A DNA stretch of 64,000 nucleotides from Campylobacter concisus (GCF_015229955.1 NZ_JAAKYZ010000001.1:248001-312000); one strand, 5' to 3'; shown: positions 1-64,000, counted from the first letter of the stretch. Numbers and translations are program-made. Notes: generated from the sequence alone by a model not told the origin.

Positions 1-648
1 AGTAAAGCTATAAAAGAGGCTACAAATGATGGAAGTGGCGTAATACTTTGTGCTATAAATAAAAAATTTGTTGGTTTTTTAACGCTTAGTGATGAGCTAA
101 AAGACGAGGCGGACGATGTTATAAATGAGCTTACACATCTAAATTTACAAAGCGTGATCCTTTCAGGCGATGATGAGAAGGTGGTTGCAAGTATCGCCAA
201 GAAGCTAAATGTAAGCAAATATCACGCAAATATGTTGCCTGAAGATAAATTTAATGAGATAAAAGAGCTTGCAAATCACGGTGGCGTTATCTTTGTTGGA
301 GATGGCGTAAATGATTCACCATCGCTTAAAGAAGCAAGTGTTGGCATCGCTATGAACTCAGGCTCAGATATAGCAAAAGGTGCTGGAGATATCGTGCTTG
401 TTAAAAATGATTTGCGTGGCGTGACCGGACTAGTTAGACTAGCAAATGCTACTATGGTAAACATAAAAGAAAATTTATTTTGGGCGTTTATGTATAACGC
501 GATTTGTATCCCAGTGGCTGCAGGCGTGCTCTACCCTGTCTTTGGGCTACTTTTAAGCCCAGTTTATGGCTCAATGGCGATGTGTCTTAGTTCTGTTACT
601 GTCGTTTTAAACGCACTTAGACTTAGATATCTACGACTTAAGGATTAA
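1..648 (+). CDS. copA: Copper-translocating P-type ATPase, C-terminal part (CopA-like)
   Basis: The reading frame is open from base 1, so the gene starts before the window; about 215 C-terminal residues are present. It shows the P-type ATPase hinge motif GDGVNDSP in the nucleotide/phosphorylation domain, followed by two membrane segments. The last segments carry the YN pair (MYNAICIP) and the M-x-x-x-SS stretch (MCLSSVTVV) typical of Cu(I)-exporting P1B-1 ATPases; the phosphorylation site DKTGT and the N-terminal metal-binding domain lie outside. The product would pump Cu(I) out across the inner membrane. The next gene starts 3 bp downstream, so the two are probably co-transcribed. The substrate is inferred from family motifs. 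Confidence 0.85.
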   Translation, partial: SKAIKEATNDGSGVILCAINKKFVGFLTLSDELKDEADDVINELTHLNLQSVILSGDDEKVVASIAKKLNVSKYHANMLPEDKFNEIKELANHGGVIFVGDGVNDSPSLKEASVGIAMNSGSDIAKGAGDIVLVKNDLRGVTGLVRLANATMVNIKENLFWAFMYNAICIPVAAGVLYPVFGLLLSPVYGSMAMCLSSVTVVLNALRLRYLRLKD

Positions 649-651
649 AAT

Positions 652-1191
652 TTGAAACTTGGAGAACTTTATAGCGTTGTAGCGGCTGCGCTTGCTACAA
701 ATTTTAGTGGCATTTTAGATGTTTCATCTTTTATGCGTATCAAAAAGACAAATGCGTGGATAACGCAGACAAATAACGAAGCAAATAAAAAAGGCAATGA
801 GCTTTATGCCAAATTTATCAAAGATGAAAGTAGTGCTGCTTTATGTGATGATTTTGTCATTTTAAAGTCAAAATTTGAGGCAAGCTACTATTTTTCGTCT
901 GCAAAAGATGATCTAGCTCAATTTTATAAAGCTATAAATTTTCAGCCAAAAATGGGCGAGGTTGATAGCATCTCAAATCAGCTAATTTTAATAGCAAATA
1001 TTTTAAAAAGTAAAGCATCTAAGGAGTCTATGAAGCTTCTTACAGCTTTTAGTGTCTCATTTTTCTTGCCTTATACTAAACAGCTCTCAAAAGATATCCA
1101 AAAAGACGCAACTAGCAATTTTTATAAATCAATGGGATATTTTTTAGAGGATTTTTGCTTAGTTTTAGAAACTATTATTGGCAAGGCTTAG
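652..1191 (+). CDS. TorD/NarJ-like putative chaperone
   Basis: A 179-aa, mostly alpha-helical protein starting with TTG, 3 bp after the copper ATPase. The second half resembles the TorD/DmsD/NarJ chaperone fold: an FYKAINF stretch, an acidic E-x-D segment (GEVDSISNQL), a helix that could pack as a binding site, then NFYKSMGYFLEDF near the C terminus. Such proteins usually bind Tat signal peptides of molybdo- or tungsto-enzymes. No such enzyme gene is adjacent here, so its client is unknown and may be encoded elsewhere. Assignment rests on the pattern of conserved residues only; a hypothetical protein coupled to copA is the alternative. Confidence 0.5.
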   Translation: MKLGELYSVVAAALATNFSGILDVSSFMRIKKTNAWITQTNNEANKKGNELYAKFIKDESSAALCDDFVILKSKFEASYYFSSAKDDLAQFYKAINFQPKMGEVDSISNQLILIANILKSKASKESMKLLTAFSVSFFLPYTKQLSKDIQKDATSNFYKSMGYFLEDFCLVLETIIGKA

Positions 1192-1193
1192 TT

Positions 1194-1583
1194 TTAAGCC
1201 TGTGCCATTTCTATCATTTGAGTTTTAATGCTTAAAATGTTATTTTGAATGGCTGACTGCTCTAAATTTAAGTAATGAAGCATTTGCATAGAATTACGAT
1301 CTTTTAGGCTTTGGATGCTTGAAATTTTATGTGAAATATCTAGCTTTTGATCTTGTAATTTTTCTAAGTCTTTTTGTAACTGTATGGCACTTGCTTTATT
1401 AATAATTATAGGAGAAATTTTAGCATCTTCTCTTTGTTCTACATGTACTTCATTGCTTCTAACAATATCTTTTTTGTCATAGCCAGAAGATACTAACATG
1501 CTTGTTTTTGAGCTATTTGAAGAGATAGATGTATAGCCATCATGATAGAAAATATTTGAGTTCATATTTGCATCTATTTGCAT
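1194..1583 (-). CDS. Hypothetical coiled-coil protein
   Basis: A 129-aa protein I do not recognise. The start at 1583 is preceded by a good ribosome-binding site (GAGGAAGG). The first ~60 residues are Ser/Asn-rich and probably disordered (ISSNSSKTS); residues ~65-125 look like two amphipathic coiled-coil helices (QKDLEKLQDQKLDISHKI). No signal peptide or membrane segment is seen. It runs convergently to the TorD-like gene with only 2 bp between the stops. Disordered N terminus plus coiled coil is compatible with a small structural or flagellar accessory protein, but no function can be assigned. Confidence 0.55.
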   Translation of the reverse strand: MQIDANMNSNIFYHDGYTSISSNSSKTSMLVSSGYDKKDIVRSNEVHVEQREDAKISPIIINKASAIQLQKDLEKLQDQKLDISHKISSIQSLKDRNSMQMLHYLNLEQSAIQNNILSIKTQMIEMAQA

Positions 1584-1788
1584 ATCATCCTTCCTCTTAT
1601 AGATTATTTTTATTTTAAACTATCTCAATAGAAAATTAAAATAGTTTTTAAAAAGTTATATTTTGAATTATATTTCCATATCCTTAAAGATAAATTATAT
1701 TTATAACTTTTTTTGCAACTTTATAGTTAAAATACCCAGTTAAGTGCTATTTTGTTAAAATCACGCAAAACTAATCAAAGGTAAAGCT

Positions 1789-3186
1789 ATGAAAAAAGAT
1801 GAAAACGCACATAAAAAGATGTGGGAGGGTAGATTTAGCGAGGCTAGCTCGAAGCTACTTGAGGAATTTAATGCCTCTATAAATTTTGATAAAAATCTTT
1901 TTGAAGAAGATATCGCCGGGAGTAAGGCTCACGCAAAGATGCTTGGAATTTGTGGAATTTTGAAAAAAGATGAGTCAGAGGCGATCATAAAGGGGCTTGA
2001 TGAGGTTTTATCTGAGATAAGAGCAGGTAAATTTGAGTTTAAGCTGGAAGATGAAGATATACACATGGCGGTTGAGAAGCGCCTTAGCCAGATCATCGGA
2101 GCTGAGCTTGGTGGTAGATTGCACACAGCTAGAAGCAGAAACGACCAAGTTGCGCTTGATTTTAAATTTTACATATTGAAGAAAAATTTAGAAATTTCAT
2201 CTCTCATCAAAGAGCTCATCGCTACGCTTACAAATTTGGCAAAAAACCACAAAGATACGTTAATGCCAGGCTACACACATCTTCAGCACGCTCAGCCAGT
2301 AAGCCTTAGCTATCACTTGCTAGCATATGCATTTATGTTTAAAAGAGATTTCGAGCGTTTTGTTAGCTCATATGAGCGAAACAACCTAAGTCCGCTTGGT
2401 TCAGCAGCCCTTGCAGGCACTCCTCATAAGATAGATAGAACTATCGTTGCAAGTGAGCTTGGCTTTGCAGGTTGCACGCAAAATGCGATGGATAGCGTGA
2501 GCGACCGTGATTTTGCGCTGGAAATTTTATTTAACATTAGCGTTTTTATGACGCACGCTTCTAGGCTTTGCGAGGAGCTCATACTTTGGAGCTCACAAGA
2601 ATTTGGCTTTGTAAGCATCAGTGACGCTTATAGTACAGGAAGCTCTATCATGCCACAGAAGAAAAATCCAGACGTTGCCGAGCTCATCCGTGGCAAAACT
2701 GGGCGTGTAAATGGAAATTTAGTAGCGCTACTAACTACGATGAAGGGCCTGCCACTTGCTTATAATAAAGATATGCAAGAAGATAAAGAGGGTGTGTTTG
2801 ACAGCGTCTCAACCATTTTAAGCTCGGCTACCATCCTAAATGAGATGATAAAAACGGCTAAATTTAATGAAAAAAACATGTTAAAAGCGACAAAAACTGG
2901 GCATCTAAGTGCGACTGATTTGGCTGATTATCTAGTGCGTGAGAAAAATATCCCATTTAGGACAGCTCACTTTATAGTTGGTAAAGCTGTTGCAAAGGCC
3001 GAAAGCTTTGGGCTTGATTTGAGTGAATTAAACGAAGAGCAGCTAAAAAGTGTGGATGAAAATTTAGATGCAAATGCTATTAAATTTTTAGATCTTCACG
3101 CTTCAAAAGAGGCTCGCACTTCAAAAGGCGGCACGGCAAATAAAAGCGTTGATGAGCAGATAGAAATTTTAGATTACTGGCTCTAA
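1789..3186 (+). CDS. argH: Argininosuccinate lyase
   Basis: A 465-aa protein of normal family length that cleaves argininosuccinate to arginine and fumarate, the last step of arginine biosynthesis (cytosolic homotetramer). The fumarase/aspartase superfamily signature [11 protein letters not shown] is at residues ~285-295, and the conserved [11 protein letters not shown] and [10 protein letters not shown] stretches, which form the composite active site, are present. The ATG at 1789 follows a GGTAAAG-type ribosome-binding site. It sits alone between a coiled-coil gene on the other strand and a chemoreceptor gene, so it is probably monocistronic. Confidence 0.97.
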
Positions 3187-3236
3187 GAAAAAAGAGTTAT
3201 AATTACGCAAAATCTACAAATTTTAAAGGATGAAAA

Positions 3237-4319
3237 ATGTTTTTTGATGGCAAGAATAAAGAACTTTCTAGTAAAAATGAAGCTTTAGAGAGAGAAAATG
3301 AAGCTTTAAAGGCTGAAATTTTAGCACTTAAAGAGGAGCTAAAAAATGTTAAAACTTGCGAGCCAAAAGAGCAAGCTAAGGATAAGCAAGAGGCTGTAAA
3401 TTTATTGCTTTCAAGTTATCAAGATGGTATAAATTTCTTGCAATTAACAATGGAAGAAAATCTAAAAATGCTTGAAAGTATAAATGGACTAAATGAAAAG
3501 ACTTTCAAAGAGACAGGCGAACTCAAGTCGCAAACGGCTGAAATTTTAAACTCGATCGAGCAAGTAAGCCAGATGAGTGGCGATCTCTCAAACGACGCCT
3601 CTTCGCTTGATGGAAGCGTAAATTCTATCGTTGAGATCATAAATCTCATAAAAGATATCTCAGATCAGACAAATTTACTAGCTCTAAATGCTGCTATTGA
3701 GGCGGCCCGTGCTGGTGAGCATGGACGAGGTTTTGCTGTCGTTGCAGATGAGGTTAGAAAGCTAGCTGAACGCACTCAAAAAGCAACCCTTGAAGTAGAA
3801 GTAAATATAAATGGACTTAAGCAAAGTGCGAATACGATGATCGAAATGAGTGAGAATTTCTCAAAAATTTCTGTAAATGCTATGAAAATTTTAGGTGGAT
3901 TTGAAGGAAATATCTCAAGTGTAAATGCAAATACGCAAAATATCCTAAATCAAGCCCTAAACTTAACAAACGAGGTCAATGTAAGTAACGGCAAGATAGA
4001 TCACATCAACATGAAGCTAAATGGATATAGAGGCGTGCTTTTAAATGAGTTTAATAAGATTCAAGATGTTCACGAGTGTAGATTTAGCAAATGGTATGAA
4101 AAAGATGTGAAAAATACTCTTGTAAAAGATGCCAAAATTCTCTCAAGTATCGCAGCTCATCATGAAAATGTTCATTATGGACTAGAAAAAGCGATGGTTA
4201 TTTTTGCTGATAAAGATAAAGGAAATCTACCTGGCGTTGAAATATTAAAAGATGTTGAAAACTCAAGTAAAGTAGGTTTTGAAGAGTTGCTTGAAGCTAT
4301 AAAGGCTGCCAGAAAATAG
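3237..4319 (+). CDS. Soluble methyl-accepting chemotaxis protein with C-terminal CZB domain
   Basis: A 360-aa chemoreceptor without any membrane segment, so cytoplasmic. Residues ~5-50 are a coiled coil rich in Glu/Lys. The signalling hairpin tip is clear ([20 protein letters not shown] then [16 protein letters not shown]). The C-terminal ~85 residues form a CZB-type zinc-binding domain, with the His/Cys ligands in HECRFSKWY and the following [12 protein letters not shown] receptors sense zinc or hypochlorous acid through the zinc-thiolate in characterised homologues; this specific ligand is inference. There is no other sensory domain. It would signal through CheW/CheA encoded elsewhere. Confidence 0.9.
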
Positions 4320-4364
4320 AATAAAATTTTAGACTCAGGCTTTGAGTCTAAAATTTATAAGTTA

Positions 4365-4718
4365 TTAAAATGTGCTTTGTGGATCAGCTACGCCTTCGCT
4401 CCAGCCAAGCTTCGCTCCGCCAAGCAGGTGAAAATGTAGATGCATAACTTCTTGACCGCCGTTTTCACCGCAGTTTGTTATGAGGCGGTATCCGCTCTTA
4501 TCAACGCCCATTAAGGTCGCTACTTCTTGGATAAATTTTGTCATCTCTCCCATTAAAACCGGATCCATCTCTTGGAAATTTTTATAGTGTTTTTTTGGGA
4601 TGATTAGGATGTGGATCGGTGCTTTTGGGTTTATGTCGTTAAAAGCTAGAAATTTCTCGCTTTCAAGTACTTTGTTGCAAGGGATTTCACCAGCTACGAT
4701 CTTTTCAAATATGGTCAT
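4365..4718 (-). CDS. hinT: HIT-family hydrolase (HinT-like)
   Basis: A 117-aa histidine-triad protein; the HxHxHxx nucleotide-binding motif is HLHFHLLGG near the C terminus. Family members hydrolyse purine nucleoside phosphoramidates or AMP-lysine. An in-frame ATG lies 24 nt further upstream (4742), but the start at 4718 is preceded by a strong AAAGGAG site at proper spacing and gives the usual N terminus MTIFEKIVAGEIP, so I chose it. The gene is divergent from pheS, and the HIT-pheST pairing matches other Campylobacter genomes as I recall them. Confidence 0.92.
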   Translation of the reverse strand: MTIFEKIVAGEIPCNKVLESEKFLAFNDINPKAPIHILIIPKKHYKNFQEMDPVLMGEMTKFIQEVATLMGVDKSGYRLITNCGENGGQEVMHLHFHLLGGAKLGWSEGVADPQSTF

Positions 4719-4836
4719 TTTAGCTCCTTTGAAATTTTGCAAAATTATATCAAAGTGTGCTTAAATTTCGTGCTCTTTATCTTGATTTTAACTCTTTTTC
4801 TATAAAATCGACTCAAAAATTTATAAAGGCAAAAAA

Positions 4837-5832
4837 TTGCAAGATTTCGTTAATAAAATCAAAAATGAAATTTCAACGCTTGACGATCTTGAGAAGGTCA
4901 GGGTAGAAATTTTTGGCAAAAAGGGCATCTTGGCTCAAGGCTTTGCAAAGCTAAAAGAGCTTGGCGAAGATGAGAAAAAGGAATTTGCAGCAAATTTAAA
5001 TAAGCAAAGAGATGAGCTTGGCGCGCTAATAGAAGCTAAAAAGGCTGAGCTTAGCGAGCAAGAGATAGATAACAAGATGAAAAAAGAAGCCGCTGATATC
5101 ACGCTCTTTAACGAGCCTGTTGCTAGCGGGGCGCTGCACCCTGTGATGGCTACGATGGATAAGATAATTGAATATTTTTTAGCGCTAAATTTCTCACTCG
5201 AGACTGGACCACTGATAGAAGATGATTTTCACAACTTTGAAGCGCTAAATTTACCAAAATACCACCCAGCAAGGGATATGCAAGATACATTTTACCTAGA
5301 TGATTTTAGACTTTTAAGGACGCATACGAGCCCAGTTCAGGTGCGAACTATGTTAAATCAAAAGCCACCTATTCGCATGATCGCGCCAGGCACCGTCTTT
5401 AGACGTGATATGGATTTAACGCATACACCGATGTTTCATCAGGTAGAGGGTCTTGTGGTGGAGGATGCTGAGAAAGTTAGCTTTGCAAATTTAAAATCAA
5501 TGCTAGAAGGCTTTTTAAAGCACATGTTTGGCGATGTTGAAGTGCGCTTTCGCCCTAGCTTTTTCCCATTTACGGAGCCTAGCGCAGAGGTTGATATTAG
5601 TTGTATATTCTGCCACGGCAAGGGCTGCAGAGTGTGCAAGCAGACTACTTGGCTTGAGGTACTTGGATGCGGTGTCGTTGATCCAAATGTATTTAAGGCA
5701 GTAGGCTATAAAAATGTAAGTGGATACGCCTTTGGTCTTGGCGTTGAGAGATTTGCGATGTTGCTTCATAGAGTGCCTGATCTAAGGTCGCTTTTTGAGG
5801 GAGATTTAAGATTGTTGGAGCAGTTTAAATGA
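4837..5832 (+). CDS. pheS: Phenylalanine-tRNA ligase alpha subunit
   Basis: A 331-aa class II aminoacyl-tRNA synthetase catalytic subunit. It starts with TTG (AAAGGCAAAAA upstream). Residues 1-85 are the tRNA-binding coiled coil; the class II motifs follow, with motif 2 around [21 protein letters not shown] and motif 3 at the end in [15 protein letters not shown] Cys cluster ([14 protein letters not shown]) matches the zinc-like insertion found in many bacterial PheS. It forms the alpha2beta2 enzyme with PheT, whose gene overlaps the pheS stop by 4 bp (ATGA), implying translational coupling. Confidence 0.97.
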
Positions 5833-8165
5833 TAATTTCAAAGCATTGGTTAAACGAGTGGATCGACCTTAGCGAGGTTAGCGGCGAGACACTTTCAAAG
5901 ACGTTAAATTCTATCGGACTAGAGGTTGATAGTTATAAAGAGATAAATTTACCAAAGAGTATTGTGGTTGGCTACATAAAAAGTAGAGAGAAGCACCCAG
6001 ATGCCGATAAGCTAAGCGTTTGTCAGGTAGATGTTGGTGGAGAGACGCTTCAGATCGTGTGTGGGGCTAAAAATGTTGAAGCTGGCCAGTTTGTGCCAGT
6101 TGCACTTATTGGCACGACTATGCCAAATGGTCTTGAGATAAAAAAAGCAAAGCTAAGAGGTATCGAGTCAAGTGGCATGATCTGCTCTTCAAGCGAGCTG
6201 GGACTTCCAAAGGTAAATGATGGAATTTTGCCACTTGATGAGAGCATCGGCAAGCTAAAACTTGGTACAAGCCTTAGCGAATTTGAGATATTTAAAGATA
6301 CGATAATCGAAGTTGATGTCACAGCAAACAGAGGCGATTGCCAAAATTTACATGGCATCGCAAGAGAAATTTGTGCAGCGCTTGATCTAAATATGAAAGA
6401 TAGCCACGAAGACGATGAGAGCGAAAATTTACTAGGTATTGGCAGGATAGCTTCTGTGCGAGCAGAGGATAAAGTAAATGGGTCATTTTTGTATAAGGCT
6501 TTTGAGCTAAAAGAGGGACTATATGAAAATCTAATAACTCGCATGCGTCTAGCATTAATAGAGTGCCAAAAGACAAATTTAGTTGAGAGATTGCTTGAAT
6601 ACGCGACATTTTGCACGGGTGTTTTATTTAGGGCTTATGATCACGCTAAATTAGTAAGTGAAGGCGAAAAAGCTGTTTTTGATATAAAAAATGGCGAAAA
6701 TGGCGAATGTGTCGTTTATTGCGGGGATAAAAATTTAGGCATTGCTGGAATTTACCAAAGTGACGTAGCAAGGGTAGATGAGAAGTCAAAAGTGATCCTA
6801 GTAGAAGCTAGCTACGTAAAGCCAGATGTTGTTTCAAAAGCTATTTTTGAAAATAAAAATTTACCAAAGGGTGATCAAATTTATCGCTCAAGTCGTGGTA
6901 GCGAGCCAAATTTAGCTTATGGTGCGGATTATTTATTTAAAAGACTTGCTAATTTTAAAGATACACTAAATCTCTTTGCTGGCTCACAGCAGTCGCTTTT
7001 AAACACCGAGCCTATAACACTAAGCATATCTCTTTTTGAGCTTAAAAATATGATCGGTCAAGATATTGTTAGAAATGATGTCGTTAAAATTTTAAAGAAA
7101 CTTGGCTTTGAGATCGCAGTAAATGTTGAGCAAGAGAGCTTTAACGTAAAAGTGCCGTTATTTCGCCATGATATAGTAAATTCTCACGATGTTTGTGAGG
7201 AGATCGTAAGGATAGTAGGCATAGACAATATCGCCTCAAAACCACTAAATTTCTCTGAGAAAAATAGGCTAAATAAAACATATTTTGACTATAAAAACGC
7301 CCTAAATTTAAGGCGTAGAGCAGCAGATAATGGCTTTTTTGAAAGCGTGCACTATGTCTTTGATAGTGAGGACGAGCTTAACGAGCTAAATTTTAAACCA
7401 TGCAAAGTCAAGATACTAAATCCTATAAACAACGAGTTAAATACACTTAGACCGACACTTGTTAATCACCTTCTAAGCTCAAGCGAGAAAAATATCAAAA
7501 ACTCGAAACGCTCAGTTAGGCTATTTGAGCTTGGAGAAATTTTTGATGAAAATGCAAACCAGGGCTTAAATCTAGGCTTTGTTGTGTCTGGACTTTTAAA
7601 AGAGCCAACACTGATAAACGGTGCAAAAGGCGAGGAGGCAAATTTCTACGCATTTGCAGCGATGGTGCAAAATGTCATAGGTAAATTTGAACTAAAACCT
7701 TGCCAGGGCATCTCATATCTTAGCCCATACGAGCAAGCACACATCTATCAAAATGGCGAAAATATCGGCTATATCGGTAGAGTTGACGCAAGAGTTGAGG
7801 CAAAGAGAGATCTGCCAAGAACATATGTTTGCGAGATTGATTTTGCTAAGCTTAAATTTGAGCCAATTTTGGCAGTGCCTTACTCTAAATTTCAAAGCAC
7901 AACAAGGGATCTTAGCCTTATTGTGCCTGAAAATTTCGAGGCTGGACAAATTTATGAGTGCATAAGAGGGCTAAATCTAAAAGAGCTAAAGGAATTTTTA
8001 CCAGTTGATATCTACAAAGATGCAAAGCTAAATGGCTCGATCAGTCTTAGCCTTAAATTTACATTCCAAGATATGGAAAAAACACTCGAGGATGACGATA
8101 TAAACGCACTTATGGATAAAATTTTAAGCGAGCTAAAAGAGAAACTAAATATCGGAATAAGATGA
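5829..8165 (+). CDS. pheT: Phenylalanine-tRNA ligase beta subunit
   Basis: A 778-aa protein of normal PheT length. Residues ~40-150 form the EMAP/OB-type tRNA-binding domain ([23 protein letters not shown]), followed by B3/B4 editing and B5 domains, the catalytic-like core, and a C-terminal FDX-ACB anticodon-binding domain ([16 protein letters not shown]). The B3/B4 editing region removes Tyr mischarged on tRNA-Phe in known enzymes. It overlaps pheS by 4 bp and the following aroA by 4 bp, so pheS-pheT-aroA-ispH form one overlapping operon. Confidence 0.97.
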
Positions 8166-9439
8166 GAATTTATCCATTAGAAAAAAGTCTAAATTTAACT
8201 ATTGACGATATCGCATCGGATAAATCAATATCGCATAGATGTGCGATTTTTTCGCTTTTAAGCGATAAGCCATCTCGCGTTAGAAACTATCTAAGAGCAG
8301 GCGATACGCTAAATACCTTAAAAATAGTCGAGCTTTTAGGCGCAAAAGTTGAGGACAATGGTTTCGAAATAACGATCACGCCGCCACAAAAGATAAAAGA
8401 GCCAAGTGAAATTTTAGAGTGTGGTAACTCTGGTACGGCGATGAGGCTTTTTATGGGACTATTAGCCGCGCAGGAGGGCTTTTTCGTGCTAAGTGGTGAT
8501 AGATATTTAAACTCACGTCCAATGGCTAGAATAGCAAAACCTCTAAACGATATGGGTGCAAAGATAGATGGCGCAAACAACGCAAACAACGCTCCTCTTT
8601 GCATAAGAGGGACGAAATTTGAAAGATTTAGTTTTGAAAGCAAGATCGCCTCAGCCCAGGTAAAAAGTGCGCTTTTATTGGCGGCTCTTTACTCAAATGG
8701 CTGCAAATTTAGTGAGCCAGAGCTAAGCAGAGATCATACTGAGCGTATGCTTGCTGGCATGGGAGCTGATATAAGGCGTGACGACCTAGAGATCACGCTA
8801 GAGCCGATGAAAGCCCCACTTGCGCCACTTGATATAGACGTGCCAAATGATCCAAGCTCAGCATTTTTCTTTGCGGTCGCAGCTTTAATCATCCCAAATT
8901 CGCATATCATTTTAAAAAGTATCTTGCTAAATAAAACTCGCATCGAAGCTTACAGGATTTTAGAAAAAATGGGTGCTGAGATAAAATTTCACAAAACCTC
9001 AAGCAAATACGAAGATATCGGTGATATCGAGGTCAAGTACTCACCAAATTTAAAAGGTGTAGAGGTTAGTGAAAATATCTCGTGGCTCATCGACGAAGCT
9101 CCAGCTTTAGCCATCGCATTTGCCTGCGCTAAAGGCCAAAGCAAGCTCATTAATGCCAAAGAGCTTCGCGTAAAAGAGAGTGATAGGATAGCTGTCACGA
9201 TAAATGCATTAAAAGCATGCGGTATCGAGGCAAGCGAGCTTGAAGATGGTTTTGTTATAAATGGATCTGAGGCTAAATTTGCCACGATAGATAGCCACGG
9301 AGATCATAGGATCGCGATGAGCTTTGCCATACTTGGACTAAAATGTGGCATGCAGATAGAAAAGAGCGAATTTATTGCCACATCGTTTCCAAATTTTGCT
9401 GAAATTCTAAAGAAAATGGGAGCTAGAGTTGAAGATTGA
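8162..9439 (+). CDS. aroA: 3-phosphoshikimate 1-carboxyvinyltransferase (EPSP synthase)
   Basis: A 425-aa enzyme joining shikimate-3-phosphate and phosphoenolpyruvate, sixth step of the shikimate pathway. Visible signatures are the N-terminal DKSISHRCAIFS lysine loop, ECGNSGTAMRLFMGLL near residue 90, and RVKESDRIAV near residue 340, followed by DHRIAMSFAI. It starts inside the last codons of pheT (4-bp overlap) and its end overlaps ispH by 11 bp. Confidence 0.97.
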   Translation: MRIYPLEKSLNLTIDDIASDKSISHRCAIFSLLSDKPSRVRNYLRAGDTLNTLKIVELLGAKVEDNGFEITITPPQKIKEPSEILECGNSGTAMRLFMGLLAAQEGFFVLSGDRYLNSRPMARIAKPLNDMGAKIDGANNANNAPLCIRGTKFERFSFESKIASAQVKSALLLAALYSNGCKFSEPELSRDHTERMLAGMGADIRRDDLEITLEPMKAPLAPLDIDVPNDPSSAFFFAVAALIIPNSHIILKSILLNKTRIEAYRILEKMGAEIKFHKTSSKYEDIGDIEVKYSPNLKGVEVSENISWLIDEAPALAIAFACAKGQSKLINAKELRVKESDRIAVTINALKACGIEASELEDGFVINGSEAKFATIDSHGDHRIAMSFAILGLKCGMQIEKSEFIATSFPNFAEILKKMGARVED

Positions 9440-10253
9440 GCTTGCTAGTAGTTATGGATTTTGCTTTGGTGTAAAAAGGGCGATAAAGATTGCTGAAAAT
9501 GCAGGAGATGCTGCGACCATTGGGCCACTCATACATAATAACGAAGAGATAAACAGGCTTGAGAAAAACTACAATGTAAAAACACTTGAGGGTATAGACG
9601 AGCTAAAGGATGAGAAAAAGGCGATCATCCGTACTCATGGCATCACTAAAAATGACCTTGCAGAGCTAAAAAAGACAGATATAAAAGTAATCGACGCAAC
9701 TTGTCCGTTTGTGACAAAGCCACAGCAAATTTGTGAAAAAATGAGCGAAGAGGGTTATGATGTGGTGATCTATGGTGACGTACACCACCCTGAGGTAAAG
9801 GGCGTGAAGTCATACGCCAAGGGTAACGTCTATGTCGTGCTTGATGAGAGCGAGTTAGAGGGCATTAAATTTAAACAAAAGGTCGCACTTGTTAGCCAAA
9901 CGACTAGAAAAGTCGAGAAATTTATGCAAATCGCAAGCTACCTTATGCTTCACGTAAAAGAGGTACGTGTTTTTAACACTATCTGCAATGCAACATTTGA
10001 AAACCAAGAGGCTGCTAAAAATTTGGCAAAAAGGGCTGACGTGATGATAATAATCGGGGGAAAAAACAGCTCAAATACAAAACAACTCTATCTAATATCT
10101 AAAAATTTCTGCGAAGATAGTTACCTGATAGAAAGCGAAGAAGAGCTTGAAAGGTCATGGTTTGATGGCAAAAATTTGTGTGGCATAAGTGCGGGTGCAA
10201 GTACGCCTGACTGGATCATACAAAAAGTCGTTGACAGAATCAAAAAAGTATAA
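9429..10253 (+). CDS. ispH: 4-hydroxy-3-methylbut-2-enyl diphosphate reductase
   Basis: A 274-aa [4Fe-4S] enzyme making IPP and DMAPP, the final step of the MEP isoprenoid pathway. The three cluster cysteines are seen in YGFCFGVKRAI, DATCPFVTKP and TICNATFENQ; the catalytic Glu/His-bearing stretches (IRTHG, HHPEVKG) are present. It starts with TTG within the end of aroA (11-bp overlap), giving the conserved N terminus MKIELASSYGFCFGV. It is last in the pheST-aroA-ispH operon, with an 80-bp gap before rpsA. Confidence 0.97.
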   Translation: MKIELASSYGFCFGVKRAIKIAENAGDAATIGPLIHNNEEINRLEKNYNVKTLEGIDELKDEKKAIIRTHGITKNDLAELKKTDIKVIDATCPFVTKPQQICEKMSEEGYDVVIYGDVHHPEVKGVKSYAKGNVYVVLDESELEGIKFKQKVALVSQTTRKVEKFMQIASYLMLHVKEVRVFNTICNATFENQEAAKNLAKRADVMIIIGGKNSSNTKQLYLISKNFCEDSYLIESEEELERSWFDGKNLCGISAGASTPDWIIQKVVDRIKKV

Positions 10254-10282
10254 AATTTATCCTAGCTAAAGCCACAATTAAC

Positions 10283-10288
10283 TATAAT
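10283..10288 (+). promoter_or_regulatory. Putative -10 element of rpsA
   Basis: TATAAT in the 80-bp gap between ispH and rpsA, 45 bp before the rpsA start. No convincing -35 is visible, as is common in Campylobacter promoters. Confidence 0.45.
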
Positions 10289-10333
10289 AAGCCAATTTGC
10301 CTCTACTGGCATAATAAAATTTAAAGGATCAAG

Positions 10334-12010
10334 ATGGCTGTGAACAAAAGTGTTCAATTAGGAAAAGCAAAAGACGAAGATATTGAAGATATCGATTTTG
10401 CTGCGATGTTAGAGGAGTCTTTTAAAAAGACTGAAGAAGATAGTGACGCAAAGATCGTCAGTATCAATGGCGATGAAGTTTTAATTGATGTTGGCAAGAA
10501 GTCAGAAGGCATTTTAAATGTTTCTGAAATCACTGACGCAAACGGAAACCTGACGCATAAAGTTGGCGATACGATCAAAGTTGTTATAACTGGATCAAGA
10601 AATGGAAGACCTATAGTATCGCATAAAAAAGCGCTTAGAAAAGAGAAAGTTAAAGCTTTCATCGAAGCTTACGATCCTGAAAGTTCTGATGAAATCGAAG
10701 TAAAAGTAGTCGGAAAAAATAAAGGTGGTTTTATCGCTCAAGACGCAAATGGCGTAGAATTTTTCTTGCCAAGAACGCACAGCGGATTTAAAAATGCTGA
10801 GGGCGTAGTTGGAAAATCATACAAAGTAAGAGTTATAAAAGTAGATAAAGAAGAGAATAGCATCGTTGTTTCAAGAAAGAAAATTTTAGATGACGACCGT
10901 AAAAAACGCAAAGAAGCCCTATCAAGCATAGTAGAAAACGATAATGTTATAGAGGGTACAGTTAAGAAAATCACAACTTATGGTATGTTTGTTGATGTTG
11001 GCGGAGTAGATGGACTTGTGCATTACAGCGAGATAAGCTATAAGGGCCCAGTAAATCCTAGCTCACTATATAAAGAAGGCGATAAAGTTTTGGTTAAAGT
11101 TATCAGCTATGACAACGAAAAACGCCACTTGTCTTTATCTATCAAGGCAGCTACTCCAGATCCTTGGGAAGAGATCATAAATGATGGACTAGAGGTTGGT
11201 GACACTATCAAAGTTACAGTTAGTAATATCGAGCCTTATGGCGCATTTGTTGATCTTGGAAATGATATTGAAGGATTTTTACATATATCTGAAATTTCAT
11301 GGGACAAAAATATCAAAAATCCAAAAGATCACATCAATGAAGGCCAAGAGATTGATGTTGAGGTTATTGAGATAGATGCTAAAGGACACCGCCTAAGAGT
11401 AAGCCTTAAAAATTTACTTCCAAAGCCATTTGATGAGTTTAAGGCAAAACACAAAGAGAGTGACGTAGTAAAAGGTGTTGTGACAACTATCACAAATTTT
11501 GGTGCATTTGTTAGAGTGGGTTGCGTTGAGGGCTTGTTGCATAACGAAGACGCATCTTGGGATAGAAACGATAAATGCAAAGACATGTTTAAAGCTGGTG
11601 ACGAGCTTGAAGTAAAAATCATCAAAATCGATAGCGCTGAACAAAAAGTTTCACTCAGCCTAAAAGATCTAAAACAAAGTCCAGTTCAAGCATTTGCTGA
11701 TAAATTTAATGTGGGCGATATCGTAAAAGGAACAATTCGCGATATTAAAGACTTTGGCGTGTTTGTAGAGCTTGGTGATAACGTTGATGCGCTGATCCGT
11801 AAAGAAGATCTAGGTAGTGTAGACGTTAGTATACTTAAGATCGGTGATGAGATCGAAGCAGCTATCGCATTTATCGATGAGAAGAAAAATAGAATTCGCC
11901 TTAGCATACGCCGTTTAGCAAAACAAAAAGAGCGTGAAGTGTTAAATGAGATCAATGATAACGATGATAAAGTAACACTTGGCGATATTATAAAAGAACA
12001 ATTACTTTAG
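10334..12010 (+). CDS. rpsA: 30S ribosomal protein S1
   Basis: A 558-aa protein with about six successive S1/OB-fold RNA-binding repeats. The later repeats are very clear (for example KITTYGMFVDVGGVDGLVH, NIEPYGAFVDLGNDIEGFLH, TITNFGAFVRVGCVEGLLH, DIKDFGVFVELGDNVDALI), while the first two are more divergent, as expected for the ribosome-binding N-terminal repeats. It helps bring mRNA to the 30S subunit. The ATG follows AAAGGAT. A small membrane-protein gene and serA follow at 5 bp and with a 4-bp overlap. Confidence 0.96.
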   Translation: MAVNKSVQLGKAKDEDIEDIDFAAMLEESFKKTEEDSDAKIVSINGDEVLIDVGKKSEGILNVSEITDANGNLTHKVGDTIKVVITGSRNGRPIVSHKKALRKEKVKAFIEAYDPESSDEIEVKVVGKNKGGFIAQDANGVEFFLPRTHSGFKNAEGVVGKSYKVRVIKVDKEENSIVVSRKKILDDDRKKRKEALSSIVENDNVIEGTVKKITTYGMFVDVGGVDGLVHYSEISYKGPVNPSSLYKEGDKVLVKVISYDNEKRHLSLSIKAATPDPWEEIINDGLEVGDTIKVTVSNIEPYGAFVDLGNDIEGFLHISEISWDKNIKNPKDHINEGQEIDVEVIEIDAKGHRLRVSLKNLLPKPFDEFKAKHKESDVVKGVVTTITNFGAFVRVGCVEGLLHNEDASWDRNDKCKDMFKAGDELEVKIIKIDSAEQKVSLSLKDLKQSPVQAFADKFNVGDIVKGTIRDIKDFGVFVELGDNVDALIRKEDLGSVDVSILKIGDEIEAAIAFIDEKKNRIRLSIRRLAKQKEREVLNEINDNDDKVTLGDIIKEQLL

Positions 12011-12015
12011 TTTAA

Positions 12016-12498
12016 ATGGGCAGACGCGTACTTTTATTAGTAGTTGTCCTGCTATTTGTAATATTGGGTTTGGTTGGAATTTCTCTTGTTAAATTTGCAA
12101 GTGTAAATTTCAGCCAAATATCTGAAGAAAATATCACAAATGAGCAAAATTTAACCAAAAGCACGACCAGCAATATTAACTGGATGAGTGAGCTAGCAAC
12201 TATTAGAAAAAGAGATTATGTGCTGCCTGTAAATGAAATTTTTATAGAATACAACCGACCCAAAATAGAAAAACCAAAGATTACTGCATATGAGCTTTTG
12301 ATAGATAAAAATGATATCTATTCAATGTTTTGTTTGATGCAGACTTTAAGAAAAAGTGAGGTCGATTTTACTGTTGTAAAAGATGGTGCAAAAAGCCAGA
12401 TATTTTTAAATACTCAAGACTCTAAACTTCTACAAAATATCATTTTAGAACTAAGAGTTTATGATATCCACTCAAGTGTGAGAGAGGTAAAATTATGA
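12016..12498 (+). CDS. Conserved small membrane-anchored protein between rpsA and serA
   Basis: A 160-aa protein with one N-terminal hydrophobic segment (residues ~5-27, LLLVVVLLFVILGLVGISLV) and a ~130-residue domain probably facing the periplasm. The C-terminal half mixes alpha and beta segments (IDKNDIYSMFCLMQTLRK... SQIFLNTQDSKLLQNIILEL) suggestive of an SPOR-like or ferredoxin-like fold, but I see no decisive motif. Position between rpsA and serA matches C. jejuni as I recall it (Cj0892c). It begins 5 bp after rpsA and its end overlaps serA by 4 bp. Function unknown. Confidence 0.8.
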   Translation: MGRRVLLLVVVLLFVILGLVGISLVKFASVNFSQISEENITNEQNLTKSTTSNINWMSELATIRKRDYVLPVNEIFIEYNRPKIEKPKITAYELLIDKNDIYSMFCLMQTLRKSEVDFTVVKDGAKSQIFLNTQDSKLLQNIILELRVYDIHSSVREVKL

Positions 12499-14072
12499 AA
12501 ACTATCATTGTTTGCGATGCAATACATCCAGTAGGTTTTGAACTTTTAAAAAAAGAGCAAGATATAAACGTAATAGACGCAGTTAATACTCCCAAAGATG
12601 AACTTTTAAAAATTTTAGGCGAGGCGGATGTTGCTATAACAAGAAGCTCAACTGAAGTAAACGAGGCCTTTTTAAACGCTGGTAAAAAACTAAAAGCTAT
12701 CGTTAGAGCTGGTGTTGGTGTAGATAATGTCGATATAGAAGGATGCTCAAGGCGTGGCATAATAGCTATGAACGTTCCAACTGCAAACACTATTGCCGCG
12801 GTCGAGCTGACAATGGCGCATATGCTAGCTTCAGCTAGATCTCTTGAATACGCTCATAATGATCTAAAGCTAGATAGAATCTGGAAGCGTGAGAAGTGGT
12901 ATGGGGTTGAGCTTTTTAAGAAAAAGCTTGGTGTGATCGGCTTTGGAAATATTGGCTCGAGAGTAGCTGTTCGTGCAAAAGCTTTTGGTATGGAGATCAT
13001 CGCTTATGATCCATATATTGACCCATCTAAAGTTATCGATATGGGCGGTACTTATACTAAAAATTTTGATGATATTTTAGCATGTGATTTTATCACGATA
13101 CATACGCCAAAAACTAAAGAGACGACCAATATGATAGGCGCTAAAGAGATCGCAAAAATGAAAGATGGCGTAAGACTTATAAACTGCGCTAGAGGCGGTC
13201 TTTATAACGAAGAAGCACTTTATGAAGGACTAAAAAGTGGCAAGATAGCATTTGCTGGTATTGATGTTTTTACAAGAGAGCCAGCAACTGATCATCCACT
13301 TCTTGATCTAAACAATGTAAGCGTCACCCCACACCTTGGAGCAAATACGCTTGAATCGCAGCGAAATATCGCAGTTGAGGCAGTCGAGCAAGCTATTTTA
13401 GCGGCTCGTGGCATAAGCTATCCAAATGCGTTAAATTTACCTATAAAAACAGAAGATCTACCACCATTTGTTGAGCCTTATATCGATCTTACAAGCAAGA
13501 TGGCATTTCTTGCTGCACAGATAAATAAAAGCGTTATCAAGGCCATTCGTATCGAGACTCACGGCCAGATTAGCGAATATGCAAATTCAATGCTAACTTT
13601 TGCAATCGTGGGAGCTTTAAAAGAGAGTCTTGGTGATGCGATAAATTACGTGAATGCTAAATTTTTATGCGATGAAAAAGGTATAGTGACCGAAACTAGT
13701 CTTGGCGGAGATAGTATTTTTAAAAATAAAATCACCGTTCGCTTAACTACTGAAAATGGCATTGTAACCGTAGGTGGAACGGTGTTTGGTGAAAATCAGC
13801 AACGTATTGTAACGATAAATGGTTTTAAGACCGACTTTAAGCCAAAAGGTAAGATGATCATCTTTAAAAACCATGACGTGCCAGGCGTTATTGCTCAAAT
13901 CAGTAAAATTTTAGCTGACGAGAAGATAAACATTGCAGACTTCCGCCTTGGTAGAGATGATCACAATATGGCACTTGCTGTCATTTTGGTTGATGAACAT
14001 ATAAAAGCAGAAACGTTAGAGAGACTAAACGCACTTGAAGCTTGTGTTTGGGCTCAATACGCAGTTATATAA
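12495..14072 (+). CDS. serA: D-3-phosphoglycerate dehydrogenase
   Basis: A 525-aa enzyme of the long (type 1) class, oxidising 3-phosphoglycerate as the first step of serine biosynthesis. The NAD-binding Rossmann motif is GVIGFGNIGSRVA at residues ~148-160, the substrate site RAGVGVDN near residue 75, and the catalytic Arg/Glu/His set is in NCARGGLYNEEAL, FTREPATDHPL and TPHLGANT. An intervening domain and a C-terminal ACT domain (residues ~450-525, KNHDVPGVIAQISKIL) follow, suggesting serine feedback inhibition. It overlaps the upstream membrane-protein gene by 4 bp. Confidence 0.97.
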   Translation: MKTIIVCDAIHPVGFELLKKEQDINVIDAVNTPKDELLKILGEADVAITRSSTEVNEAFLNAGKKLKAIVRAGVGVDNVDIEGCSRRGIIAMNVPTANTIAAVELTMAHMLASARSLEYAHNDLKLDRIWKREKWYGVELFKKKLGVIGFGNIGSRVAVRAKAFGMEIIAYDPYIDPSKVIDMGGTYTKNFDDILACDFITIHTPKTKETTNMIGAKEIAKMKDGVRLINCARGGLYNEEALYEGLKSGKIAFAGIDVFTREPATDHPLLDLNNVSVTPHLGANTLESQRNIAVEAVEQAILAARGISYPNALNLPIKTEDLPPFVEPYIDLTSKMAFLAAQINKSVIKAIRIETHGQISEYANSMLTFAIVGALKESLGDAINYVNAKFLCDEKGIVTETSLGGDSIFKNKITVRLTTENGIVTVGGTVFGENQQRIVTINGFKTDFKPKGKMIIFKNHDVPGVIAQISKILADEKINIADFRLGRDDHNMALAVILVDEHIKAETLERLNALEACVWAQYAVI

Positions 14073-14091
14073 AATTTTGAAAGGATAAAAA

Positions 14092-14658
14092 ATGGCTTCA
14101 TATTCAATGGGCGATCTAAAAAAAGGGCTAAAGATCGAGATCGATGGTGTTCCTTATAAAATCGTAGAATATCAACACGTTAAACCGGGCAAAGGTGCAG
14201 CTTTTGTTCGTGCAAAAATCAAATCTTTTATCGATGGAAAAGTGCTTGAAAAGACTTTTCATGCAGGTGATAAATGCGAGCAACCACATCTTGAAGAAAA
14301 AGAGATGCAGTATCTTTATGATGATGGTGAGTATTGTCAGTTTATGGATACGGTTACTTATGAGCAAGTTGCTATTAGCGATGAGGATGTGGGTGATGTT
14401 AAAAAATGGATGATCGATGGCATGATGGTTGAAATTTTATTTCACAATGGCAATGCAATCGGCGTTGAAGTACCACAAGTAGTTGAGCTAAAGATAGTTG
14501 AGACTCCACCAAATTTCAAGGGCGATACGCAAGGCGGTAAAAAGCCAGCTACTCTTGAGAGTGGTGCGGTAGTTCAGATACCATTTCACGTACTAGAAGG
14601 CGAGGTTATCCGTGTGGATACTGTTCGCGGCGAGTATATCGAGCGTGCAAATAAATAA
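14092..14658 (+). CDS. efp: Translation elongation factor P
   Basis: A 188-aa EF-P of normal length with KOW-like N-terminal domain and two OB domains. The modifiable loop residue is the Lys in [13 protein letters not shown] near position 34; EF-P relieves ribosome stalling at polyproline. The C-terminal signature [18 protein letters not shown] is intact. It starts 19 bp after serA with ribosome-binding site GAAAGGAT. Confidence 0.97.
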
Positions 14659-15000
14659 AGCAGCTTAATCTTTCTTACTAAATTTACGTTTAGTAAGCCT
14701 AATGCTTAGCTAAAGTCACTATTTAAAAAGTATTGGCTTTAGCAAAAACTTCATTTCTACATTGTAAAATTTCAAACAGTGTTAGCTTAGAATACACAAA
14801 ATTTTATATTTTATAAAAATCCAAATATAGCCAAATATCGGCTCATAAAATATTTAAAAATTAAAAAATATATAAAAAAATGAAAATTCTTAGCGAGATA
14901 GGCTAACGCTTTAACTATAAAATTTTTACATTAAGGTAGTAGAGCAGTAAAGTCAAAATTAGGTAAAAAACGAGACGGTTTCCCGTCTCGGTAGCTAGCA
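14659..15000. other. AT-rich intergenic region between efp and the SelW-like gene
   Basis: No coding sequence seen. It contains a 9-bp stem at 14674-14697 (CTTACTAAA / TTTAGTAAG, 6-nt loop) just after efp that could end efp transcription although no T-run follows, a weaker GCTAAAG/CTTTAGC pairing at ~14708-14740, and the minus-strand terminator listed separately. Confidence 0.6.
14965..14990 (-). terminator. Rho-independent terminator of the SelW-like gene
   Basis: Perfect 8-bp stem CGAGACGG / CCGTCTCG (14971-14978 with 14983-14990), 4-nt loop, with an A-run at 14965-14970 that reads as a T-run on the minus strand. It lies 11 bp past the stop of the SelW-like gene. Confidence 0.9.
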
Positions 15001-15258
15001 TTAAGCCGACTTTTCTTTGAGATATTTGTTTATAAGAGTTGTGATCTCTTCACCGTGAGGAAATCTCGCTTCATCATTTCCGATGCGATCTTTCTTAGAA
15101 AATATAACATCTCCATCAACCTCGACGATGAAATTTCCACCATCACCTATAACCTTTTCGACTCTTGCATCACTAAAGTTCGCTTTTATTTCATCTTCTA
15201 CACGAGAAGCTACCGGACGATAGTTTCAAGAGTTGCAGTAAATAATTTTTACTTGCAT
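15001..15258 (-). CDS. SelW-like selenoprotein with in-frame UGA (CxxU)
   Basis: Reading through one TGA gives an 85-aa protein of the SelW/Rdx thioredoxin-like family. The N terminus is MQVKIIYCNS-U-NYRPVA, so the TGA at 15226-15228 stands where the family has Sec or Cys in a C-x-x-U/C redox motif. The rest fits the family: GDGGNFIVEVDG, then FSKKDRIGNDEARFP and a C-terminal helix. Ribosome-binding site GGACAG lies upstream of the ATG at 15258. A hairpin CTTCT-CGTGT-AGAAG begins 16 nt after the TGA, putting the G-U loop at the distance expected for a bacterial SECIS. A standard gene finder would miss or truncate this gene. The role is probably thiol/selenol redox; the substrate is unknown. 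Confidence 0.88.
15195..15209 (-). promoter_or_regulatory. Putative SECIS hairpin in the SelW-like mRNA
   Basis: On the minus strand, a 5-bp stem CTTCT/AGAAG with loop CGTGT (G second in the loop, followed by U), the loop starting 22 nt after the UGA. This matches the bacterial SECIS pattern recognised by SelB. A second small hairpin (CTATC-GTCC-GGTAG) sits closer to the UGA but is probably too near. Confidence 0.6.
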
Positions 15259-15342
15259 GCTCTGTCCTTTCTTGTGAAATAAGCCAACATTATATAGAAT
15301 TTTACTTAACAAATAAAACATATTACTTGAAAGGATAATTTT

Positions 15343-15894
15343 ATGAAAAAAGTTGCTGTGATTTTAGCTGATGGATTTGAGGAGATAGAAGCACTAACTT
15401 CTGTTGATGTTTTACGTAGAGCTGGAGTGATAGCTTCTATTGTTGGGCTAAATGACGTAAATATCAAAGGGTGTCACAATATATGCGTAAAAGCCGACGT
15501 AACACTTCGCGAGATGAAAGAGCTAGACTATGATGCGATCGTCCTTCCTGGTGGACTTCCAGGAGCTAGCAATCTAGCAAGCGATACAAGGCTCAAAGCA
15601 ATTTTGCAAAATTTTGATAAAAGCAATAAGCTTATTTGTGCCATTTGTGCTGCTCCTATGGTGCTTGAGAGTGCTAGTGTGCTAAAAGATCATTTTGTTT
15701 GTTATCCAGGATTTGAAGAAAATGTAAGAAGTGATAAAAGGGGCTACGTGAGCGATAAAAACGTGCTAAAAGATCAAAACATCATCACAGGAAAGGGTCC
15801 TGCATTTTCAATGGAATTTGCACTTTTTATAGTTAAAAATTTACTTGGCGATGAAGCGTATCTTAAAGTAAAGAATGATTTACTTTATAAATAG
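15343..15894 (+). CDS. DJ-1/PfpI family protein
   Basis: A 183-aa DJ-1/ThiJ family protein. It has the conserved acidic residue in ADGFEEIEA near the N terminus and the nucleophile-elbow Cys in LICAICAAPMVLE near residue 105, followed by FVCYPGFEE. Family members include glyoxalase-III-like and deglycase/chaperone proteins, so the reaction here cannot be fixed. It starts with ATG after GAAAGGAT, divergent from the SelW-like gene with an 84-bp gap. It is probably a single-gene unit. Confidence 0.9.
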   Translation: MKKVAVILADGFEEIEALTSVDVLRRAGVIASIVGLNDVNIKGCHNICVKADVTLREMKELDYDAIVLPGGLPGASNLASDTRLKAILQNFDKSNKLICAICAAPMVLESASVLKDHFVCYPGFEENVRSDKRGYVSDKNVLKDQNIITGKGPAFSMEFALFIVKNLLGDEAYLKVKNDLLYK

Positions 15895-16081
15895 CTTATA
15901 AAGATAAAATAGTTTTTTATTTAATTATTCTTTTTAAACTTAAGATTAGATTTTGTTTAGTGATAGTTGTAAAAACTCTATATATACGACTTTGTAGCTT
16001 TTAAGAATATTTTTCAGAAAAGTGTAATAAATTTTTTGATTTTTTACATCTTTTTGACGAAAATTAGCTATTATCACATTA

Positions 16082-16096
16082 ACCGAATAAATCGGT
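16082..16096. promoter_or_regulatory. Small hairpin in the leader of the RRM gene
   Basis: ACCGA-ATAAA-TCGGT, a 5-bp stem followed after two bases by TTTTTTT, ending about 22 bp before the GTG start of the RNA-binding protein gene. It could be a leader attenuator, an autoregulatory site or a weak terminator; no way to choose from sequence. Confidence 0.35.
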
Positions 16097-16118
16097 AATT
16101 TTTTTAAGGAACACTCCT

Positions 16119-16364
16119 GTGAATATTTATGTAGGAAATTTGTCGTATAGAACGACAGAGGCAGAATTAAAGGAAGCCTTTGCGCAATTTGGTGAAGTAA
16201 GGCGAGCAAAAATAGTAAAAGATAGAGAAACTGATCGCTCAAAAGGCTTTGGCTTTGTTGAAATGGACGATGCAAATGAGGGACAAAAGGCTATAGACGC
16301 GCTAAATGAAAAAGAACTAGGCGGACGTACTTTAAGGGTAAATGAGGCTAGACCAAGGGATTAA
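16119..16364 (+). CDS. RRM-type RNA-binding protein
   Basis: An 81-aa protein consisting of a single RNA-recognition motif. RNP2 is NIYVGNLSY at the N terminus and RNP1 is KGFGFVEM near residue 45, with aromatic residues in place for RNA stacking. It starts with GTG after TTAAGGA. Similar single-RRM proteins are common in Campylobacterota and cyanobacteria; targets are unknown. Its 3' end overlaps the next gene by about 20 bp. Confidence 0.92.
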   Translation: MNIYVGNLSYRTTEAELKEAFAQFGEVRRAKIVKDRETDRSKGFGFVEMDDANEGQKAIDALNEKELGGRTLRVNEARPRD

Positions 16365-17232
16365 TGACTATTTGCCACCAAACGGTGGCATAGCATCCCG
16401 CATAGCTCCTACACCTAGTGGATTTTTGCATGCTGGCAATGCTTACAACTTCATCCTAACTTATCTTTTGACACGTTCGGTAAGTGGCGTTTTGCACTTA
16501 CGTATTGATGATTATGATCTTAGCAGGTATCGGCAAGAATTTGTTCAAAATATCTTTAATGTTTTAGATTTTTTGGAAATTGATTACGATAAAGGTCCAA
16601 TTAGCGTAAGTGACTTTGAGTGTAATTTTAGCTTTAAAGTAAGAGCTAAAAGATACAAAGATGTACTTGAAAAACTAGATGAAATTTATATCTGCGAATG
16701 TTCTAGAACTACAAAGAATGCCTATGAAAATGGAATTTACACTAAAATTTGTAAAAATAAAAATCTAAAATTTATAAAAGACAAGACTGCCATTAGACTA
16801 AGCGTGGATGAGGGCGATCCTCTTGGTAAGCTTGTGGCAGAGCAAATGGGCGATTTTGTGATTTATAAAAAAGATTTTACGCCAGCTTACAACCTAGCAA
16901 GCGTGATAGATGACGAGGATATGGGTATAAATTTGGTTGTTAGAGGTGAGGATTTAAAGGCTTGCACGCTAGCTCAAAGATACCTTGCAAAAAGGCTAAA
17001 TTTTAACTTTTATGATGCTAATTTTATTCATCATAAGCTACTTTTAAAAGATGGCAAAAAGCTCTCAAAAAGCTCAAAATCACCGCCAATTAATCTAAAA
17101 GATAGCCCGCAAATTTATTACAAAATTTTAGCAAATGATCTTGGGCTGGACATCAAATCAACAGATAAAATTTCAAATCTACTTTACGAGTTTAAGCTAA
17201 AAAATATTGCAAAATTTTGGCATTTGACTTGA
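16342..17232 (+). CDS. Glutamyl-Q-tRNA(Asp)-synthetase-like protein
   Basis: A 296-aa protein resembling the catalytic half of glutamyl-tRNA synthetase without the anticodon-binding domain, as in GluQ-RS. The class I signature is IAPTPSGFLHAGNAYN (HIGH-like), the KMSKS-like loop is KKLSKSSKSPP near residue 242, and a GluQ-type zinc site is visible as C-E-C ... Y-x3-C (YICECSRTT ... YTKICKN). GluQ-RS adds glutamate to queuosine-34 of tRNA-Asp. The ATG at 16342 overlaps the RRM gene by 23 bp; a TTG at 16372 is an alternative start. The overlap suggests co-expression with the RNA-binding protein. Confidence 0.75.
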   Translation: MRLDQGINDYLPPNGGIASRIAPTPSGFLHAGNAYNFILTYLLTRSVSGVLHLRIDDYDLSRYRQEFVQNIFNVLDFLEIDYDKGPISVSDFECNFSFKVRAKRYKDVLEKLDEIYICECSRTTKNAYENGIYTKICKNKNLKFIKDKTAIRLSVDEGDPLGKLVAEQMGDFVIYKKDFTPAYNLASVIDDEDMGINLVVRGEDLKACTLAQRYLAKRLNFNFYDANFIHHKLLLKDGKKLSKSSKSPPINLKDSPQIYYKILANDLGLDIKSTDKISNLLYEFKLKNIAKFWHLT

Positions 17233-17299
17233 CTAAAAGAATTTATTTAAACTCTTTTAGTCTATTGTTTGATGCTTAAATTTATAAATTTTTGAAAAA

Positions 17300-18163
17300 T
17301 TATCTAAGCTTTGTCTCAAAAAATGCACTAAAAAGCGATTTTATACCTTGCTTTGTAAATTTCTCCATTATCTTTTCGAGCTGCGGTTTTTCTTGCCAGA
17401 TGGGCTCATCTACGAGGCTCATTTTTGCTAGCTCATTTTGAGCATCTATGTAGCTACCAAGGCTATCAATTAGCCCCATTTTTAGGGCATTATGAGCTAA
17501 AAAGACCCTTGCATTTGCCCATTCATCTTTTTTCTTGATATCTAAATTTCTAGCCTCTGCCACGTCGCTTACAAATAGCATGTAAGCATCATTTACGAGC
17601 CCTTGCAAGCTCTCACGCTCTTGCTTGCTCCAGCTCCTCATAAAGGTGCCAGCCTCTTTAAACTCGCCAGCCTTCACCACCTGCTCGCTCACGCCTAAAT
17701 TTTTGGCTAAATTTTCGATGTTTGCCCCTTGCATGATGACGCCGATCGAGCCTATGAAAGCACCTGGGTTTGCAATGATAGTACCAGCATTTACGCCAGC
17801 GTAGTAGCTGCCACTCGCCATGTTTCCAGCTGCGTATGCGAGCACTTTTTTACTCTCTTTTAGTCGCTTGACCGCCATGGCTAGCTCCACGCTTGGACTT
17901 AGCGCACCGCCTGGGCTATCGATATAGAGCAGCACGCCTTTGATGTTGCTATCCAGCCTTGCTTTTTCGAGTGCATCTAAAATTTCACTAGTATCTACTA
18001 TGGTGCCGGTGATGTCTATGCAGACTAAATTTGGCTCTTTCATCTTGCTATCTGGCGCAAATACGAAAAATAAGATGAGTAGAAATATGAGTGCCTTAAA
18101 GTAGTTATTGATAAATTTAAAAATTCCCAAAATTCCTCTAAAAATAAGCCTTAAAATTTGCAA
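17300..18163 (-). CDS. sppA: Signal peptide peptidase SppA, short form
   Basis: A 287-aa membrane-anchored serine protease of family S49. One transmembrane helix is at residues ~22-40 (ALIFLLILFFVFA). The active-site Ser is in AAGNMASGSYYAG and the probable general-base Lys in VKAGEFKEAGTFM; SPGGALSPSVELA forms the oxyanion region. It digests cleaved signal peptides in the inner membrane. The gene overlaps the upstream amidohydrolase by 13 bp. Confidence 0.92.
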   Translation of the reverse strand: MQILRLIFRGILGIFKFINNYFKALIFLLILFFVFAPDSKMKEPNLVCIDITGTIVDTSEILDALEKARLDSNIKGVLLYIDSPGGALSPSVELAMAVKRLKESKKVLAYAAGNMASGSYYAGVNAGTIIANPGAFIGSIGVIMQGANIENLAKNLGVSEQVVKAGEFKEAGTFMRSWSKQERESLQGLVNDAYMLFVSDVAEARNLDIKKKDEWANARVFLAHNALKMGLIDSLGSYIDAQNELAKMSLVDEPIWQEKPQLEKIMEKFTKQGIKSLFSAFFETKLR

Positions 18164-19368
18164 ATTTTGCCTCCGATATATAGTTTTTTAGCTTCATTTG
18201 TATGAAGTATGAGCTGAAGTATTAGCTCGCTATCATCGCACTCTAGGTCGCTATAGACGGCAAGATCAGCCGCGCGTCCTGCCTTTATCTCACCGTTATT
18301 TGTCCTAAGTGCCTTTGCGCCCCCATGCGTTGCAGCGACAAAAAGCCTAGTGGCAAGCTCGTTTAGATCAAGGCTAGCGTGGGTAAATAAAGCAGCTCTT
18401 AGCTCATGCCAAAAATTTAGGCTGATATTTGAGCTAAGGCCGTCTGTGCCGATATTTAAGCTGATATCATTTTTAAAAATTTCTTTTAAATTTAGCGCCT
18501 TTTTGCCAAGTAGTCTGTTTGAAACGGCGCAGTGTGTTACGCTGTGATGAGGCCTAAATTTAGCAAAATCGCTCACATAAACGCAGTGCGTAAAGAGTGT
18601 ATTTATCTCACGAAACATCGCAAAATAGCCCTCTTTATCATACATAGGCTTTGGATTTGGGTTAAATCTTAAAAGATGTTTTTTAAAGCCGCCAGTACCA
18701 CGCTCTAGCCACTGCTTTTCGGCATTGCTCTCTAAAAAGTGCGTGCTAACTAGCAAGCTATCTTTTTTGGCTATCTCAAGGGCAGCTTTGGCGAGCTTTG
18801 GATGCACAGAATAGGGCGAGTGCAGTGAGATGGCTGGGGTAAAATTTTTACTTTTATATCCTTTTACTTTCTCAAATTTAGCTAAGAAATTTTGCAAATT
18901 TTGCTGAACCATTTGCTCGCTTGAGCCTAAAATTTCACTAAAAAGTACGACTTTTAGAGGGCTAGCGGCTAAAATTTCAAGCTCCGAGCCAAAACTAGAA
19001 ATCTCACCAACGGTGCAAACTCCGCTTTTTAGCAGCGAATTTATGGCTTCATTCATCGCCTTTTTGGCGTCCATTTTGACTAGTTCGTTTCCTTTATCGA
19101 CGATAGAGCCAAGCCATTTTATGAAGTCGCCGTACTTTAGGGTGCTGACGTTTGAGCTAAACTCTAAATGAACATGTGTATTTACAAAGGCTGGGGCGAT
19201 CACACTATCACCAAAGTCACAAATTTTCGCCTCTTTAAATTTCTCAACCGCTGCTTTTTCGCTTAAAATTTCTAAAATTTTATCATTTTCAATGACAAGA
19301 CAAGAATTTCTTAAAATTTTTGGATTTTCTCCGCCAGTGATTATTTTTTTTGCTTTTAAAATTTCCAC
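18151..19368 (-). CDS. mqnF: Amidohydrolase, aminofutalosine deaminase family
   Basis: A 405-aa metal-dependent hydrolase of the TRZ/ATZ type. The HxH metal motif is in NTHVHLEF near residue 64, the next His in STHFLES, then HCVYVSDF, and the Asp in IGTDGLSSN. Orthologues in Campylobacter and Helicobacter are annotated in the futalosine menaquinone route as aminofutalosine deaminases, but Campylobacter may instead cleave aminodeoxyfutalosine directly, so the substrate is uncertain. It is divergent from aroQ with an 85-bp gap, the order I recall from C. jejuni. Confidence 0.75.
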   Translation of the reverse strand: MEILKAKKIITGGENPKILRNSCLVIENDKILEILSEKAAVEKFKEAKICDFGDSVIAPAFVNTHVHLEFSSNVSTLKYGDFIKWLGSIVDKGNELVKMDAKKAMNEAINSLLKSGVCTVGEISSFGSELEILAASPLKVVLFSEILGSSEQMVQQNLQNFLAKFEKVKGYKSKNFTPAISLHSPYSVHPKLAKAALEIAKKDSLLVSTHFLESNAEKQWLERGTGGFKKHLLRFNPNPKPMYDKEGYFAMFREINTLFTHCVYVSDFAKFRPHHSVTHCAVSNRLLGKKALNLKEIFKNDISLNIGTDGLSSNISLNFWHELRAALFTHASLDLNELATRLFVAATHGGAKALRTNNGEIKAGRAADLAVYSDLECDDSELILQLILHTNEAKKLYIGGKICKF

Positions 19369-19453
19369 ATTTGAGCCTTAAATTTTTGTTATTGTAGCGA
19401 AAATTTAGGAACAAAAATGTATAATTTGGGCTATTTAATCAAAAAGGAGTGAC

Positions 19454-19933
19454 ATGGATAAGAAGCTAAAAATAATGGTTATCCAAGGCCCAAATATCAA
19501 CATGCTTGGCGCTAGAGAGCCAGGAATTTACGGCGTTATGAAGATGGAGGATATCCACTCTCAAATGAAGATCGTTGCTGATCAAAATGACGTTGAGATC
19601 GAGTTTTTTCAAAGCAACCTTGAGGGCGAGCTAGTCGATAAGATCCAAGAGTGCTTGGGCGATGCTGATGGCATTATCATAAACCCAGCCGCTTACACTC
19701 ACACTTCTATTGCTATCCGTGACGCGCTAAGTGCGGTTGCGCTGCCAGTTATCGAGGTGCATATCAGCAACGTTTATAGAAGAGAAGAGTTCCGCCACAA
19801 AAGCCTCATCGCACCAGTTGCAGCAGGCCAGATCGTGGGCTTTGGACCAGTTGGCTATCATTTGGCAATGATAGGTATGCTTCAAATTTTTGAGCAAATT
19901 AAAGCAGTAAGAGCAAATCAAAAAGCACAATGA
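19454..19933 (+). CDS. aroQ: 3-dehydroquinate dehydratase, type II
   Basis: A 159-aa type II dehydroquinase (dodecameric family) that makes 3-dehydroshikimate. Visible are the N-terminal [18 protein letters not shown] with the catalytic Arg/Tyr, the [12 protein letters not shown] loop and [17 protein letters not shown] with the active-site His. It starts with ATG after AAAGGAGTG and overlaps the next gene by 4 bp. Confidence 0.97.
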
Positions 19934-20955
19934 ATTTCATCTTAAAGGACGAAAACGCCGTATTTTACGAGTGCGGTTATAGCTGCGATAATGAGTTTTT
20001 GCTATGCCTTGATGGCGTAAAATACTTTTTCACGGATGCGAGGTATTATTTCGAGGCAAAAAGCTGCGTAAATGCTGGCGTAGTCGTTCTTTTAGCACAG
20101 AGAAATTTAATAAGCGAGGTTAGGGCGTTTTTAAGAAAGATGAAGCCAAGCAGCCTTGTTTTTAACCCTGATGAGCTAAGTCTAAGCGAATTTAACGCAC
20201 TTAGCAAGGGATTTAAGATAAATTTCAAGCCAAAGGCAAATTTCTCCAGGTTAAAGAGAATTTGCAAAAGTGAAGATGAGATAAAAATTTTAAAAAAGGC
20301 TAGTGAATTTGGAGCTAAATGCTTTGATGAATTTGCTAAATTTGTGCGTGAAAATGGCGAAGGGATGAGCGAAAAAGAGCTTCATTTTAACGCCTCGCTC
20401 ATCTTTAGGCAAAAAAATGAACTAGGTCTTAGCTTTGATCCGATCGTAGCGATAAATGAAAATGCCGCAAAGGCACATGCGCTACCTGGGGATAAAATTT
20501 TAAAAAAGGGCGATTTGCTGCTACTTGACGCTGGGGTTAAATTTAAGCGTTACTGCTCTGATCGCACTAGAACTGCTTGCTTTGATGAAAATTTTAACTT
20601 CTCAAAGGAGCAAAAATTTAAAAACGCCAAGATGCAAGAAATTTATGAGATCGTAAAAGAGGCTCAGGCTGCTGCGATAAAGGTCGCTAGAGCTGGTGTT
20701 AGGGCGTGCGAGATAGACCTTGCAGCAAGAAACGTGATAGCAAAAGCTGGATATGAAAAGGCCTTTTTTCACTCGACAGGACACGGCGTGGGTGTCGATA
20801 TACACGAGCTTCCTGTCATCTCAGCAAGGAGCGAAACGCTCATAAAAGAGGGTATGGTCTTTAGCGTGGAGCCTGGAATTTATCTAGAAAATGAATTTGG
20901 TGTGCGCATCGAGGACGTGGTGGTCGCAAGAGAAGGTGGGTGCGAAATTTTATGA
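19930..20955 (+). CDS. pepP: M24 aminopeptidase P / Xaa-Pro peptidase
   Basis: A 341-aa pita-bread metallopeptidase. The N-terminal ~110 residues form the creatinase-type accessory domain; the metal ligands are seen in [43 protein letters not shown] and GVRIEDVVV. It removes N-terminal residues before proline or cleaves X-Pro dipeptides. It overlaps aroQ and folK by 4 bp each, in the flagellar/biosynthetic operon. Confidence 0.9.
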
Positions 20956-21428
20956 GGCTAGCTGGAGCAAGAAAGATTGTAAAAAGCCGTTTTTGCCCTA
21001 GTTTTTTTCAAAAAAGAGATGAGTTTAAGTATGAGGCGCTAGTTGGCATGGGTGGCAACATCGGTGATAGCGCAAAGAGGTTTGATAAATTTATAAGAGC
21101 AGTTAGTGAAGATAGGCGTTTTCACGTAGTTGAAGTCTCGCCGATCCTTATAAATGCGGCGTTTGGTTATGAAGCGCAGGATGATTTTAGTAACGCTGTT
21201 ATAAATTTACAAACCTCTATGAGCCCTAGAAATTTACTAAAAATTTTAGGGCATTATGAGAGTAAATTTAAGCGCGTGAGGACATTTAAAAATGCGCCAC
21301 GCACGCTTGATTTGGACATTTTGTATTTTAGTAAAAAAGTCTATAAGACGCCGCGCCTTATCGTCCCGCACCCAGGAGCTGATAAGAGGTTTAGCGTGAT
21401 CGTGCCACTAGGGCTTATGAGAGGTTAA
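20952..21428 (+). CDS. folK: 2-amino-4-hydroxy-6-hydroxymethyldihydropteridine pyrophosphokinase
   Basis: A 158-aa HPPK of folate synthesis. Signatures GMGGNIGDSAKRF (N-terminal) and RTLDLDILYF (Mg-binding Asp pair) are present. An upstream in-frame GTG at 20940 exists, but the ATG at 20952 overlaps the pepP stop as ATGA and is the more likely start. It leads directly into flhF, an arrangement I recall from C. jejuni. Confidence 0.93.
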   Translation: MRLAGARKIVKSRFCPSFFQKRDEFKYEALVGMGGNIGDSAKRFDKFIRAVSEDRRFHVVEVSPILINAAFGYEAQDDFSNAVINLQTSMSPRNLLKILGHYESKFKRVRTFKNAPRTLDLDILYFSKKVYKTPRLIVPHPGADKRFSVIVPLGLMRG

Positions 21429-21438
21429 AAGGATATAA

Positions 21439-22806
21439 ATGGCTACAAAATTTCATACTTTTACGGGCGAGAGCACCATTGAGGCCTTGAAAAAGGCTCA
21501 AGAAACGTGCGGTGAAAAAGCCATACTTGTTACAACAAAGCAAATTCAAGCCAAAACGATAAATAAAAAGCCGCTTTATGAAATTTTAGTAAGCGTCGAA
21601 GAAGACGACGTGAAGCAACCCCCAAAACCAAATACAAAAGCCATAAATTATGAAAATGCCTACTCTAAATTTAATAAAAACTATGAGCCTACTAAGCCAA
21701 AATTTGAGATAAAAGAAGAGCCGGCTAAATTTGAGGCAAAGACAGCATCACCCGAGCCTTACGATCCAAACGAGAGCGTGCTTTTAAATATCTCAGCTGC
21801 TGCAAAAGAGATAAGCACGATCGCAAATGTAAATATCGATGACGTCAAAGATAAAGAGTCAAGCATACCAAACGGTATGAATAAAAAAATAGACGATGTG
21901 GCAAAGCAAGTAAGCGTGCTAAGCGAGAAAATAGGGCTCATAACTGACATGATCTGGGACGAGAAAGCCCCAAATCGCAATAATCTTGCGATCCCGCCAG
22001 AGTTTGCTAGCATCTACAAGCTCGCAAAACAAAGCGGCATGAAAGAGGAGCATTTAGAGGCTATCATGCAAACGACGCTTGAAAATTTACCAGTTTCGAT
22101 GAAGAGCAATCCAACTGCTGTAAAGAGATATTTCTACTCACTTTTACGCAATATGCTACCTTGCAGAAAAGAGCCAAGCGATAAAAAACAACGTATCATG
22201 ATGCTAGTTGGTCCAACTGGAGTTGGTAAGACGACGACTCTTGCAAAGCTAGCTGCTCGTTTTGCTTACGGCAATGAAAAGCGCTATAAAACAGGTATCA
22301 TCACGCTTGATACATATCGTATTGGAGCGGTTGAGCAGCTATTTCAATACGCTAAAATGATGAAGCTACCTATTCTAGATGTTATCGAGATAGATGACTT
22401 TCAAAATGCTATCAAACAGCTTAATTATTGTGATGTGATACTTATTGATACGACTGGAAATTCGCAGTATGACAAAGAAAAGCTTGAAAGGCTTGATAAA
22501 TTTTTAAAGCATAGCGGTGCAAAGATCGATGTAAATTTAGTCCTCTCAGCTGGCTCAAAGGTTGAAGATCTAATAGAAATTTATAATGGGTTTTCATTTT
22601 TGGACATCGACACACTTATAATAACCAAATTCGATGAGACAAAAATTTTTGGCAATGTCTTTTCGCTGATATATGAAACAAATACGCCAGTTAGCTACTT
22701 TAGCGTGGGCCAAGAGGTGCCTGATGATCTTGTGGAGGCAAAGAGCGAATTTTTAGTAGAGTGCGTGTTTGACGGCTTTACAAAGCAAAAGGCTAGCGAT
22801 GAATAA
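21439..22806 (+). CDS. flhF: Flagellar biosynthesis regulator FlhF (SRP-type GTPase)
   Basis: A 455-aa protein with a basic/disordered B domain (residues ~1-150), an N domain, and an SRP-family GTPase G domain. The P-loop is LVGPTGVGKTTTLAKLAAR at residues ~255-273, then TLDTYRIGAVEQL and the G3-type DTTGNSQYD (usually DTAGRS). FlhF positions polar flagella and, in C. jejuni, is needed for sigma-54-dependent flagellar gene expression. It is followed by flhG with a short overlap. Confidence 0.95.
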   Translation: MATKFHTFTGESTIEALKKAQETCGEKAILVTTKQIQAKTINKKPLYEILVSVEEDDVKQPPKPNTKAINYENAYSKFNKNYEPTKPKFEIKEEPAKFEAKTASPEPYDPNESVLLNISAAAKEISTIANVNIDDVKDKESSIPNGMNKKIDDVAKQVSVLSEKIGLITDMIWDEKAPNRNNLAIPPEFASIYKLAKQSGMKEEHLEAIMQTTLENLPVSMKSNPTAVKRYFYSLLRNMLPCRKEPSDKKQRIMMLVGPTGVGKTTTLAKLAARFAYGNEKRYKTGIITLDTYRIGAVEQLFQYAKMMKLPILDVIEIDDFQNAIKQLNYCDVILIDTTGNSQYDKEKLERLDKFLKHSGAKIDVNLVLSAGSKVEDLIEIYNGFSFLDIDTLIITKFDETKIFGNVFSLIYETNTPVSYFSVGQEVPDDLVEAKSEFLVECVFDGFTKQKASDE

Positions 22807-23665
22807 TCAAGCGCAAAAATTACAAAATTTAGTCCAGTCTCAAACTAAGAGTAAAAATACGCATTTTATTGCGATTACTAGCGGTAAAGGCGGCGTTGGC
22901 AAGAGTACGATAAGTGCAAATTTAGCAAATGTTTTATCAAAAAATGGTTACAAAGTAGGGCTTTTTGATGCTGATATCGGCCTTGCAAACCTTGATGTCA
23001 TCTTAAATGTAAAAATGGATAAAAATTTACTTCATGTGCTAAAAGGCGAGTGCAGCCTAAAAGACATCTTGATACCTATAAATAAAAATTTGATCCTCAT
23101 CCCTGGCGAAAGCGGTGATGAAATTTTAAAATTTAACAATCAATTTTTATTTGAGAGGTTTTTGGATGAGGCGAGCGAGCTTGATGAGCTTGATTTTTTG
23201 ATTATTGACACCGGAGCTGGCATAGGTGGTAGCACGCAGCTGTTTTTAGAAGCGGCTGATGAGGTTGTAGTGGTGACCGTGCCTGATCCTGCGGCGATAA
23301 CTGATGCATACGCTGTCATAAAGATCGTCTCAAGGTTTAAAAATAGCGAGCTTTTGCTTTTAAATATGGTAAAAAATGAGGCAGAGGCAACTAGAATTTA
23401 TGAAAATATCAAACGCGTTGCTAATGCAAATATCGGGCCTAGCTTAAATTTAGAGCTTATAGGATTTGTAGCTTCTGATAAGAATGTTTCAAGAAGTATA
23501 AAGCAACGAACGCTTTTTACAGACGATGCTGCTTATGCTGAGCCTAGTGCTCAGATAAAACAAATAGCTTCGAATTTGCTTTATAGGTTGGAACGAAAAG
23601 TGCTTGACGATGAGCAAAGCAGGAGCTTTGGGGGCTTCTTTAAGCGTTTGATAGAACAATTTTGA
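22799..23665 (+). CDS. flhG: Flagellar number regulator FlhG (MinD-like ATPase)
   Basis: A 288-aa MinD/ParA-type ATPase. The deviant Walker A motif is TSGKGGVGKSTISANLANVL near residue 26, with GLFDADIGLANLD and the Walker B-like LIIDTGAGI. It controls flagellar number, acting on FlhF. An in-frame TTG 30 nt upstream is possible, but the ATG at 22799 gives the expected N terminus and overlaps the flhF end by 8 bp. Confidence 0.95.
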   Translation: MNNQAQKLQNLVQSQTKSKNTHFIAITSGKGGVGKSTISANLANVLSKNGYKVGLFDADIGLANLDVILNVKMDKNLLHVLKGECSLKDILIPINKNLILIPGESGDEILKFNNQFLFERFLDEASELDELDFLIIDTGAGIGGSTQLFLEAADEVVVVTVPDPAAITDAYAVIKIVSRFKNSELLLLNMVKNEAEATRIYENIKRVANANIGPSLNLELIGFVASDKNVSRSIKQRTLFTDDAAYAEPSAQIKQIASNLLYRLERKVLDDEQSRSFGGFFKRLIEQF

Positions 23666-23678
23666 TGGAGATTGAGCT

Positions 23679-24023
23679 TTGCGTGCAGAAAATTTTATAG
23701 CATTTTTTACGGTTTGTGGTTTTTTTGTAGGTATAGTTTTTACCTTGCTAAAGGTGAGTGAGCCTATCGAAATGCTTGTTTATACACTAGTTATTACTTT
23801 GTTTTTTTATCTTATAATTCACATTGTTATAATGAACTACATCGATGTGAAAAGGGCTTTAACTAAAATTTTTGACAAACAAAAACACGAAGAGATCGCA
23901 GACTATCTCATCTCTGAGCTAAATACTAGAGAAAAGCGTATGGAAAATATAATGGTAAAAATGACTGCTGAAAATTTTGATTCTGGTAAACGAAATGCAC
24001 GAGTTAAAGCAAAAGCAGCTTAA
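23679..24023 (+). CDS. Small membrane protein between flhG and fliA
   Basis: A 114-aa protein starting with TTG, with two hydrophobic segments (residues ~5-25 and ~33-52) and a charged cytoplasmic tail (DVKRALTKIFDKQKHEE). Orthologues sit between flhG and fliA in Campylobacter (Cj0062c as I recall), which points to a flagellar or cell-pole role, but no function is known to me. Its end overlaps fliA by 29 bp. Confidence 0.8.
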   Translation: MRAENFIAFFTVCGFFVGIVFTLLKVSEPIEMLVYTLVITLFFYLIIHIVIMNYIDVKRALTKIFDKQKHEEIADYLISELNTREKRMENIMVKMTAENFDSGKRNARVKAKAA

Positions 24024-24699
24024 CGCTTATAAAAACACGATAAAAAAGGAACAAGACGAAATCGTCTTAAAATATATGCCAGCACTGCGTGCAATGGCGT
24101 TTAGGCTTAAAGAGAGGTTGCCATCAAGCATAGATACAAACGACCTAATAAGCATTGGTGTTGAAGAGATGATAAAGCTTAGCAGGAAGTATGACAAGGA
24201 GCAAAATGACTCTTTTTGGGGTTATGGCAAAAAGAGAATTTATGGCTCTATGCTTGATTATCTAAGGACGCTTGATGTTGTCAGTAGAAGCGATAGAAAA
24301 CTCGTAAAGAGCATAAATAGTGAGATAGATAACTATTTTAATGAATTTGAAGAAGAGCCAAGTGATGAGTATTTGGCCGAAAAGCTTAATGAAGATATTG
24401 AGAAGATAAGAGAGGCAAGAGGCGTTAGCGGTATCATTACTATTTTGCCAATAGACGAGCAAATGGAGCTAATTGGTCAAAATGATGTCGAGAAAAGCAT
24501 TGAGAGAGAGGATCTCATTTTAAAAATAGAAGAAGCTTTAAAAGATTTTGACGAAAGAGATCAGATGTTGGTTCAGCTTTATTATTATGAAGAGCTAAAT
24601 TTAAAAGAGATAAGCCAGATCATGAATATCAGCGAGAGTAGAATTTCACAAATTCATAAACGTTTGCTTGATCGTATTAGGCGTAGCTTGGGGGTTTAA
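23995..24699 (+). CDS. fliA: Flagellar sigma factor sigma-28
   Basis: A 234-aa sigma-70-family factor with region 2 (LPSSIDTNDLISIGVEEMIKL ... GYGKKRIYGSMLDYLR), region 3 and region 4 helix-turn-helix (LNLKEISQIMNISESRISQIHKR). It directs late flagellar genes such as flaA. The ATG at 23995 is preferred to a TTG at 23977 in the same frame. The stop overlaps the fliM start by one base. Confidence 0.95.
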   Translation: MHELKQKQLNAYKNTIKKEQDEIVLKYMPALRAMAFRLKERLPSSIDTNDLISIGVEEMIKLSRKYDKEQNDSFWGYGKKRIYGSMLDYLRTLDVVSRSDRKLVKSINSEIDNYFNEFEEEPSDEYLAEKLNEDIEKIREARGVSGIITILPIDEQMELIGQNDVEKSIEREDLILKIEEALKDFDERDQMLVQLYYYEELNLKEISQIMNISESRISQIHKRLLDRIRRSLGV

Positions 24700-25802
24700 T
24701 GGCTGATATTTTAAGTCAAGAAGAGATAGACGCGCTACTTGAAGTTGTCGATGAAGACGGCGATACGAGTAATATCGAGGTCGAAGAGAGATCGCAAGGC
24801 GAACAAAAACAGATTATTATTTATGATTTTAAGCGTCCAAACCGCGTTAGTAAAGAGCAACTCCGTGCGATAAAAGGCATTCATGATAAGCTTGCTAGAA
24901 ATTTAGCTAGTCAAATTTCTAGTGTTATGAGAAGTATCGTCGAGATCAGACTTCACAGTGTTGATCAAATGACTTATGGCGAATTTTTGATGAGTTTGCC
25001 AAGCCCAACTAGTTTCAATGTATTTTCTATAAAGCCGCTTGATGGAAACTGTGTTTTGGAGATAAATCCAAGCATTGCTTTTCCGATGATAGATCGTTTG
25101 CTTGGCGGAACTGGTGAAAATTTTGAAGCAAATAGAGAGCTAACCGACATCGAAGTAAATTTGCTTGATGCGGTGCTTAGAATGATCATGCAGCGTCTAA
25201 AAGAGAGCTGGTCGATGATAACTGATATGTATCCAAATGTGGAAGCTAAAGAGAGCAGTCCAAATGTCGTACAGATCGTCTCTCAAAACGAGATCGTCAT
25301 CATGGTCGTTATGGAGATCATAGTTGGTGGCTCAAGCGGTATGATAAATTTATGCTATCCAGTCATCTACCTTGAACCGATACTCTCACGCCTTGCAAAC
25401 AGGGACATTATGCTTGGCGAAACAAGTGCAAAAAAAAGTAGAAACAAAGAGCTAAAAACACTTATCGGACGAGCAGAAATTTTATATGAAGCCATACTTG
25501 GCAAATCGATCATCAGCGTAAATGAGTTTTTAAATTTAAAAGAAGGCGATATTTTAAGGCTTGATAGAGGAGCTGATGATAAGGCGATCGTTTGTATCGA
25601 TAAAAAAGAAGTTTTCTTAGCTGAAGTTGGGCTTCATAGATTTAGAAAATCTATAAGGATTGAGCAATTAATACGCTCTGATAAAGACGAGATCAAAAAT
25701 ATCTTAGAAAAATACGAAGAAGAGCGAAAAGCAAAGCTGATGGCGTATGAAGCTAATGAGCGCAAAATGGAAGAAGAAGAGGACGACGAAGATGATGAAT
25801 GA
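24699..25802 (+). CDS. fliM: Flagellar motor switch protein FliM
   Basis: A 367-aa switch protein. The N-terminal LSQEEIDALLEV is the CheY-P binding peptide; a middle CheC-like domain follows (RLLGGTGENF), and the C-terminal ~80 residues form the FliN-like SpoA domain (FLNLKEGDILRL). The tail is strongly acidic (EEEDDEDDE). It forms the C-ring with FliG and FliN/FliY, and is followed by fliY, overlapping by 8 bp. Confidence 0.96.
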   Translation: MADILSQEEIDALLEVVDEDGDTSNIEVEERSQGEQKQIIIYDFKRPNRVSKEQLRAIKGIHDKLARNLASQISSVMRSIVEIRLHSVDQMTYGEFLMSLPSPTSFNVFSIKPLDGNCVLEINPSIAFPMIDRLLGGTGENFEANRELTDIEVNLLDAVLRMIMQRLKESWSMITDMYPNVEAKESSPNVVQIVSQNEIVIMVVMEIIVGGSSGMINLCYPVIYLEPILSRLANRDIMLGETSAKKSRNKELKTLIGRAEILYEAILGKSIISVNEFLNLKEGDILRLDRGADDKAIVCIDKKEVFLAEVGLHRFRKSIRIEQLIRSDKDEIKNILEKYEEERKAKLMAYEANERKMEEEEDDEDDE

Positions 25803-26640
25803 TTTTTTTAATATATTTTCTAATGAATTAAAAGCTACTATCGAAGGACTTACGGGCAGAGCTCCTGAGGTTGGTGAAAGAAATGAATTTGACGCACCAA
25901 CACAAAATGGCATAAAGCCGCCGGTAGTGATGGCCAATATCTCTTTAAGTGGTGATATCAATGCTAAAACAGAGATAGTATGCACTCCAGTTTTAATAAG
26001 TGCCATTAGCGAATGGATGATGGGCGAAGAGGAAATTTCAAAGAATGAAAATTTAGGCAGTGATGAGCTTGACGCCGCAAAAGAGATATTTTCAAATCTT
26101 TTTAGTGCTTTTAGTACATCTTTGGGTGCTCAAAAGGGCATGCCAAAGATAAATTTTGAAGTAATAAATGTAAATTTTTTAGATGAAAATTCTTCGCTTG
26201 ATTTTAGTGTTTATGAAAAGCTATTTTTATTTAATGTCAAAATCGAAGATCTAAGTGAGCATATCGGTTTTGCTTGCGATCATTCGCTGATGAAATTTTT
26301 TGAGCCAACAAAGACCGAAGCACCAGCTGCACCAGCGAGCACTCCTCACGTAGCTAAGGGCGATTTTAGCGCTGAAGAGATGAGAAATATCGGGCTTATA
26401 ATGGATGTTAGGCTACCTATTCGTGTTCGTATCGGCTCAAAAAGAATGCTTTTAAAAGATGTGCTTACCATGGATATTGGCTCAGTTATCGAGTTAAATC
26501 AATTAGCAAACGATCCGCTTGAAATTTTGATCGGTGATAAGGTTATAGCACTTGGCGAAGTGGTAATAATAGACGGAAACTTTGGCATCCAGATCACTCA
26601 GATAGGCTCAAAACGCGAGAGGCTTCAACAGTTAAAATAA
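25795..26640 (+). CDS. fliY: Flagellar motor switch protein FliY
   Basis: A 281-aa FliN-family switch protein: an N-terminal CheC/CheX-like region, an Ala/Pro-rich linker near residue 190, and a C-terminal SpoA domain (MDVRLPIRVRIGSKRMLLKDVL ... GEVVIIDGNFGIQI). The likely ATG is 25795 (or 25792), overlapping the fliM end; a start at 25747 would overlap far into fliM and has no site. Present in place of, or in addition to, FliN in Campylobacter. Confidence 0.94.
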   Translation: MNDFFNIFSNELKATIEGLTGRAPEVGERNEFDAPTQNGIKPPVVMANISLSGDINAKTEIVCTPVLISAISEWMMGEEEISKNENLGSDELDAAKEIFSNLFSAFSTSLGAQKGMPKINFEVINVNFLDENSSLDFSVYEKLFLFNVKIEDLSEHIGFACDHSLMKFFEPTKTEAPAAPASTPHVAKGDFSAEEMRNIGLIMDVRLPIRVRIGSKRMLLKDVLTMDIGSVIELNQLANDPLEILIGDKVIALGEVVIIDGNFGIQITQIGSKRERLQQLK

Positions 26641-27233
26641 TGAATAATGAATTAGTTAGTGATCTTTTAAATTTTCCAAACGTCTTAAAATATAAAAATA
26701 AAAATGTTACCTTCTTTGGCTCGGCTAGATTTGATGAAGAAAATTTCTACTGCAAAAAGGCTTATGAACTAGCTTATAAGCTAAACGAGCTAGGATATGC
26801 CATCTTAACTGGTGGCGGGGATGGTATAATGAGAGCCGCAAACAAGGGCGCGTTTGACAGTGCAAAGTCGCCAAGTATAGCCTTAAATGTGAGGCTTCCA
26901 TTTGAACAAAATACAAATCCTTACGTCACAGCAAAATATCTCTTTTCAAATTTAAGCCCAAGAAAATTTGCACTTACCGATCGTTCAGTCGCATTTGTCG
27001 TCTTTCCGGGCGGCTTTGGCACTCTTGATGAACTTTTTGAAATTTTAGTACTTGCTCAAGTTGGTAGCAAAAAAGTAAAAATTTTTCTTTTTGGGAGCGA
27101 GTTTTGGCAAGGGCTTGATGAGTTTATAAAAAATACACTAGTTAGCCAAAAAACAATAAAAAAAGAAGATATAAATTTATACAAAATCACCGATGATTTA
27201 GAGCTTATTGTAGATGAAATTTTGACTATTTAA
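26640..27233 (+). CDS. LOG family protein (putative cytokinin riboside phosphoribohydrolase)
   Basis: A 197-aa Rossmann-fold protein of the TIGR00730/LOG family. It has the N-terminal VTFFGSARF, the nucleotide loop LTGGGDGIMRAANKGAF and the defining motif PGGFGTLDELFE. Family members hydrolyse nucleoside monophosphates to free base and ribose-5-phosphate; they were formerly mislabelled lysine decarboxylase. It starts at the fliY stop (1-bp overlap). The bacterial role is not settled. Confidence 0.88.
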   Translation: MNNELVSDLLNFPNVLKYKNKNVTFFGSARFDEENFYCKKAYELAYKLNELGYAILTGGGDGIMRAANKGAFDSAKSPSIALNVRLPFEQNTNPYVTAKYLFSNLSPRKFALTDRSVAFVVFPGGFGTLDELFEILVLAQVGSKKVKIFLFGSEFWQGLDEFIKNTLVSQKTIKKEDINLYKITDDLELIVDEILTI

Positions 27234-27281
27234 AAATAAGATATAAAATATCCGCTTTTAAATTTCAAAGAGGTAAAAAAT

Positions 27282-28304
27282 ATGAAAATAATGGTCGCAA
27301 TGAGCGGTGGTGTAGATAGCACTATGACGGCTAAATTTCTGCAAGAAGCCGGTCATGAAGTGCAAGGTTGCTATATGATGCTACATCAAAAGCCAGGATA
27401 TCACGAAGAAAATATCAGGAAAGTAAAAAAAGTAGGCGAGTATCTTGGCATAAAGGTGCATATTTTGGATCTGCAGGATAAATTTAACGAGTTTGTCTAT
27501 GATCCTTTTGTGAAGCTCTATAAAGAGGGCAAGACGCCAAATCCTTGTGCTTTGTGCAATAAATTTATAAAACTGGGTGCGTTGCTTGATTTTGCAAAGG
27601 CAAATGGCTGTGAGAAGCTTGCTACTGGGCATTATGTGCAAGTTATTGATGGATTTATCACATGTGCAAAAGATCCTAGCAAGGATCAAAGCTACTTTTT
27701 AGCCCAAGTGCCAAAAGAGATATTAAAAGATGTTATTTTCCCGCTTGGGGATAAATTTAAAAAAGATATAAAAGAGCTTGCAAGAAGTGTAAAAGTGCTT
27801 GAAGAATTTGCTACGCAGGCAGAAAGTAGTGAAATTTGCTTTGTGGAAGATACTTATATCGAAGTTTTAAATAAGCATTACAATACAAATTTACCAGGAA
27901 ACGTAGTTGATAAAGACGGTAAAATAATCGGCCGTCACCAAGGCTATATGCACTATACTATCGGTAAGCGCCGTGGTTTTGAGGTTTTTGGTGCTCATGA
28001 GCCACATTTTGTTATAAAGATAAATGCCGATAAAAACGAGATCGTTGTAGGAACAAAAGATGACTTAGCTCAAAAGGTAGTCGAGCTTGAAAACGTAAAT
28101 TTATTTATAGATAAAGATAAATTTGAGTGCGAAACTAAGATAAGATATAGAAGCCCTAAACTTGATGCTTTTGTTGAGGTTGATAAAGAGAATAAAACAG
28201 CGAAACTAACGCTAAATCAAAATGCACTTGGTGTGGCACAAGGTCAGCTTTGTGTTATGTATGATGGCGATAAGGTTATTGCAAGTGGATTTATAAAAGG
28301 CTAG
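27282..28304 (+). CDS. mnmA: tRNA-specific 2-thiouridylase MnmA
   Basis: A 340-aa PP-loop enzyme that thiolates U34 of tRNA-Lys, -Glu and -Gln. The PP-loop is [10 protein letters not shown] at the N terminus; the catalytic cysteines are in [12 protein letters not shown] and SSEICFVED. Slightly shorter than the E. coli enzyme, as usual for the Campylobacter form. The ATG follows AAAGAGG. It is the last chromosomal protein gene before the tRNA-Asn island. Confidence 0.95.
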
Positions 28305-28368
28305 TTTTAGCCTTTTATAAAAATTTATTGGACTCTGCGTAATTTTTTATAAATTAAGCTAAAATTTA

Positions 28369-28397
28369 TTGACAAAACATATCTTTTCGTCTATAAT
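28369..28397 (+). promoter_or_regulatory. Promoter of tRNA-Asn
   Basis: A consensus sigma-70 promoter: TTGACA at 28369-28374, exactly 17 nt spacer, TATAAT at 28392-28397, about 20 bp before the tRNA 5' end. Confidence 0.85.
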
Positions 28398-28416
28398 ACG
28401 AGCTCTTTTGAAGTGT

Positions 28417-28491
<75 letters not shown>

Positions 28492-28516
<25 letters not shown>

Positions 28517-28824
28517 CCCCGATTTTTACAATGTTTCAAGAGCTTTAAGTTTTCTTAGTTTTATAAAATTTGTTTCCTATTTGTTCCCGAAATTTTTTAA
28601 TATTCCAATTTCTCGCCATGTTTTCTAAGTCAATCTAAGATGCTTTATTTTTGTTTTTAAAAACAAGAAAACATTTTTTATCCTAAATTACTCTAAAATA
28701 CCCTAAGGAATCATAGGGTATTAAAAATTTTTCAAAAACTATCCAAAAACTACTCAAAATAGCAAGAGTAAATGAAAAGTACATATAATTAGTTATATAA
28801 GAATAAGCATAAGGAGAAAATGGG
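28492..28824. other. Left inner end of the island (non-coding)
   Basis: No gene seen. It includes the end of attL, a segment TTGTTCCCGAAATTT near 28580-28595 that recurs near the other end beside the integrase start (about 47275-47292), and direct or inverted copies of an ACTCTAAAATACCCT-like motif around 28688-28704. These look like integrase arm-binding sites. The A-rich end holds the promoter of the excisionase-like gene. Confidence 0.5.
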
Positions 28825-29067
28825 ATGCTTAACGAACTATATAACGATGTAGAGTACAAAACGCTTCTTGAGCACATATCTAGCCAATATAAAGGAAAGG
28901 TAGTTCTAGACAGAAAGCAAACCGCAGGGGTTCTTGGCATCGGCGTATCTACTCTTGATCTTCGTATATCGCAGGGCAGAGATATTCCGCGTTATATAAA
29001 GATGGGAGATGCAAAGAATTCTCGCATAGCGTTTGCGATAACGGACATTGCGACTTATATTTTTTAA
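28825..29067 (+). CDS. Small helix-turn-helix protein, excisionase/AlpA-like
   Basis: An 80-aa protein. Residues ~30-78 form a winged-helix/excisionase-type pattern: DRKQTAGVLGIGVSTLDLRI (helix-turn-helix), then G-x-x-IPRYIKMGD and a strand-helix ending RIAFAITDIATYI. AAGGAG lies 8 bp before the ATG. Its place next to attL, opposite the integrase at attR, suggests a recombination directionality factor or a regulator of the element. Confidence 0.65.
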   Translation: MLNELYNDVEYKTLLEHISSQYKGKVVLDRKQTAGVLGIGVSTLDLRISQGRDIPRYIKMGDAKNSRIAFAITDIATYIF

Positions 29068-29125
29068 AAAAGGGTTAAAACATGCTCTTAATTTCTATAG
29101 TAGATAATAAAGAAAAGGACTAAAA

Positions 29126-30805
29126 ATGAGTGATGCTCTTCAAATAGGCGGACACAGCCTAGTTCTTTGTGTAAGAAGCGAATTCTTGACGCTCAAAAAG
29201 GCTATTATAAGGTATGAGCACAATGTTAGAGAGGTTAAGCACGCCTCTAAGATCGGATATCTTAGAGGCAACAGCCGTAATAATAGATACATAGTGCTTA
29301 GCGAATATAACGATAACGGCAATATGCGAGAGATGCCTAATAGCGATAGGGAATTTAGCGATAGAAAGTATATAAAAGCACTCTTGAAAAAATACCACGA
29401 AAAAATGAAGGCCGACTACGAAGCCCAAACTAAAATCTATAAAAACGGCAAGGTGGTAAAGAATCGTTGGCGAGAAAATATGGTCGGGTTTTCCGAAATA
29501 GTCATAAGTTTCGGCACCGATCGGAATAAAGAATCCAAAGAAGGGCTAAATAAAACCGAAGTAAATTTTATCAACGCTCAGGTCTCGCTCGACAGAGTTA
29601 GAAGATTTGCAAACGATTATTGCGCTAAATACGGCGTTAAATGCCTGCTAATCGCTGAGCACAACGATGAGAAAACTAAGCATTATTAGCTTATTTTTAC
29701 GAATTACCAATTTGAAAACCATAAAAATCTTAGGTTTAACGGCAAGGGCGAAACGCTAAAATTTGGCAGAAGTATGCAAGAAATGGGAGAGGCGGCGTTT
29801 AAGGGCATAGCATTGCGCGGCGAGCTAGGCTCTAAGATGAGGCATAAAAATATAAAACAAATGCACAAAACCAAAAAAGAATATAGTAATGAGCAAAAGT
29901 TTAAAAATAAAATTAGACAATCCATAGTCGATGAAGCAAGAAAGTATATAAAAAAGAAAGAGTCTATGTTCGGCAAAGACTATTTGAGATTGGAAATCGA
30001 GGACGATAAGACTTTTATAACGAGTCTTACGAATTTAGTATTAGATCAAATGCAAAATAATATAAGTATAGTTACCGACGTAGAACTAAAACAAAGGGTT
30101 TACGAGCTAACGAATCAACTAATAAACAAGGGTGAGATAATTGCAAAAAATAACGAGCTGGATCAATCCAATGAAAATCTAATCCAAGAAAATAAAAATC
30201 TAAAAGAGATTAACGCGAACCTAAACAATCAAGACAATATTATAAAAGATAGGAATTTGCAAATAAGCAACCTCTCGGCCGAGCTAATCCAAAAAGAAGA
30301 TGAAAACAATAAATTAAAAAGCCGATTAGAAAATATTGAAGCTGATATAGAGCAAATAGATAAACTAAAACAAAAAGCCGACCAAAGCGATGCCCTACAA
30401 AGCAAGCTCGAAGAAGCTAATACAGATCTAGAAAGCAAAGAAAAAACAAATCAGTCTTTGAAACAAAGAAACGAAGAGCTGGAGGCGTCGTTAAGTAACG
30501 AGAATGCCTTAAAGGAAGACAATGAAAGCAAGCTACTACAAATCGTTAAACTACAAACTTCTATAAATGGCAAAGTTCAAAGAATATCTGAGCTAGAAGA
30601 AGAAGTAAAAGTTAAAGACGAAAGGATAGAAAATTTACAGGATAAGTTAACTATATTAGAAAGCTTTAAAACGAAGGTTATTAATTTTATCTCAAAAATA
30701 AGCAATTTAATACCGAATTTTAGTAAGCTACTGGATGATGAGCCTACAGAGATAAAAAATGAGATAAAAGGCAAAGTATACAGTAGGGATGGGATAGAGA
30801 TATAA
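29126..30805 (+). pseudogene. MobV/Pre-like relaxase gene interrupted by an in-frame amber codon
   Basis: One frame of about 560 codons is broken only by TAG at 29687-29689. The part before it (187 aa) has a relaxase-like N terminus (YEHNVREVKHASKIG) and ends EHNDEKTKHY; the part after continues LIFTNYQFENHK in the same frame. The family motif around this point is H-x-D-E-x-T-x-H-x, so the TAG probably replaced CAG (Gln). The downstream ~340 residues (open from 29774 as a separate ATG frame) are a long coiled coil with heptad repeats, plus a C-terminal hydrophobic patch. Family assignment is by motif only. Without amber suppression the product is truncated inside the catalytic domain. Confidence 0.6.
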
Positions 30806-30936
30806 GCAAGTTATCGGTAGCGAGAAATCTTTAATAGATTATTATAGAGTAGTACCGGTAGGACAAATTTTATCAAAATGACCAATATGTGATTTTGCTT
30901 TCAAAATACGATTTTAAAGACAAATTTAGCCAAAAG

Positions 30937-30963
30937 AGTAATATGCTAAATTTGCATATTACT
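30937..30963. promoter_or_regulatory. Palindromic operator upstream of fdhF (copy 1)
   Basis: A perfect 10-bp inverted repeat, AGTAATATGC and its complement, around the 7-nt spacer TAAATTT; core ATATGC-N7-GCATAT. Its centre is ~72 bp before a TATAAT at 31020-31025. The same core occurs upstream of the fdh operon and fdhD, suggesting a shared regulator, probably the ModE-like protein encoded in the island. Confidence 0.75.
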
Positions 30964-31019
30964 TAAATAATTCTTAAAAAAATATACTAATTTTAAAACT
31001 AAATTTACATTTGCAGTTG

Positions 31020-31025
31020 TATAAT
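31020..31025 (+). promoter_or_regulatory. Putative -10 element of fdhF
   Basis: TATAAT, 38 bp before the fdhF start codon and just upstream of the GAAAGGAT ribosome-binding site region; no good -35, as expected for an activated promoter. Confidence 0.5.
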
Positions 31026-31063
31026 AATCTCATAATTTTCAGTAATACCAGAAAGGATCAAAA

Positions 31064-33307
31064 ATGGAAGAGATCGTAAAGACCACCTGTCCATATTGCG
31101 GTACGGGCTGCGGCATCGATCTTATCGTGCGAAACGGTAGAATCGTAGACGCCAAACCTAGCAAAGACCACCACGTAAACGACGGCGAGCTTTGCTTAAA
31201 AGGAATGTTCGGATGGGAGTTTGTAAACTCTCCTAAACGCTTAAGCCGACCGATGATGAGAAAGCTAAACGGCGTCTATGACAAGCGCGGCGAGCTTGAA
31301 GAAGTGAGTTTTGAGGAGGTCTATGATTTCCTCGCGGATAAATTTAAATCCACCGTTGCAAAATACGGCCCAAGCTCGATCATGGGCTTTAGCTCCGCGC
31401 GCTCAAATAACGAAGACAACTATGTTTTCCAGAAATTTTTCCGCGCCCAGGGCAGCAACAACGTCGATCACTGCGCCCGTCTTTGACACGCTCCTACAGT
31501 GGCAGGTCTTGCCAGCACGCTAGGAAACGGAACGATGACTAATGATTTGGTCGAATTTGCGACCGATACGGACGTATTTTTACTCATCGGTACCAACACG
31601 AGCGAGTGCCACCCGATCATCGCTATGCAGATGCAGCGCGGCCTTCAGCGAGGTGCCAAGATGATCGTCGTAGATCCAAAGCGCACCGATATGGCCAAAA
31701 AAGCCGATATTTTCTTGCAAATTCCGATCGGAGCGAATATCAAAACGCTAAATACGATGATGCACGTCATAATCGCCGAAAATTTGCAAGATAGCGAATT
31801 TATCGAGAAGTACTCCGAGGGATTTGAATATCTAAAAGAAGCGGTTAGGGACTTTACGCCTGAGCGTTTCGAGCACGAAACCGGTATAAAAAAAGAGCTC
31901 ATCATAGAGGCAGCTAGGATGTATGCTAAAGCAGGCGCGGCGGCGATTTGCTACACGATGGGTATCACGCAGTTTAGCGACGGCACGTCAAACGTCTTTT
32001 CGCTATCAAATTTAGCCGTTTTAACGGGAAATTTAGGCAAAAAGGGCGCGGGCGTAAATCCTCTGCGCGGTCAAAACAACGTCCAAGGCGCATGCGACAT
32101 GGGCGCGCTGCCTAACGTCATCCCGGCAGGCGCGGTAAACAGCCCTTACGCGCAGGAGCAAGCGCGCAAAGTATGGCACTTTGAGCTAAATCCTGTTCCG
32201 GGCTTTAAGCTAACGCAAGCACCCGATAAAATGGATAGCGGTGAGTTAAAAGTACTCTACGTCTACGGCGAAAACCCCGTAATGAGCGACCCTTGGACCG
32301 AGCACTTCGTCCACGCCGTGCACCATCTAGACTGCTTTATCGTGCAGGATCTTTTCTTTACCGAGAGCGCGCACAAGGCCGATGTGGTGCTACCTGCCGC
32401 GGGCTGGGGCGAGAAGGACGGAACCTTTATCAACACCTCTCGCCGCGTCCAACGCACTCGCAAAGCTAGCGAGCCCGTTAACGGCGTGGAGCCTGATTGG
32501 AAGGTCGTTTGCAACATCGCAAACCGCATGGGACTAGAGGGATTTGACTTTGCGAGCCCTGAGCAAATTTGGAACGAGCTAAGGGAGCTTATGCCTAAAT
32601 TTTTCGGCGGTATCAGCTACTATAGACTAGGCAAACTAGGCGGTATCAGCTGGCCGTGCCCAGACGAGGAGCATCCGGGTACGCCGGTGCTTTACGCAGA
32701 TCACAAGTCCATGCTGCCTGGCGGTAAATTCCGCTTCGCGCCGGTACTTTACGTAGACGATAAAGGGGAGCGCGCTAAAGCCGAGGCCGAATTTAGAGCC
32801 AAGATGAATATCCCGGACGGCTACCCCGTCGGTAGCGGCGCGCTTAGCGAAGTGCCCGACGAGGTATATCCGTGCCTATTTACGACCGGACGCAAGGTCT
32901 ATCACTACCACACGGGTACTATGACTAGAGAGTGTCCGGCTCTTGAATACGGTGCTGGCATCGAGGGCGCGCTCATAGAGGTGAGTCCCGATATCGCTCG
33001 CGAGAGGGAGCTAGAGGAGGGCTGCTACGCGCTCGTACAAAACAAACGCGGCCAGATCGCGGCCAAACTACGCGTAAATCCGGATCTAAAAGAAGGCACG
33101 ATATTTACGACCTTCCACTATAGCGAGGCCGACGGTAACGAGCTAGCAAACGCCAGCGATCCCGATCCGCTCTCAGGCATCACGCCGCTAAAGATGACGA
33201 TAGCAAACATCAGGCGTCTAAGCGAAGAGGAATTTATCAAATTTAGAGAGCAAAACGAGATGTCGATGCACTCGGCAAATCCGTATTTATCGCCTGTTAG
33301 AGCGTAA
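31064..33307 (+). CDS. fdhF: Selenocysteine formate dehydrogenase, cytosolic FdhF type
   Basis: Read through TGA at 31484-31486 (Sec141), this is a 747-aa molybdopterin/tungstopterin enzyme close in length and layout to E. coli FdhH. It has no Tat signal. A single [4Fe-4S] site is N-terminal (CPYCGTGCGIDL ... LCLKG). The active site reads NVDHCARL-U-HAPTVAGL, the conserved His after Sec is present, and GAGVNPLRGQNNVQGACDMGA binds the pterin cofactor. A SECIS-like hairpin with loop GGTCT, also the loop core of E. coli fdhF, follows the UGA. It oxidises formate to CO2 or the reverse in the cytoplasm. No hydrogenase or electron-carrier gene is adjacent, so its partner is unknown. GC-rich codon use unlike the flanks. 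Confidence 0.92.
31500..31514 (+). promoter_or_regulatory. Putative SECIS hairpin in fdhF
   Basis: Stem TGGCA / TGCCA with loop GGTCT, beginning 13 nt after the UGA, loop 19 nt after it. The loop GGTCT matches the SelB-binding apical loop known from E. coli fdhF. Confidence 0.75.
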
Positions 33308-33311
33308 ATTT

Positions 33312-33333
33312 AGGGCGGGAGACCGCCCTTTTT
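33312..33333 (+). terminator. Rho-independent terminator of fdhF
   Basis: Stem AGGGCGG / CCGCCCT (7 bp), loop GAGA, followed by TTTTT; it starts 5 bp after the fdhF stop and isolates fdhF as a one-gene unit. Confidence 0.92.
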
Positions 33334-33486
33334 CTACTTAAATTTATCCACTTTTATTTTAAATTTACCAGCATTTAAATTTGACGAACTATCCATAGAA
33401 GCATGAGTTAAATTCGACGCAGCCAAACCGCGTAAAATTTGATGAGATTACTCGCCCCCGCAATCTCGGCAAGAGCGAGCTAAATT

Positions 33487-34128
33487 TTAAGATTTTATTT
33501 TAAGCCTATCGCCAGCATAGTAGGCGAGCTTCCAAGTCAGAGTTTGCTTTAGGTCTTTAAAGCCGTAGCCGCGTGCCTTGACCCTATCGCCGTAGATCTT
33601 CTCTATCATTGCAGATTCGCCTACTAGCAGCGCCTTTGTCGAGCACATTGCGGCACAAACCGGCACTTTGCCTTCGGAAATTCTATCCTGGCCGTACTCT
33701 TCGCGCTCGGCTTCGCTATTTGTCGGTAGCGGACCGCCTGCACACATCGTGCACTTATCCATCGAGCCTTTGGCGCCGAACACTCCATCGCGCGGGAACT
33801 GAGGCGCGCCGAACGGACACGCGTATAGGCAGTATCCGCAGCCGATGCAGATATCTTTGTCGTGTAGCACTACGCCGTCGGCTCTGATATAAAAACAATC
33901 AACCGGGCAAACCAGCGAGCACGGAGCGTCCTCGCAGTGCATGCAGGCTATCGAGGTTGATATTTCCTTACCGGGTATGCCTTCGTTTAGCGTGATGACG
34001 CGGCGGCGGCGGATACCTAGAGGCAGCTCGTGAGCCTCGTCGCAAGCCACCGCACAGCCGTTACAGTCGATACATCTATCGTCGTCGCAGTAAAATTTAA
34101 GTCTATTGTTATCGTTAAATTCGCTCAT
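33487..34128 (-). CDS. fdhB: Formate dehydrogenase iron-sulfur subunit
   Basis: A 213-aa ferredoxin-like subunit with four cysteine groups for [4Fe-4S] clusters: CIDCNGCAVACDEAHE, CMHCEDAPCSLVCPVDC, CIGCGYCLYACPFGAPQF and the later CTMCAGGPLP...CAAMC. It passes electrons from FdhA to a membrane cytochrome b (FdhC) in the usual complex. It begins 1 bp after the fdhA stop. No fdhC follows: after a 150-bp gap there is only the convergent fdhF. There is no signal peptide, so export would be as a piggyback partner of FdhA through Tat. Confidence 0.93.
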   Translation of the reverse strand: MSEFNDNNRLKFYCDDDRCIDCNGCAVACDEAHELPLGIRRRRVITLNEGIPGKEISTSIACMHCEDAPCSLVCPVDCFYIRADGVVLHDKDICIGCGYCLYACPFGAPQFPRDGVFGAKGSMDKCTMCAGGPLPTNSEAEREEYGQDRISEGKVPVCAAMCSTKALLVGESAMIEKIYGDRVKARGYGFKDLKQTLTWKLAYYAGDRLKIKS

Positions 34129-34129
34129 T

Positions 34130-36970
34130 TTACGCCTTTTCTATGCGGCATAGACCGCTTTTGGTTTCAGGAATCTGAGTGTTTATATCATATCCATAGT
34201 TAGTGACGGTATTTGCGCTCTCGCCTACCGCATAAGGCTTGGTGCCTTCCGGGAAATTACCCGTCATATCAACGCCTTGCATATAACCCGCATAATGAAA
34301 CGGCATAAAGATGGTGTCGGGTTTAACGGACGGTACTACTCTGGCGCGCACCTTAACCTTGGTACCTTCAGGCGAATGAACCCAGATGAAATCCCAGTTT
34401 TTAATGCCGTGTTTAGCCGCAAGTTCAGGGTGGATATCCGCAAACATCTCAGGCGTCAAGCGGCTTAGATACATACTAGCTCTCGTCTCCATGCCCGCGC
34501 CGCTAAAATTTACGAGGCGAGCCGTCGTGAGGATAATAGGAAATTCTTTTGAGTAGTCCTTTGCTAGCTGGACGGATTTAAATTTTGTATCGACGCGGTT
34601 TTGAAGTTTCTTATCCTCAAAGCTCGGATACTTCTCCGCTAGATCAAATCTAGGCGTATGCAGCGGCTCTCTGTGAAGAGGAATTTGATCCGCAAAAGTC
34701 CAAACGATCGTCCTAGCTCGCGCGTTACCGTACGGAGCGATGTTTTTCTCCATGCATTTTTTAGCGATGATATTACTATCGTCATGTATCCAGCTGCCGC
34801 CTATTTTAGCCTTTTCATCCTCGGTTAGCGTGATGCCTAGCACCTTTTCGATGTTATCTTTTTTGATCTCCGGATATCCGCCTTTGACAAACGAATCTAC
34901 GGGCGCGCTACCGTCTGCGGCTAATTGGCTAACTCCGTTATGCTCTAAGCCGAAGCGGTTTCTAAAACCCATACCGCCTTGCCTAACGGACTTGTTTATA
35001 TCGTAAAGTATCGGGCTGCCCGGATGATCCTCCGTCCAGCACGGCCACGGCAAGCCGTAGTATTCGCCTTCGACTACGGTGCCCGGTTTTCCTAGACTTG
35101 TTTTTTCGTCAAATTTATCCCAGTTTTCTTGGTGCTTTTTGAGCCTTTCCGGAGTCCAGCCCGTCATGCCGATAGTTTTTATTATATTTGCGATCTCGCG
35201 CGTAGCGACCTCAGGCCACTCGATCTTACCTTCGGCGTCTCTGATCGTGCGCGTTAGCTCGTCATAGTAGCCTAGCCTTTTGGCAAGCTCAAATAAAATT
35301 TCGTGATCGGGCATACTCTCAAAGAGAGGCTCTACGACCTGGCTTCTCCACTGGCCGCTGCGGTTTGTCGCTACGACCGTACCGCTGGTTTCAAACTGCG
35401 TCGCCGCAGGCAGTATGTAGACGTCGTCTTTTTTGTCAGTTATCACGCCGGCATCGTTTACGAAAGGATCTACCAGCACTAAAAGCTCAAGCGCATCTAG
35501 GCCTTCTTTTACTTTTACTTGTTGCGCGGTTGATGTGATACCGTTGCCGATTACCACTAAGGCTTTTATACTGTCGCCGGCATTATCTACGGCTTCGTTG
35601 CCGTTTTTACCGTCAAGCACGCCCGCCCACCATTTTGATAGCGTAAATCCGGGCTTAAACATCATTTCAGGCTTAACGAAATTCTTTTGGAGCCATTCAA
35701 AATCGACCTTCCACATCTTAGCGAAGTATTTCCAGTTGGCCTCGTTTTTTGGATAGTATCCGGGTAACTCGGTCGGCAAATTCGCCATATCCGTCGCACC
35801 CTGAACGTTGTCGTGACCGCGCAGGATATTACAGCCTCCGCCCGATACGCCCATATTTCCCAGTACTAGTTGCAAGATCGGAGCTATACGAGTGTTTGAG
35901 CTGCCTATGGTGTGCTGAGTTAGACCCATCGCCCAAACGACCGATCCCGGGCGGTTTTTAGCGTAAACTTCGGTTATTTCAAGAAGCGTCTCTTTTTTTA
36001 TCCCGCAAACATCGGCTACGACTTCGGGCGTCCATTTGGCAGCCTCTTGGCGGATCAGATCCATACCGTAGACGCGGTCGTTTATAAATTCCTTATCTTC
36101 CCAGCCGTTTTGAAAGATGATATTCATCATGCCGTACATAAAAGGTATATCCGTGCCGGTGCGAATTTGAGCGAAATAATCAGCCTTAGCAGCAGTTCTC
36201 GTATATCTTGGATCGACCACGATCAGCTTCGCGCCGTTATTTTCCTTCGCTTTTAAAAAATGCCTAAAGCCAACCGGGTGATTTACCGCCGGATTTGCGC
36301 CCACTATAAAGATAGACTTCGCGTTTTGGATATCTCCAAGATGATTTGTCATAGCTCCGTAACCCCAAGTATTCGCCACACCGGCGACTGTAGAGCTGTG
36401 TCAAAGACGGGCTTGGTGATCTAGGTTATTAGTCCCGAACATCGCTACGAATTTGCTTATATAATAGCTTTGTTCGTTGCAATCTTTTGCAGAGCCTAGA
36501 AACATCACTTGTTCAGGGTTTTTCTCGCGATACGCTTTTAATTTGGCGCCGATCTCGTCAAGCGCGTCTTTGTAGCTGATGCGTTTCCATTTGCCGCCTA
36601 CTTTTTTCATCGGGTATTTCACGCGGCAGTGAGAGCGCACCATATCGATGACGTCGCTGCCCTTACAGCAGTGGCCGCCCGCGCTTACCGGGTGATCTTG
36701 GGCTACTTCTTGGCGTACCCAAACGCCGTTTTCTACCTCGGCGCGCACTCCGCATCCAACGGAGCAAACCGTACAAACGGTTTTTACGATTTTAGAGTTT
36801 GGAAACGGATTTGCCATCTCTTCTTTTGTGGCGCTTCTAGTTACGCCGCTAGCAGCCAGCTCGCTCATGCCGCCCGCTACGCCTGCTAGCGCGGCCATTT
36901 TTAAAAACGATCTTCGCCCGACTGCGTTTGAGTGGGGCATAAGACGTAAATTTGCCTCAGACATATTCAT
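34130..36970 (-). CDS. fdhA: Selenocysteine formate dehydrogenase, Tat-exported catalytic subunit
   Basis: Read through TGA at 36401-36403 (Sec190) this is a 946-aa periplasmic respiratory formate dehydrogenase. A twin-arginine signal GRRSFLKMAALAGVAGG is at residues ~18-34. The [4Fe-4S] site is CTVCSVGCGVRAEV ... GGHCCKGSD; the active site is NLDHQARL-U-HSSTVAGV. GCNILRGHDNVQGATDM and the C-terminal FSGAGMETRASMYLSR/FHYAGYM stretches bind the bis-pterin Mo/W cofactor. It oxidises formate in the periplasm and feeds the quinone pool via FdhB and a cytochrome b. In the operon order: torD-like, 58-aa Tat protein, fdhA, fdhB. Higher GC than the chromosome flanks. Confidence 0.94.
36373..36387 (-). 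promoter_or_regulatory. Putative SECIS hairpin in fdhA
   Basis: On the minus strand, stem TCGCC / GGCGA (5 bp) with loop GGTGT, beginning 13 nt after the UGA. The loop has G then GU as in bacterial SECIS elements and lies at the same distance as in fdhF. Confidence 0.7.
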
Positions 36971-36987
36971 CCTTTCTTAAATTTTAT

Positions 36988-37164
36988 TTATTTCGCTTGT
37001 TCGTAGTATAGATCCCAGTTTTTGCTTCTTTTATAAAGCACTTCGGTCTTTTTGCTTTTACCGTATTTTAGGTTTGACGCCGCTGCCGTCGCTACTCCGG
37101 CCGTAGCCGCTGCCGCGCCGACTAGCCCCGCCTTTTTTAAAAATTCTCGCCTATTTTTTTGCAT
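36988..37164 (-). CDS. Small twin-arginine protein of the formate dehydrogenase operon
   Basis: A 58-aa protein. It begins with a Tat leader (NRREFLKKAGLVGAAAATAG) followed by an Ala-rich h-region and a short basic tail with WDLYYEQAK at the end. Tiny Tat-signal proteins of this kind precede fdhA in Campylobacter and related formate dehydrogenase operons (C. jejuni Cj1513c as I recall). Its start overlaps the end of the TorD-like gene by 14 bp and it ends 17 bp before fdhA. Function is unknown; a maturation partner or small subunit of FdhAB is the likely role. Confidence 0.85.
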   Translation of the reverse strand: MQKNRREFLKKAGLVGAAAATAGVATAAASNLKYGKSKKTEVLYKRSKNWDLYYEQAK

Positions 37165-37876
37165 TTTCTTCCTCCATAGCTTTTATCTTTCTCACTCGGT
37201 TTTTTTGTCTTCTTATGGCCTCAGATCTTGAAACTCCGTCCAAAGTTTTTTTGTTTTCGCCTTGATTTATAGGGCGGGGCGCGCTTAAAACTACGCGCTC
37301 AAACTCTATAAATCTTTGCAAAAGCACTGCGACGTCTTTATAAATTTCGCTGCTTTCGTGGTTAAAAAGATCATTTATAAACTCGTCGATGTTTGGGTTT
37401 ATGATCTCTTTAAAAAGCTGCTCCTCAAGCTCGCCGTATAGCTCCAGCTCGCTCTCTCGCGCGATAAATTCGCTCATTAGCGCAAACACGAAACCCACGT
37501 TGTCTTCGTTTTCTTTAAATTTAGCCTCGTCGCGCCTAATGTCTGTGCGGGCTAAAATTTTACGCACTTTTGCGCAGGCGTGTCCGACCTCGTAGCCCTC
37601 GTCGTAGTAGGACAGCGAGTTTCTAAGCGGACTTGGCAGAGCGTGGAAAATTTCATCGAATTCATCCGCTAAATTTTGCGAATTTTTCTCGTCGAATTTT
37701 GCCTGTATGCGCATTATCGCGGCGGCCGATTCCTCGTTTAGAGCGTGCGCCGAGGCAAGGCCTAGCATCGCGTTTACGCCGCTAAATCTATCGGCTTCTT
37801 GGCTAAAAACGAAAAAACGCGAAAATAGCGAGTAGTAAAGCCCACGTCCCGCCGCAAATTCGCCCTTGCTAGTCAT
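37151..37876 (-). CDS. TorD-family chaperone of formate dehydrogenase
   Basis: A 241-aa alpha-helical protein of the TorD/DmsD type (Cj1514c-like). N-terminal RGLYYSLFSRFF is the usual first helix; the DEGYEVGHACAKV region stands where family members have the signal-peptide-binding motif; then ELEEQLFKEIINPNIDEFINDLF and a helical hairpin. The tail (residues ~205-241) is very basic (SEAIRRQKNRVRKIK). It probably binds the Tat leader of FdhA until Sec and cofactor insertion are complete. First gene of the fdh operon. Confidence 0.8.
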   Translation of the reverse strand: MTSKGEFAAGRGLYYSLFSRFFVFSQEADRFSGVNAMLGLASAHALNEESAAAIMRIQAKFDEKNSQNLADEFDEIFHALPSPLRNSLSYYDEGYEVGHACAKVRKILARTDIRRDEAKFKENEDNVGFVFALMSEFIARESELELYGELEEQLFKEIINPNIDEFINDLFNHESSEIYKDVAVLLQRFIEFERVVLSAPRPINQGENKKTLDGVSRSEAIRRQKNRVRKIKAMEEENAKK

Positions 37877-38176
37877 CGCCTTCCTTTATCATTTTGTCTA
37901 TTTTTTGAGATTTTTCTCGATTGTGAAACTATACTACTTTTTGGCTTATTTCTTATACTTAAAAAAAAATAAATCAAAAAAATTAATATATGCTTAAATA
38001 TGCCTTAGTTGCATATTGCTTACGGCGAATTTTAGGAGATAAAATAAATATGAAATTTCCGCATATATCTTGCATTTACGCTTCATTTTGATATTTACTT
38101 TTAACTAGGCTCTTTTAACGGGCGTTAAACGAGTCTAAATTTAAAATTTGAAGCGAAATTTGCAAAATTTCAGGGC
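37877..38176. promoter_or_regulatory. Control region of the fdh operon with ATATGC palindrome (copy 2)
   Basis: No gene is seen in these 300 bp. At 37997-38017 there is AATATGC-CTTAGTT-GCATATT (7-bp arms, 7-nt spacer), with one more ATATGC at 37988-37993. On the minus strand TATAGT (37933 to 37928) could be the -10 of the torD-fdhA-fdhB operon, about 76 bp from the palindrome centre, the same arrangement as at fdhF. Confidence 0.7.
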
Positions 38177-39130
38177 TCACTCAAGCCCCAAAAACGCTTC
38201 CTCGTCAAATTTAAAATAAATATTTTCGCCGACTCTAAAATTTTGCGAATTCGCCGCCAGCGTTTTAATCAAAAAGTCGCCGACTTTGATTTTCACCAAA
38301 AGCTCTTTGCCAAGATAGAGCGAAACCGAGTGCAAGATGCCGCCCAAATACCCATCTATCGGCGTTTTGCTTAGCGTTATTTTGCTTGGATTTACGGCGA
38401 TCTTTACGGCGTTACGTAAATTTTGCGGCAAATTTACGCTCGCATTTTCGTCAAATTTTAAAACCCCGTCCCGCGAGTCAAATACATTTTTGTATTCAAA
38501 TTCGCACACGCGGCCCTTGTGCAAAAAGACGTTTTCTTCGGCGACCGCGCTTAGCCATTTGTCGTCGTGGCTAGCGATCACAAAGCCGCAGCCGTATCTT
38601 TGCCGCATGTAAAGCACCGCCTTGCCAAAAAGCTTTGAAGTACCCACGTCCACGCTATTTGTCGGCTCGTCGAGTAAATATAGACGCGATCTAAGCGCCA
38701 AATTTAACGCAAAGCTAATGCGCTGCGTCTGTCCCGAGCTAAGCTCAAAGTGGCGCTTGCTTAAAAAGCGCTCGTCAAGCCCGACCAAATTTAACGCCTC
38801 GCTCGCCCTTTGTTCAAATTCAGCTAGCACTCCGCGGCTTTTTAAAACGGCTCTAAAATTTTCCCTCACGGAGCGTTTTAAAAGCGCGGGTTCGGGCAAC
38901 AAAACGCTAACTTCGCGCAGTAAATTTAGACTCGGCGCGCTACTCCCCCACAGCCGCACTTCGCCGCTAGTGGGCTTTTGCAAAAACGACATCACTCGCA
39001 TCAGCGTGCTTTTGCCGCTGCCGTTGCCGCCAGTTAGCGCGGTGATTTTGCTAACGTCGATATCAAGGCGCGGGATGTTTAAAATCTCGCTCGTACCGTA
39101 GTTTAGGCGTAAATTTCTAACGTTTATCAC
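38177..39130 (-). CDS. tupC: Tungstate ABC transporter ATP-binding protein
   Basis: A 317-aa ABC ATPase: Walker A GGNGSGKSTLMRV near residue 35, ABC signature LSSGQTQRISFAL, Walker B LYLLDEPTN, and the H-loop in ASHDDKWLS. After ~residue 210 comes a C-terminal domain with a beta-rich molybdate/TOBE-like character (ISLYLGKELLVKIKVGDFLIKTL-like segment), expected to bind oxyanions. It lies 93 bp after tupB on the same strand. Assignment to tungstate rests on the TupA and TupB neighbours. Confidence 0.88.
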   Translation of the reverse strand: MINVRNLRLNYGTSEILNIPRLDIDVSKITALTGGNGSGKSTLMRVMSFLQKPTSGEVRLWGSSAPSLNLLREVSVLLPEPALLKRSVRENFRAVLKSRGVLAEFEQRASEALNLVGLDERFLSKRHFELSSGQTQRISFALNLALRSRLYLLDEPTNSVDVGTSKLFGKAVLYMRQRYGCGFVIASHDDKWLSAVAEENVFLHKGRVCEFEYKNVFDSRDGVLKFDENASVNLPQNLRNAVKIAVNPSKITLSKTPIDGYLGGILHSVSLYLGKELLVKIKVGDFLIKTLAANSQNFRVGENIYFKFDEEAFLGLE

Positions 39131-39223
39131 TGCGCGCCTTTCTCGTTAAATTTACAAAAAAGCTCAAATTTGACGCGCCTAGCCCGCTTTTTTCGAGCGT
39201 AAATTTTCTAAATTTATCAAATT

Positions 39224-39916
39224 TCATTTATCCAGCCTTTTTAGCGCGTGTATCGTCAAATTTACGGCAAATGCGATAAAGATAAGTACCAACGCAAGCG
39301 CGATACCCATCGCAAACTCGCCCTTGTTCGTCTCCAGCGACACTGCAGTAGTAATCGTGCGAGTGAAGTATTTGATATTTCCGCCGATCATCATCGCCAC
39401 GCCGACCTCGGCCACGATACGCCCGTACGCCGTCGCTACGACCACCATCAGAGCATACCTCAGCTCGTACAGCACGCAGCCAACGAGCCTAGATGCGCTC
39501 AGACGTAAATTTAGGATGGTTAGATAGTGCTTTTTGTCCATATTTTCCACGACGCTAGCGCTTAGCGAGACGATGATAGGCAGAGCCAGCACGAACTGGC
39601 CGAGCATCACGGCCTTTAGCGTAAAAAGCAGTCCAAACTCGCCAAACGGGCCGTTTCGCGTGATAAACGCGTATAAAATAAGCCCGATCGCAACTGTCGG
39701 CATCGCAAGCGCCGTATCGCTAAGCAATCGTAATACTCGCCGTCCGCGAAAATCGTAAAATCCCAGCGTAAATCCAAGCGGAAAGCCGACTAAAATCGCA
39801 AAAAATATCGAGACGCTCGAAGTGTAAAGCGTCGCCCTGATCGCCGAATACGTCTCCTCGTCGCCGCTAAAAAGCAGCCTAAAGGCCTCCAAAAATCCGT
39901 TTAATAAAAAATCCAA
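39224..39916 (-). CDS. tupB: Tungstate ABC transporter permease
   Basis: A 230-aa inner-membrane permease with about five transmembrane helices (residues ~30-52, 68-88, 100-120, 150-172, 205-225). The EAA-type loop with the conserved Gly is around VVVATAYGRIVAEVGVAMMIGG. It starts with TTG after GGAGA. It is read divergently from tupA, whereas tupABC is usually one co-directional operon. Confidence 0.88.
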   Translation of the reverse strand: MDFLLNGFLEAFRLLFSGDEETYSAIRATLYTSSVSIFFAILVGFPLGFTLGFYDFRGRRVLRLLSDTALAMPTVAIGLILYAFITRNGPFGEFGLLFTLKAVMLGQFVLALPIIVSLSASVVENMDKKHYLTILNLRLSASRLVGCVLYELRYALMVVVATAYGRIVAEVGVAMMIGGNIKYFTRTITTAVSLETNKGEFAMGIALALVLIFIAFAVNLTIHALKRLDK

Positions 39917-39951
39917 ATATTCTTTCTCCGCATATTTCTAAGGTTAATTTA

Positions 39952-39970
39952 ATGTGCTATAATAGCATAC
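39952..39970. promoter_or_regulatory. Divergent tupA/tupB promoter overlapped by a palindrome (copy 4)
   Basis: A 13-bp palindrome (TGCTATAATAGCA, one central base unpaired) at 39955-39967 gives an extended -10 in both directions: TGC-TATAAT for tupA and TGC-TATTAT for tupB. Read as the island operator it is ATGTGC-TATAATA-GCATAC, a degenerate form of ATATGC-N7-GCATAT whose 7-nt spacer is the -10 itself. A protein bound here would block both promoters, consistent with repression by a tungstate- or molybdate-bound ModE-like regulator. Confidence 0.6.
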
Positions 39971-39988
39971 TTTTAAAAAAGGAGAAAA

Positions 39989-40807
39989 ATGAAAAAAGTA
40001 ATATTAGGCTCGCTAATCGCGAGCGTTTTGGCGTTTGCGGGCGATAGCGAACTCATCATGGCTACCACCACCAGCACCGATAACACGGGGCTACTAGACG
40101 CGATCTACCCTGCGTATAAGGCAAAAACCGGCGTCGATATCAAATGGACGGCGGTAGGCACCGGAGCAGCCTTGAAACTCGGCGAAAACTGCGATGCGGA
40201 CATACTTTTCGTGCATTCGCCAAAAGTTGAGAAAGAATTCGTAGAAAAAGGCTTTGGCGTCGAGAGAAAAGCCGTAATGTACAATGATTTCGTCGTTATC
40301 GCCGATAAATCTATCGCCGATAAATTTAAAGGCAAAGACATAAAAGAGAGCTTTGAGCTGATCAAAAAAGAGAATATCAAATTTTTCTCTCGCGGCGATA
40401 AATCAGGCACCGACAACAAAGAAAAAGGTATCTGGAAAAAAATCATCGGCGAAGTGCCTGAAAAAGACGGCTGGTACATGCAAACGGGCCAAGGCATGCT
40501 AGCTACTATCAACGCAGCAGCCGAGCAAAAGGGCGTAACGTTCACCGACCGCGGCACCTACATCAAGTACGAGGACACCAAAAAAGGCGCGCCTGAGATG
40601 GTTATCATCAACGAGGGCGACAACGACCTAAAGAACTTCTACTCGCTAATCGCGGTAAATCCGAAGCACTGCGCTAAGGCCGACATCGAAAACGCGAATA
40701 AATTTATCGAGTGGGCGACTAGCGAAGAGGGTCAGAAGTTTATCGGCGACTTTAAGCTGCTAAATAAGCCGCTTTTCACGCCTGATGCGAATACTCGCAA
40801 GAACTAA
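39989..40807 (+). CDS. tupA: Tungstate-binding periplasmic protein
   Basis: A 272-aa solute-binding protein with an N-terminal signal peptide (KKVILGSLIASVLAFA). The TupA signature is MATTTSTDNTGLLDAIYPAY, with ADILFVHSPKVEKEF, RGDKSGTDNKEK and GMLATINAAAEQKG carrying the anion-binding Ser/Thr/Arg residues. TupA proteins bind tungstate far more tightly than molybdate. It implies that the formate dehydrogenases on this island are tungsten enzymes or can use tungsten. The ATG follows AAAAAGGAG. Confidence 0.93.
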   Translation: MKKVILGSLIASVLAFAGDSELIMATTTSTDNTGLLDAIYPAYKAKTGVDIKWTAVGTGAALKLGENCDADILFVHSPKVEKEFVEKGFGVERKAVMYNDFVVIADKSIADKFKGKDIKESFELIKKENIKFFSRGDKSGTDNKEKGIWKKIIGEVPEKDGWYMQTGQGMLATINAAAEQKGVTFTDRGTYIKYEDTKKGAPEMVIINEGDNDLKNFYSLIAVNPKHCAKADIENANKFIEWATSEEGQKFIGDFKLLNKPLFTPDANTRKN

Positions 40808-40858
40808 TTTTTTTACGTGCAAATTTGGGTTAAATTTAGAGCTTAAATTCGCGTGATT

Positions 40859-40885
40859 AGGGCGCGCTTTGCGCCCTTTTTCTTT
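40859..40885 (+). terminator. Rho-independent terminator after tupA
   Basis: Stem AGGGCGC / GCGCCCT (7 bp) with loop GCTTT, followed by a T-rich tract TTTTTCTTTCTT. It lies 51 bp past the tupA stop, before the convergent aminotransferase gene. Confidence 0.9.
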
Positions 40886-41005
40886 CTTAAATTTACTCTT
40901 TTTAGTTTTTAAATTTAATCAAATTTGACCGCCCAAACCCGTATCTTTACGGCGTAAAATTTCAAATTTGACCTTTTCGCGAGCCGAATTTTAATCCGCT
41001 TAAAT

Positions 41006-42331
41006 TTAAATTTTCCCGCCGAACATCTCGTACATCGCCTTTTCCTCGCCCCAGAGATCGCGGTGCTTTTTGATACAGGATTTTATCGCGCCAACTAGAT
41101 ATAGCACGTCTTGCTCGGTGTGCGTGTAGTGCAAGCTCACGCGCACGAAGCCGGGCTTGCTCTCGGGCATGCGACCCTCCTTGATACCCAGCAGATCGTG
41201 AGCGTACGGCCCCGCGCACATCACGCCCGCGCGCGTCTGGATACCGAAGTCATTGCTAAGGCTCGCGGCGAAATCATACGCCGAGACGCCGCGCACGTTA
41301 AAGGAAATTATCGGCAGTCGCGGCGCGCCCTTTGGAGCGTAGTTTATGACCTCGTCAATGCCTGCTAGCTCGCGCTCAAAAAGCCGTGCGAGCTCGTCCT
41401 CGGCGTTTTTTATTTGCTCGAAGCCCACCTCGTTTCGCAGCGCGTAAGCCAAATTTGCCCGCATAAGCCCGATAATAGGCGGCGTACCGCCTTCTTCTAG
41501 CTGCTCGGGATTTTTCAAAAACACGTGCCCTTCGCGGCTAGCGTAGGCGACCGTTCCGCCCGCGGCAAATGTCGGCACGTCGCTACCGAGCAGCTCTTTT
41601 TTAATCGCCAAAAGCCCGCAGCTAGCAGGCCCTCCTAATAGCTTATGCGGCGAGAGGAAAATCGCGTCAAAATAGTCACAATCTAAATTTGCGTGCGAAC
41701 TCAGCGCCGCGCAGTCAAAGGCCACGATGCCGCCCGCAGCTCTGATTAGCTCGCTGATCTTTTTATAGTCGCTAATGACGCCCGTGACGTTCGAGGCGGC
41801 GCTAAACGAGCCAATAATGCGGCGTCCGGCATTTAGCTTCAGGATGCGCTCAAGCGCTAGCAGATCGATCTCGCCTGATTCACTAAGTGGCACGCGCATG
41901 TAGTCGCAAAGCCCCTCGCGAAAGCTAAGCTCGTTTGAGTGGTGTTCGTACGGCGAAACGAGCACGAGCGGAGGCTGCGCGGCGCGTAAATTTGCCTCGC
42001 CGATCGCGCTTCTGGTTGCAGGCGGCAGGTAGATGCCAAGCAGCTCCTGAAATTTCTTGATCGCTGCCGTCGCACCCTGCCCACAGGCGATGAGATAAAA
42101 CCGCTCGTCAAGGCCTAGCAGCTTTTTTAGGCTCTCGCGCGCGCCCTCGTAGCGCCGCTGCGTGATGATGGCGCTCGAGCTACTGTCGGAGTGTGTGTTG
42201 GCGTAGGTTTTGAGAACATCTGCTATCTCGCGCTCTACGGGCTCATAAGCAAGCCCGGAAGCCGCGAAATCAAAATAATGCACGCCCGGTTTTAGGATGA
42301 TATTTTTTCTTATTTCGTCTAAATTTGCCAT
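41006..42331 (-). CDS. Class V aminotransferase / cysteine desulfurase-like protein
   Basis: A 441-aa PLP enzyme of the NifS/SufS/Csd fold. The Schiff-base Lys is in FLSPHKLLGGPASCGLL; SAASNVTGVISDY and GGIVAFDCAA bind cofactor; a late Cys in TRAGVMCAGPYAHDLLG is in the position of the loop nucleophile. It may mobilise sulfur or selenium from cysteine or selenocysteine. It sits between the tungstate transporter and the modE/fdhD operon. FdhD is known to take sulfur from IscS and pass it to the cofactor of formate dehydrogenase, so a dedicated donor is a reasonable guess. Isolated from its neighbours by >180 bp on both sides. Confidence 0.75.
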   Translation of the reverse strand: MANLDEIRKNIILKPGVHYFDFAASGLAYEPVEREIADVLKTYANTHSDSSSSAIITQRRYEGARESLKKLLGLDERFYLIACGQGATAAIKKFQELLGIYLPPATRSAIGEANLRAAQPPLVLVSPYEHHSNELSFREGLCDYMRVPLSESGEIDLLALERILKLNAGRRIIGSFSAASNVTGVISDYKKISELIRAAGGIVAFDCAALSSHANLDCDYFDAIFLSPHKLLGGPASCGLLAIKKELLGSDVPTFAAGGTVAYASREGHVFLKNPEQLEEGGTPPIIGLMRANLAYALRNEVGFEQIKNAEDELARLFERELAGIDEVINYAPKGAPRLPIISFNVRGVSAYDFAASLSNDFGIQTRAGVMCAGPYAHDLLGIKEGRMPESKPGFVRVSLHYTHTEQDVLYLVGAIKSCIKKHRDLWGEEKAMYEMFGGKI

Positions 42332-42514
42332 TTTTTACTCTTTAAATTTGATACAGTAATTATAGTAAATTTTCGCAAATTTCGGGCTTTTGCTGTGGAA
42401 ATGATTTAGTAAATTTGGAGGTTAAATTTGAACAAGCTAAATTTAACCGCAAAGCGGCAAATTTAACTTAATAAAGCAGAGAATCGCGAGCCACAGAGGC
42501 TCACGACCATTTTA

Positions 42515-42703
42515 TTATTTGTTTATAAAATTTTTCTCTAGCCACTCGATAGCTTTTGCTTCGCTCTCGAAGCGTCCGCTTTTAGCGACCTGATTTTGCC
42601 CCTCGTAGAAGCGAATCCTGATACCGTCTTGGACGCTATCTACCTTTATTCTAGTGATCTTGTCTTTGTTTAGATAGACCCTATCGTTTAGTTTTACGTA
42701 CAT
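42515..42703 (-). CDS. Small hypothetical protein downstream of modE
   Basis: A 62-aa protein, start at 42703 with GGGAGAAAA upstream. Predicted as a beta-rich body (YVKLNDRVYLNKDKITRIKVDS, IRIRFYEGQNQV) followed by a helix (EAKAIEWLEKNFI). No known family recognised. It follows the ModE-like gene by 27 bp on the same strand and is probably in the fdhD-modE transcript. A hairpin GAGCC-ACAGA-GGCTC at ~42491-42505 lies just after the stop. Confidence 0.65.
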   Translation of the reverse strand: MYVKLNDRVYLNKDKITRIKVDSVQDGIRIRFYEGQNQVAKSGRFESEAKAIEWLEKNFINK

Positions 42704-42730
42704 TTTTTCTCCCTTAAATTTGATGTGGTT

Positions 42731-43498
42731 TTATTTCTTTTTATCGTTTGCGTCGTCTTTGGCCGAGTCCTTTTTCTCGCCGTCTTTTTTCAAAAACAGC
42801 TCCTTAAAGCGCTTATCCGCAAAGTCCTCGATGTCGTTTTGTAGCTGCCTATAGGCGTTTATGAGCTCATGCGCGCGCTCGTTTAGCGTCGTGCCGGCGT
42901 TTTCGCCGCCGCCTTGTTTGGTGGTAAAGAGCTCCTCTTTTAGATTTTTTTGCAAAATTTGCAGATGAGTCCAGCATTTTTTATAGTTCATGCCTAGGAT
43001 TTCGGCGGCCTTTGAGATCGAGCCGACCTCGGCGATGACGTCTAGGACTTCGGTTTTGCCCTTGCCGAAGATCAGCTCGCCCTCGTCGTTTTCTATCCAA
43101 GTTTTGGTTTTTACTCTCATCTTTTTTCCTTTCTTCTCCTTAAAACACCCCAACTGGCAGTATTTTACGTCGATTTTATAGTCTTTTAGCGTCGAGCGGA
43201 TCGTCTTTAGTCCCACGCCCCCAGCCGCGTCTCTAGCGTCTTTGCACAGTATTCTGCCCTTTTCGTCGGTCATCTGTTTTAGCTGCGTCATCACGGTGTA
43301 TTTGCCGCGTCCGTTTTCCAGCCCGCCAAACTGCCCCAACTCGCAGTTATCGATCTTTACGCCCATTTTTTCGGCCTCGTCGCTAACCTCGCCGATCTCT
43401 ACGCCTAGCTTTGCGGCGATCTTAAACGCCGCGCCGCAGTCTAGCCTGCCCTTTGGATTTAACAGTTTTGTTATCAGTTCGCGGATTTGCTCACTCAT
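42731..43498 (-). CDS. ModE-like transcription regulator with duplicated N-terminal Cys domain
   Basis: A 255-aa protein. Residues ~140-230 are a ModE/LysR-type winged helix (KTEVLDVIAEVGSISKAAEILGMNYKKCWTHLQILQ, then the KQGGGENAGTTLNERAHELI wing). In place of the Mop/TOBE domains of E. coli ModE it has an N-terminal half with two copies of a ~40-residue unit, each with a short helix-turn-helix-like part and ending in C-x-LG-x-F (NCELGQFGG and YCQLGCFKE). Its gene overlaps fdhD by 8 bp. It is the best candidate to bind the ATATGC palindromes of this island. Similar to C. jejuni Cj1507c (ModE) as I recall. Confidence 0.8.
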   Translation of the reverse strand: MSEQIRELITKLLNPKGRLDCGAAFKIAAKLGVEIGEVSDEAEKMGVKIDNCELGQFGGLENGRGKYTVMTQLKQMTDEKGRILCKDARDAAGGVGLKTIRSTLKDYKIDVKYCQLGCFKEKKGKKMRVKTKTWIENDEGELIFGKGKTEVLDVIAEVGSISKAAEILGMNYKKCWTHLQILQKNLKEELFTTKQGGGENAGTTLNERAHELINAYRQLQNDIEDFADKRFKELFLKKDGEKKDSAKDDANDKKK

Positions 43499-44273
43499 AG
43501 ATTCTCTCTGCGCCGCTATACACGTTTATGTTTTCGCCGCGAGCAAAGCCGCACAGCGTTAGGTTAAATTTACGCGCTATCACGACGCCAAGACTAGTCG
43601 GAGCTGTACGCGAGACGAGCACTGGGATGCCGTGCATGACGGCTTTTGCGACCATTTCGGAGCTGAGCCTGCCGCTCACCATCAAAAACGAATTTTGCAG
43701 CTGCGCGCCGGCTAGTATAGCTTTGCCGACGGCTTTGTCTATGGTATTATGCTGAGCGATATCCTCGCCGATGTAAAACTGCTCTCCGTTCACGAAAAGC
43801 TTAGCCGTATGCACGCAGCCCGTCATCTCGTAAAGCTCGCACTGCGTGTAAAACTGCCCCATCTGGCGCAAAATTTCGTCTTTGTTAAATTTGACGTCGG
43901 CCTTTACGGAGCGCGCCGCCATAGCCCCCGGGTCGATATTTGCCGTCGAGCTGCGTCCACAGCCGCTGATTATCACCTTTTCTTCGTCAAACTGCTCGAG
44001 GCGCTTTTCGTTGATTTTAGCCTTTACCCGCACGCTTAAAGCGTCGCTTGAAAGCTCTATGCTCTCGATATCTTCAGGGCTTGCGATCAAATTTTCGCTG
44101 ATGAGATAGCCAGCAGCTAGAGCCTCCTGATCGGTCGGAGTCGCCATGAGCGCGCCGAAACGCTTGCCGTTTATGTAGATCTCAAGCTTGATCTCGCGCA
44201 CCAAAATATCATCAACGACGCTTTTTTGCGCGCCTTTAAATTTGGTGATTTGGGTCGTAAAAATAGGTTGCAT
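43491..44273 (-). CDS. fdhD: Formate dehydrogenase sulfurtransferase FdhD
   Basis: A 260-aa FdhD. The Cys-bearing motif VIISGCGRSSTA is present near residue 108 (a single Cys in the loop, rather than the CxxC of E. coli), with the N-terminal EIYINGKRFGALMATPTDQEALAAGYL, then ALFEMTGCVHTAKLF-like and the C-terminal TAPTSLGVVIA. It transfers sulfur to the Mo/W-bis-pterin of formate dehydrogenase. First gene of the fdhD-modE unit, with an ATATGC palindrome upstream. Confidence 0.92.
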   Translation of the reverse strand: MQPIFTTQITKFKGAQKSVVDDILVREIKLEIYINGKRFGALMATPTDQEALAAGYLISENLIASPEDIESIELSSDALSVRVKAKINEKRLEQFDEEKVIISGCGRSSTANIDPGAMAARSVKADVKFNKDEILRQMGQFYTQCELYEMTGCVHTAKLFVNGEQFYIGEDIAQHNTIDKAVGKAILAGAQLQNSFLMVSGRLSSEMVAKAVMHGIPVLVSRTAPTSLGVVIARKFNLTLCGFARGENINVYSGAERIYE

Positions 44274-44409
44274 GATTTTCCTTAATTTTTGCGAAATGAT
44301 AGCTTGAAAATCTAAATTTAAGATTTGATTCTAGTGAAATCTTGCTTAAATCAAGCAAAAACTTAAACGTATTTTAGCGCGTTTTTATCGGCATCTGATG
44401 ATGATTTAT

Positions 44410-44428
44410 ATATGCAAATTTAGCATAT
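44410..44428. promoter_or_regulatory. Palindromic operator upstream of fdhD-modE (copy 3)
   Basis: ATATGC-AAATTTA-GCATAT, 6-bp arms and 7-nt spacer, centred ~146 bp before the fdhD start; a minus-strand TAGAAT at 44333-44328 could be the -10, about 88 bp away, one helical turn further than in copies 1 and 2. If the ModE-like protein binds here, it would control its own operon. Confidence 0.65.
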
Positions 44429-44704
44429 TTCTTAAGATATTTTTTGACTAAGATTTTATCATTATCTGTTATTTGCATAAGAAATGAAGGAATAATAAAA
44501 AATAGCATAAGGCTAGAACGAGATCGCACATAACTTGCCGCATATGTAGGTTAAATCTTGAAAAATCATAAATATAATTTGCGGCCTGACGTAAGACCGA
44601 GAAGGAAATTTATATTATAGAGTCGAGTCAAAAAACTAATTTTTATCAAGCCGTATTTTACTGTTATATAGCCCGTGCATGACTCAAACACGCCGACCGT
44701 ATAT

Positions 44705-44738
44705 AAAAAGCCCTTAATTATATTCATTAAGGGTTTTT
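44705..44738. terminator. Bidirectional terminator-like hairpin
   Basis: Stem CCCTTAAT / ATTAAGGG (8 bp), 7-nt loop, flanked by AAAAAG on the left and TTTTT on the right, so it can end transcription from either side. Confidence 0.7.
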
Positions 44739-44810
44739 ATATGAAAACTTAGACATTTTGCCGATGAAAAATCATTTTCGAGCGATAAAGTTTCGTCTAA
44801 GTTTTTATAT
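44739..44810. repeat. 16-bp inverted repeat around a 40-bp spacer
   Basis: ATATGAAAACTTAGAC at 44739-44754 and GTCTAAGTTTTTATAT at 44795-44810 are inverted copies with one mismatch. The spacer has a further short stem (GAAAA/TTTTC). It directly abuts the bidirectional terminator; no gene is inside. Confidence 0.5.
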
Positions 44811-45406
44811 TTTTCTTTTTACCTGACCAAAGAAAAATATAGGCCGTCTGTCAAGACCTTGCAGCTAACTCATTTGAGTTTGCTAAGTAAGTATTAACAT
44901 ATCGTCCTATGTAGGAGTTGTTTGTTATTGATGTTTTGATAAATGATATTAAGTTCTAAGACTGTACGGTGGAATTAGAAGCTGTTATTTTTTTATTAAG
45001 TTAAAGTAAATTTTGGTTTATAGGGAAATTTACTTTTGTTTTTTTATTTGGTATTTTAGCACAAATTTTAAAAATTAAGATGTTGCTAGTTTTCTTATAG
45101 CATAAATAAAGATTAAAGTATGTACTGTTTTTGAGCAAGAAATAAGAATCAAAAAGAAGAGTATTTTTGTGTGGGATTAAGATTATTTAATAAAACAAGC
45201 ATCGTTATAATATAGCCGTATTTATTTTTGTAGACGTATTAAAAATCTCGATTTTATCGTGTTAAAAATATATTTATACCATAACGATCTTATTTTTTCC
45301 AAATTACTAACAGTCGTATTTGCAAAAAAGCCCCGATTTGATAATCAACAAAGCTTAATATTTTCTTCTGTATTGACTTGAGTATTTGCTAGATAATTAA
45401 TCTCAC

Positions 45407-45679
45407 TCAAACTATCGCCACTCTTTTACCGCAAGCTTTTATGTAGTTAAAGAATGTTTTATACTTGATATTATACGCTCCGCTTTCTATCCTAGCTACG
45501 GCTGATTGGGTTATGCCCATCCTTTTAGCTACCTCGCTTTGAGTTAGCCCGGCTTCGCTTCTGGCGTCTATTAAAGCTTCTATGGCTTTATATTCGTCCT
45601 CTAACGCATCGTATTGCGCTTTAAATTCCGGATTTTTTAGCTCTTCTTTTAAAACTTCTCTAAAATTAACGGTTCCCAT
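45407..45679 (-). CDS. XRE-family antitoxin, HigA-like
   Basis: A 90-aa protein with a helix-turn-helix (residues ~45-70: SEAGLTQSEVAKRMGITQSAVARIESG) typical of HigA/XRE antitoxins, which neutralise the toxin and repress their own promoter. It starts within the last codons of the toxin gene (14-bp overlap), toxin first, which is the HigBA order. Located between the formate module and the integrase, so it may stabilise the island. Confidence 0.88.
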   Translation of the reverse strand: MGTVNFREVLKEELKNPEFKAQYDALEDEYKAIEALIDARSEAGLTQSEVAKRMGITQSAVARIESGAYNIKYKTFFNYIKACGKRVAIV

Positions 45680-45995
45680 CTTTAAACTCCCTTAATCTTT
45701 GTTCCGCCAAATTTAGTATGCTTTTTGGCGTTTTTTGCGTTTTTTTGACAAAAATTAGCAGGATTATTATTTTTTTGCCGATTTCATAACAATATATGCT
45801 TCTAGCTATTCCTTCATCCGACTTTATACGTATCTCAAATAGTCCGTCCTTTAGGCTTTTGGTGTATGGCTCCCCTAAGGTATTGCCCCTAGCCTCTAAG
45901 AGCTCGAACATTTTATAACCTCTTTGCCTGAGACCGGTCGGCAGCTCCAAGAACTCGTCTTTTATGGCTTCGCTTGCAAATTCTACGCTCCACAT
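45666..45995 (-). CDS. RelE/HigB-like toxin
   Basis: A 109-aa protein of the RelE/ParE superfamily, phage Gp49-like (HigB) branch: MWSVEFASEAIKDEFLELP, the central LYEIRIKSDEGIARSIYCYE-type strand pair (here DGLFEIRIKSDEG ... RSIYCYEIGKKIIILLIFVKKTQKTP). The KKTQKTP stretch is characteristic of HigB-type mRNA interferases. Likely to cleave mRNA on the ribosome. Paired with the downstream antitoxin. Confidence 0.87.
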   Translation of the reverse strand: MWSVEFASEAIKDEFLELPTGLRQRGYKMFELLEARGNTLGEPYTKSLKDGLFEIRIKSDEGIARSIYCYEIGKKIIILLIFVKKTQKTPKSILNLAEQRLREFKDGNR

Positions 45996-46093
45996 CGCAA
46001 TCCTTCTGTGTAACTAAGCCGTATTATACCATACATGATATAAAATGCAGTTTGTTTTACGCATTTGTCGCCGAATAAGTAACTTGTATAAAC

Positions 46094-47251
46094 CTACTCA
46101 TACAAAGATTCCACCATCTCTCGTCCGCTATCTGGCATTAGTTTAGCGTATCTTAAGGTATGGTTGATATCAGAGTGATTCATTAGCTTTTTTATCGTTA
46201 GTATCGGAGTGCCCTTTATAGCAAGATGCGAAGCGAACGTATGCCTAAGGGTGTGAATGACTACTCTATTAGTAGCATCGCTTATATCCAAATTTTGATT
46301 AAAAAGCTTATTAAGTAACGGCTGTAAGACATTTTGAATAGTGGCTTTTGGTTTATTTACTAAAAAGTCGTTCGGGGATAGGGAGGTATAAATTTGATTG
46401 ATCATTTCTAGCGCCCTTTTGCTTAAAAACCCCGTATACGTGCTCTTTGTTTTAAAATCGCTTATGGTAACTGATTTAGTAGATAGCGCCAAATCCTTTT
46501 TTTTAATGTTTAAAATTCCTTCTAATCTAGCTCCCGTGCAAAGCGCAAGATCAACGAATAGCTCTAAGGCAAAATCTCCTTTAGCCGCTACTTCTTTGCG
46601 CAAAAGTTCTATCTCTATAAGCTCTAAAAATCTTTCTCGCTTGTTGTTTGGTTTTTTTAGCTCTATCTTGTACGGGCTAATATGATCGATAAGGTCGTTT
46701 TTTATAGCGTGATTAAAAATCGTCCTAACTATACCCATTATAGCGTTTATCCTGGATTGCGACAGCTTTCGTTTGGTTTTAGGCGAGATTATCTGAGAAA
46801 TATCTTTATGATGCTCATTTATCATCTCGGGTGTTATCTGTGTCGTGGCTAGACCGCCTAACTTATCCTTATGGTAAATTTCGTAATCTCGTCTTTGCTC
46901 TTTTATATTGACGGCGTTATCGGGTTCTTTTTCTAGCTTAAATCCGAAAAATGCGTCTGCGATCTCATCAAATTTAAGCGAGTTTTTGTTGTTCTTGGCT
47001 ATTATTTTCTTGGTTATGCTATCTGGCAATTCGCCATTTCTTTGCTTGGCGTCGAATTCTTTCTTTTTATTATATGCGTAGGTTATATTTACGCCTTCGG
47101 ATTTTGATCCGATTTTTACGTTGGCCTTTTTGCCTTCAAGCGTAACTCTCATATAAAAAACCACGTCGCCGCTAGCTAGATTATTAAAGAAAATTCCCGG
47201 ATATTTATTGACTCCAAAAGCAGAGTTGTAATTTTTAAGCTTTCCTGCCAT
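46094..47251 (-). CDS. int: Tyrosine-type site-specific integrase
   Basis: A 385-aa phage-type integrase. The N-terminal ~90 residues are a DUF4102-like arm-binding region, followed by a SAM-like core-binding domain (~95-195) and a catalytic domain with R in ALCTGARLEGIL, the H-x-x-R box HTLRHTFASHLA, the second His region in LMNHSDINHTLRY and the nucleophile Tyr in that segment (TLRYAKL). The gene ends ~1.3 kb before attR and its start is ~150 bp from attR. It should catalyse insertion at the 3' end of tRNA-Asn. Confidence 0.95.
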   Translation of the reverse strand: MAGKLKNYNSAFGVNKYPGIFFNNLASGDVVFYMRVTLEGKKANVKIGSKSEGVNITYAYNKKKEFDAKQRNGELPDSITKKIIAKNNKNSLKFDEIADAFFGFKLEKEPDNAVNIKEQRRDYEIYHKDKLGGLATTQITPEMINEHHKDISQIISPKTKRKLSQSRINAIMGIVRTIFNHAIKNDLIDHISPYKIELKKPNNKRERFLELIEIELLRKEVAAKGDFALELFVDLALCTGARLEGILNIKKKDLALSTKSVTISDFKTKSTYTGFLSKRALEMINQIYTSLSPNDFLVNKPKATIQNVLQPLLNKLFNQNLDISDATNRVVIHTLRHTFASHLAIKGTPILTIKKLMNHSDINHTLRYAKLMPDSGREMVESLYE

Positions 47252-47692
47252 AATACCCCCTAAATTTGTTCCCTATTTGTTCCCGAAATTTGTAAAAATG
47301 TATGATATTTTAGTGTAACTTAGAGTATGCTTAAGCTATTAAATGGCGTATTTTAGGGATTTATAGAGTATTTTGGAGTATTTAAGAATTATATATTTTT
47401 GAACCCAGCATCCGGAGCCATTTATATTCAAAAATCCTTTTAAAATCCCGATTTTAACGATGTTTCAAGAACTTTAAGTTTTCTTATTTTTTGTATTTTT
47501 CCCTTTTATTTACCCTCAGATTTATTTGCTGTTTCAAAGTATATCGTTCTGATTAGTAATCAAAATGCGATTAGATATTCATCTTTGGACGAAGTTAAAA
47601 CAATTTTTCTTTATTCATTCTAGCTTCATTTAAGACTTTTATAATGCGCTCATCCAAACGAAAGTTGGAAATCAAAAATAAAAGGATCAAAA
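47252..47692. other. Integrase upstream region, attR and chromosomal junction
   Basis: No gene. Between the integrase start and attR there is TTGTTCCCGAAATTT (shared with the left end) and several TATTTTGGAGTATTT-like motifs, probable integrase arm sites and the integrase promoter. After attR the DNA is again chromosomal and includes a TTATAAT at ~47640 that could serve the PepSY gene. Confidence 0.5.
47401..47445 (+). repeat. attR: right attachment repeat
   Basis: Perfect 45-bp copy of attL (28472-28516), same orientation; similarity extends with 4 substitutions to ~47486. No intact tRNA is formed here, only its 3' 20 bp. Confidence 0.93.
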
Positions 47693-48178
47693 ATGAAAAA
47701 AGTATTAGGTGCAGCAGTTTTAGCAGCAGTTTTGGGAGCGACAGGTTTGCAAGCAGCTATCACATCAAAAGAGGCTTTAAGCATAGCTGAGAAAAACTTC
47801 CCAGGCTTAAGCGTCAAAGATATCGAGATGAACGTCAAAAAGGGCGTGACTTTTTACAAGATAGAGTCATTTAAAGATGGCGTCAAACAAGAGATCAAGA
47901 TCGATGCTAACAGCGGTCAGATCGTTAAAGTAGAGAATAAAAATAAAAAACATATCTTGCCGATCGAAGCGGTAGATTTTTCAAAATTTGCTCTTAGCAT
48001 CGACGAGGCTGTGGCTAAAGCTCAAGCGCTCGAGGCTGGCTGGAGCCTTGATGAGGCAGAGCTTGATAATAAAAATGGTGCTTGGATATACAAAGTAGAG
48101 CTTAAGCGCGACAGGAGCGAGAAAAAAGTGATCATAAACGCTCAAACAGGCGAGATAATCGGCAACTATACAAAGTGA
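47693..48178 (+). CDS. PepSY-domain periplasmic protein
   Basis: A 161-aa protein with a signal peptide (KKVLGAAVLAAVLGATGLQA) and two PepSY-type repeats: ITSKEALSIAEKNFPG ... FYKIESFKDGVKQEIKIDANSGQIV and SIDEAVAKAQALEAG ... WIYKVELKRDRSEKKVIINAQTGEIIG. PepSY proteins are thought to inhibit proteases or sense periplasmic conditions. Encoded upstream of a two-component system with two small genes between, and possibly an accessory of it. The ATG follows AAAGGAT. Confidence 0.88.
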   Translation: MKKVLGAAVLAAVLGATGLQAAITSKEALSIAEKNFPGLSVKDIEMNVKKGVTFYKIESFKDGVKQEIKIDANSGQIVKVENKNKKHILPIEAVDFSKFALSIDEAVAKAQALEAGWSLDEAELDNKNGAWIYKVELKRDRSEKKVIINAQTGEIIGNYTK

Positions 48179-48222
48179 TCTAGCGCCCTTTTTGGGCGTT
48201 AAATTTTATAAAGGTGAAAAAG

Positions 48223-48594
48223 ATGAGTGAAAATTTAGAGCAAAATTTAAACGATAACGTTGGCGAACAGAGTTTAGAGAGAAATTTGAATAAAAATTTA
48301 AGCGAAAATAAAGTCGCTGATTTTAGCGAAAACGAGAGAGAAAATTTAAGTAAAAATGCTGCTAATAAAAATAGTTACGAAAATTTAGAGAAGAGCGAGC
48401 AAAGCCCTGAAAATTTGGATAAAAATCCTATTGAAGCAAGCAGTAGCGCAGAAATTTTAAGTCAAGCTACCTCTAAATGCAAAGCTCAAAATTTCTTTAA
48501 AAAAGCGCTTGAACTTTCGCTTCAAGGTGTGGCGGATGCGCTAATTTGCACTGGTAAGGCTGGAGTGTGGCTATCAAACGTTCAAACTGCTTAA
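48223..48594 (+). CDS. Hypothetical Asn/Glu-rich protein
   Basis: A 123-aa protein I do not recognise. Residues 1-75 are low-complexity, built of repeated NL-x-x-NL and SEN units (ENLEQNLNDN, NLNKNLSEN, ENLEKSEQ), likely disordered and acidic; the last ~45 residues are more ordered with a helix (KAQNFFKKALELSLQGVADALI). The ATG at 48223 is preceded by AAAGGTG; an in-frame GTG lies 9 nt earlier. Its end overlaps the next ORF by 28 bp. Confidence 0.55.
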   Translation: MSENLEQNLNDNVGEQSLERNLNKNLSENKVADFSENERENLSKNAANKNSYENLEKSEQSPENLDKNPIEASSSAEILSQATSKCKAQNFFKKALELSLQGVADALICTGKAGVWLSNVQTA

Positions 48595-48890
48595 AAGACG
48601 AGGCGCAAAGGGCGGAGATATCAAAGATAAATGAAGAGCAGGCTAAATTTGAAAGAGTGGCTTGCATCTTGCCAGAAAAAGTTAAAGAGATCGTCATAGA
48701 GCGCCTAAAAACCAAGTCAGAAGAGGTGGAATTTGCACCGATCTATCTAGCGAAAAAACAAAGCTTTGGCACATTTTGCACGGAGTATTTTTATGATGCA
48801 AGGGCTAAATTTAATGGTTTTTTATATGATTTTAAGATCGGCGCAATGAATGGTGAAATTTTAAATCTAAAAATAAAAAGCCAAATTTGA
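48567..48890 (+). CDS. Hypothetical protein overlapping the previous gene
   Basis: A 107-aa protein from GTG at 48567 in a different frame from the Asn-rich gene. It contains a helical N half (EAQRAEISKINEEQAKFERVACILPEKVKEIVIERL) and a beta-rich C half. No family recognised. The 28-bp overlap could be a real gene pair or a +1 frameshift joining the two into a ~220-aa protein; neither can be ruled out. It ends 31 bp before the response regulator. Confidence 0.5.
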   Translation: MAIKRSNCLKDEAQRAEISKINEEQAKFERVACILPEKVKEIVIERLKTKSEEVEFAPIYLAKKQSFGTFCTEYFYDARAKFNGFLYDFKIGAMNGEILNLKIKSQI

Positions 48891-48921
48891 TAAAATAGCT
48901 AGCAAAACCAAGAGAGATAAG

Positions 48922-49581
48922 ATGAAAATTTTAGTCGTTGAGGACGAAATAGACCTAAACAACGTCATAGTAAAGCACCTAAAGAAAAACGGATATAGCG
49001 TCGATAGCGCATTTAACGGCGAGGAGGCGATGGACTTTACCGCCGTGGCGCACTACGATCTCATCGTGCTTGATCTTATGATGCCAGTGATGGACGGGCT
49101 TACATTTTTGCAAAGATCACGCGTTGCAAAGCTTGCGACACCCGTACTGATACTAACGGCAAAGGACGATGTGGACGACGTCGTAAAGGGGCTCGATGCG
49201 GGTGCGGACGATTATTTGGTTAAGCCATTTGACTTTAAGGAGTTGCTAGCTAGGGCGCGCACGCTCATTCGCCGAAATAGCGGCAACGTGGCTAGTGAAA
49301 TTTGCGCAGGCGAGCTAAAGATCGACCTTTCTAAAAAGTCAGTCGAATTTAGCGGAGAGCAGATAGAGCTAACTGGCAAAGAGTATGAAATTTTAGAGTT
49401 TTTGATGCTAAACAAGGGCAGAATTTTAACTCGTGACCAGATCAAAGAGCACGTTTGGGACTTTGAATACACGGGTGGCTCAAACGTCATCGACGTGCTC
49501 ATAAAAAACATAAGAAAAAAGCTTGGCGAGTGTGATGTGATCCAGACTAAAAGAGGGCTTGGCTATGTTGTTAAGGATTAA
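48922..49581 (+). CDS. OmpR-family response regulator
   Basis: A 219-aa regulator: receiver domain with the acidic pocket (VVEDE), phospho-acceptor Asp51 in VLDLMMPVMDG, Thr in LILTAKDD and Lys in YLVKPFDF; then a winged-helix DNA-binding domain (residues ~125-219, LTGKEYEILEFLMLNKGRILTRDQI). It overlaps the histidine kinase gene by 17 bp. Target genes are unknown; the PepSY gene upstream is a candidate. Confidence 0.94.
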   Translation: MKILVVEDEIDLNNVIVKHLKKNGYSVDSAFNGEEAMDFTAVAHYDLIVLDLMMPVMDGLTFLQRSRVAKLATPVLILTAKDDVDDVVKGLDAGADDYLVKPFDFKELLARARTLIRRNSGNVASEICAGELKIDLSKKSVEFSGEQIELTGKEYEILEFLMLNKGRILTRDQIKEHVWDFEYTGGSNVIDVLIKNIRKKLGECDVIQTKRGLGYVVKD

Positions 49582-50914
49582 ACAAGCGCTTGCAAACATA
49601 CCAATAACGGCGCGCGTAACGCTTTGGTACTCGTTTTTTATCATCGTTATCGTAACGGCTCTAGTTGCTATCTCGGCGGTCGTGGCGGATGAGTTTTTTG
49701 AGGATGCGAGCCAAAAAAAGCTAGCCAAATCAGTCACCAAAATCGCCAATGATATGGATGAGTTTGAGCCATATGATGATGGGATATTTTTTATAAAATA
49801 TAACGCAAAAGGCGATGTGATCGGCGGTTTAGCGCCAAAGCGCTTTCAAATTTCACTTAAAATGAACAGCGGTGCGGTGCAGCTTTATGAAGAAGGCGAA
49901 AACCGCTTTTACTACTACGATATCGCAGCTAAAGACAAAGATGTCTGGGTCAGAGGCGTGATAAATGCGGAGAAATTTTTCAAAAAAGAGGGGCTATTTT
50001 TACTAGCGCTTGGCGTTCTTGTGCCGGTTTTATTTATCTTTGTGCTTTACGGCGGCTACAAAACGATAAAAAACGCGATGAAACCAGTCACTACGATGTC
50101 AAAGACTGCCCTTGAGATAGGCAGCAGCCGGGACTTTTCAAAGCGTATCGACTTGCCTGCTGGCAAAGACGAGCTGCACGCACTTGCGAGCGTTTTTAAC
50201 CAGATGCTCGACTCGCTTGAAAAGGTCTATCAAAGTGAAAAGCAGCTCACCTCAGACGTCTCGCACGAGCTGCGAACGCCGATATCTGTCATCATGGCTG
50301 AGAGCGACTACGCTAAAAACTACTCACAAAATTTGGGCGAGGCCAAGGAGTCGCTGGAGGTCATCTCTAGGCAGTCAAGAAAGATCACCTCGCTTATAGA
50401 TCAAATTTTAGAGCTCTCAAGGCTGGAGGCTGGCAGAAATTTACAGCTAAAAGATATAAATTTAAGCTCTATCTTGCAAAATTTAGCCAGCGACTATGAG
50501 AAGCTAGCAAGCGCAAAGGGGCTAAAATTTAGCTGCGTGGTGGCACCAGATGCCGTAATTCTCGGCGATGAGCTGATGATATCAAGGCTGGTGGATAACT
50601 TTTTAAGCAACGCACTTAAATTTGCTTCGGCTAAGATCGAGCTAAATTTAAGCGTATCAAAAACGCACGCACTTTTGTCTGTAAAAGACGATGGCATGGG
50701 TATCTCTAAAAAAGATAGCGAGCTAATCTGGAATAAATTTTATCAAGCTGATAGCTCAAGAAACAAAAGCCTAAACACAGGCAGCGGTCTTGGTCTTGCT
50801 ATCGCTGCAAACGTCGCTAAAATTCACGGCGCAAAGCTTGGAGTAAAAAGTGAAGTTGGAGCTGGAAGCGAATTTTGGGCTGAATTTGAGCTTGTAAATT
50901 TAAAGCAAGTGTAA
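49565..50914 (+). CDS. Sensor histidine kinase
   Basis: A 449-aa membrane kinase: TM1 at residues ~17-40, a ~105-residue periplasmic sensor domain, TM2 at ~137-160, HAMP, dimerisation/phosphoacceptor H-box VSHELRTPISVIM, and HATPase_c with N-box NFLSNALKFA, G1 DDGMGISKKD and G2 GSGLGLAIA. A TTG two codons upstream (49559) is an alternative start. Forms a pair with the preceding response regulator. The signal is unknown. Confidence 0.93.
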   Translation: MLLRIKQALANIPITARVTLWYSFFIIVIVTALVAISAVVADEFFEDASQKKLAKSVTKIANDMDEFEPYDDGIFFIKYNAKGDVIGGLAPKRFQISLKMNSGAVQLYEEGENRFYYYDIAAKDKDVWVRGVINAEKFFKKEGLFLLALGVLVPVLFIFVLYGGYKTIKNAMKPVTTMSKTALEIGSSRDFSKRIDLPAGKDELHALASVFNQMLDSLEKVYQSEKQLTSDVSHELRTPISVIMAESDYAKNYSQNLGEAKESLEVISRQSRKITSLIDQILELSRLEAGRNLQLKDINLSSILQNLASDYEKLASAKGLKFSCVVAPDAVILGDELMISRLVDNFLSNALKFASAKIELNLSVSKTHALLSVKDDGMGISKKDSELIWNKFYQADSSRNKSLNTGSGLGLAIAANVAKIHGAKLGVKSEVGAGSEFWAEFELVNLKQV

Positions 50915-51418
50915 ATTTAGGCAGTTTGCTAGGATAAAATTTACGCAAGCGCAAAACAAACACGAGCATAAATTTAAACGTCGCATAAAACGGCGTCTAT
51001 ATTTTTAAGGCAAAGTTAAATTTATAAACTTTTACAGAAATTTCATGGTTAAGTTGCCCAAAAGAGCTCTTAGGGCATACTCATATCATAAGCACCAACA
51101 AAGACTATCAAAGATGCGAGATAGATGAAGATAGTAGCGGTTGAGGTCTATATAGTAAGTAAAGCATTAAGATGCGTGATTAAAAGCCTATTTAAAAGAG
51201 TTTGTAAAAAGATGTTTTTCAAAGTAATGTAAAGAAATTTTAGCCACTTTGTTTTTGAGCAAAACTCATTCTATCTACGAATAAACCGCACCTTTTTATG
51301 CTTTTTATAACTTTGATATCCAACAAACTTTACAAAATTTAGCCCAGAGCCACGAGCTGCAAGGCGCACGATTCACGAGCCACACAAGAAAAAAAACAAA
51401 AGTCACATGAGCAAAAAA

Positions 51419-51446
51419 CCAAAAACCAAAAACCAAAAACCAAAAA
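51419..51446. repeat. Tandem repeat (CCAAAAA)x4
   Basis: Four perfect heptamers, preceded by a partial unit. It lies 33 bp beyond the NifB-like stop. Slippage-prone, but outside any gene. Confidence 0.85.
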
Positions 51447-51449
51447 TGC

Positions 51450-51475
51450 AAAAGGCACTAAATTCAGTGCCTTTT
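51450..51475. terminator. Bidirectional terminator of the NifB-like operon
   Basis: Ten-bp arms AAAAGGCACT / AGTGCCTTTT with loop AAATTC; A-run and T-run on the two sides, so it can function in both directions. It is 5 bp past the minus-strand stop of the NifB-like gene. Confidence 0.9.
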
Positions 51476-51479
51476 ATCG

Positions 51480-52307
51480 CTATCTTTCGCCAAGCTTTCC
51501 ACATGCATCAGCGCGGCATCTACTGCAATGCGACATTTGATTTATGTCACTACCTATTGATCTGCGGATGCGGTGGATCTCATCGGTTGAAGGGGATTTT
51601 AAATTTTCAAAAGGCGTACCATGCACCGGTATCATCGCCATGCAGTTCATTATGTCAGCTCCCCACTGCTTTGCCTTTGCTGAGATGCTTTGGACGTGGT
51701 CCATATTGACCCCGGGGATGACGACGGTGTTTATCTTTACTAGCATGCCAGCCTCTTTTAGCTTGCGGATGCCCTCGTCCTGGCGCGCTAGCAGTATCCT
51801 AGCAGCCTCTTCGCCGTAGTAGTTTTTACCTTCATACCTCACCCACGAATAGACCTTCGAGCCAACATCTGGCGTCACGGCATTAACAGTCACTGTCACG
51901 TGGCTCACGCCAAGACGCACGATCTCATCAACATGCTCAGGCAGAGCTAGTCCATTAGTTGAGAGGCATAGCAGGGCATTTGGGAAGTGGGACTTACACT
52001 TTTCAAAGGTCGCTAGTGTCTTGTCAGCGTCGCACATCGGATCTCCAGGTCCAGCGATGCCGATGACGGAGATGTCTTGTCTAAATTTAAAGAGCTTTTC
52101 TAAAAATTTCACCGATTCATCTGGAGTTTGCACCTTTGCTGTTACGCCAGGGCGGTTTTCATTAGCGCAGTCATATATGCGGTTGCAGAAGTTGCACTGG
52201 ATGTTGCAGTGTGGGGCAACTGGTAGATGCACGCGTCCGTAGTTAGCGGAGGCCTTTTTGTTAAAGCAGGGGTGGCTGTCTAGATCAGCCTTAGTGCGAA
52301 AAATCAT
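51480..52307 (-). CDS. NifB-family radical SAM protein (cofactor core synthase domain)
   Basis: A 275-aa protein matching the radical SAM core of NifB in detail: HPCFNKKASANYGRVHLPVAP, the SAM-cluster motif CNIQCNFCNR, YDCANENRPGVTAKV, GIAGPGDPM, CLSTNGLALPEHVDE, HVTVTVNAV and the C-terminal HCSRCRADACGKLGE. NifB makes the [8Fe-9S-C] precursor of the nitrogenase cofactor. No nifHDKEN or nifX-like gene is in the window, and the NafY/NifX-like C-terminal domain of some NifB proteins is absent. It is the last gene of an operon with a NapH-like protein and a Tat-exported binding protein, overlapping the former by one base (TAATG). The function outside nitrogen fixation is unknown. Confidence 0.88.
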   Translation of the reverse strand: MIFRTKADLDSHPCFNKKASANYGRVHLPVAPHCNIQCNFCNRIYDCANENRPGVTAKVQTPDESVKFLEKLFKFRQDISVIGIAGPGDPMCDADKTLATFEKCKSHFPNALLCLSTNGLALPEHVDEIVRLGVSHVTVTVNAVTPDVGSKVYSWVRYEGKNYYGEEAARILLARQDEGIRKLKEAGMLVKINTVVIPGVNMDHVQSISAKAKQWGADIMNCMAMIPVHGTPFENLKSPSTDEIHRIRRSIGSDINQMSHCSRCRADACGKLGER

Positions 52308-53119
52308 TAGTTCTTTTTCCTTCCAAATTTAATGGCATTTGCATGGCAGACATTGAGGCAGTCTCCGCAGTTTGTGCAGTTTGTCTCATCAGGTCTTGTC
52401 CCCATTTCGCACTTACGCAAGCACGCGTCGCAGTTGTCACAAGCGCTTGTTTTATAGACGCGAAAGATCGAAAATTTACGCAAAATTTCAAGCACGCCAC
52501 CTGATGGACAGACGAAACGGCACCAAAGGTTGGCTACGATCAGCGAGGCTAGCATGATTGAGACGATGATCACCGTGCGAGTGACCCACTCCCACTCGCC
52601 AAAGCGAAGTGATAAAGTAACGGCAGTTAGGTACTCATCGCTCGTTCTTATAGGTATCATCATGCGAGGATTGCCCCAGACGAAATAGACCCAAAGGCTG
52701 ATTGCTATGGCAATTAGCATGCCTATTTGAGCGATTATCAGCTTTTTGCTGCGAATTTTTAGCTTGAAAAAGGCAAATTTACCAAGCATTTGATTGACAA
52801 AGCCTGCTGGACAGACCCAGCCACAAAATGCCCTACCAAAGAGGATGACAAGTGCTGGGATAAATAGCCAAAATCCAAAAAACAGCGACGTGATCCGCCC
52901 CCAACAGGTGATGATAGGGCAGTTTTGGCAATTCACAAAAGGCACCACAAAAGGGCATCTAAAAATGCCGTAATATGCCCATTGACCGATGCCAGCTATA
53001 AAGATGAGCTGCACTAGGCGTCTTATCTTTGTTGTGGGAGAGTTTTTGCTTTTCTTTTTTAAATTTACATTGCCGCATGCACTGCCATTAGAGCATGCGC
53101 TATTACAGCTACTACACAT
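52307..53119 (-). CDS. NapH/NosR-type membrane polyferredoxin
   Basis: A 270-aa inner-membrane iron-sulfur protein. A Cys-rich N terminus (CSSCNSACSNGSAC) precedes four transmembrane segments at residues ~35-52, ~80-105, ~125-145 and ~185-205; loop motifs CGWVCP and CRFVCP and two C-terminal [4Fe-4S] sets (CDNCDACLRKCEMG, CTNCGDCLNVCHA) follow. Such proteins move electrons from quinol to periplasmic or cytoplasmic redox enzymes. It overlaps the upstream binding-protein gene by 8 bp and the NifB-like gene by 1 bp. It could supply electrons for the radical SAM partner. Confidence 0.85.
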   Translation of the reverse strand: MCSSCNSACSNGSACGNVNLKKKSKNSPTTKIRRLVQLIFIAGIGQWAYYGIFRCPFVVPFVNCQNCPIITCWGRITSLFFGFWLFIPALVILFGRAFCGWVCPAGFVNQMLGKFAFFKLKIRSKKLIIAQIGMLIAIAISLWVYFVWGNPRMMIPIRTSDEYLTAVTLSLRFGEWEWVTRTVIIVSIMLASLIVANLWCRFVCPSGGVLEILRKFSIFRVYKTSACDNCDACLRKCEMGTRPDETNCTNCGDCLNVCHANAIKFGRKKN

Positions 53120-53972
53120 CTTTTACACCAAACCTTTCTATAAGCTCTAGCCCACGCGCTGAATAAATGGAGGTAAAGCCATGTTTTTCAAAAATTTCTT
53201 GCCCCTCAGTGCCGCAAACAAAGTCTGCAAAGTCATTTGCGAGCCTTTCATCTTTTACATATTTCATTATATTTAGCGTAAAAGTGAGCGGTCCAGGCGG
53301 GATGAGCTTTTCATCGATGGGCATATACTCGATCTTGTCTTTAAACCTATCGTGCGTTGTTAGGCGCTTTTCGATGATCGAAGCATCGCCCTTGCCATCA
53401 ACTAGCTCGCACATCATATTTATGACGCATGATCCATTTGCGACCATGTTTTTCATCACCGCATCAGTTAGGTTTGAGTTTTTTAAGATCCCTTTGACCG
53501 GGCCACTGCCAGGGGGCGATGATCTAAGAGGCAGCATCACTCTAACTCCTGGCTCAGCAAGGTCTTTTAAGTCGCGAATGCCAGCAGGGTTGCCTTTTGG
53601 CACGACTAGGACGTAGTCAGTAAAGCATAGAGGCCTAAAGTGGAGGCTAAGACCAGCTTTGCGAAGTTTTTTAGAAAGCTCTAAAACCCTTGCTCCAAAG
53701 AGCTCGGTCGTGCTTTGAAGTGCTAAAAGCGACTTGCCAAGAGCGCCAGCAAAGGCGCCGGTGTATTGGATGTTGTGCCCTGTTCTTGACTCGTAAATGG
53801 CGTTTAGCTCGTTAAAAGCTTCAGACAAGCCTCCACACGACCAAACCTGAAGCGAGTCAGACTTAAATGGCGTAAAGCCAGCCAGCATCGTTTGTGGCGT
53901 GGCAGCAGCCGCTGTGGCTAAAGCACCTTTTAAAAAGCCACGGCGTGATATACCGGTTTGTTTTAATTCCAC
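53112..53972 (-). CDS. Tat-exported ModA/WtpA-like periplasmic binding protein
   Basis: A 286-aa protein starting with GTG (AAGGAG upstream). It has a twin-arginine signal (SRRGFLKGALATAAAATPQT) and a type II solute-binding fold of the molybdate/tungstate type (LQVWSCGGLSEAFNELNAIYESRTG, FADFVCGTEGQEIFEKHGF). No ABC permease or ATPase is next to it. It is instead the first gene of the operon with the NapH-like and NifB-like genes. A Tat-exported binding protein without a transporter is unusual; it may bind a metal oxyanion or a cluster or act as a sensor. Ligand inferred only by fold. Confidence 0.75.
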   Translation of the reverse strand: MELKQTGISRRGFLKGALATAAAATPQTMLAGFTPFKSDSLQVWSCGGLSEAFNELNAIYESRTGHNIQYTGAFAGALGKSLLALQSTTELFGARVLELSKKLRKAGLSLHFRPLCFTDYVLVVPKGNPAGIRDLKDLAEPGVRVMLPLRSSPPGSGPVKGILKNSNLTDAVMKNMVANGSCVINMMCELVDGKGDASIIEKRLTTHDRFKDKIEYMPIDEKLIPPGPLTFTLNIMKYVKDERLANDFADFVCGTEGQEIFEKHGFTSIYSARGLELIERFGVKDV

Positions 53973-54349
53973 GAAATCTCCTTTTGGGATTTAGAAATGT
54001 AAATTTGATATTTTCGGCACGCGAAACTTGTGAAATTTGACTTTTGAAATTTGCAAAAATGGTAGTTGAAGGTAAATTTATGCAAATGTAAATTGCGACC
54101 GCAATCTAAATTTGAGTGATTATAGCCAAATGCTAACTTAAAAATCGAGATAAATTTAAAAGATGCAGGGGTAAATTTTCTAAAGTAAATTTATCGTTTA
54201 AAAAATAATTAAGATTTTAGTCGTCAATTTGATGTATTATTTTTGAAATAATATAAAAATGTATTGTTAATTTTTACATTTTTTGATATACTTCGGTCAT
54301 AAAAGCATTAGTATTATTTTTAAAATAATACAGAAAGGGGCATCTTAAA
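53973..54349. promoter_or_regulatory. Divergent control region of the NifB operon and the restriction operon
   Basis: No gene. It contains two near-identical AT palindromes, GTATTATTTTTGAAATAATA (54234-54253) and GTATTATTTTTAAAATAATA (54311-54330), separated by 77 bp start to start, the second ending 19 bp before the first gene of the restriction operon. Between them is an imperfect AAAAATGTA/TACATTTTT pairing. The palindromes look like operator sites for a regulator of the type I system. Confidence 0.6.
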
Positions 54350-54934
54350 ATGATAAAAATAAGCGACATATCTGAGATAAAAACTGGTCTAGTTTTAATC
54401 CGCAAAAAGGCGGACAAAAATGTAGATGAGAAATTTCGCTATAAAGTAGTCTCGTTAAAGTCCTTTAACGAAAATGCACTCTTTGATGACACATTTGCCG
54501 ATGAGTTCATATCAAGCGAAAAAATAAGCGATGAGTATAAAGTGAGCCGTGGCGATGTTTTACTGCGCCTTAGAGAGCCAAATTTTGCCGTTTATATAGA
54601 CAAGGACTATGACGATCTTATCTACACATCTTTGATGGTTCGCATAAGAGTTAAAAACGCTAAATTTGATCCGCATTTTGTGGCTCATTATCTAAACAGC
54701 AGCGCCGTTAAAAGAGCCCTTGCGCCAGATGTTTCAGGCACTACAATAGCGATGATAGGCGTTGCAAGTATAAATAATCTAAAAATACCGCTTGTAAATT
54801 TGCAAACTCAAAACAAGATAGTAAAATACCTAAATTTAGCTCGCCAGGAGAGCGAAATTTTACAAAATTTAGCAGCCCAAAAGCAAAGATACCACAAAAG
54901 CATATTTGAAAATTTAATAAAAGAGGAGAGCTAA
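54350..54934 (+). CDS. Half-size HsdS-like specificity protein
   Basis: A 194-aa protein shaped like one target-recognition domain plus coiled coil of a type I S subunit: KISDISEIKTGLVL at the start, DVLLRLREPNFAVYIDK, LNSSAVKRALAPDVSGTTIAMIGVASINNLKIPLVNLQTQNKIVKYLNLARQ near the end with a following helix. Full HsdS proteins have two such modules; this one is half length. It could dimerise into a palindromic-site specificity unit or modify targeting by the full HsdS at 56423. It ends 1 bp before hsdM. Confidence 0.65.
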   Translation: MIKISDISEIKTGLVLIRKKADKNVDEKFRYKVVSLKSFNENALFDDTFADEFISSEKISDEYKVSRGDVLLRLREPNFAVYIDKDYDDLIYTSLMVRIRVKNAKFDPHFVAHYLNSSAVKRALAPDVSGTTIAMIGVASINNLKIPLVNLQTQNKIVKYLNLARQESEILQNLAAQKQRYHKSIFENLIKEES

Positions 54935-54935
54935 G

Positions 54936-56426
54936 ATGCAAAAGACCACACAAGATACCATAAATAACGTAGTTTGGAAGGCTTGTGACACATTTCGTGG
55001 CACGATGGATGGAAGCGACTATAAAGACTATGTTTTAACGATGCTTTTTGTTAAATATCTATCTGATTTTTATAAAGAAAAGCTTGAGTTGCTAAGAGCC
55101 GAATACGGTGACAAGAGCGAGAGGATCGAAGCAAAGCTAAAGAAAGAGAAATTTAAGCTTGATGAGAGTTGCACCTTTGAGTATCTTTTAGCGCACAAAG
55201 AGGCTGCAAATTTAGGCGAGATAATGAACAAAACGCTAGAAAAGATCGAAGAGGACAACAAAGATAAGCTCGAAGGCATCTTTAGAAGCATAGATTTTAA
55301 TAACAAAAACAAGCTTGGTGACACAAAAGAGAGAAACGCTATCTTGAAAAATTTACTTGAGGACTTTAGCGACGCTAGGCTAGATCTTCGCCCATCTATG
55401 CTTGAGGGCAACGACATAATAGGCGACGCATACGAGTATCTTATAGCTCACTTTGCAAGCGACGCTGGCAAAAAAGGCGGAGAGTTTTATACGCCAAGAG
55501 AGGTTTCGACGCTTCTTGCAAAGCTAGTTGAGCCAAAAGAGGGCGATATGATCTATGATCCTACTTGCGGCTCTGGTTCGCTTCTTATCAAGGCTTCAAA
55601 AGAGGTCGGCAGTAAAAATTTCCGCCTTTACGGACAGGAGAAAAACGGACAAACTCACGCACTTTGCAAGATGAATATGTTTTTGCACGAGATAAATGAC
55701 GCCGTGATCGAGTGGGGCGACACGATCAGAAATCCTCTTCATCTACAAGACAATCTTATAAAGACCTTTGATATAGTCGTGGCAAATCCCCCTTTTAGCC
55801 TAGATAAATGGGGCGCTGACTTTGCTCTAAACGATCCTTTTATGAGATTTGCTAGCTATGCTTTGCCGCCAAAGAGCAAGGGCGACTATGCATTTGTCGT
55901 GCATATGATAAAAAGCCTAGGTAGTAACGGCAAAATGGGCGTCGTGCTTCCACATGGAGTGCTATTTCGCGGAGCAAATGAGGGCAAGATCCGCCAAAAG
56001 CTGATCGAAGAAAATTTGCTTGACGCCGTCATTGGCCTACCGGCAAATTTATTTTATGGCACGAGCATCCCTGCTTGCATACTTGTTTTTAAGAAAAACC
56101 GCGCAAACGAAGATGTGCTATTTATCGACGCTAGCAAAGAATTTGAAAAAGGCAAAAACCAAAACTCGCTAACCGAGCAAAACATAAAAAAGATAGTCGC
56201 TACCTACAAAAACAGAAGCGAGATAGAAAAATACTCCCACCTAGCAAGCCTTAGCGAGATAAAAGAGAATGGCTACAACCTAAACATCCCTCGCTACGTA
56301 GATACCTTTGAAGAAGAAGAGCTTGTAGATATCGAGGCTGCAAAGGCTGAGATTTCACGCCTAGAAGCCGAGCTAAAAAGCGTTCAAAGCAAGATGAGCG
56401 AGTATCTTGCGGAGCTTGGACTATGA
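54936..56426 (+). CDS. hsdM: Type I restriction-modification methyltransferase subunit
   Basis: A 496-aa N6-adenine methyltransferase. N-terminal HsdM helical domain (~1-150), SAM motif DPTCGSGSLLIKA near residue 205, catalytic NPPF in VVANPPFSLDKWG near residue 280. Residues ~440-496 include the coiled coil that docks HsdS. It overlaps hsdS by 4 bp. Confidence 0.95.
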   Translation: MQKTTQDTINNVVWKACDTFRGTMDGSDYKDYVLTMLFVKYLSDFYKEKLELLRAEYGDKSERIEAKLKKEKFKLDESCTFEYLLAHKEAANLGEIMNKTLEKIEEDNKDKLEGIFRSIDFNNKNKLGDTKERNAILKNLLEDFSDARLDLRPSMLEGNDIIGDAYEYLIAHFASDAGKKGGEFYTPREVSTLLAKLVEPKEGDMIYDPTCGSGSLLIKASKEVGSKNFRLYGQEKNGQTHALCKMNMFLHEINDAVIEWGDTIRNPLHLQDNLIKTFDIVVANPPFSLDKWGADFALNDPFMRFASYALPPKSKGDYAFVVHMIKSLGSNGKMGVVLPHGVLFRGANEGKIRQKLIEENLLDAVIGLPANLFYGTSIPACILVFKKNRANEDVLFIDASKEFEKGKNQNSLTEQNIKKIVATYKNRSEIEKYSHLASLSEIKENGYNLNIPRYVDTFEEEELVDIEAAKAEISRLEAELKSVQSKMSEYLAELGL

Positions 56427-57541
56427 GCGAATTTAAAAATTTACCGAGCGGATGGAGTGTCGTGAGGCTTGGGGATGTTTTAAAGATCGGGAGCGGAAGA
56501 GATTATAAACACTTAGAGCTTGGAAATATACCAGTATATGGAACAGGTGGCTATATATTATCTGTTGATGAATTTTTGTATGATGGTGAAAGTGTATGTA
56601 TCGGTAGAAAAGGGACTATCGATAAACCTATATATTTAAATTGTAAATTTTGGACAGTAGATACCTTATTTTATACATACGGATTTAAAAATTCTTTGCC
56701 TAAATTTATTTACTATATATTTTCGACTATAGATTGGCAAAAATACAATGAAGCAACTGGCGTTCCAAGTTTGTCTAAAAACACTATATGTAATATAAGA
56801 GTAAAACTACCATCATTAGACGAGCAAAAAAAGATAGCGGAAATTTTATCTACTTGGGATAAGGCTATAAATTTAACTATAAATTTGATAGAAAGCAAAA
56901 AGCAGTTTAAAAAAGCTCTTATGCAAAATTTACTCACAGCCAAAATCCGCTTTCCCCAATTCAAAGACGAGTGGGAAGAGACAAAGCTTGGTAAAATTCT
57001 AAAAGAGCGTAAAACGTATCAAAACAAAGGTTTTGATTTGGAGCATGTATCTTTAACAAAAGACGGAGTTGTTCCAAAGTGTGAAAGATATGATAGGGAT
57101 TTTTTAGTAAAAGATGATAATAAGCAGTATAAAATAACAAGATTAAACGATATTTGCTACAATCCAGCAAATTTAAAATTTGGTGTAATTTGTAAAAATA
57201 TTTATGGCGATGGCATCTTTTCACCCATATATGTAACATTTGAATGTTGCAATGAGCTTGATAATGATTTTGCTGGATTTTACCTAACTCAAAATGATTT
57301 TATACAAAAAGTTAGAAAATTTGAAGAGGGGACCGTGTATGAAAGAATGGCAGTTAGTCCAGAGGATTTTTTAAGGTTTAAAATAAAGCTTCCAAATTTA
57401 AACGAACAACAAAAAATCGCAGAGGTTTTAACGGCTTGTGATAATGAGGTAAATTTACTAAATTTAAAGCTGGAAAATTTGAAAAAACAAAAACAAGGCT
57501 TGATGCAAAAACTACTAAGCGGAAAGGTAAGAGCAAAATGA
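56423..57541 (+). CDS. hsdS: Type I restriction specificity subunit
   Basis: A 372-aa S subunit with two target-recognition domains: TRD1 residues ~1-135, conserved spacer helix LPSLDEQKKIAEILSTWDKAI at ~130-150, TRD2 ~190-330, and spacer helix LPNLNEQQKIAEVLTACDNEV at ~330-350. TRD sequences are AT-rich and divergent as usual. The DNA target cannot be read from sequence. Its stop overlaps the next gene by 4 bp (ATGA). Confidence 0.92.
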   Translation: MSEFKNLPSGWSVVRLGDVLKIGSGRDYKHLELGNIPVYGTGGYILSVDEFLYDGESVCIGRKGTIDKPIYLNCKFWTVDTLFYTYGFKNSLPKFIYYIFSTIDWQKYNEATGVPSLSKNTICNIRVKLPSLDEQKKIAEILSTWDKAINLTINLIESKKQFKKALMQNLLTAKIRFPQFKDEWEETKLGKILKERKTYQNKGFDLEHVSLTKDGVVPKCERYDRDFLVKDDNKQYKITRLNDICYNPANLKFGVICKNIYGDGIFSPIYVTFECCNELDNDFAGFYLTQNDFIQKVRKFEEGTVYERMAVSPEDFLRFKIKLPNLNEQQKIAEVLTACDNEVNLLNLKLENLKKQKQGLMQKLLSGKVRAK

Positions 57542-58119
57542 TAAATTTGGCTAAATTTATATTAAATTTTAGTTCTTTTGTTTGGATAATAATGTTATTT
57601 GTTTTGTCTAACTTATCAAATGGAGAAAATTTTTTAAATAAATATTTTGATTTTAGGATAAATTGTTATTTTTTTGATTTTCCGATTGAAGTATTTTATT
57701 TCATAATTACTATTTTTATTAACGTGTTGTTATATTTTTGCATAAATTATTTTTTAAAAAATAAAACATGTGATAATTTAAAATTTGAAAAAATATATCC
57801 AGTTTATAGTGAATATGTTGCAAGTTACTTCGCTGTTTGTGCAGCGGTTTTTTCAATGAGCTTTTTAAATAATATAAGTTGGCTTTCAAGTATCATAATT
57901 TGCATTTTTCTATTTTTCGTATTTTATATGAATAATATAGGCTATCTAAACCCATTTCTTTATGTGGTCGGTAAGAGAATTTACAAAGTAGAATCGATCG
58001 AAGGTAGCTTTATTATAATTATTGATAAAAGTGAACAAGTAAAAAAGAAAAAAGAAATTCAAGATTTAGTAAAAATAGATGAAAACGTGTTTTATCATAT
58101 AAAAAAGGATGAAAAATGA
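57538..58119 (+). CDS. Four-helix membrane protein, candidate KwaA of a Kiwa defence pair
   Basis: A 193-aa hydrophobic protein with four transmembrane helices (residues ~8-24, ~50-68, ~92-115 and ~120-137) and a ~50-residue cytoplasmic tail ending in charged residues. It overlaps hsdS and the following gene by 4 bp each. Size, topology and the partner gene fit KwaA, the membrane sensor of the Kiwa anti-phage system, where KwaA and KwaB form a membrane complex. I cannot verify the family from motifs alone; AT-rich codon use differs little from hsdS. Confidence 0.55.
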   Translation: MINLAKFILNFSSFVWIIMLFVLSNLSNGENFLNKYFDFRINCYFFDFPIEVFYFIITIFINVLLYFCINYFLKNKTCDNLKFEKIYPVYSEYVASYFAVCAAVFSMSFLNNISWLSSIIICIFLFFVFYMNNIGYLNPFLYVVGKRIYKVESIEGSFIIIIDKSEQVKKKKEIQDLVKIDENVFYHIKKDEK

Positions 58120-59033
58120 ACTCAAGATTAATGGCTGCAGGAGATGGTATCTATAGCGTTTTTAATAAAGACAACGATGAGATTACTATAAAAAGTGACA
58201 ATGATGTATTTTTTAATAAGGTTAATATTTCTGAAGTGTATGAATATATACGTAATCCAGATAGAGCATTATGCAGGACAGACAATAACATGTGCGATGA
58301 ATGGTTTTTTGTTAATCTTGATTCTTTAGATGAAGATTTGCAAAATGAAATTTTAGGACTTTTTAATGTTTTCGATAATACCGGTAGCTATCCAAATTTA
58401 TCAAAAGATTGTTTTTTAAAAATAAAATACTTTTTTTATGGCTTTGACTCTGGAAAAGATAAAATTATAAATATACAAAATATCAAAAGTGGAAATCTTA
58501 TTAAAGCTACATCATTTTTTGAATTTGGCAGTAGTGATGTAAAGTATAAAAAATTTGAAAAAATTTTAAAGTTTTATAATAAAGTTGATATTTTTATAGA
58601 GAAAAATAGAAAAAAAATATATTTTCAAGATTTTAATCAGTTAAAGTACTTTAATGGCAAATTTATAGAAATTTACAAAGAAGCTACTGAAGAAGATTGC
58701 ACAAAATTTAAAGATACTGTAAATCAAACACTTAGTTTGTTTTCTATGAACATCCAACATTCTAATATAAGAAGTAGAAATAGCAAGAAATTAAAATATA
58801 TACTTGATAATAATATGCTTGAAAAATTTAAAGGAAAAGAAGAGTCGATAAGACATTATATGGATAAATATGGTATTTCTAGCAATCTTGAATACAAAGA
58901 TAATAGATTTATTATAAAAGAAAACAAGCATCTTACTAGCTTAATAGAAATATTTTTTGAGCAACATTATACTGGTGCCATAACAGAACAGCACTTATTG
59001 GCAAGTGGAAACGAGATAATAGAAAATAGTTAA
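58116..59033 (+). CDS. Candidate KwaB (DUF4868-like) of a Kiwa defence pair
   Basis: A 305-aa soluble protein. The middle has a beta-rich IFIEKNRKKIYFQDFNQLKYF followed by helical NGKFIEIYKEATEED; the C-terminal third (LDNNMLEKFKGKEESIRHYMDKYG ... LIEIFFEQHYTGAITEQHL) resembles the DUF4868 family of KwaB, the DNA-binding effector. It is translationally coupled to the membrane protein gene upstream (4-bp overlap) and ends 19 bp before hsdR. The rest of the protein is Asn/Lys-rich with no other recognisable domain. Confidence 0.55.
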   Translation: MNSRLMAAGDGIYSVFNKDNDEITIKSDNDVFFNKVNISEVYEYIRNPDRALCRTDNNMCDEWFFVNLDSLDEDLQNEILGLFNVFDNTGSYPNLSKDCFLKIKYFFYGFDSGKDKIINIQNIKSGNLIKATSFFEFGSSDVKYKKFEKILKFYNKVDIFIEKNRKKIYFQDFNQLKYFNGKFIEIYKEATEEDCTKFKDTVNQTLSLFSMNIQHSNIRSRNSKKLKYILDNNMLEKFKGKEESIRHYMDKYGISSNLEYKDNRFIIKENKHLTSLIEIFFEQHYTGAITEQHLLASGNEIIENS

Positions 59034-59052
59034 ATTGAAATAGGAATAAAAA

Positions 59053-62000
59053 ATGACCCCAGATACTTCAGAAAATAAGATCCAGCAAAACAGCATAAAT
59101 TTACTTCAAAGCTTGGGTTATAAATTTATAAGCAGGGAGGAAAATTTAAAGCTTCGTGGCGGTAAAACTAGCGAGGTTTTGTTTAGGGAAATTTTAACCA
59201 AAAAGCTTGGCGAGATAAACGGTTATGAGTATAAGGGCAAGCGATATAAATTTAGCCAAAGCAGTATATTAAAAGCAGTCGATGAGCTAGCGGGGGTTTC
59301 ACTAAACGAAGGGCTAATAGTCGCAAATGAAAAGATCACGAATTTGCTCTTGCTTGGCACTAGTATCGAGGAAAATTTAGAGGATGGCACAAGAAGGAGC
59401 TTTTCTTTTAAATTTATAGACTTTGAAAATTTGCAAAACAACAACTTTTACGTAACGGAAGAATTTGAAGTAAGCAGGGCAAATCAAGGCGAGGCGCAAA
59501 AACACAGAAGGCCCGATCTTGTGCTTTTTATAAACGGCATACCCATAGTCGTAATCGAGCTTAAAAAATCAAGCGTGAGCTTTGAAAACGGCATAAAACA
59601 GCTTGAAAAAGAGCAGGGCAAAGATGAGATAGTGCATCTTTTTAAATACATCCAGCTAACCATCGCAGCAAATGGAAGCGGGGCAAGATACGGTACAACT
59701 GGAACGCCGTTTAAATTTTATAGCGTGTGGAAAGAACAAGACGAAGCAAAAGCAAAAGAGAGCTTAAAGAGCGTGATAAATGGTAGAGAGGTAAGTGCGC
59801 TTGATATGACGCTCTTTGCGCTACTATCTAAAGATAGGCTGCTAAGGCTAGTTAGGCACTATATAGTGTTTGATAAAAGGATGAAAAAAGTTTGCAGATA
59901 TCAGCAGTTTTTTGCTATCGAAGAGACGCTAAAGAGGGTATCGGCGAAAAAAGACGGAGCAAGAGCGGGCGGACTCATCTGGCACACGCAAGGAAGCGGC
60001 AAGTCGCTCACGATGGTGATGCTAACAAAGCTTTTAAAGCAAATTTACATAAACTCAAAGATCATCGTCGTAACTGATAGGATAGATCTAGACGGACAGA
60101 TACACGAGACTTTTGAAAACACGGATGTAAAAGCAGGGCGAGCAAGTAGCGGAAGCGATCTGATAGAAAAGCTTCAAAGCGGCATTAGCGTGATAACTAC
60201 GCTCGTGCATAAATTTGAAAAGATGAAAAATCAAAAGGTAGTGATAAGAGATGGCGATATATTTGTGCTAGTGGATGAGAGCCACCGCACGCAAGGTGGA
60301 GACCTGCATAAGGCTATGAAAAAGGCGTTGTCTCTTGCTTGTTATATAGGATTTACCGGCACGCCACTTTTAAAACGCGAGAAAAACAGCTTTGCGAAAT
60401 TTGGCGGAGAAATTCATAGATATACGATAGATGATGCGGTAAAAGACGGAGCTGTCTTGCCGCTACTTTACGAGGGGCGATACGTGGGTCAAGAGGTGCT
60501 AGACCCTGATGGGCTAACTAGGAAATTTGATCTCATATCAAGAGAGCTTGGCGATGAGGCCAAAAGGGACTTGCAGCAAAAGTGGGCAAGGTTTGAGCGT
60601 GTGGCATCAAGCGAGCAAAGGCTGGAGCTAATAGCTGTGGATATAAATGAGCATATCAAAAAGACTTTGAAAAAAAGTGGTTTTAAAGCGATGCTTGCAA
60701 CACAAAGAAAATACGACGCCATAAAATATCATCAGATATTTGAAGAATTTGGAGAGATAAAAAGTGCTTATGTGATATCAAGCAACGAGCACGAGGAGCT
60801 TGAGGGCGGGCATAAAGAGTATGTCGCAAAGGCGTGGCAAGAGACTATAAGGGGCTACGGCAGCGAGGAAGAGTATCTAAAGCATGTGAAGGATGAATTT
60901 GTTTACGGCGATGAGATAGACCTGCTTATAGTCGTGGATAAGCTTTTAACAGGCTTTGACGCACCAAGAGCAAGCACGCTTTATATAGATAAACAGCTAA
61001 AAGAGCATAATCTGCTCCAAGCCATAGCTAGAGTAAATAGGCTTTATGATGGGAAAGACTACGGCTATATTATTGATTATAGAGGGCTTTTAGGCGAGCT
61101 TGATGAGGCGCTTACTAGCTATGCTTCGCTAAGTGGCTTTGACCCAGAGGATATAACTGGAGCCGTGATAGACGTAAGAAGCGAGATCATAAAGGCAAAG
61201 ACTTACTATACTCATCTGGACGATCTTTTTAGCAGTGTGAAATTTAAAGACGATCTAGAAAGCTACGTGGCGGTTTTAGAGGACGTGCAAAAACGAGATG
61301 ACTTTAAAGAGTGGCTATCACAGTTTGCTAGGGCGTTTAAACTGGCGCTTTCAAGTGAGAAAATTTATGACATATTAAGCGAAGAGGAGATCAAAGCTTA
61401 TAAGCAGAGGGTTAAATTTTATAACGAGCTAAGAAAGGCGGTGCAACTAAGGTATCACGAGGCTTGCGACTTTGGCAAATACGAAGCGCAGATGCAAAAG
61501 CTGCTTGATACTTATGTAAATGCACAAGGGGTCAATGAGCTTACAAAGCTCGTAAATATCTTTGAGACGGAATTTGACGATGAGGTGCAAAGGGTTGAGG
61601 GTAAAAATGCAAAGGCTGATACGATCATCAGTGCCGTAAGCGCGGTGGTAAAAGAGAAAATGGACTCAAATCCAGCGTTTTATAAATCAATAGCGCAGCA
61701 GATACAAGACATCATCGACGAGTATAAAGCAAAAAGGCTAAGTGAGGAAGAAAAACTTGTCAAAGCAAAACTACTAAAAGACCTAATAACTGGTGCTTTA
61801 AAGCCAAATGAAGACAGGTATCCAAAAGAATTTAATGGTAAGAAAATTTTGTTTGCTATTTATGATAATTTGCTTGACATTTTGGGAGATGTGGAGCTTG
61901 TGGATGTTGAGGTGGTTGCTAAAAATTTGAGCGTGAAATTTTATGAAATTTATGAAGAAGCCTCAAAAAAACCGGAATGGCACAAAAATAAAGACGTAGA

Positions 62001-62130
62001 AAATGAGATAACAAGTCAGATGGAAGACGCTCTTTGGGAGATAGAGGACGAATACGGCGTTTCTATCGATGAGAAGGAGAAAATTTACCAAACTATCCGT
62101 GGAATAGAGATAAGCTTTTATGTTAAATGA
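59053..62130 (+). CDS. hsdR: Type I restriction endonuclease subunit HsdR
   Basis: A 1025-aa R subunit. N-terminal endonuclease domain with a D...E-x-K motif (RRPDLVLFINGIPIVVIELKKSS), then SF2 translocase: Walker A HTQGSGKSLTMVML near residue 317, DEAH-type LVDESHRTQGG, motif III GFTGTPL, motif V/VI LLIVVDKLLTGFDAPRAST and LLQAIARVNR; C-terminal helical domain that docks on the methylase. Cleaves unmodified DNA after translocation. It overlaps the metallopeptidase gene by 11 bp. Confidence 0.95.
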   Translation: MTPDTSENKIQQNSINLLQSLGYKFISREENLKLRGGKTSEVLFREILTKKLGEINGYEYKGKRYKFSQSSILKAVDELAGVSLNEGLIVANEKITNLLLLGTSIEENLEDGTRRSFSFKFIDFENLQNNNFYVTEEFEVSRANQGEAQKHRRPDLVLFINGIPIVVIELKKSSVSFENGIKQLEKEQGKDEIVHLFKYIQLTIAANGSGARYGTTGTPFKFYSVWKEQDEAKAKESLKSVINGREVSALDMTLFALLSKDRLLRLVRHYIVFDKRMKKVCRYQQFFAIEETLKRVSAKKDGARAGGLIWHTQGSGKSLTMVMLTKLLKQIYINSKIIVVTDRIDLDGQIHETFENTDVKAGRASSGSDLIEKLQSGISVITTLVHKFEKMKNQKVVIRDGDIFVLVDESHRTQGGDLHKAMKKALSLACYIGFTGTPLLKREKNSFAKFGGEIHRYTIDDAVKDGAVLPLLYEGRYVGQEVLDPDGLTRKFDLISRELGDEAKRDLQQKWARFERVASSEQRLELIAVDINEHIKKTLKKSGFKAMLATQRKYDAIKYHQIFEEFGEIKSAYVISSNEHEELEGGHKEYVAKAWQETIRGYGSEEEYLKHVKDEFVYGDEIDLLIVVDKLLTGFDAPRASTLYIDKQLKEHNLLQAIARVNRLYDGKDYGYIIDYRGLLGELDEALTSYASLSGFDPEDITGAVIDVRSEIIKAKTYYTHLDDLFSSVKFKDDLESYVAVLEDVQKRDDFKEWLSQFARAFKLALSSEKIYDILSEEEIKAYKQRVKFYNELRKAVQLRYHEACDFGKYEAQMQKLLDTYVNAQGVNELTKLVNIFETEFDDEVQRVEGKNAKADTIISAVSAVVKEKMDSNPAFYKSIAQQIQDIIDEYKAKRLSEEEKLVKAKLLKDLITGALKPNEDRYPKEFNGKKILFAIYDNLLDILGDVELVDVEVVAKNLSVKFYEIYEEASKKPEWHKNKDVENEITSQMEDALWEIEDEYGVSIDEKEKIYQTIRGIEISFYVK

Positions 62131-62779
62131 GGTGAAAATCATCAAAAAAGAGGTGAAAAATATCACCTTAAAAGTTAGACCAAATGGTGAAGCGATCCTA
62201 ACGGCGCCAAAAACGGCAAGCGATGAGCATATAAAATTTATCATAAAAAAAAGAGCTAAATGGATAGTGCAAAAGCGCGCGTTTTTTTCCTCGTTTAAGA
62301 CGCCCGAAAAAGAGTACGTAAGCGGCGAAGACTTTAAATATCTTGGGCGAAGTTATCGGCTAAAAGTGGTGCAGTCTAAAGAGGAGCGTGTAAAGCTACA
62401 AAGGGGCTATCTGGAGCTCTTTGTGAAAGATAAAAGCGACCTAGAGCGAAAAGAAAATTTAGTCTATGAGTGGTATCATGAAAAGGCGACGTTATATTTT
62501 TTTAATATCTTGCAAGAATTTAACAAGATAGTAAAACAAGATATCAAAAGCGTAAAGATAAGGCAGATGAAAACAAGATGGGGGAGTTGCAACCCATATA
62601 AATCATATATAAATTTAAACATAGAGCTTATCAAAAAGCCAAAAGCATGCATCGAGTACGTCATATTTCACGAGCTTGCTCACCTGCTGTATCCAAATCA
62701 CTCAAAGAAATTTTATGACTATCTAACGCTTTATATGCCTGATTGGCAAAAACGCAAGGAAATTTTAGAAAGAGTTTAG
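62120..62779 (+). CDS. YgjP-family zinc metallopeptidase (M48-like)
   Basis: A 219-aa protein of the YgjP/DUF45 type: KVRPNGEAILTAPKTASDEHI, the KMKTRWGSC-type box here MKTRWGSCNP, and the zinc motif HELAHLLYPNHSKKF near residue 185. Family genes are frequently found next to hsdR. It may process or control the restriction complex, but the role is unknown. Start ATG at 62120 lies inside hsdR; the overlap implies joint expression. Confidence 0.9.
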   Translation: MLNEVKIIKKEVKNITLKVRPNGEAILTAPKTASDEHIKFIIKKRAKWIVQKRAFFSSFKTPEKEYVSGEDFKYLGRSYRLKVVQSKEERVKLQRGYLELFVKDKSDLERKENLVYEWYHEKATLYFFNILQEFNKIVKQDIKSVKIRQMKTRWGSCNPYKSYINLNIELIKKPKACIEYVIFHELAHLLYPNHSKKFYDYLTLYMPDWQKRKEILERV

Positions 62780-62890
62780 AAAATTTGGCTTAAATTTTGG
62801 ACTATTAAACATTTTTGTATTTTAAAAGTATTTTAAAATCTAAGGAAAAGTGATGAAAAATTTTTAATTTTTTAATGTTGATAAAGTAGG

Positions 62891-62967
62891 TGGTGGGTTC
62901 ACCAGGACTCGAACCTGGGACCATCCGGTTATGAGCCGGATGCTCTAACCAACTGAGCTATGAACCC
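62891..62967 (-). tRNA. tRNA with anticodon CAT (Met, or Ile2)
   Basis: A full 77-nt cloverleaf on the minus strand: acceptor GGGTTCA/TGAACCC, D arm GCTC...GAGC, anticodon stem TCCGG/CCGGA with loop CTCATAA, T arm CCAGG-TTCGAGT-CCTGG, discriminator A and encoded CCA. It lacks the initiator pattern of three G:C pairs, so it is elongator Met or the lysidine-modified Ile2; sequence alone does not separate these. Confidence 0.92.
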
Positions 62968-63090
62968 ACAGTTGAAAGAAAATCGTATTATACAAGAAAA
63001 AGCTTATCTAAATATAAAAAATAGTCTTTTTTATGTGGAGCATAAAATGAATAAATTTAAAAAGAAAAGCCCTAAAATAGGGCTTATAAA

Positions 63091-63609
63091 TTATTTATAA
63101 TTTTTTATCGCAGCGTCTAAAATCTCTTTTGCAGCATTTGCATCTTTAAATTCTTTCACTTTAACCCATTTGTTTGGCTCAAGAATTTTATAAGTTTCAA
63201 AGAAATTTTTGATCTTATTTAGCGTTGCAACTGGTAAGTCTTCGTAGCTTTTTATCGCTTCATATCTTGGATCGATCTTTGTAACTGGCACAGCCAAAAG
63301 TTTCTCGTCCATGCCCGCTTCATCTTCCATCACCAAAACGCCTATTAAGCGGCAAGGGATGACGCTGCCAGCTTGGAGTGGATACTCGTTTAGCACCAAG
63401 ATATCAGCTGGATCGCTATCGGCTGCAAGTGTATTTGGCACAAAACCATAGTTTGCTGGGTAGAACATCGCTGAGTAAAGCACGCGATCGACCACGACTG
63501 CACCGCTATCTTTATCGATCTCGTATTTGATATTTGAGCCATAAGGTATTTCGATTACGGCATTGATTTTGTCTGGGTTTGAGCCAGCTTTGATTTTTGA
63601 AACGTCCAT
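63091..63609 (-). CDS. ppa: Inorganic pyrophosphatase
   Basis: A 172-aa family I pyrophosphatase. Active-site stretches: VIEIPYGSNIKYEIDKDSG, YGFVPNTLAADSDPADILVL with the D-x-x-D-x-x-x signature, and KEFKDA near the end. It hydrolyses PPi to drive biosynthesis. The ATG follows AAAGGAC; single-gene unit after the tRNA. Confidence 0.96.
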   Translation of the reverse strand: MDVSKIKAGSNPDKINAVIEIPYGSNIKYEIDKDSGAVVVDRVLYSAMFYPANYGFVPNTLAADSDPADILVLNEYPLQAGSVIPCRLIGVLVMEDEAGMDEKLLAVPVTKIDPRYEAIKSYEDLPVATLNKIKNFFETYKILEPNKWVKVKEFKDANAAKEILDAAIKNYK

Positions 63610-63679
63610 ATATTCGTCCTTTATGTTAGAAATTTTCGTGATTTTAGTATTTTTTGCATTAAATGCGTGTAAATTTTAA

Positions 63680-64000
63680 CTACCTTATGATTTCTACGCT
63701 ATCTACGTCGATCTCTGTTTTCATAAGGTCTTTATCTATCTCGCCTCTTATTCGTAAAGGTGTATCTTCATTGACTGTTATGTTGCCCCATTTGTTATTG
63801 TCGATTTCAACAACAATAACATCACCATTTTTATCAATAAATTCATATTTGTCTGATTTTATATGTGATTTTATCTTACCTTCTAGCACAACTTTGGTGT
63901 CGTCGTTTAGTTTTAAGGCATCTTTTACGCTTATCGTTTCGCTTGGGTGCTTTGATATAAAGCCTCCAGCCATCGCAATGCTAGCAGATATTGCAGCGAT
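63680..64000 (-). CDS. BOF-family (YgiW/YdeI-like) periplasmic OB-fold protein, N-terminus cut by the window
   Basis: The frame is open to the window edge: upstream of the ATG at 63973 it reads IAAISASIAMAGGF, the end of a signal peptide, so the true start lies beyond 64000. The mature ~95 residues form the BOF fold (SVKDALKLNDDTKVVLEGKIKSHIKSDKYEFIDKNGDVIVVEID), with the N-terminal GGF/P motif typical of YgiW stress proteins. The function in stress tolerance is family knowledge only. Confidence 0.85.
   Translation of the reverse strand: MAAISASIAMAGGFISKHPSETISVKDALKLNDDTKVVLEGKIKSHIKSDKYEFIDKNGDVIVVEIDNNKWGNITVNEDTPLRIRGEIDKDLMKTEIDVDSVEIIR

Follow-up and report, generated by a model that had tools for sequence, protein, structure and literature searches.

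On the minus strand of the window, by which we mean the whole 64,000-nucleotide stretch of Campylobacter concisus DNA that was analyzed, ORF calling identified a three-gene operon at positions 51480-53972. The first gene encodes a Tat-exported binding protein with the ModA/PEB3 fold (hereafter SBP; 53112..53972, 286 aa), the second a NapH-like polytopic membrane protein (52307..53119, 270 aa), and the third a NifB-core radical SAM protein without a NifX domain (51480..52307, 275 aa). We refer to these three genes as the cassette, and all features given below lie on the same strand. A preliminary description of this DNA had read the genes as one operon with overlaps of 8 and 1 bp, and both overlaps are exact in the ORF coordinates, the first between the SBP and NapH-like genes and the second between the NapH-like and NifB genes. 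Directly 3' of nifB is an intrinsic-terminator-like hairpin (51449..51476) with 12 pairs and a T-rich tail, as detected by a consensus match. The GC content of the operon is 47.4%, compared with 39.8% for the window, although other parts of the window are equally high.

The three proteins of the operon

Among curated profiles, the NifB protein scored 354.1 bits against TIGR01290 nifB, above the cutoff of 343.65, while the second-best radical SAM family, MoaA, reached 55 bits and so fell far below. Its relatives in the PDB were four NifB sequences only, with E values of about 1e-75, and its C-terminus reads HCSRCRADACGKLGE. Alignment recovered all ten known cluster ligands (C14, H27, C34/C38/C41, C47, E50, C114, C261, and C264), with C34/C38/C41 forming the CX3CX2C RS motif and C261-x2-C264, within the HCSRCRADA motif (51516..51527), equivalent to the K2 ligands C273/C276 of MtNifB; the roles of the RS- and K-cluster ligands are taken from a review (PMC9692996). 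These ten residues are invariant across 22 cassette NifBs, with the exception of E50 in one. The protein thus carries all the NifB radical SAM motifs that had been noticed in it at the outset, and its sequence makes it probable that the cassette NifB produces an L-type cluster. The preliminary description had also raised a different iron-sulfur-carbide cluster as the product. A different one is unnecessary, since all known K-cluster ligands are conserved.

One residue sets this NifB apart. Cys222 (51642..51644) is invariant in the cassette clade, of which it is a signature by alignment, and is replaced by V or I in the nitrogenase and nitrogenase-like NifBs that we compared. It also occurs in L057, a sister protein of the cassette clade from a genome that has nitrogenase-type genes. 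Such a clade-specific cysteine could point to recruitment of NifB for other radical SAM chemistry, for example modification of the SBP, with loss of carbide cluster synthesis, and many radical SAM enzymes do modify a neighboring protein. However, every known RS- and K-cluster residue is kept, including the mobile-loop Cys and Glu, and the K-cluster ligands would be unneeded under such a change of function, which we consider improbable.

The membrane protein matched PF12801 but scored 61.2 bits against TIGR02163 (NapH), well below the cutoff of 213.05, and we therefore call it NapH-like rather than NapH. It shares with NapH/MauN ferredoxin-type quinol proteins the membrane segments, two CxxxCP motifs, and two C-terminal [4Fe-4S] motifs, all of which are present, and the initial view that NifB is tightly coupled to a NapH-like electron-transfer protein holds. 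Sixteen cysteines are invariant in 24/24 sequences: eight belong to the double [4Fe-4S] domain at the C-terminus, four to the first loop (C55, C64, C67, and C72; 52904..52957), and the others to the CxxxCP motifs. This extra four-Cys loop distinguishes the protein from NapH/MauN and is predicted, from the hydrophobic segments and the positively charged N-terminus, to face the periplasm. Unlike NapH, the protein also has no NapG or NapA in its operon.

The SBP matched the SBP_bac_11 fold (PF13531) at E=1.2e-40 and the PF10518 TAT_signal profile at 25.2 bits (cutoff 22.7). Its twin-arginine signal region (SRRGFLKG; 53865..53972) has R10-R11 invariant in 23 aligned cassette SBPs. The AlphaFold model is a two-domain binding protein (pLDDT 81) with a disordered signal region, and the nearest solved structures found by Foldseek were molybdate-binding proteins, including 4kd5, and PEB3. 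The protein had initially been described as a Tat-exported binding protein of the molybdate type. The Tat signal is present, whereas the molybdate type holds by fold only: the SBP scored 32.1 bits against TIGR01256 modA, below the cutoff of 62.5, and no ModBC or other ABC transporter partner was called in the operon or beside the SBP. ABC transporters near the cassette in loci L052 and L063 resemble cystine/amino-acid systems rather than ModABC, so we rejected molybdate uptake through a nearby transporter.

A further difference from ModA and PEB3 lies in three cysteines, Cys46 (53835..53837), Cys116 (53625..53627), and Cys182 (53427..53429), which every one of the 25 aligned cassette SBPs shares and which are Gly, Ala, and Ser, respectively, in the non-cassette paralogue L124. 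Cys116 is in the hinge strand (PLCFT). In the AlphaFold model, Cys46 ends strand 1 where helix 1 starts, and Cys182 precedes helix 183-191, the helix that lines the ModA oxyanion site; both align next to the positions that we take to be molybdate ligands in ModA. Two of the three invariant cysteines are therefore placed by the model at the ligand cleft. A fourth conserved cysteine, C188, was dropped when a wider set of sequences limited it to Campylobacter and Veillonellaceae.

Search for nitrogenase genes in carrier genomes and the spread of the cassette

Few known iron-sulfur clusters are as complex as the one that NifB makes, and nifB in bacteria is regarded as a nitrogenase gene. In the host genome (99.87% complete), profile searches returned no match to PF00148, the NifDK/EN fold, and none to the NifX-type PF02579. 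A NifH reductase was likewise not found, as PF00142 gave weak partial matches, the best single stretch scoring 30.4 bits and another frame 46.2 bits when summed; PF00142 matches above the cutoff also occurred in 13/14 control genomes. On these profile results, we rejected a nitrogenase partner elsewhere in the genome. The preliminary description had pictured a NifB without nitrogenase and proposed a search for nifDKENH-like genes; that search found neither a nitrogenase nor a nitrogenase-like reductase in the host genome. PF00148 was also above the cutoff in none of the other 17 host-family genomes with a cassette NifB and had no match in Veillonella and Colibacter. Within the host's order, 16 other genomes did have PF00148 above the cutoff, and these were mostly the ones with a full-length NifB.

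The cassette NifB is like nitrogenase NifB in family score, RS- and K-cluster ligands, and single domain (the stand-alone radical SAM form known from archaea, PMC5715403), but lacks NifDK, NifEN, NifX, and NifH partners; its operon partners are instead the NapH-like protein and the SBP. In MarHDK and other nitrogenase-like (group IV) systems, too, a NifB-like gene adjoins the genes for the reductase without belonging to a classical nif cluster, an arrangement seen in loci L166-L171 and L176-L178, but these systems have NifDK-fold proteins and the cassette has none. Many other short NifB-like proteins of Negativicutes adjoin PF00148 genes and lie outside the cassette clade, so we did not retain them as further orphan NifBs. 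In genomes such as that of C. concisus, nifB alone is not evidence of nitrogen fixation.

We surveyed the co-occurrence of the three genes, as had been proposed initially, in Campylobacterota and Negativicutes. In the host family, 18 genomes carry the cassette NifB (17 from the same genus and one from another genus), with the same gene order in those examined. By identity, the SBP of the window matches that of C. concisus UNSWCS, as expected of a host that is C. concisus or a near relative. Among 298 Campylobacterota genomes, the SBP occurred in two genera only. A scan of named genomes located the cassette in Megasphaera micronuciformis, Colibacter massiliensis, Anaeroglobus geminatus, and several Veillonella spp., with SBP identities of 63-75%, and a class-wide search found the SBP in 23/300 Negativicutes genomes, including Veillonella, Megasphaera, Anaeroglobus, and Colibacter. 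Relatives with larger genomes in this class have SBPs at 52-60% identity. By tblastn, the order SBP-NapH-NifB on one strand was kept at 37/40 loci (one genome being counted twice), and in the three exceptions the SBP or NifB gene was lost or broken. NifB is missing or only a remnant in L113 and L117, and the SBP is broken in L123; the SBP genes of L050 and L055 are frameshifted, while L120 and L121 hold full cassettes by tblastn. No cassette was found in plasmid and viral collections.

In a maximum-likelihood tree, the cassette NifBs (n=22) formed one clade with 100/97 support, and neither nitrogenase NifBs nor those encoded next to nitrogenase-like genes fell within it. Campylobacter cassette NifBs nest within Veillonellaceae, next to Megasphaera, indicating lateral transfer between phyla, and the tree suggests that this transfer most likely ran from Veillonellaceae to Campylobacter. 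Veillonella and C. concisus are both inhabitants of the human mouth, and the same three-gene operon is thus present in mouth bacteria of two unrelated phyla.

Selection on the operon is strongly purifying, with dN of 0.003-0.021 and dS of 0.15-0.27 between the window and L045. Taken together with a gene order that recurs in 18 host-family genomes and in Negativicutes, this indicates that the arrangement did not come about by chance. Broken copies in some strains (G042, G030, and G032) would fit a decaying remnant, or a NifB that serves a nitrogenase, or a reductase resembling one, encoded at another place in the genome. Yet dN is well below dS, the three-gene order is fixed in two phyla, and PF00148 is absent from the host genome and above the cutoff in none of the 18 host-family carriers, all of which make such an origin extremely improbable.

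Selenium genes around the cassette

In Negativicutes, the cassette sits among genes of selenium utilization. YedE, which has a predicted role in selenium transport, was located within a few kb of the cassette at 17/23 loci. It follows NifB on the same strand in L115, L116, L118, L119, and L123, with a lyase-like gene between the two in L123, and in L121 the genes for YedE, a lyase, a double-cubane protein, its activase, the SBP, the NapH-like protein, and NifB share one strand and together span roughly 8 kb. A selenocysteine-lyase-like protein (TIGR01977/SclA-like) is often nearby, and several loci continue with genes for SelD and for a PF11823 protein (Putative Se/S carrier protein-like). In V. 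infantium, SelD adjoins YedF-like and PF11823 genes. Two surveys (PMC5322559 and PMC2276186) link YedE, YedF, DUF3343, and the Sec lyase to selenium and place them with SelD in selenium-utilization gene sets, with which the Negativicutes cassette co-occurs. However, PMC5322559 gave no hit for NifB, NapH, or radical SAM, and the three cassette genes go unmentioned there.

This association extends beyond gene neighborhoods. All 23 Negativicutes cassette genomes have YedE, compared with 61/300 genomes overall (hypergeometric 2.4e-18, ignoring kinship), and 22/23 have SelD, compared with 99/300 overall (hypergeometric 7.6e-11, again ignoring kinship). Six Veillonella or Veillonella-like genomes have SelD but no SelA, so selenocysteine cannot be the sole reason for the selenium link there; SelA is present in all 18 host-family carriers. 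In Campylobacter, the cassette is not beside selenium transport genes, since some 200 kb separate it from YedE, and YedE is present in nearly all host-family relatives whether or not they carry the cassette. The link to selenium in Campylobacter consequently rests on the Negativicutes. On this evidence, a connection between the cassette and selenium is likely.

The same machinery might instead act on a sulfur compound such as thiosulfate or polysulfide, with its neighbors serving as general sulfur-transfer genes. YedE belongs to the Sulf_transp family, TIGR01977 proteins are cysteine-desulfurase-like, and one genome (G443) has the cassette and YedE but neither SelD nor SelA. By contrast, the YedE of L066 scored 506 bits against the selenium subfamily TIGR04112, for which the cutoff is 200, and a copy above this cutoff is present in all 41 cassette genomes (23/23 Negativicutes and 18/18 host-family). 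SelD, the SelD-YedF-PF11823 set, and Sec-lyase-like genes also co-occur with the cassette, as YedE does with SelD in published work (PMC5322559). We therefore regard a sulfur substrate as unlikely.

A possible role for the NifB cluster outside nitrogenase

Our best explanation for these observations, which we put forward tentatively, is that the three genes form a complete system, which serves selenium metabolism and employs the cluster made by NifB although no nitrogenase-type protein is present. In the cytoplasm, the NifB core would fuse two [4Fe-4S] clusters and insert a SAM-derived carbide to give [8Fe-9S-C] (NifB-co, or L-type), which would then be placed in the cysteine-lined cleft of the SBP (C46, C116, and C182). 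We propose that the SBP, because it carries a cluster, is already folded when Tat exports it. The NapH-like protein would connect the quinone pool and cytoplasmic Fe-S centers to the periplasm, where its four-Cys loop would meet the exported SBP. Finally, the loaded SBP would bind and reduce a small chalcogen oxyanion, most likely of selenium, and YedE would take up what is formed, making it available to SelD and the steps that come after. Here, we infer the identity of the cluster, its transfer, the flow of electrons, and the substrate. A model with NifB as the maker of the cluster, the SBP as its carrier through Tat, and the NapH-like protein as the electron donor is the simplest one that uses all three coupled genes.

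The elements of this model are not equally secure. NifB is tightly coupled with exactly two other genes, so the acceptor of its cluster is most simply the SBP or the NapH-like protein, and loading of a periplasmic protein, as had been suggested initially, is consistent with the three invariant cysteines of the SBP, two of them at the cleft, and with its export by Tat. From these sequence features, we judge the chance that the SBP is the acceptor to be almost even. An oxyanion-type fold with YedE next door suggests a selenium oxyanion as the substrate, but reduction of such an oxyanion by the system is doubtful. As a whole, a periplasmic carbide-cluster enzyme is a speculative and rather unlikely outcome. 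In such an enzyme, a protein with a binding-protein fold would take [8Fe-9S-C], in which selenium may replace the ninth sulfur, across the membrane by Tat, and the cluster would reduce selenium oxyanions with electrons drawn from quinol. To our knowledge, no nitrogenase-type cluster is known outside the cytoplasm; if true, this enzyme would hold the first, and selenium would be used or acquired in a novel manner. Against our explanation, the three SBP cysteines could instead serve to bind a metal ion or selenium, or be joined in a disulfide, Tat export of a binding protein need not imply a cofactor, and the periplasm would be an unusual place for a cluster sensitive to air.

Alternatively, the SBP could be a cluster-free selenium binder, whose three cysteines capture selenite or reduced selenium for YedE with electrons from the NapH-like protein. 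The NifB cluster would then have another destination, such as the NapH-like protein itself or a double-cubane-cluster reductase. A ModA/sulfate-type oxyanion fold without an ABC partner and the proximity of YedE are compatible with this, as is the double-cubane protein with its activase adjoining the cassette in L052, L055, L121, and L123; in one study (PMC10418091), double-cubane proteins are provisionally tied to selenium. In Campylobacter, a double-cubane pair, next to two copies of the cassette, is the only neighbor of this kind. Still, these genes stand beside only four cassettes, so the double-cubane protein is not a general acceptor, and both the use of Tat rather than Sec and the coupling of NifB with exactly the SBP and NapH-like genes count against this reading. 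We consider this alternative possible but not likely.

Use of such a cluster outside nitrogenase, as our explanation requires, has a precedent in the methyl-coenzyme M reductase activation complex (PMC12176620), which has been reported to contain [8Fe-9S-C]-type clusters outside the Nif family. They are presumably NifB-made, and NifB is needed in methanogens without nitrogenase. That system differs from the cassette in being archaeal and ATP-driven and in involving McrC/Mmp proteins, with no exported protein, NapH, or SBP. Regarding the possible replacement of a sulfur atom, selenite has served as a tracer for the ninth sulfur in the cluster precursor, according to the title of Tanifuji 2021 (cited in PMC9692996).

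The single parts of the cassette belong to or resemble known families, but the open-access literature that we searched contains neither their combination nor its connection with selenium. No description of an SBP-NapH-NifB gene set was found there under NifB with YedE or selenium, Veillonella, or C. concisus, in agreement with the preliminary description, which knew of no such system. NifB was not named in the selenium-survey passages of PMC5322559, PMC2276186, PMC5029168, and PMC10418091, and those of the main survey, PMC5322559, named neither NapH nor radical SAM proteins. The selenium neighborhood in one phylum suggests an undescribed use of the NifB cluster. With NifB kept under strong selection, and across an interphylum transfer, in the absence of a nitrogenase-fold protein, the cassette provides a minimal three-gene setting for other uses of this cluster. 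It may also help to explain which genes let Veillonella reduce selenite, since V. atypica does so and the responsible genes have been called elusive (PMC7324755), and what some selenium users without SelA do with selenium; PMC5029168 raises a possible further SelD-based trait.

Double-cubane genes beside the cassette

In both phyla, the cassette (SBP, NapH-like and NifB genes) is adjoined or closely neighboured by genes for a double-cubane-cluster reductase and activase, at the comparison loci L052 (2499-4381), L055 (8978-10646), L121 (4979-6841) and L123 (426-2384). The identity of the reductase was tested with NF040772 on L052. This proximity across both phyla hints that these two unusual Fe-S systems are functionally connected.

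NifB relatives and nitrogenase-fold proteins

The sister of the cassette NifB clade is a NifB at L057:836-2092, from a genome with several genes of the nitrogenase-fold family PF00148. Because it holds this position and shares with the clade the signature residue Cys222, the L057 protein may represent the ancestral form. Remote PF00148 proteins (60-109 bits; L081-L084) also occur in two cassette-bearing Veillonellaceae, Megasphaera micronuciformis and Anaeroglobus geminatus. A further group of short proteins resembling NifB is encoded next to nitrogenase-like (PF00148-type) gene pairs in Negativicutes genomes that lack the cassette (L166-L171, L176-L178), and no complete nif cluster was visible in the stretches read around these loci.

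Decay and an atypical cassette genome

Among Campylobacter relatives, some strains (G042, G030, G032, G014 and G001) carry cassette genes with frameshifts, stops or apparent truncation. The system is therefore dispensable, and its loss is under way in parts of the genus. In genome G443 (locus L120), neither SelD nor SelA gave a match over the cut-offs, although the cassette and the putative selenium transporter YedE are present; this reflects either a draft-assembly gap or sulfur-only use.

Surroundings of the operon

Just downstream of the terminator-like hairpin after nifB, the window contains a short direct repeat of CCAAAAA units (51407-51450). Upstream of the operon (window 54350-62130) lie genes that look like those of type I restriction-modification systems, and similar genes are found upstream at other C. 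concisus loci (L045, L061).
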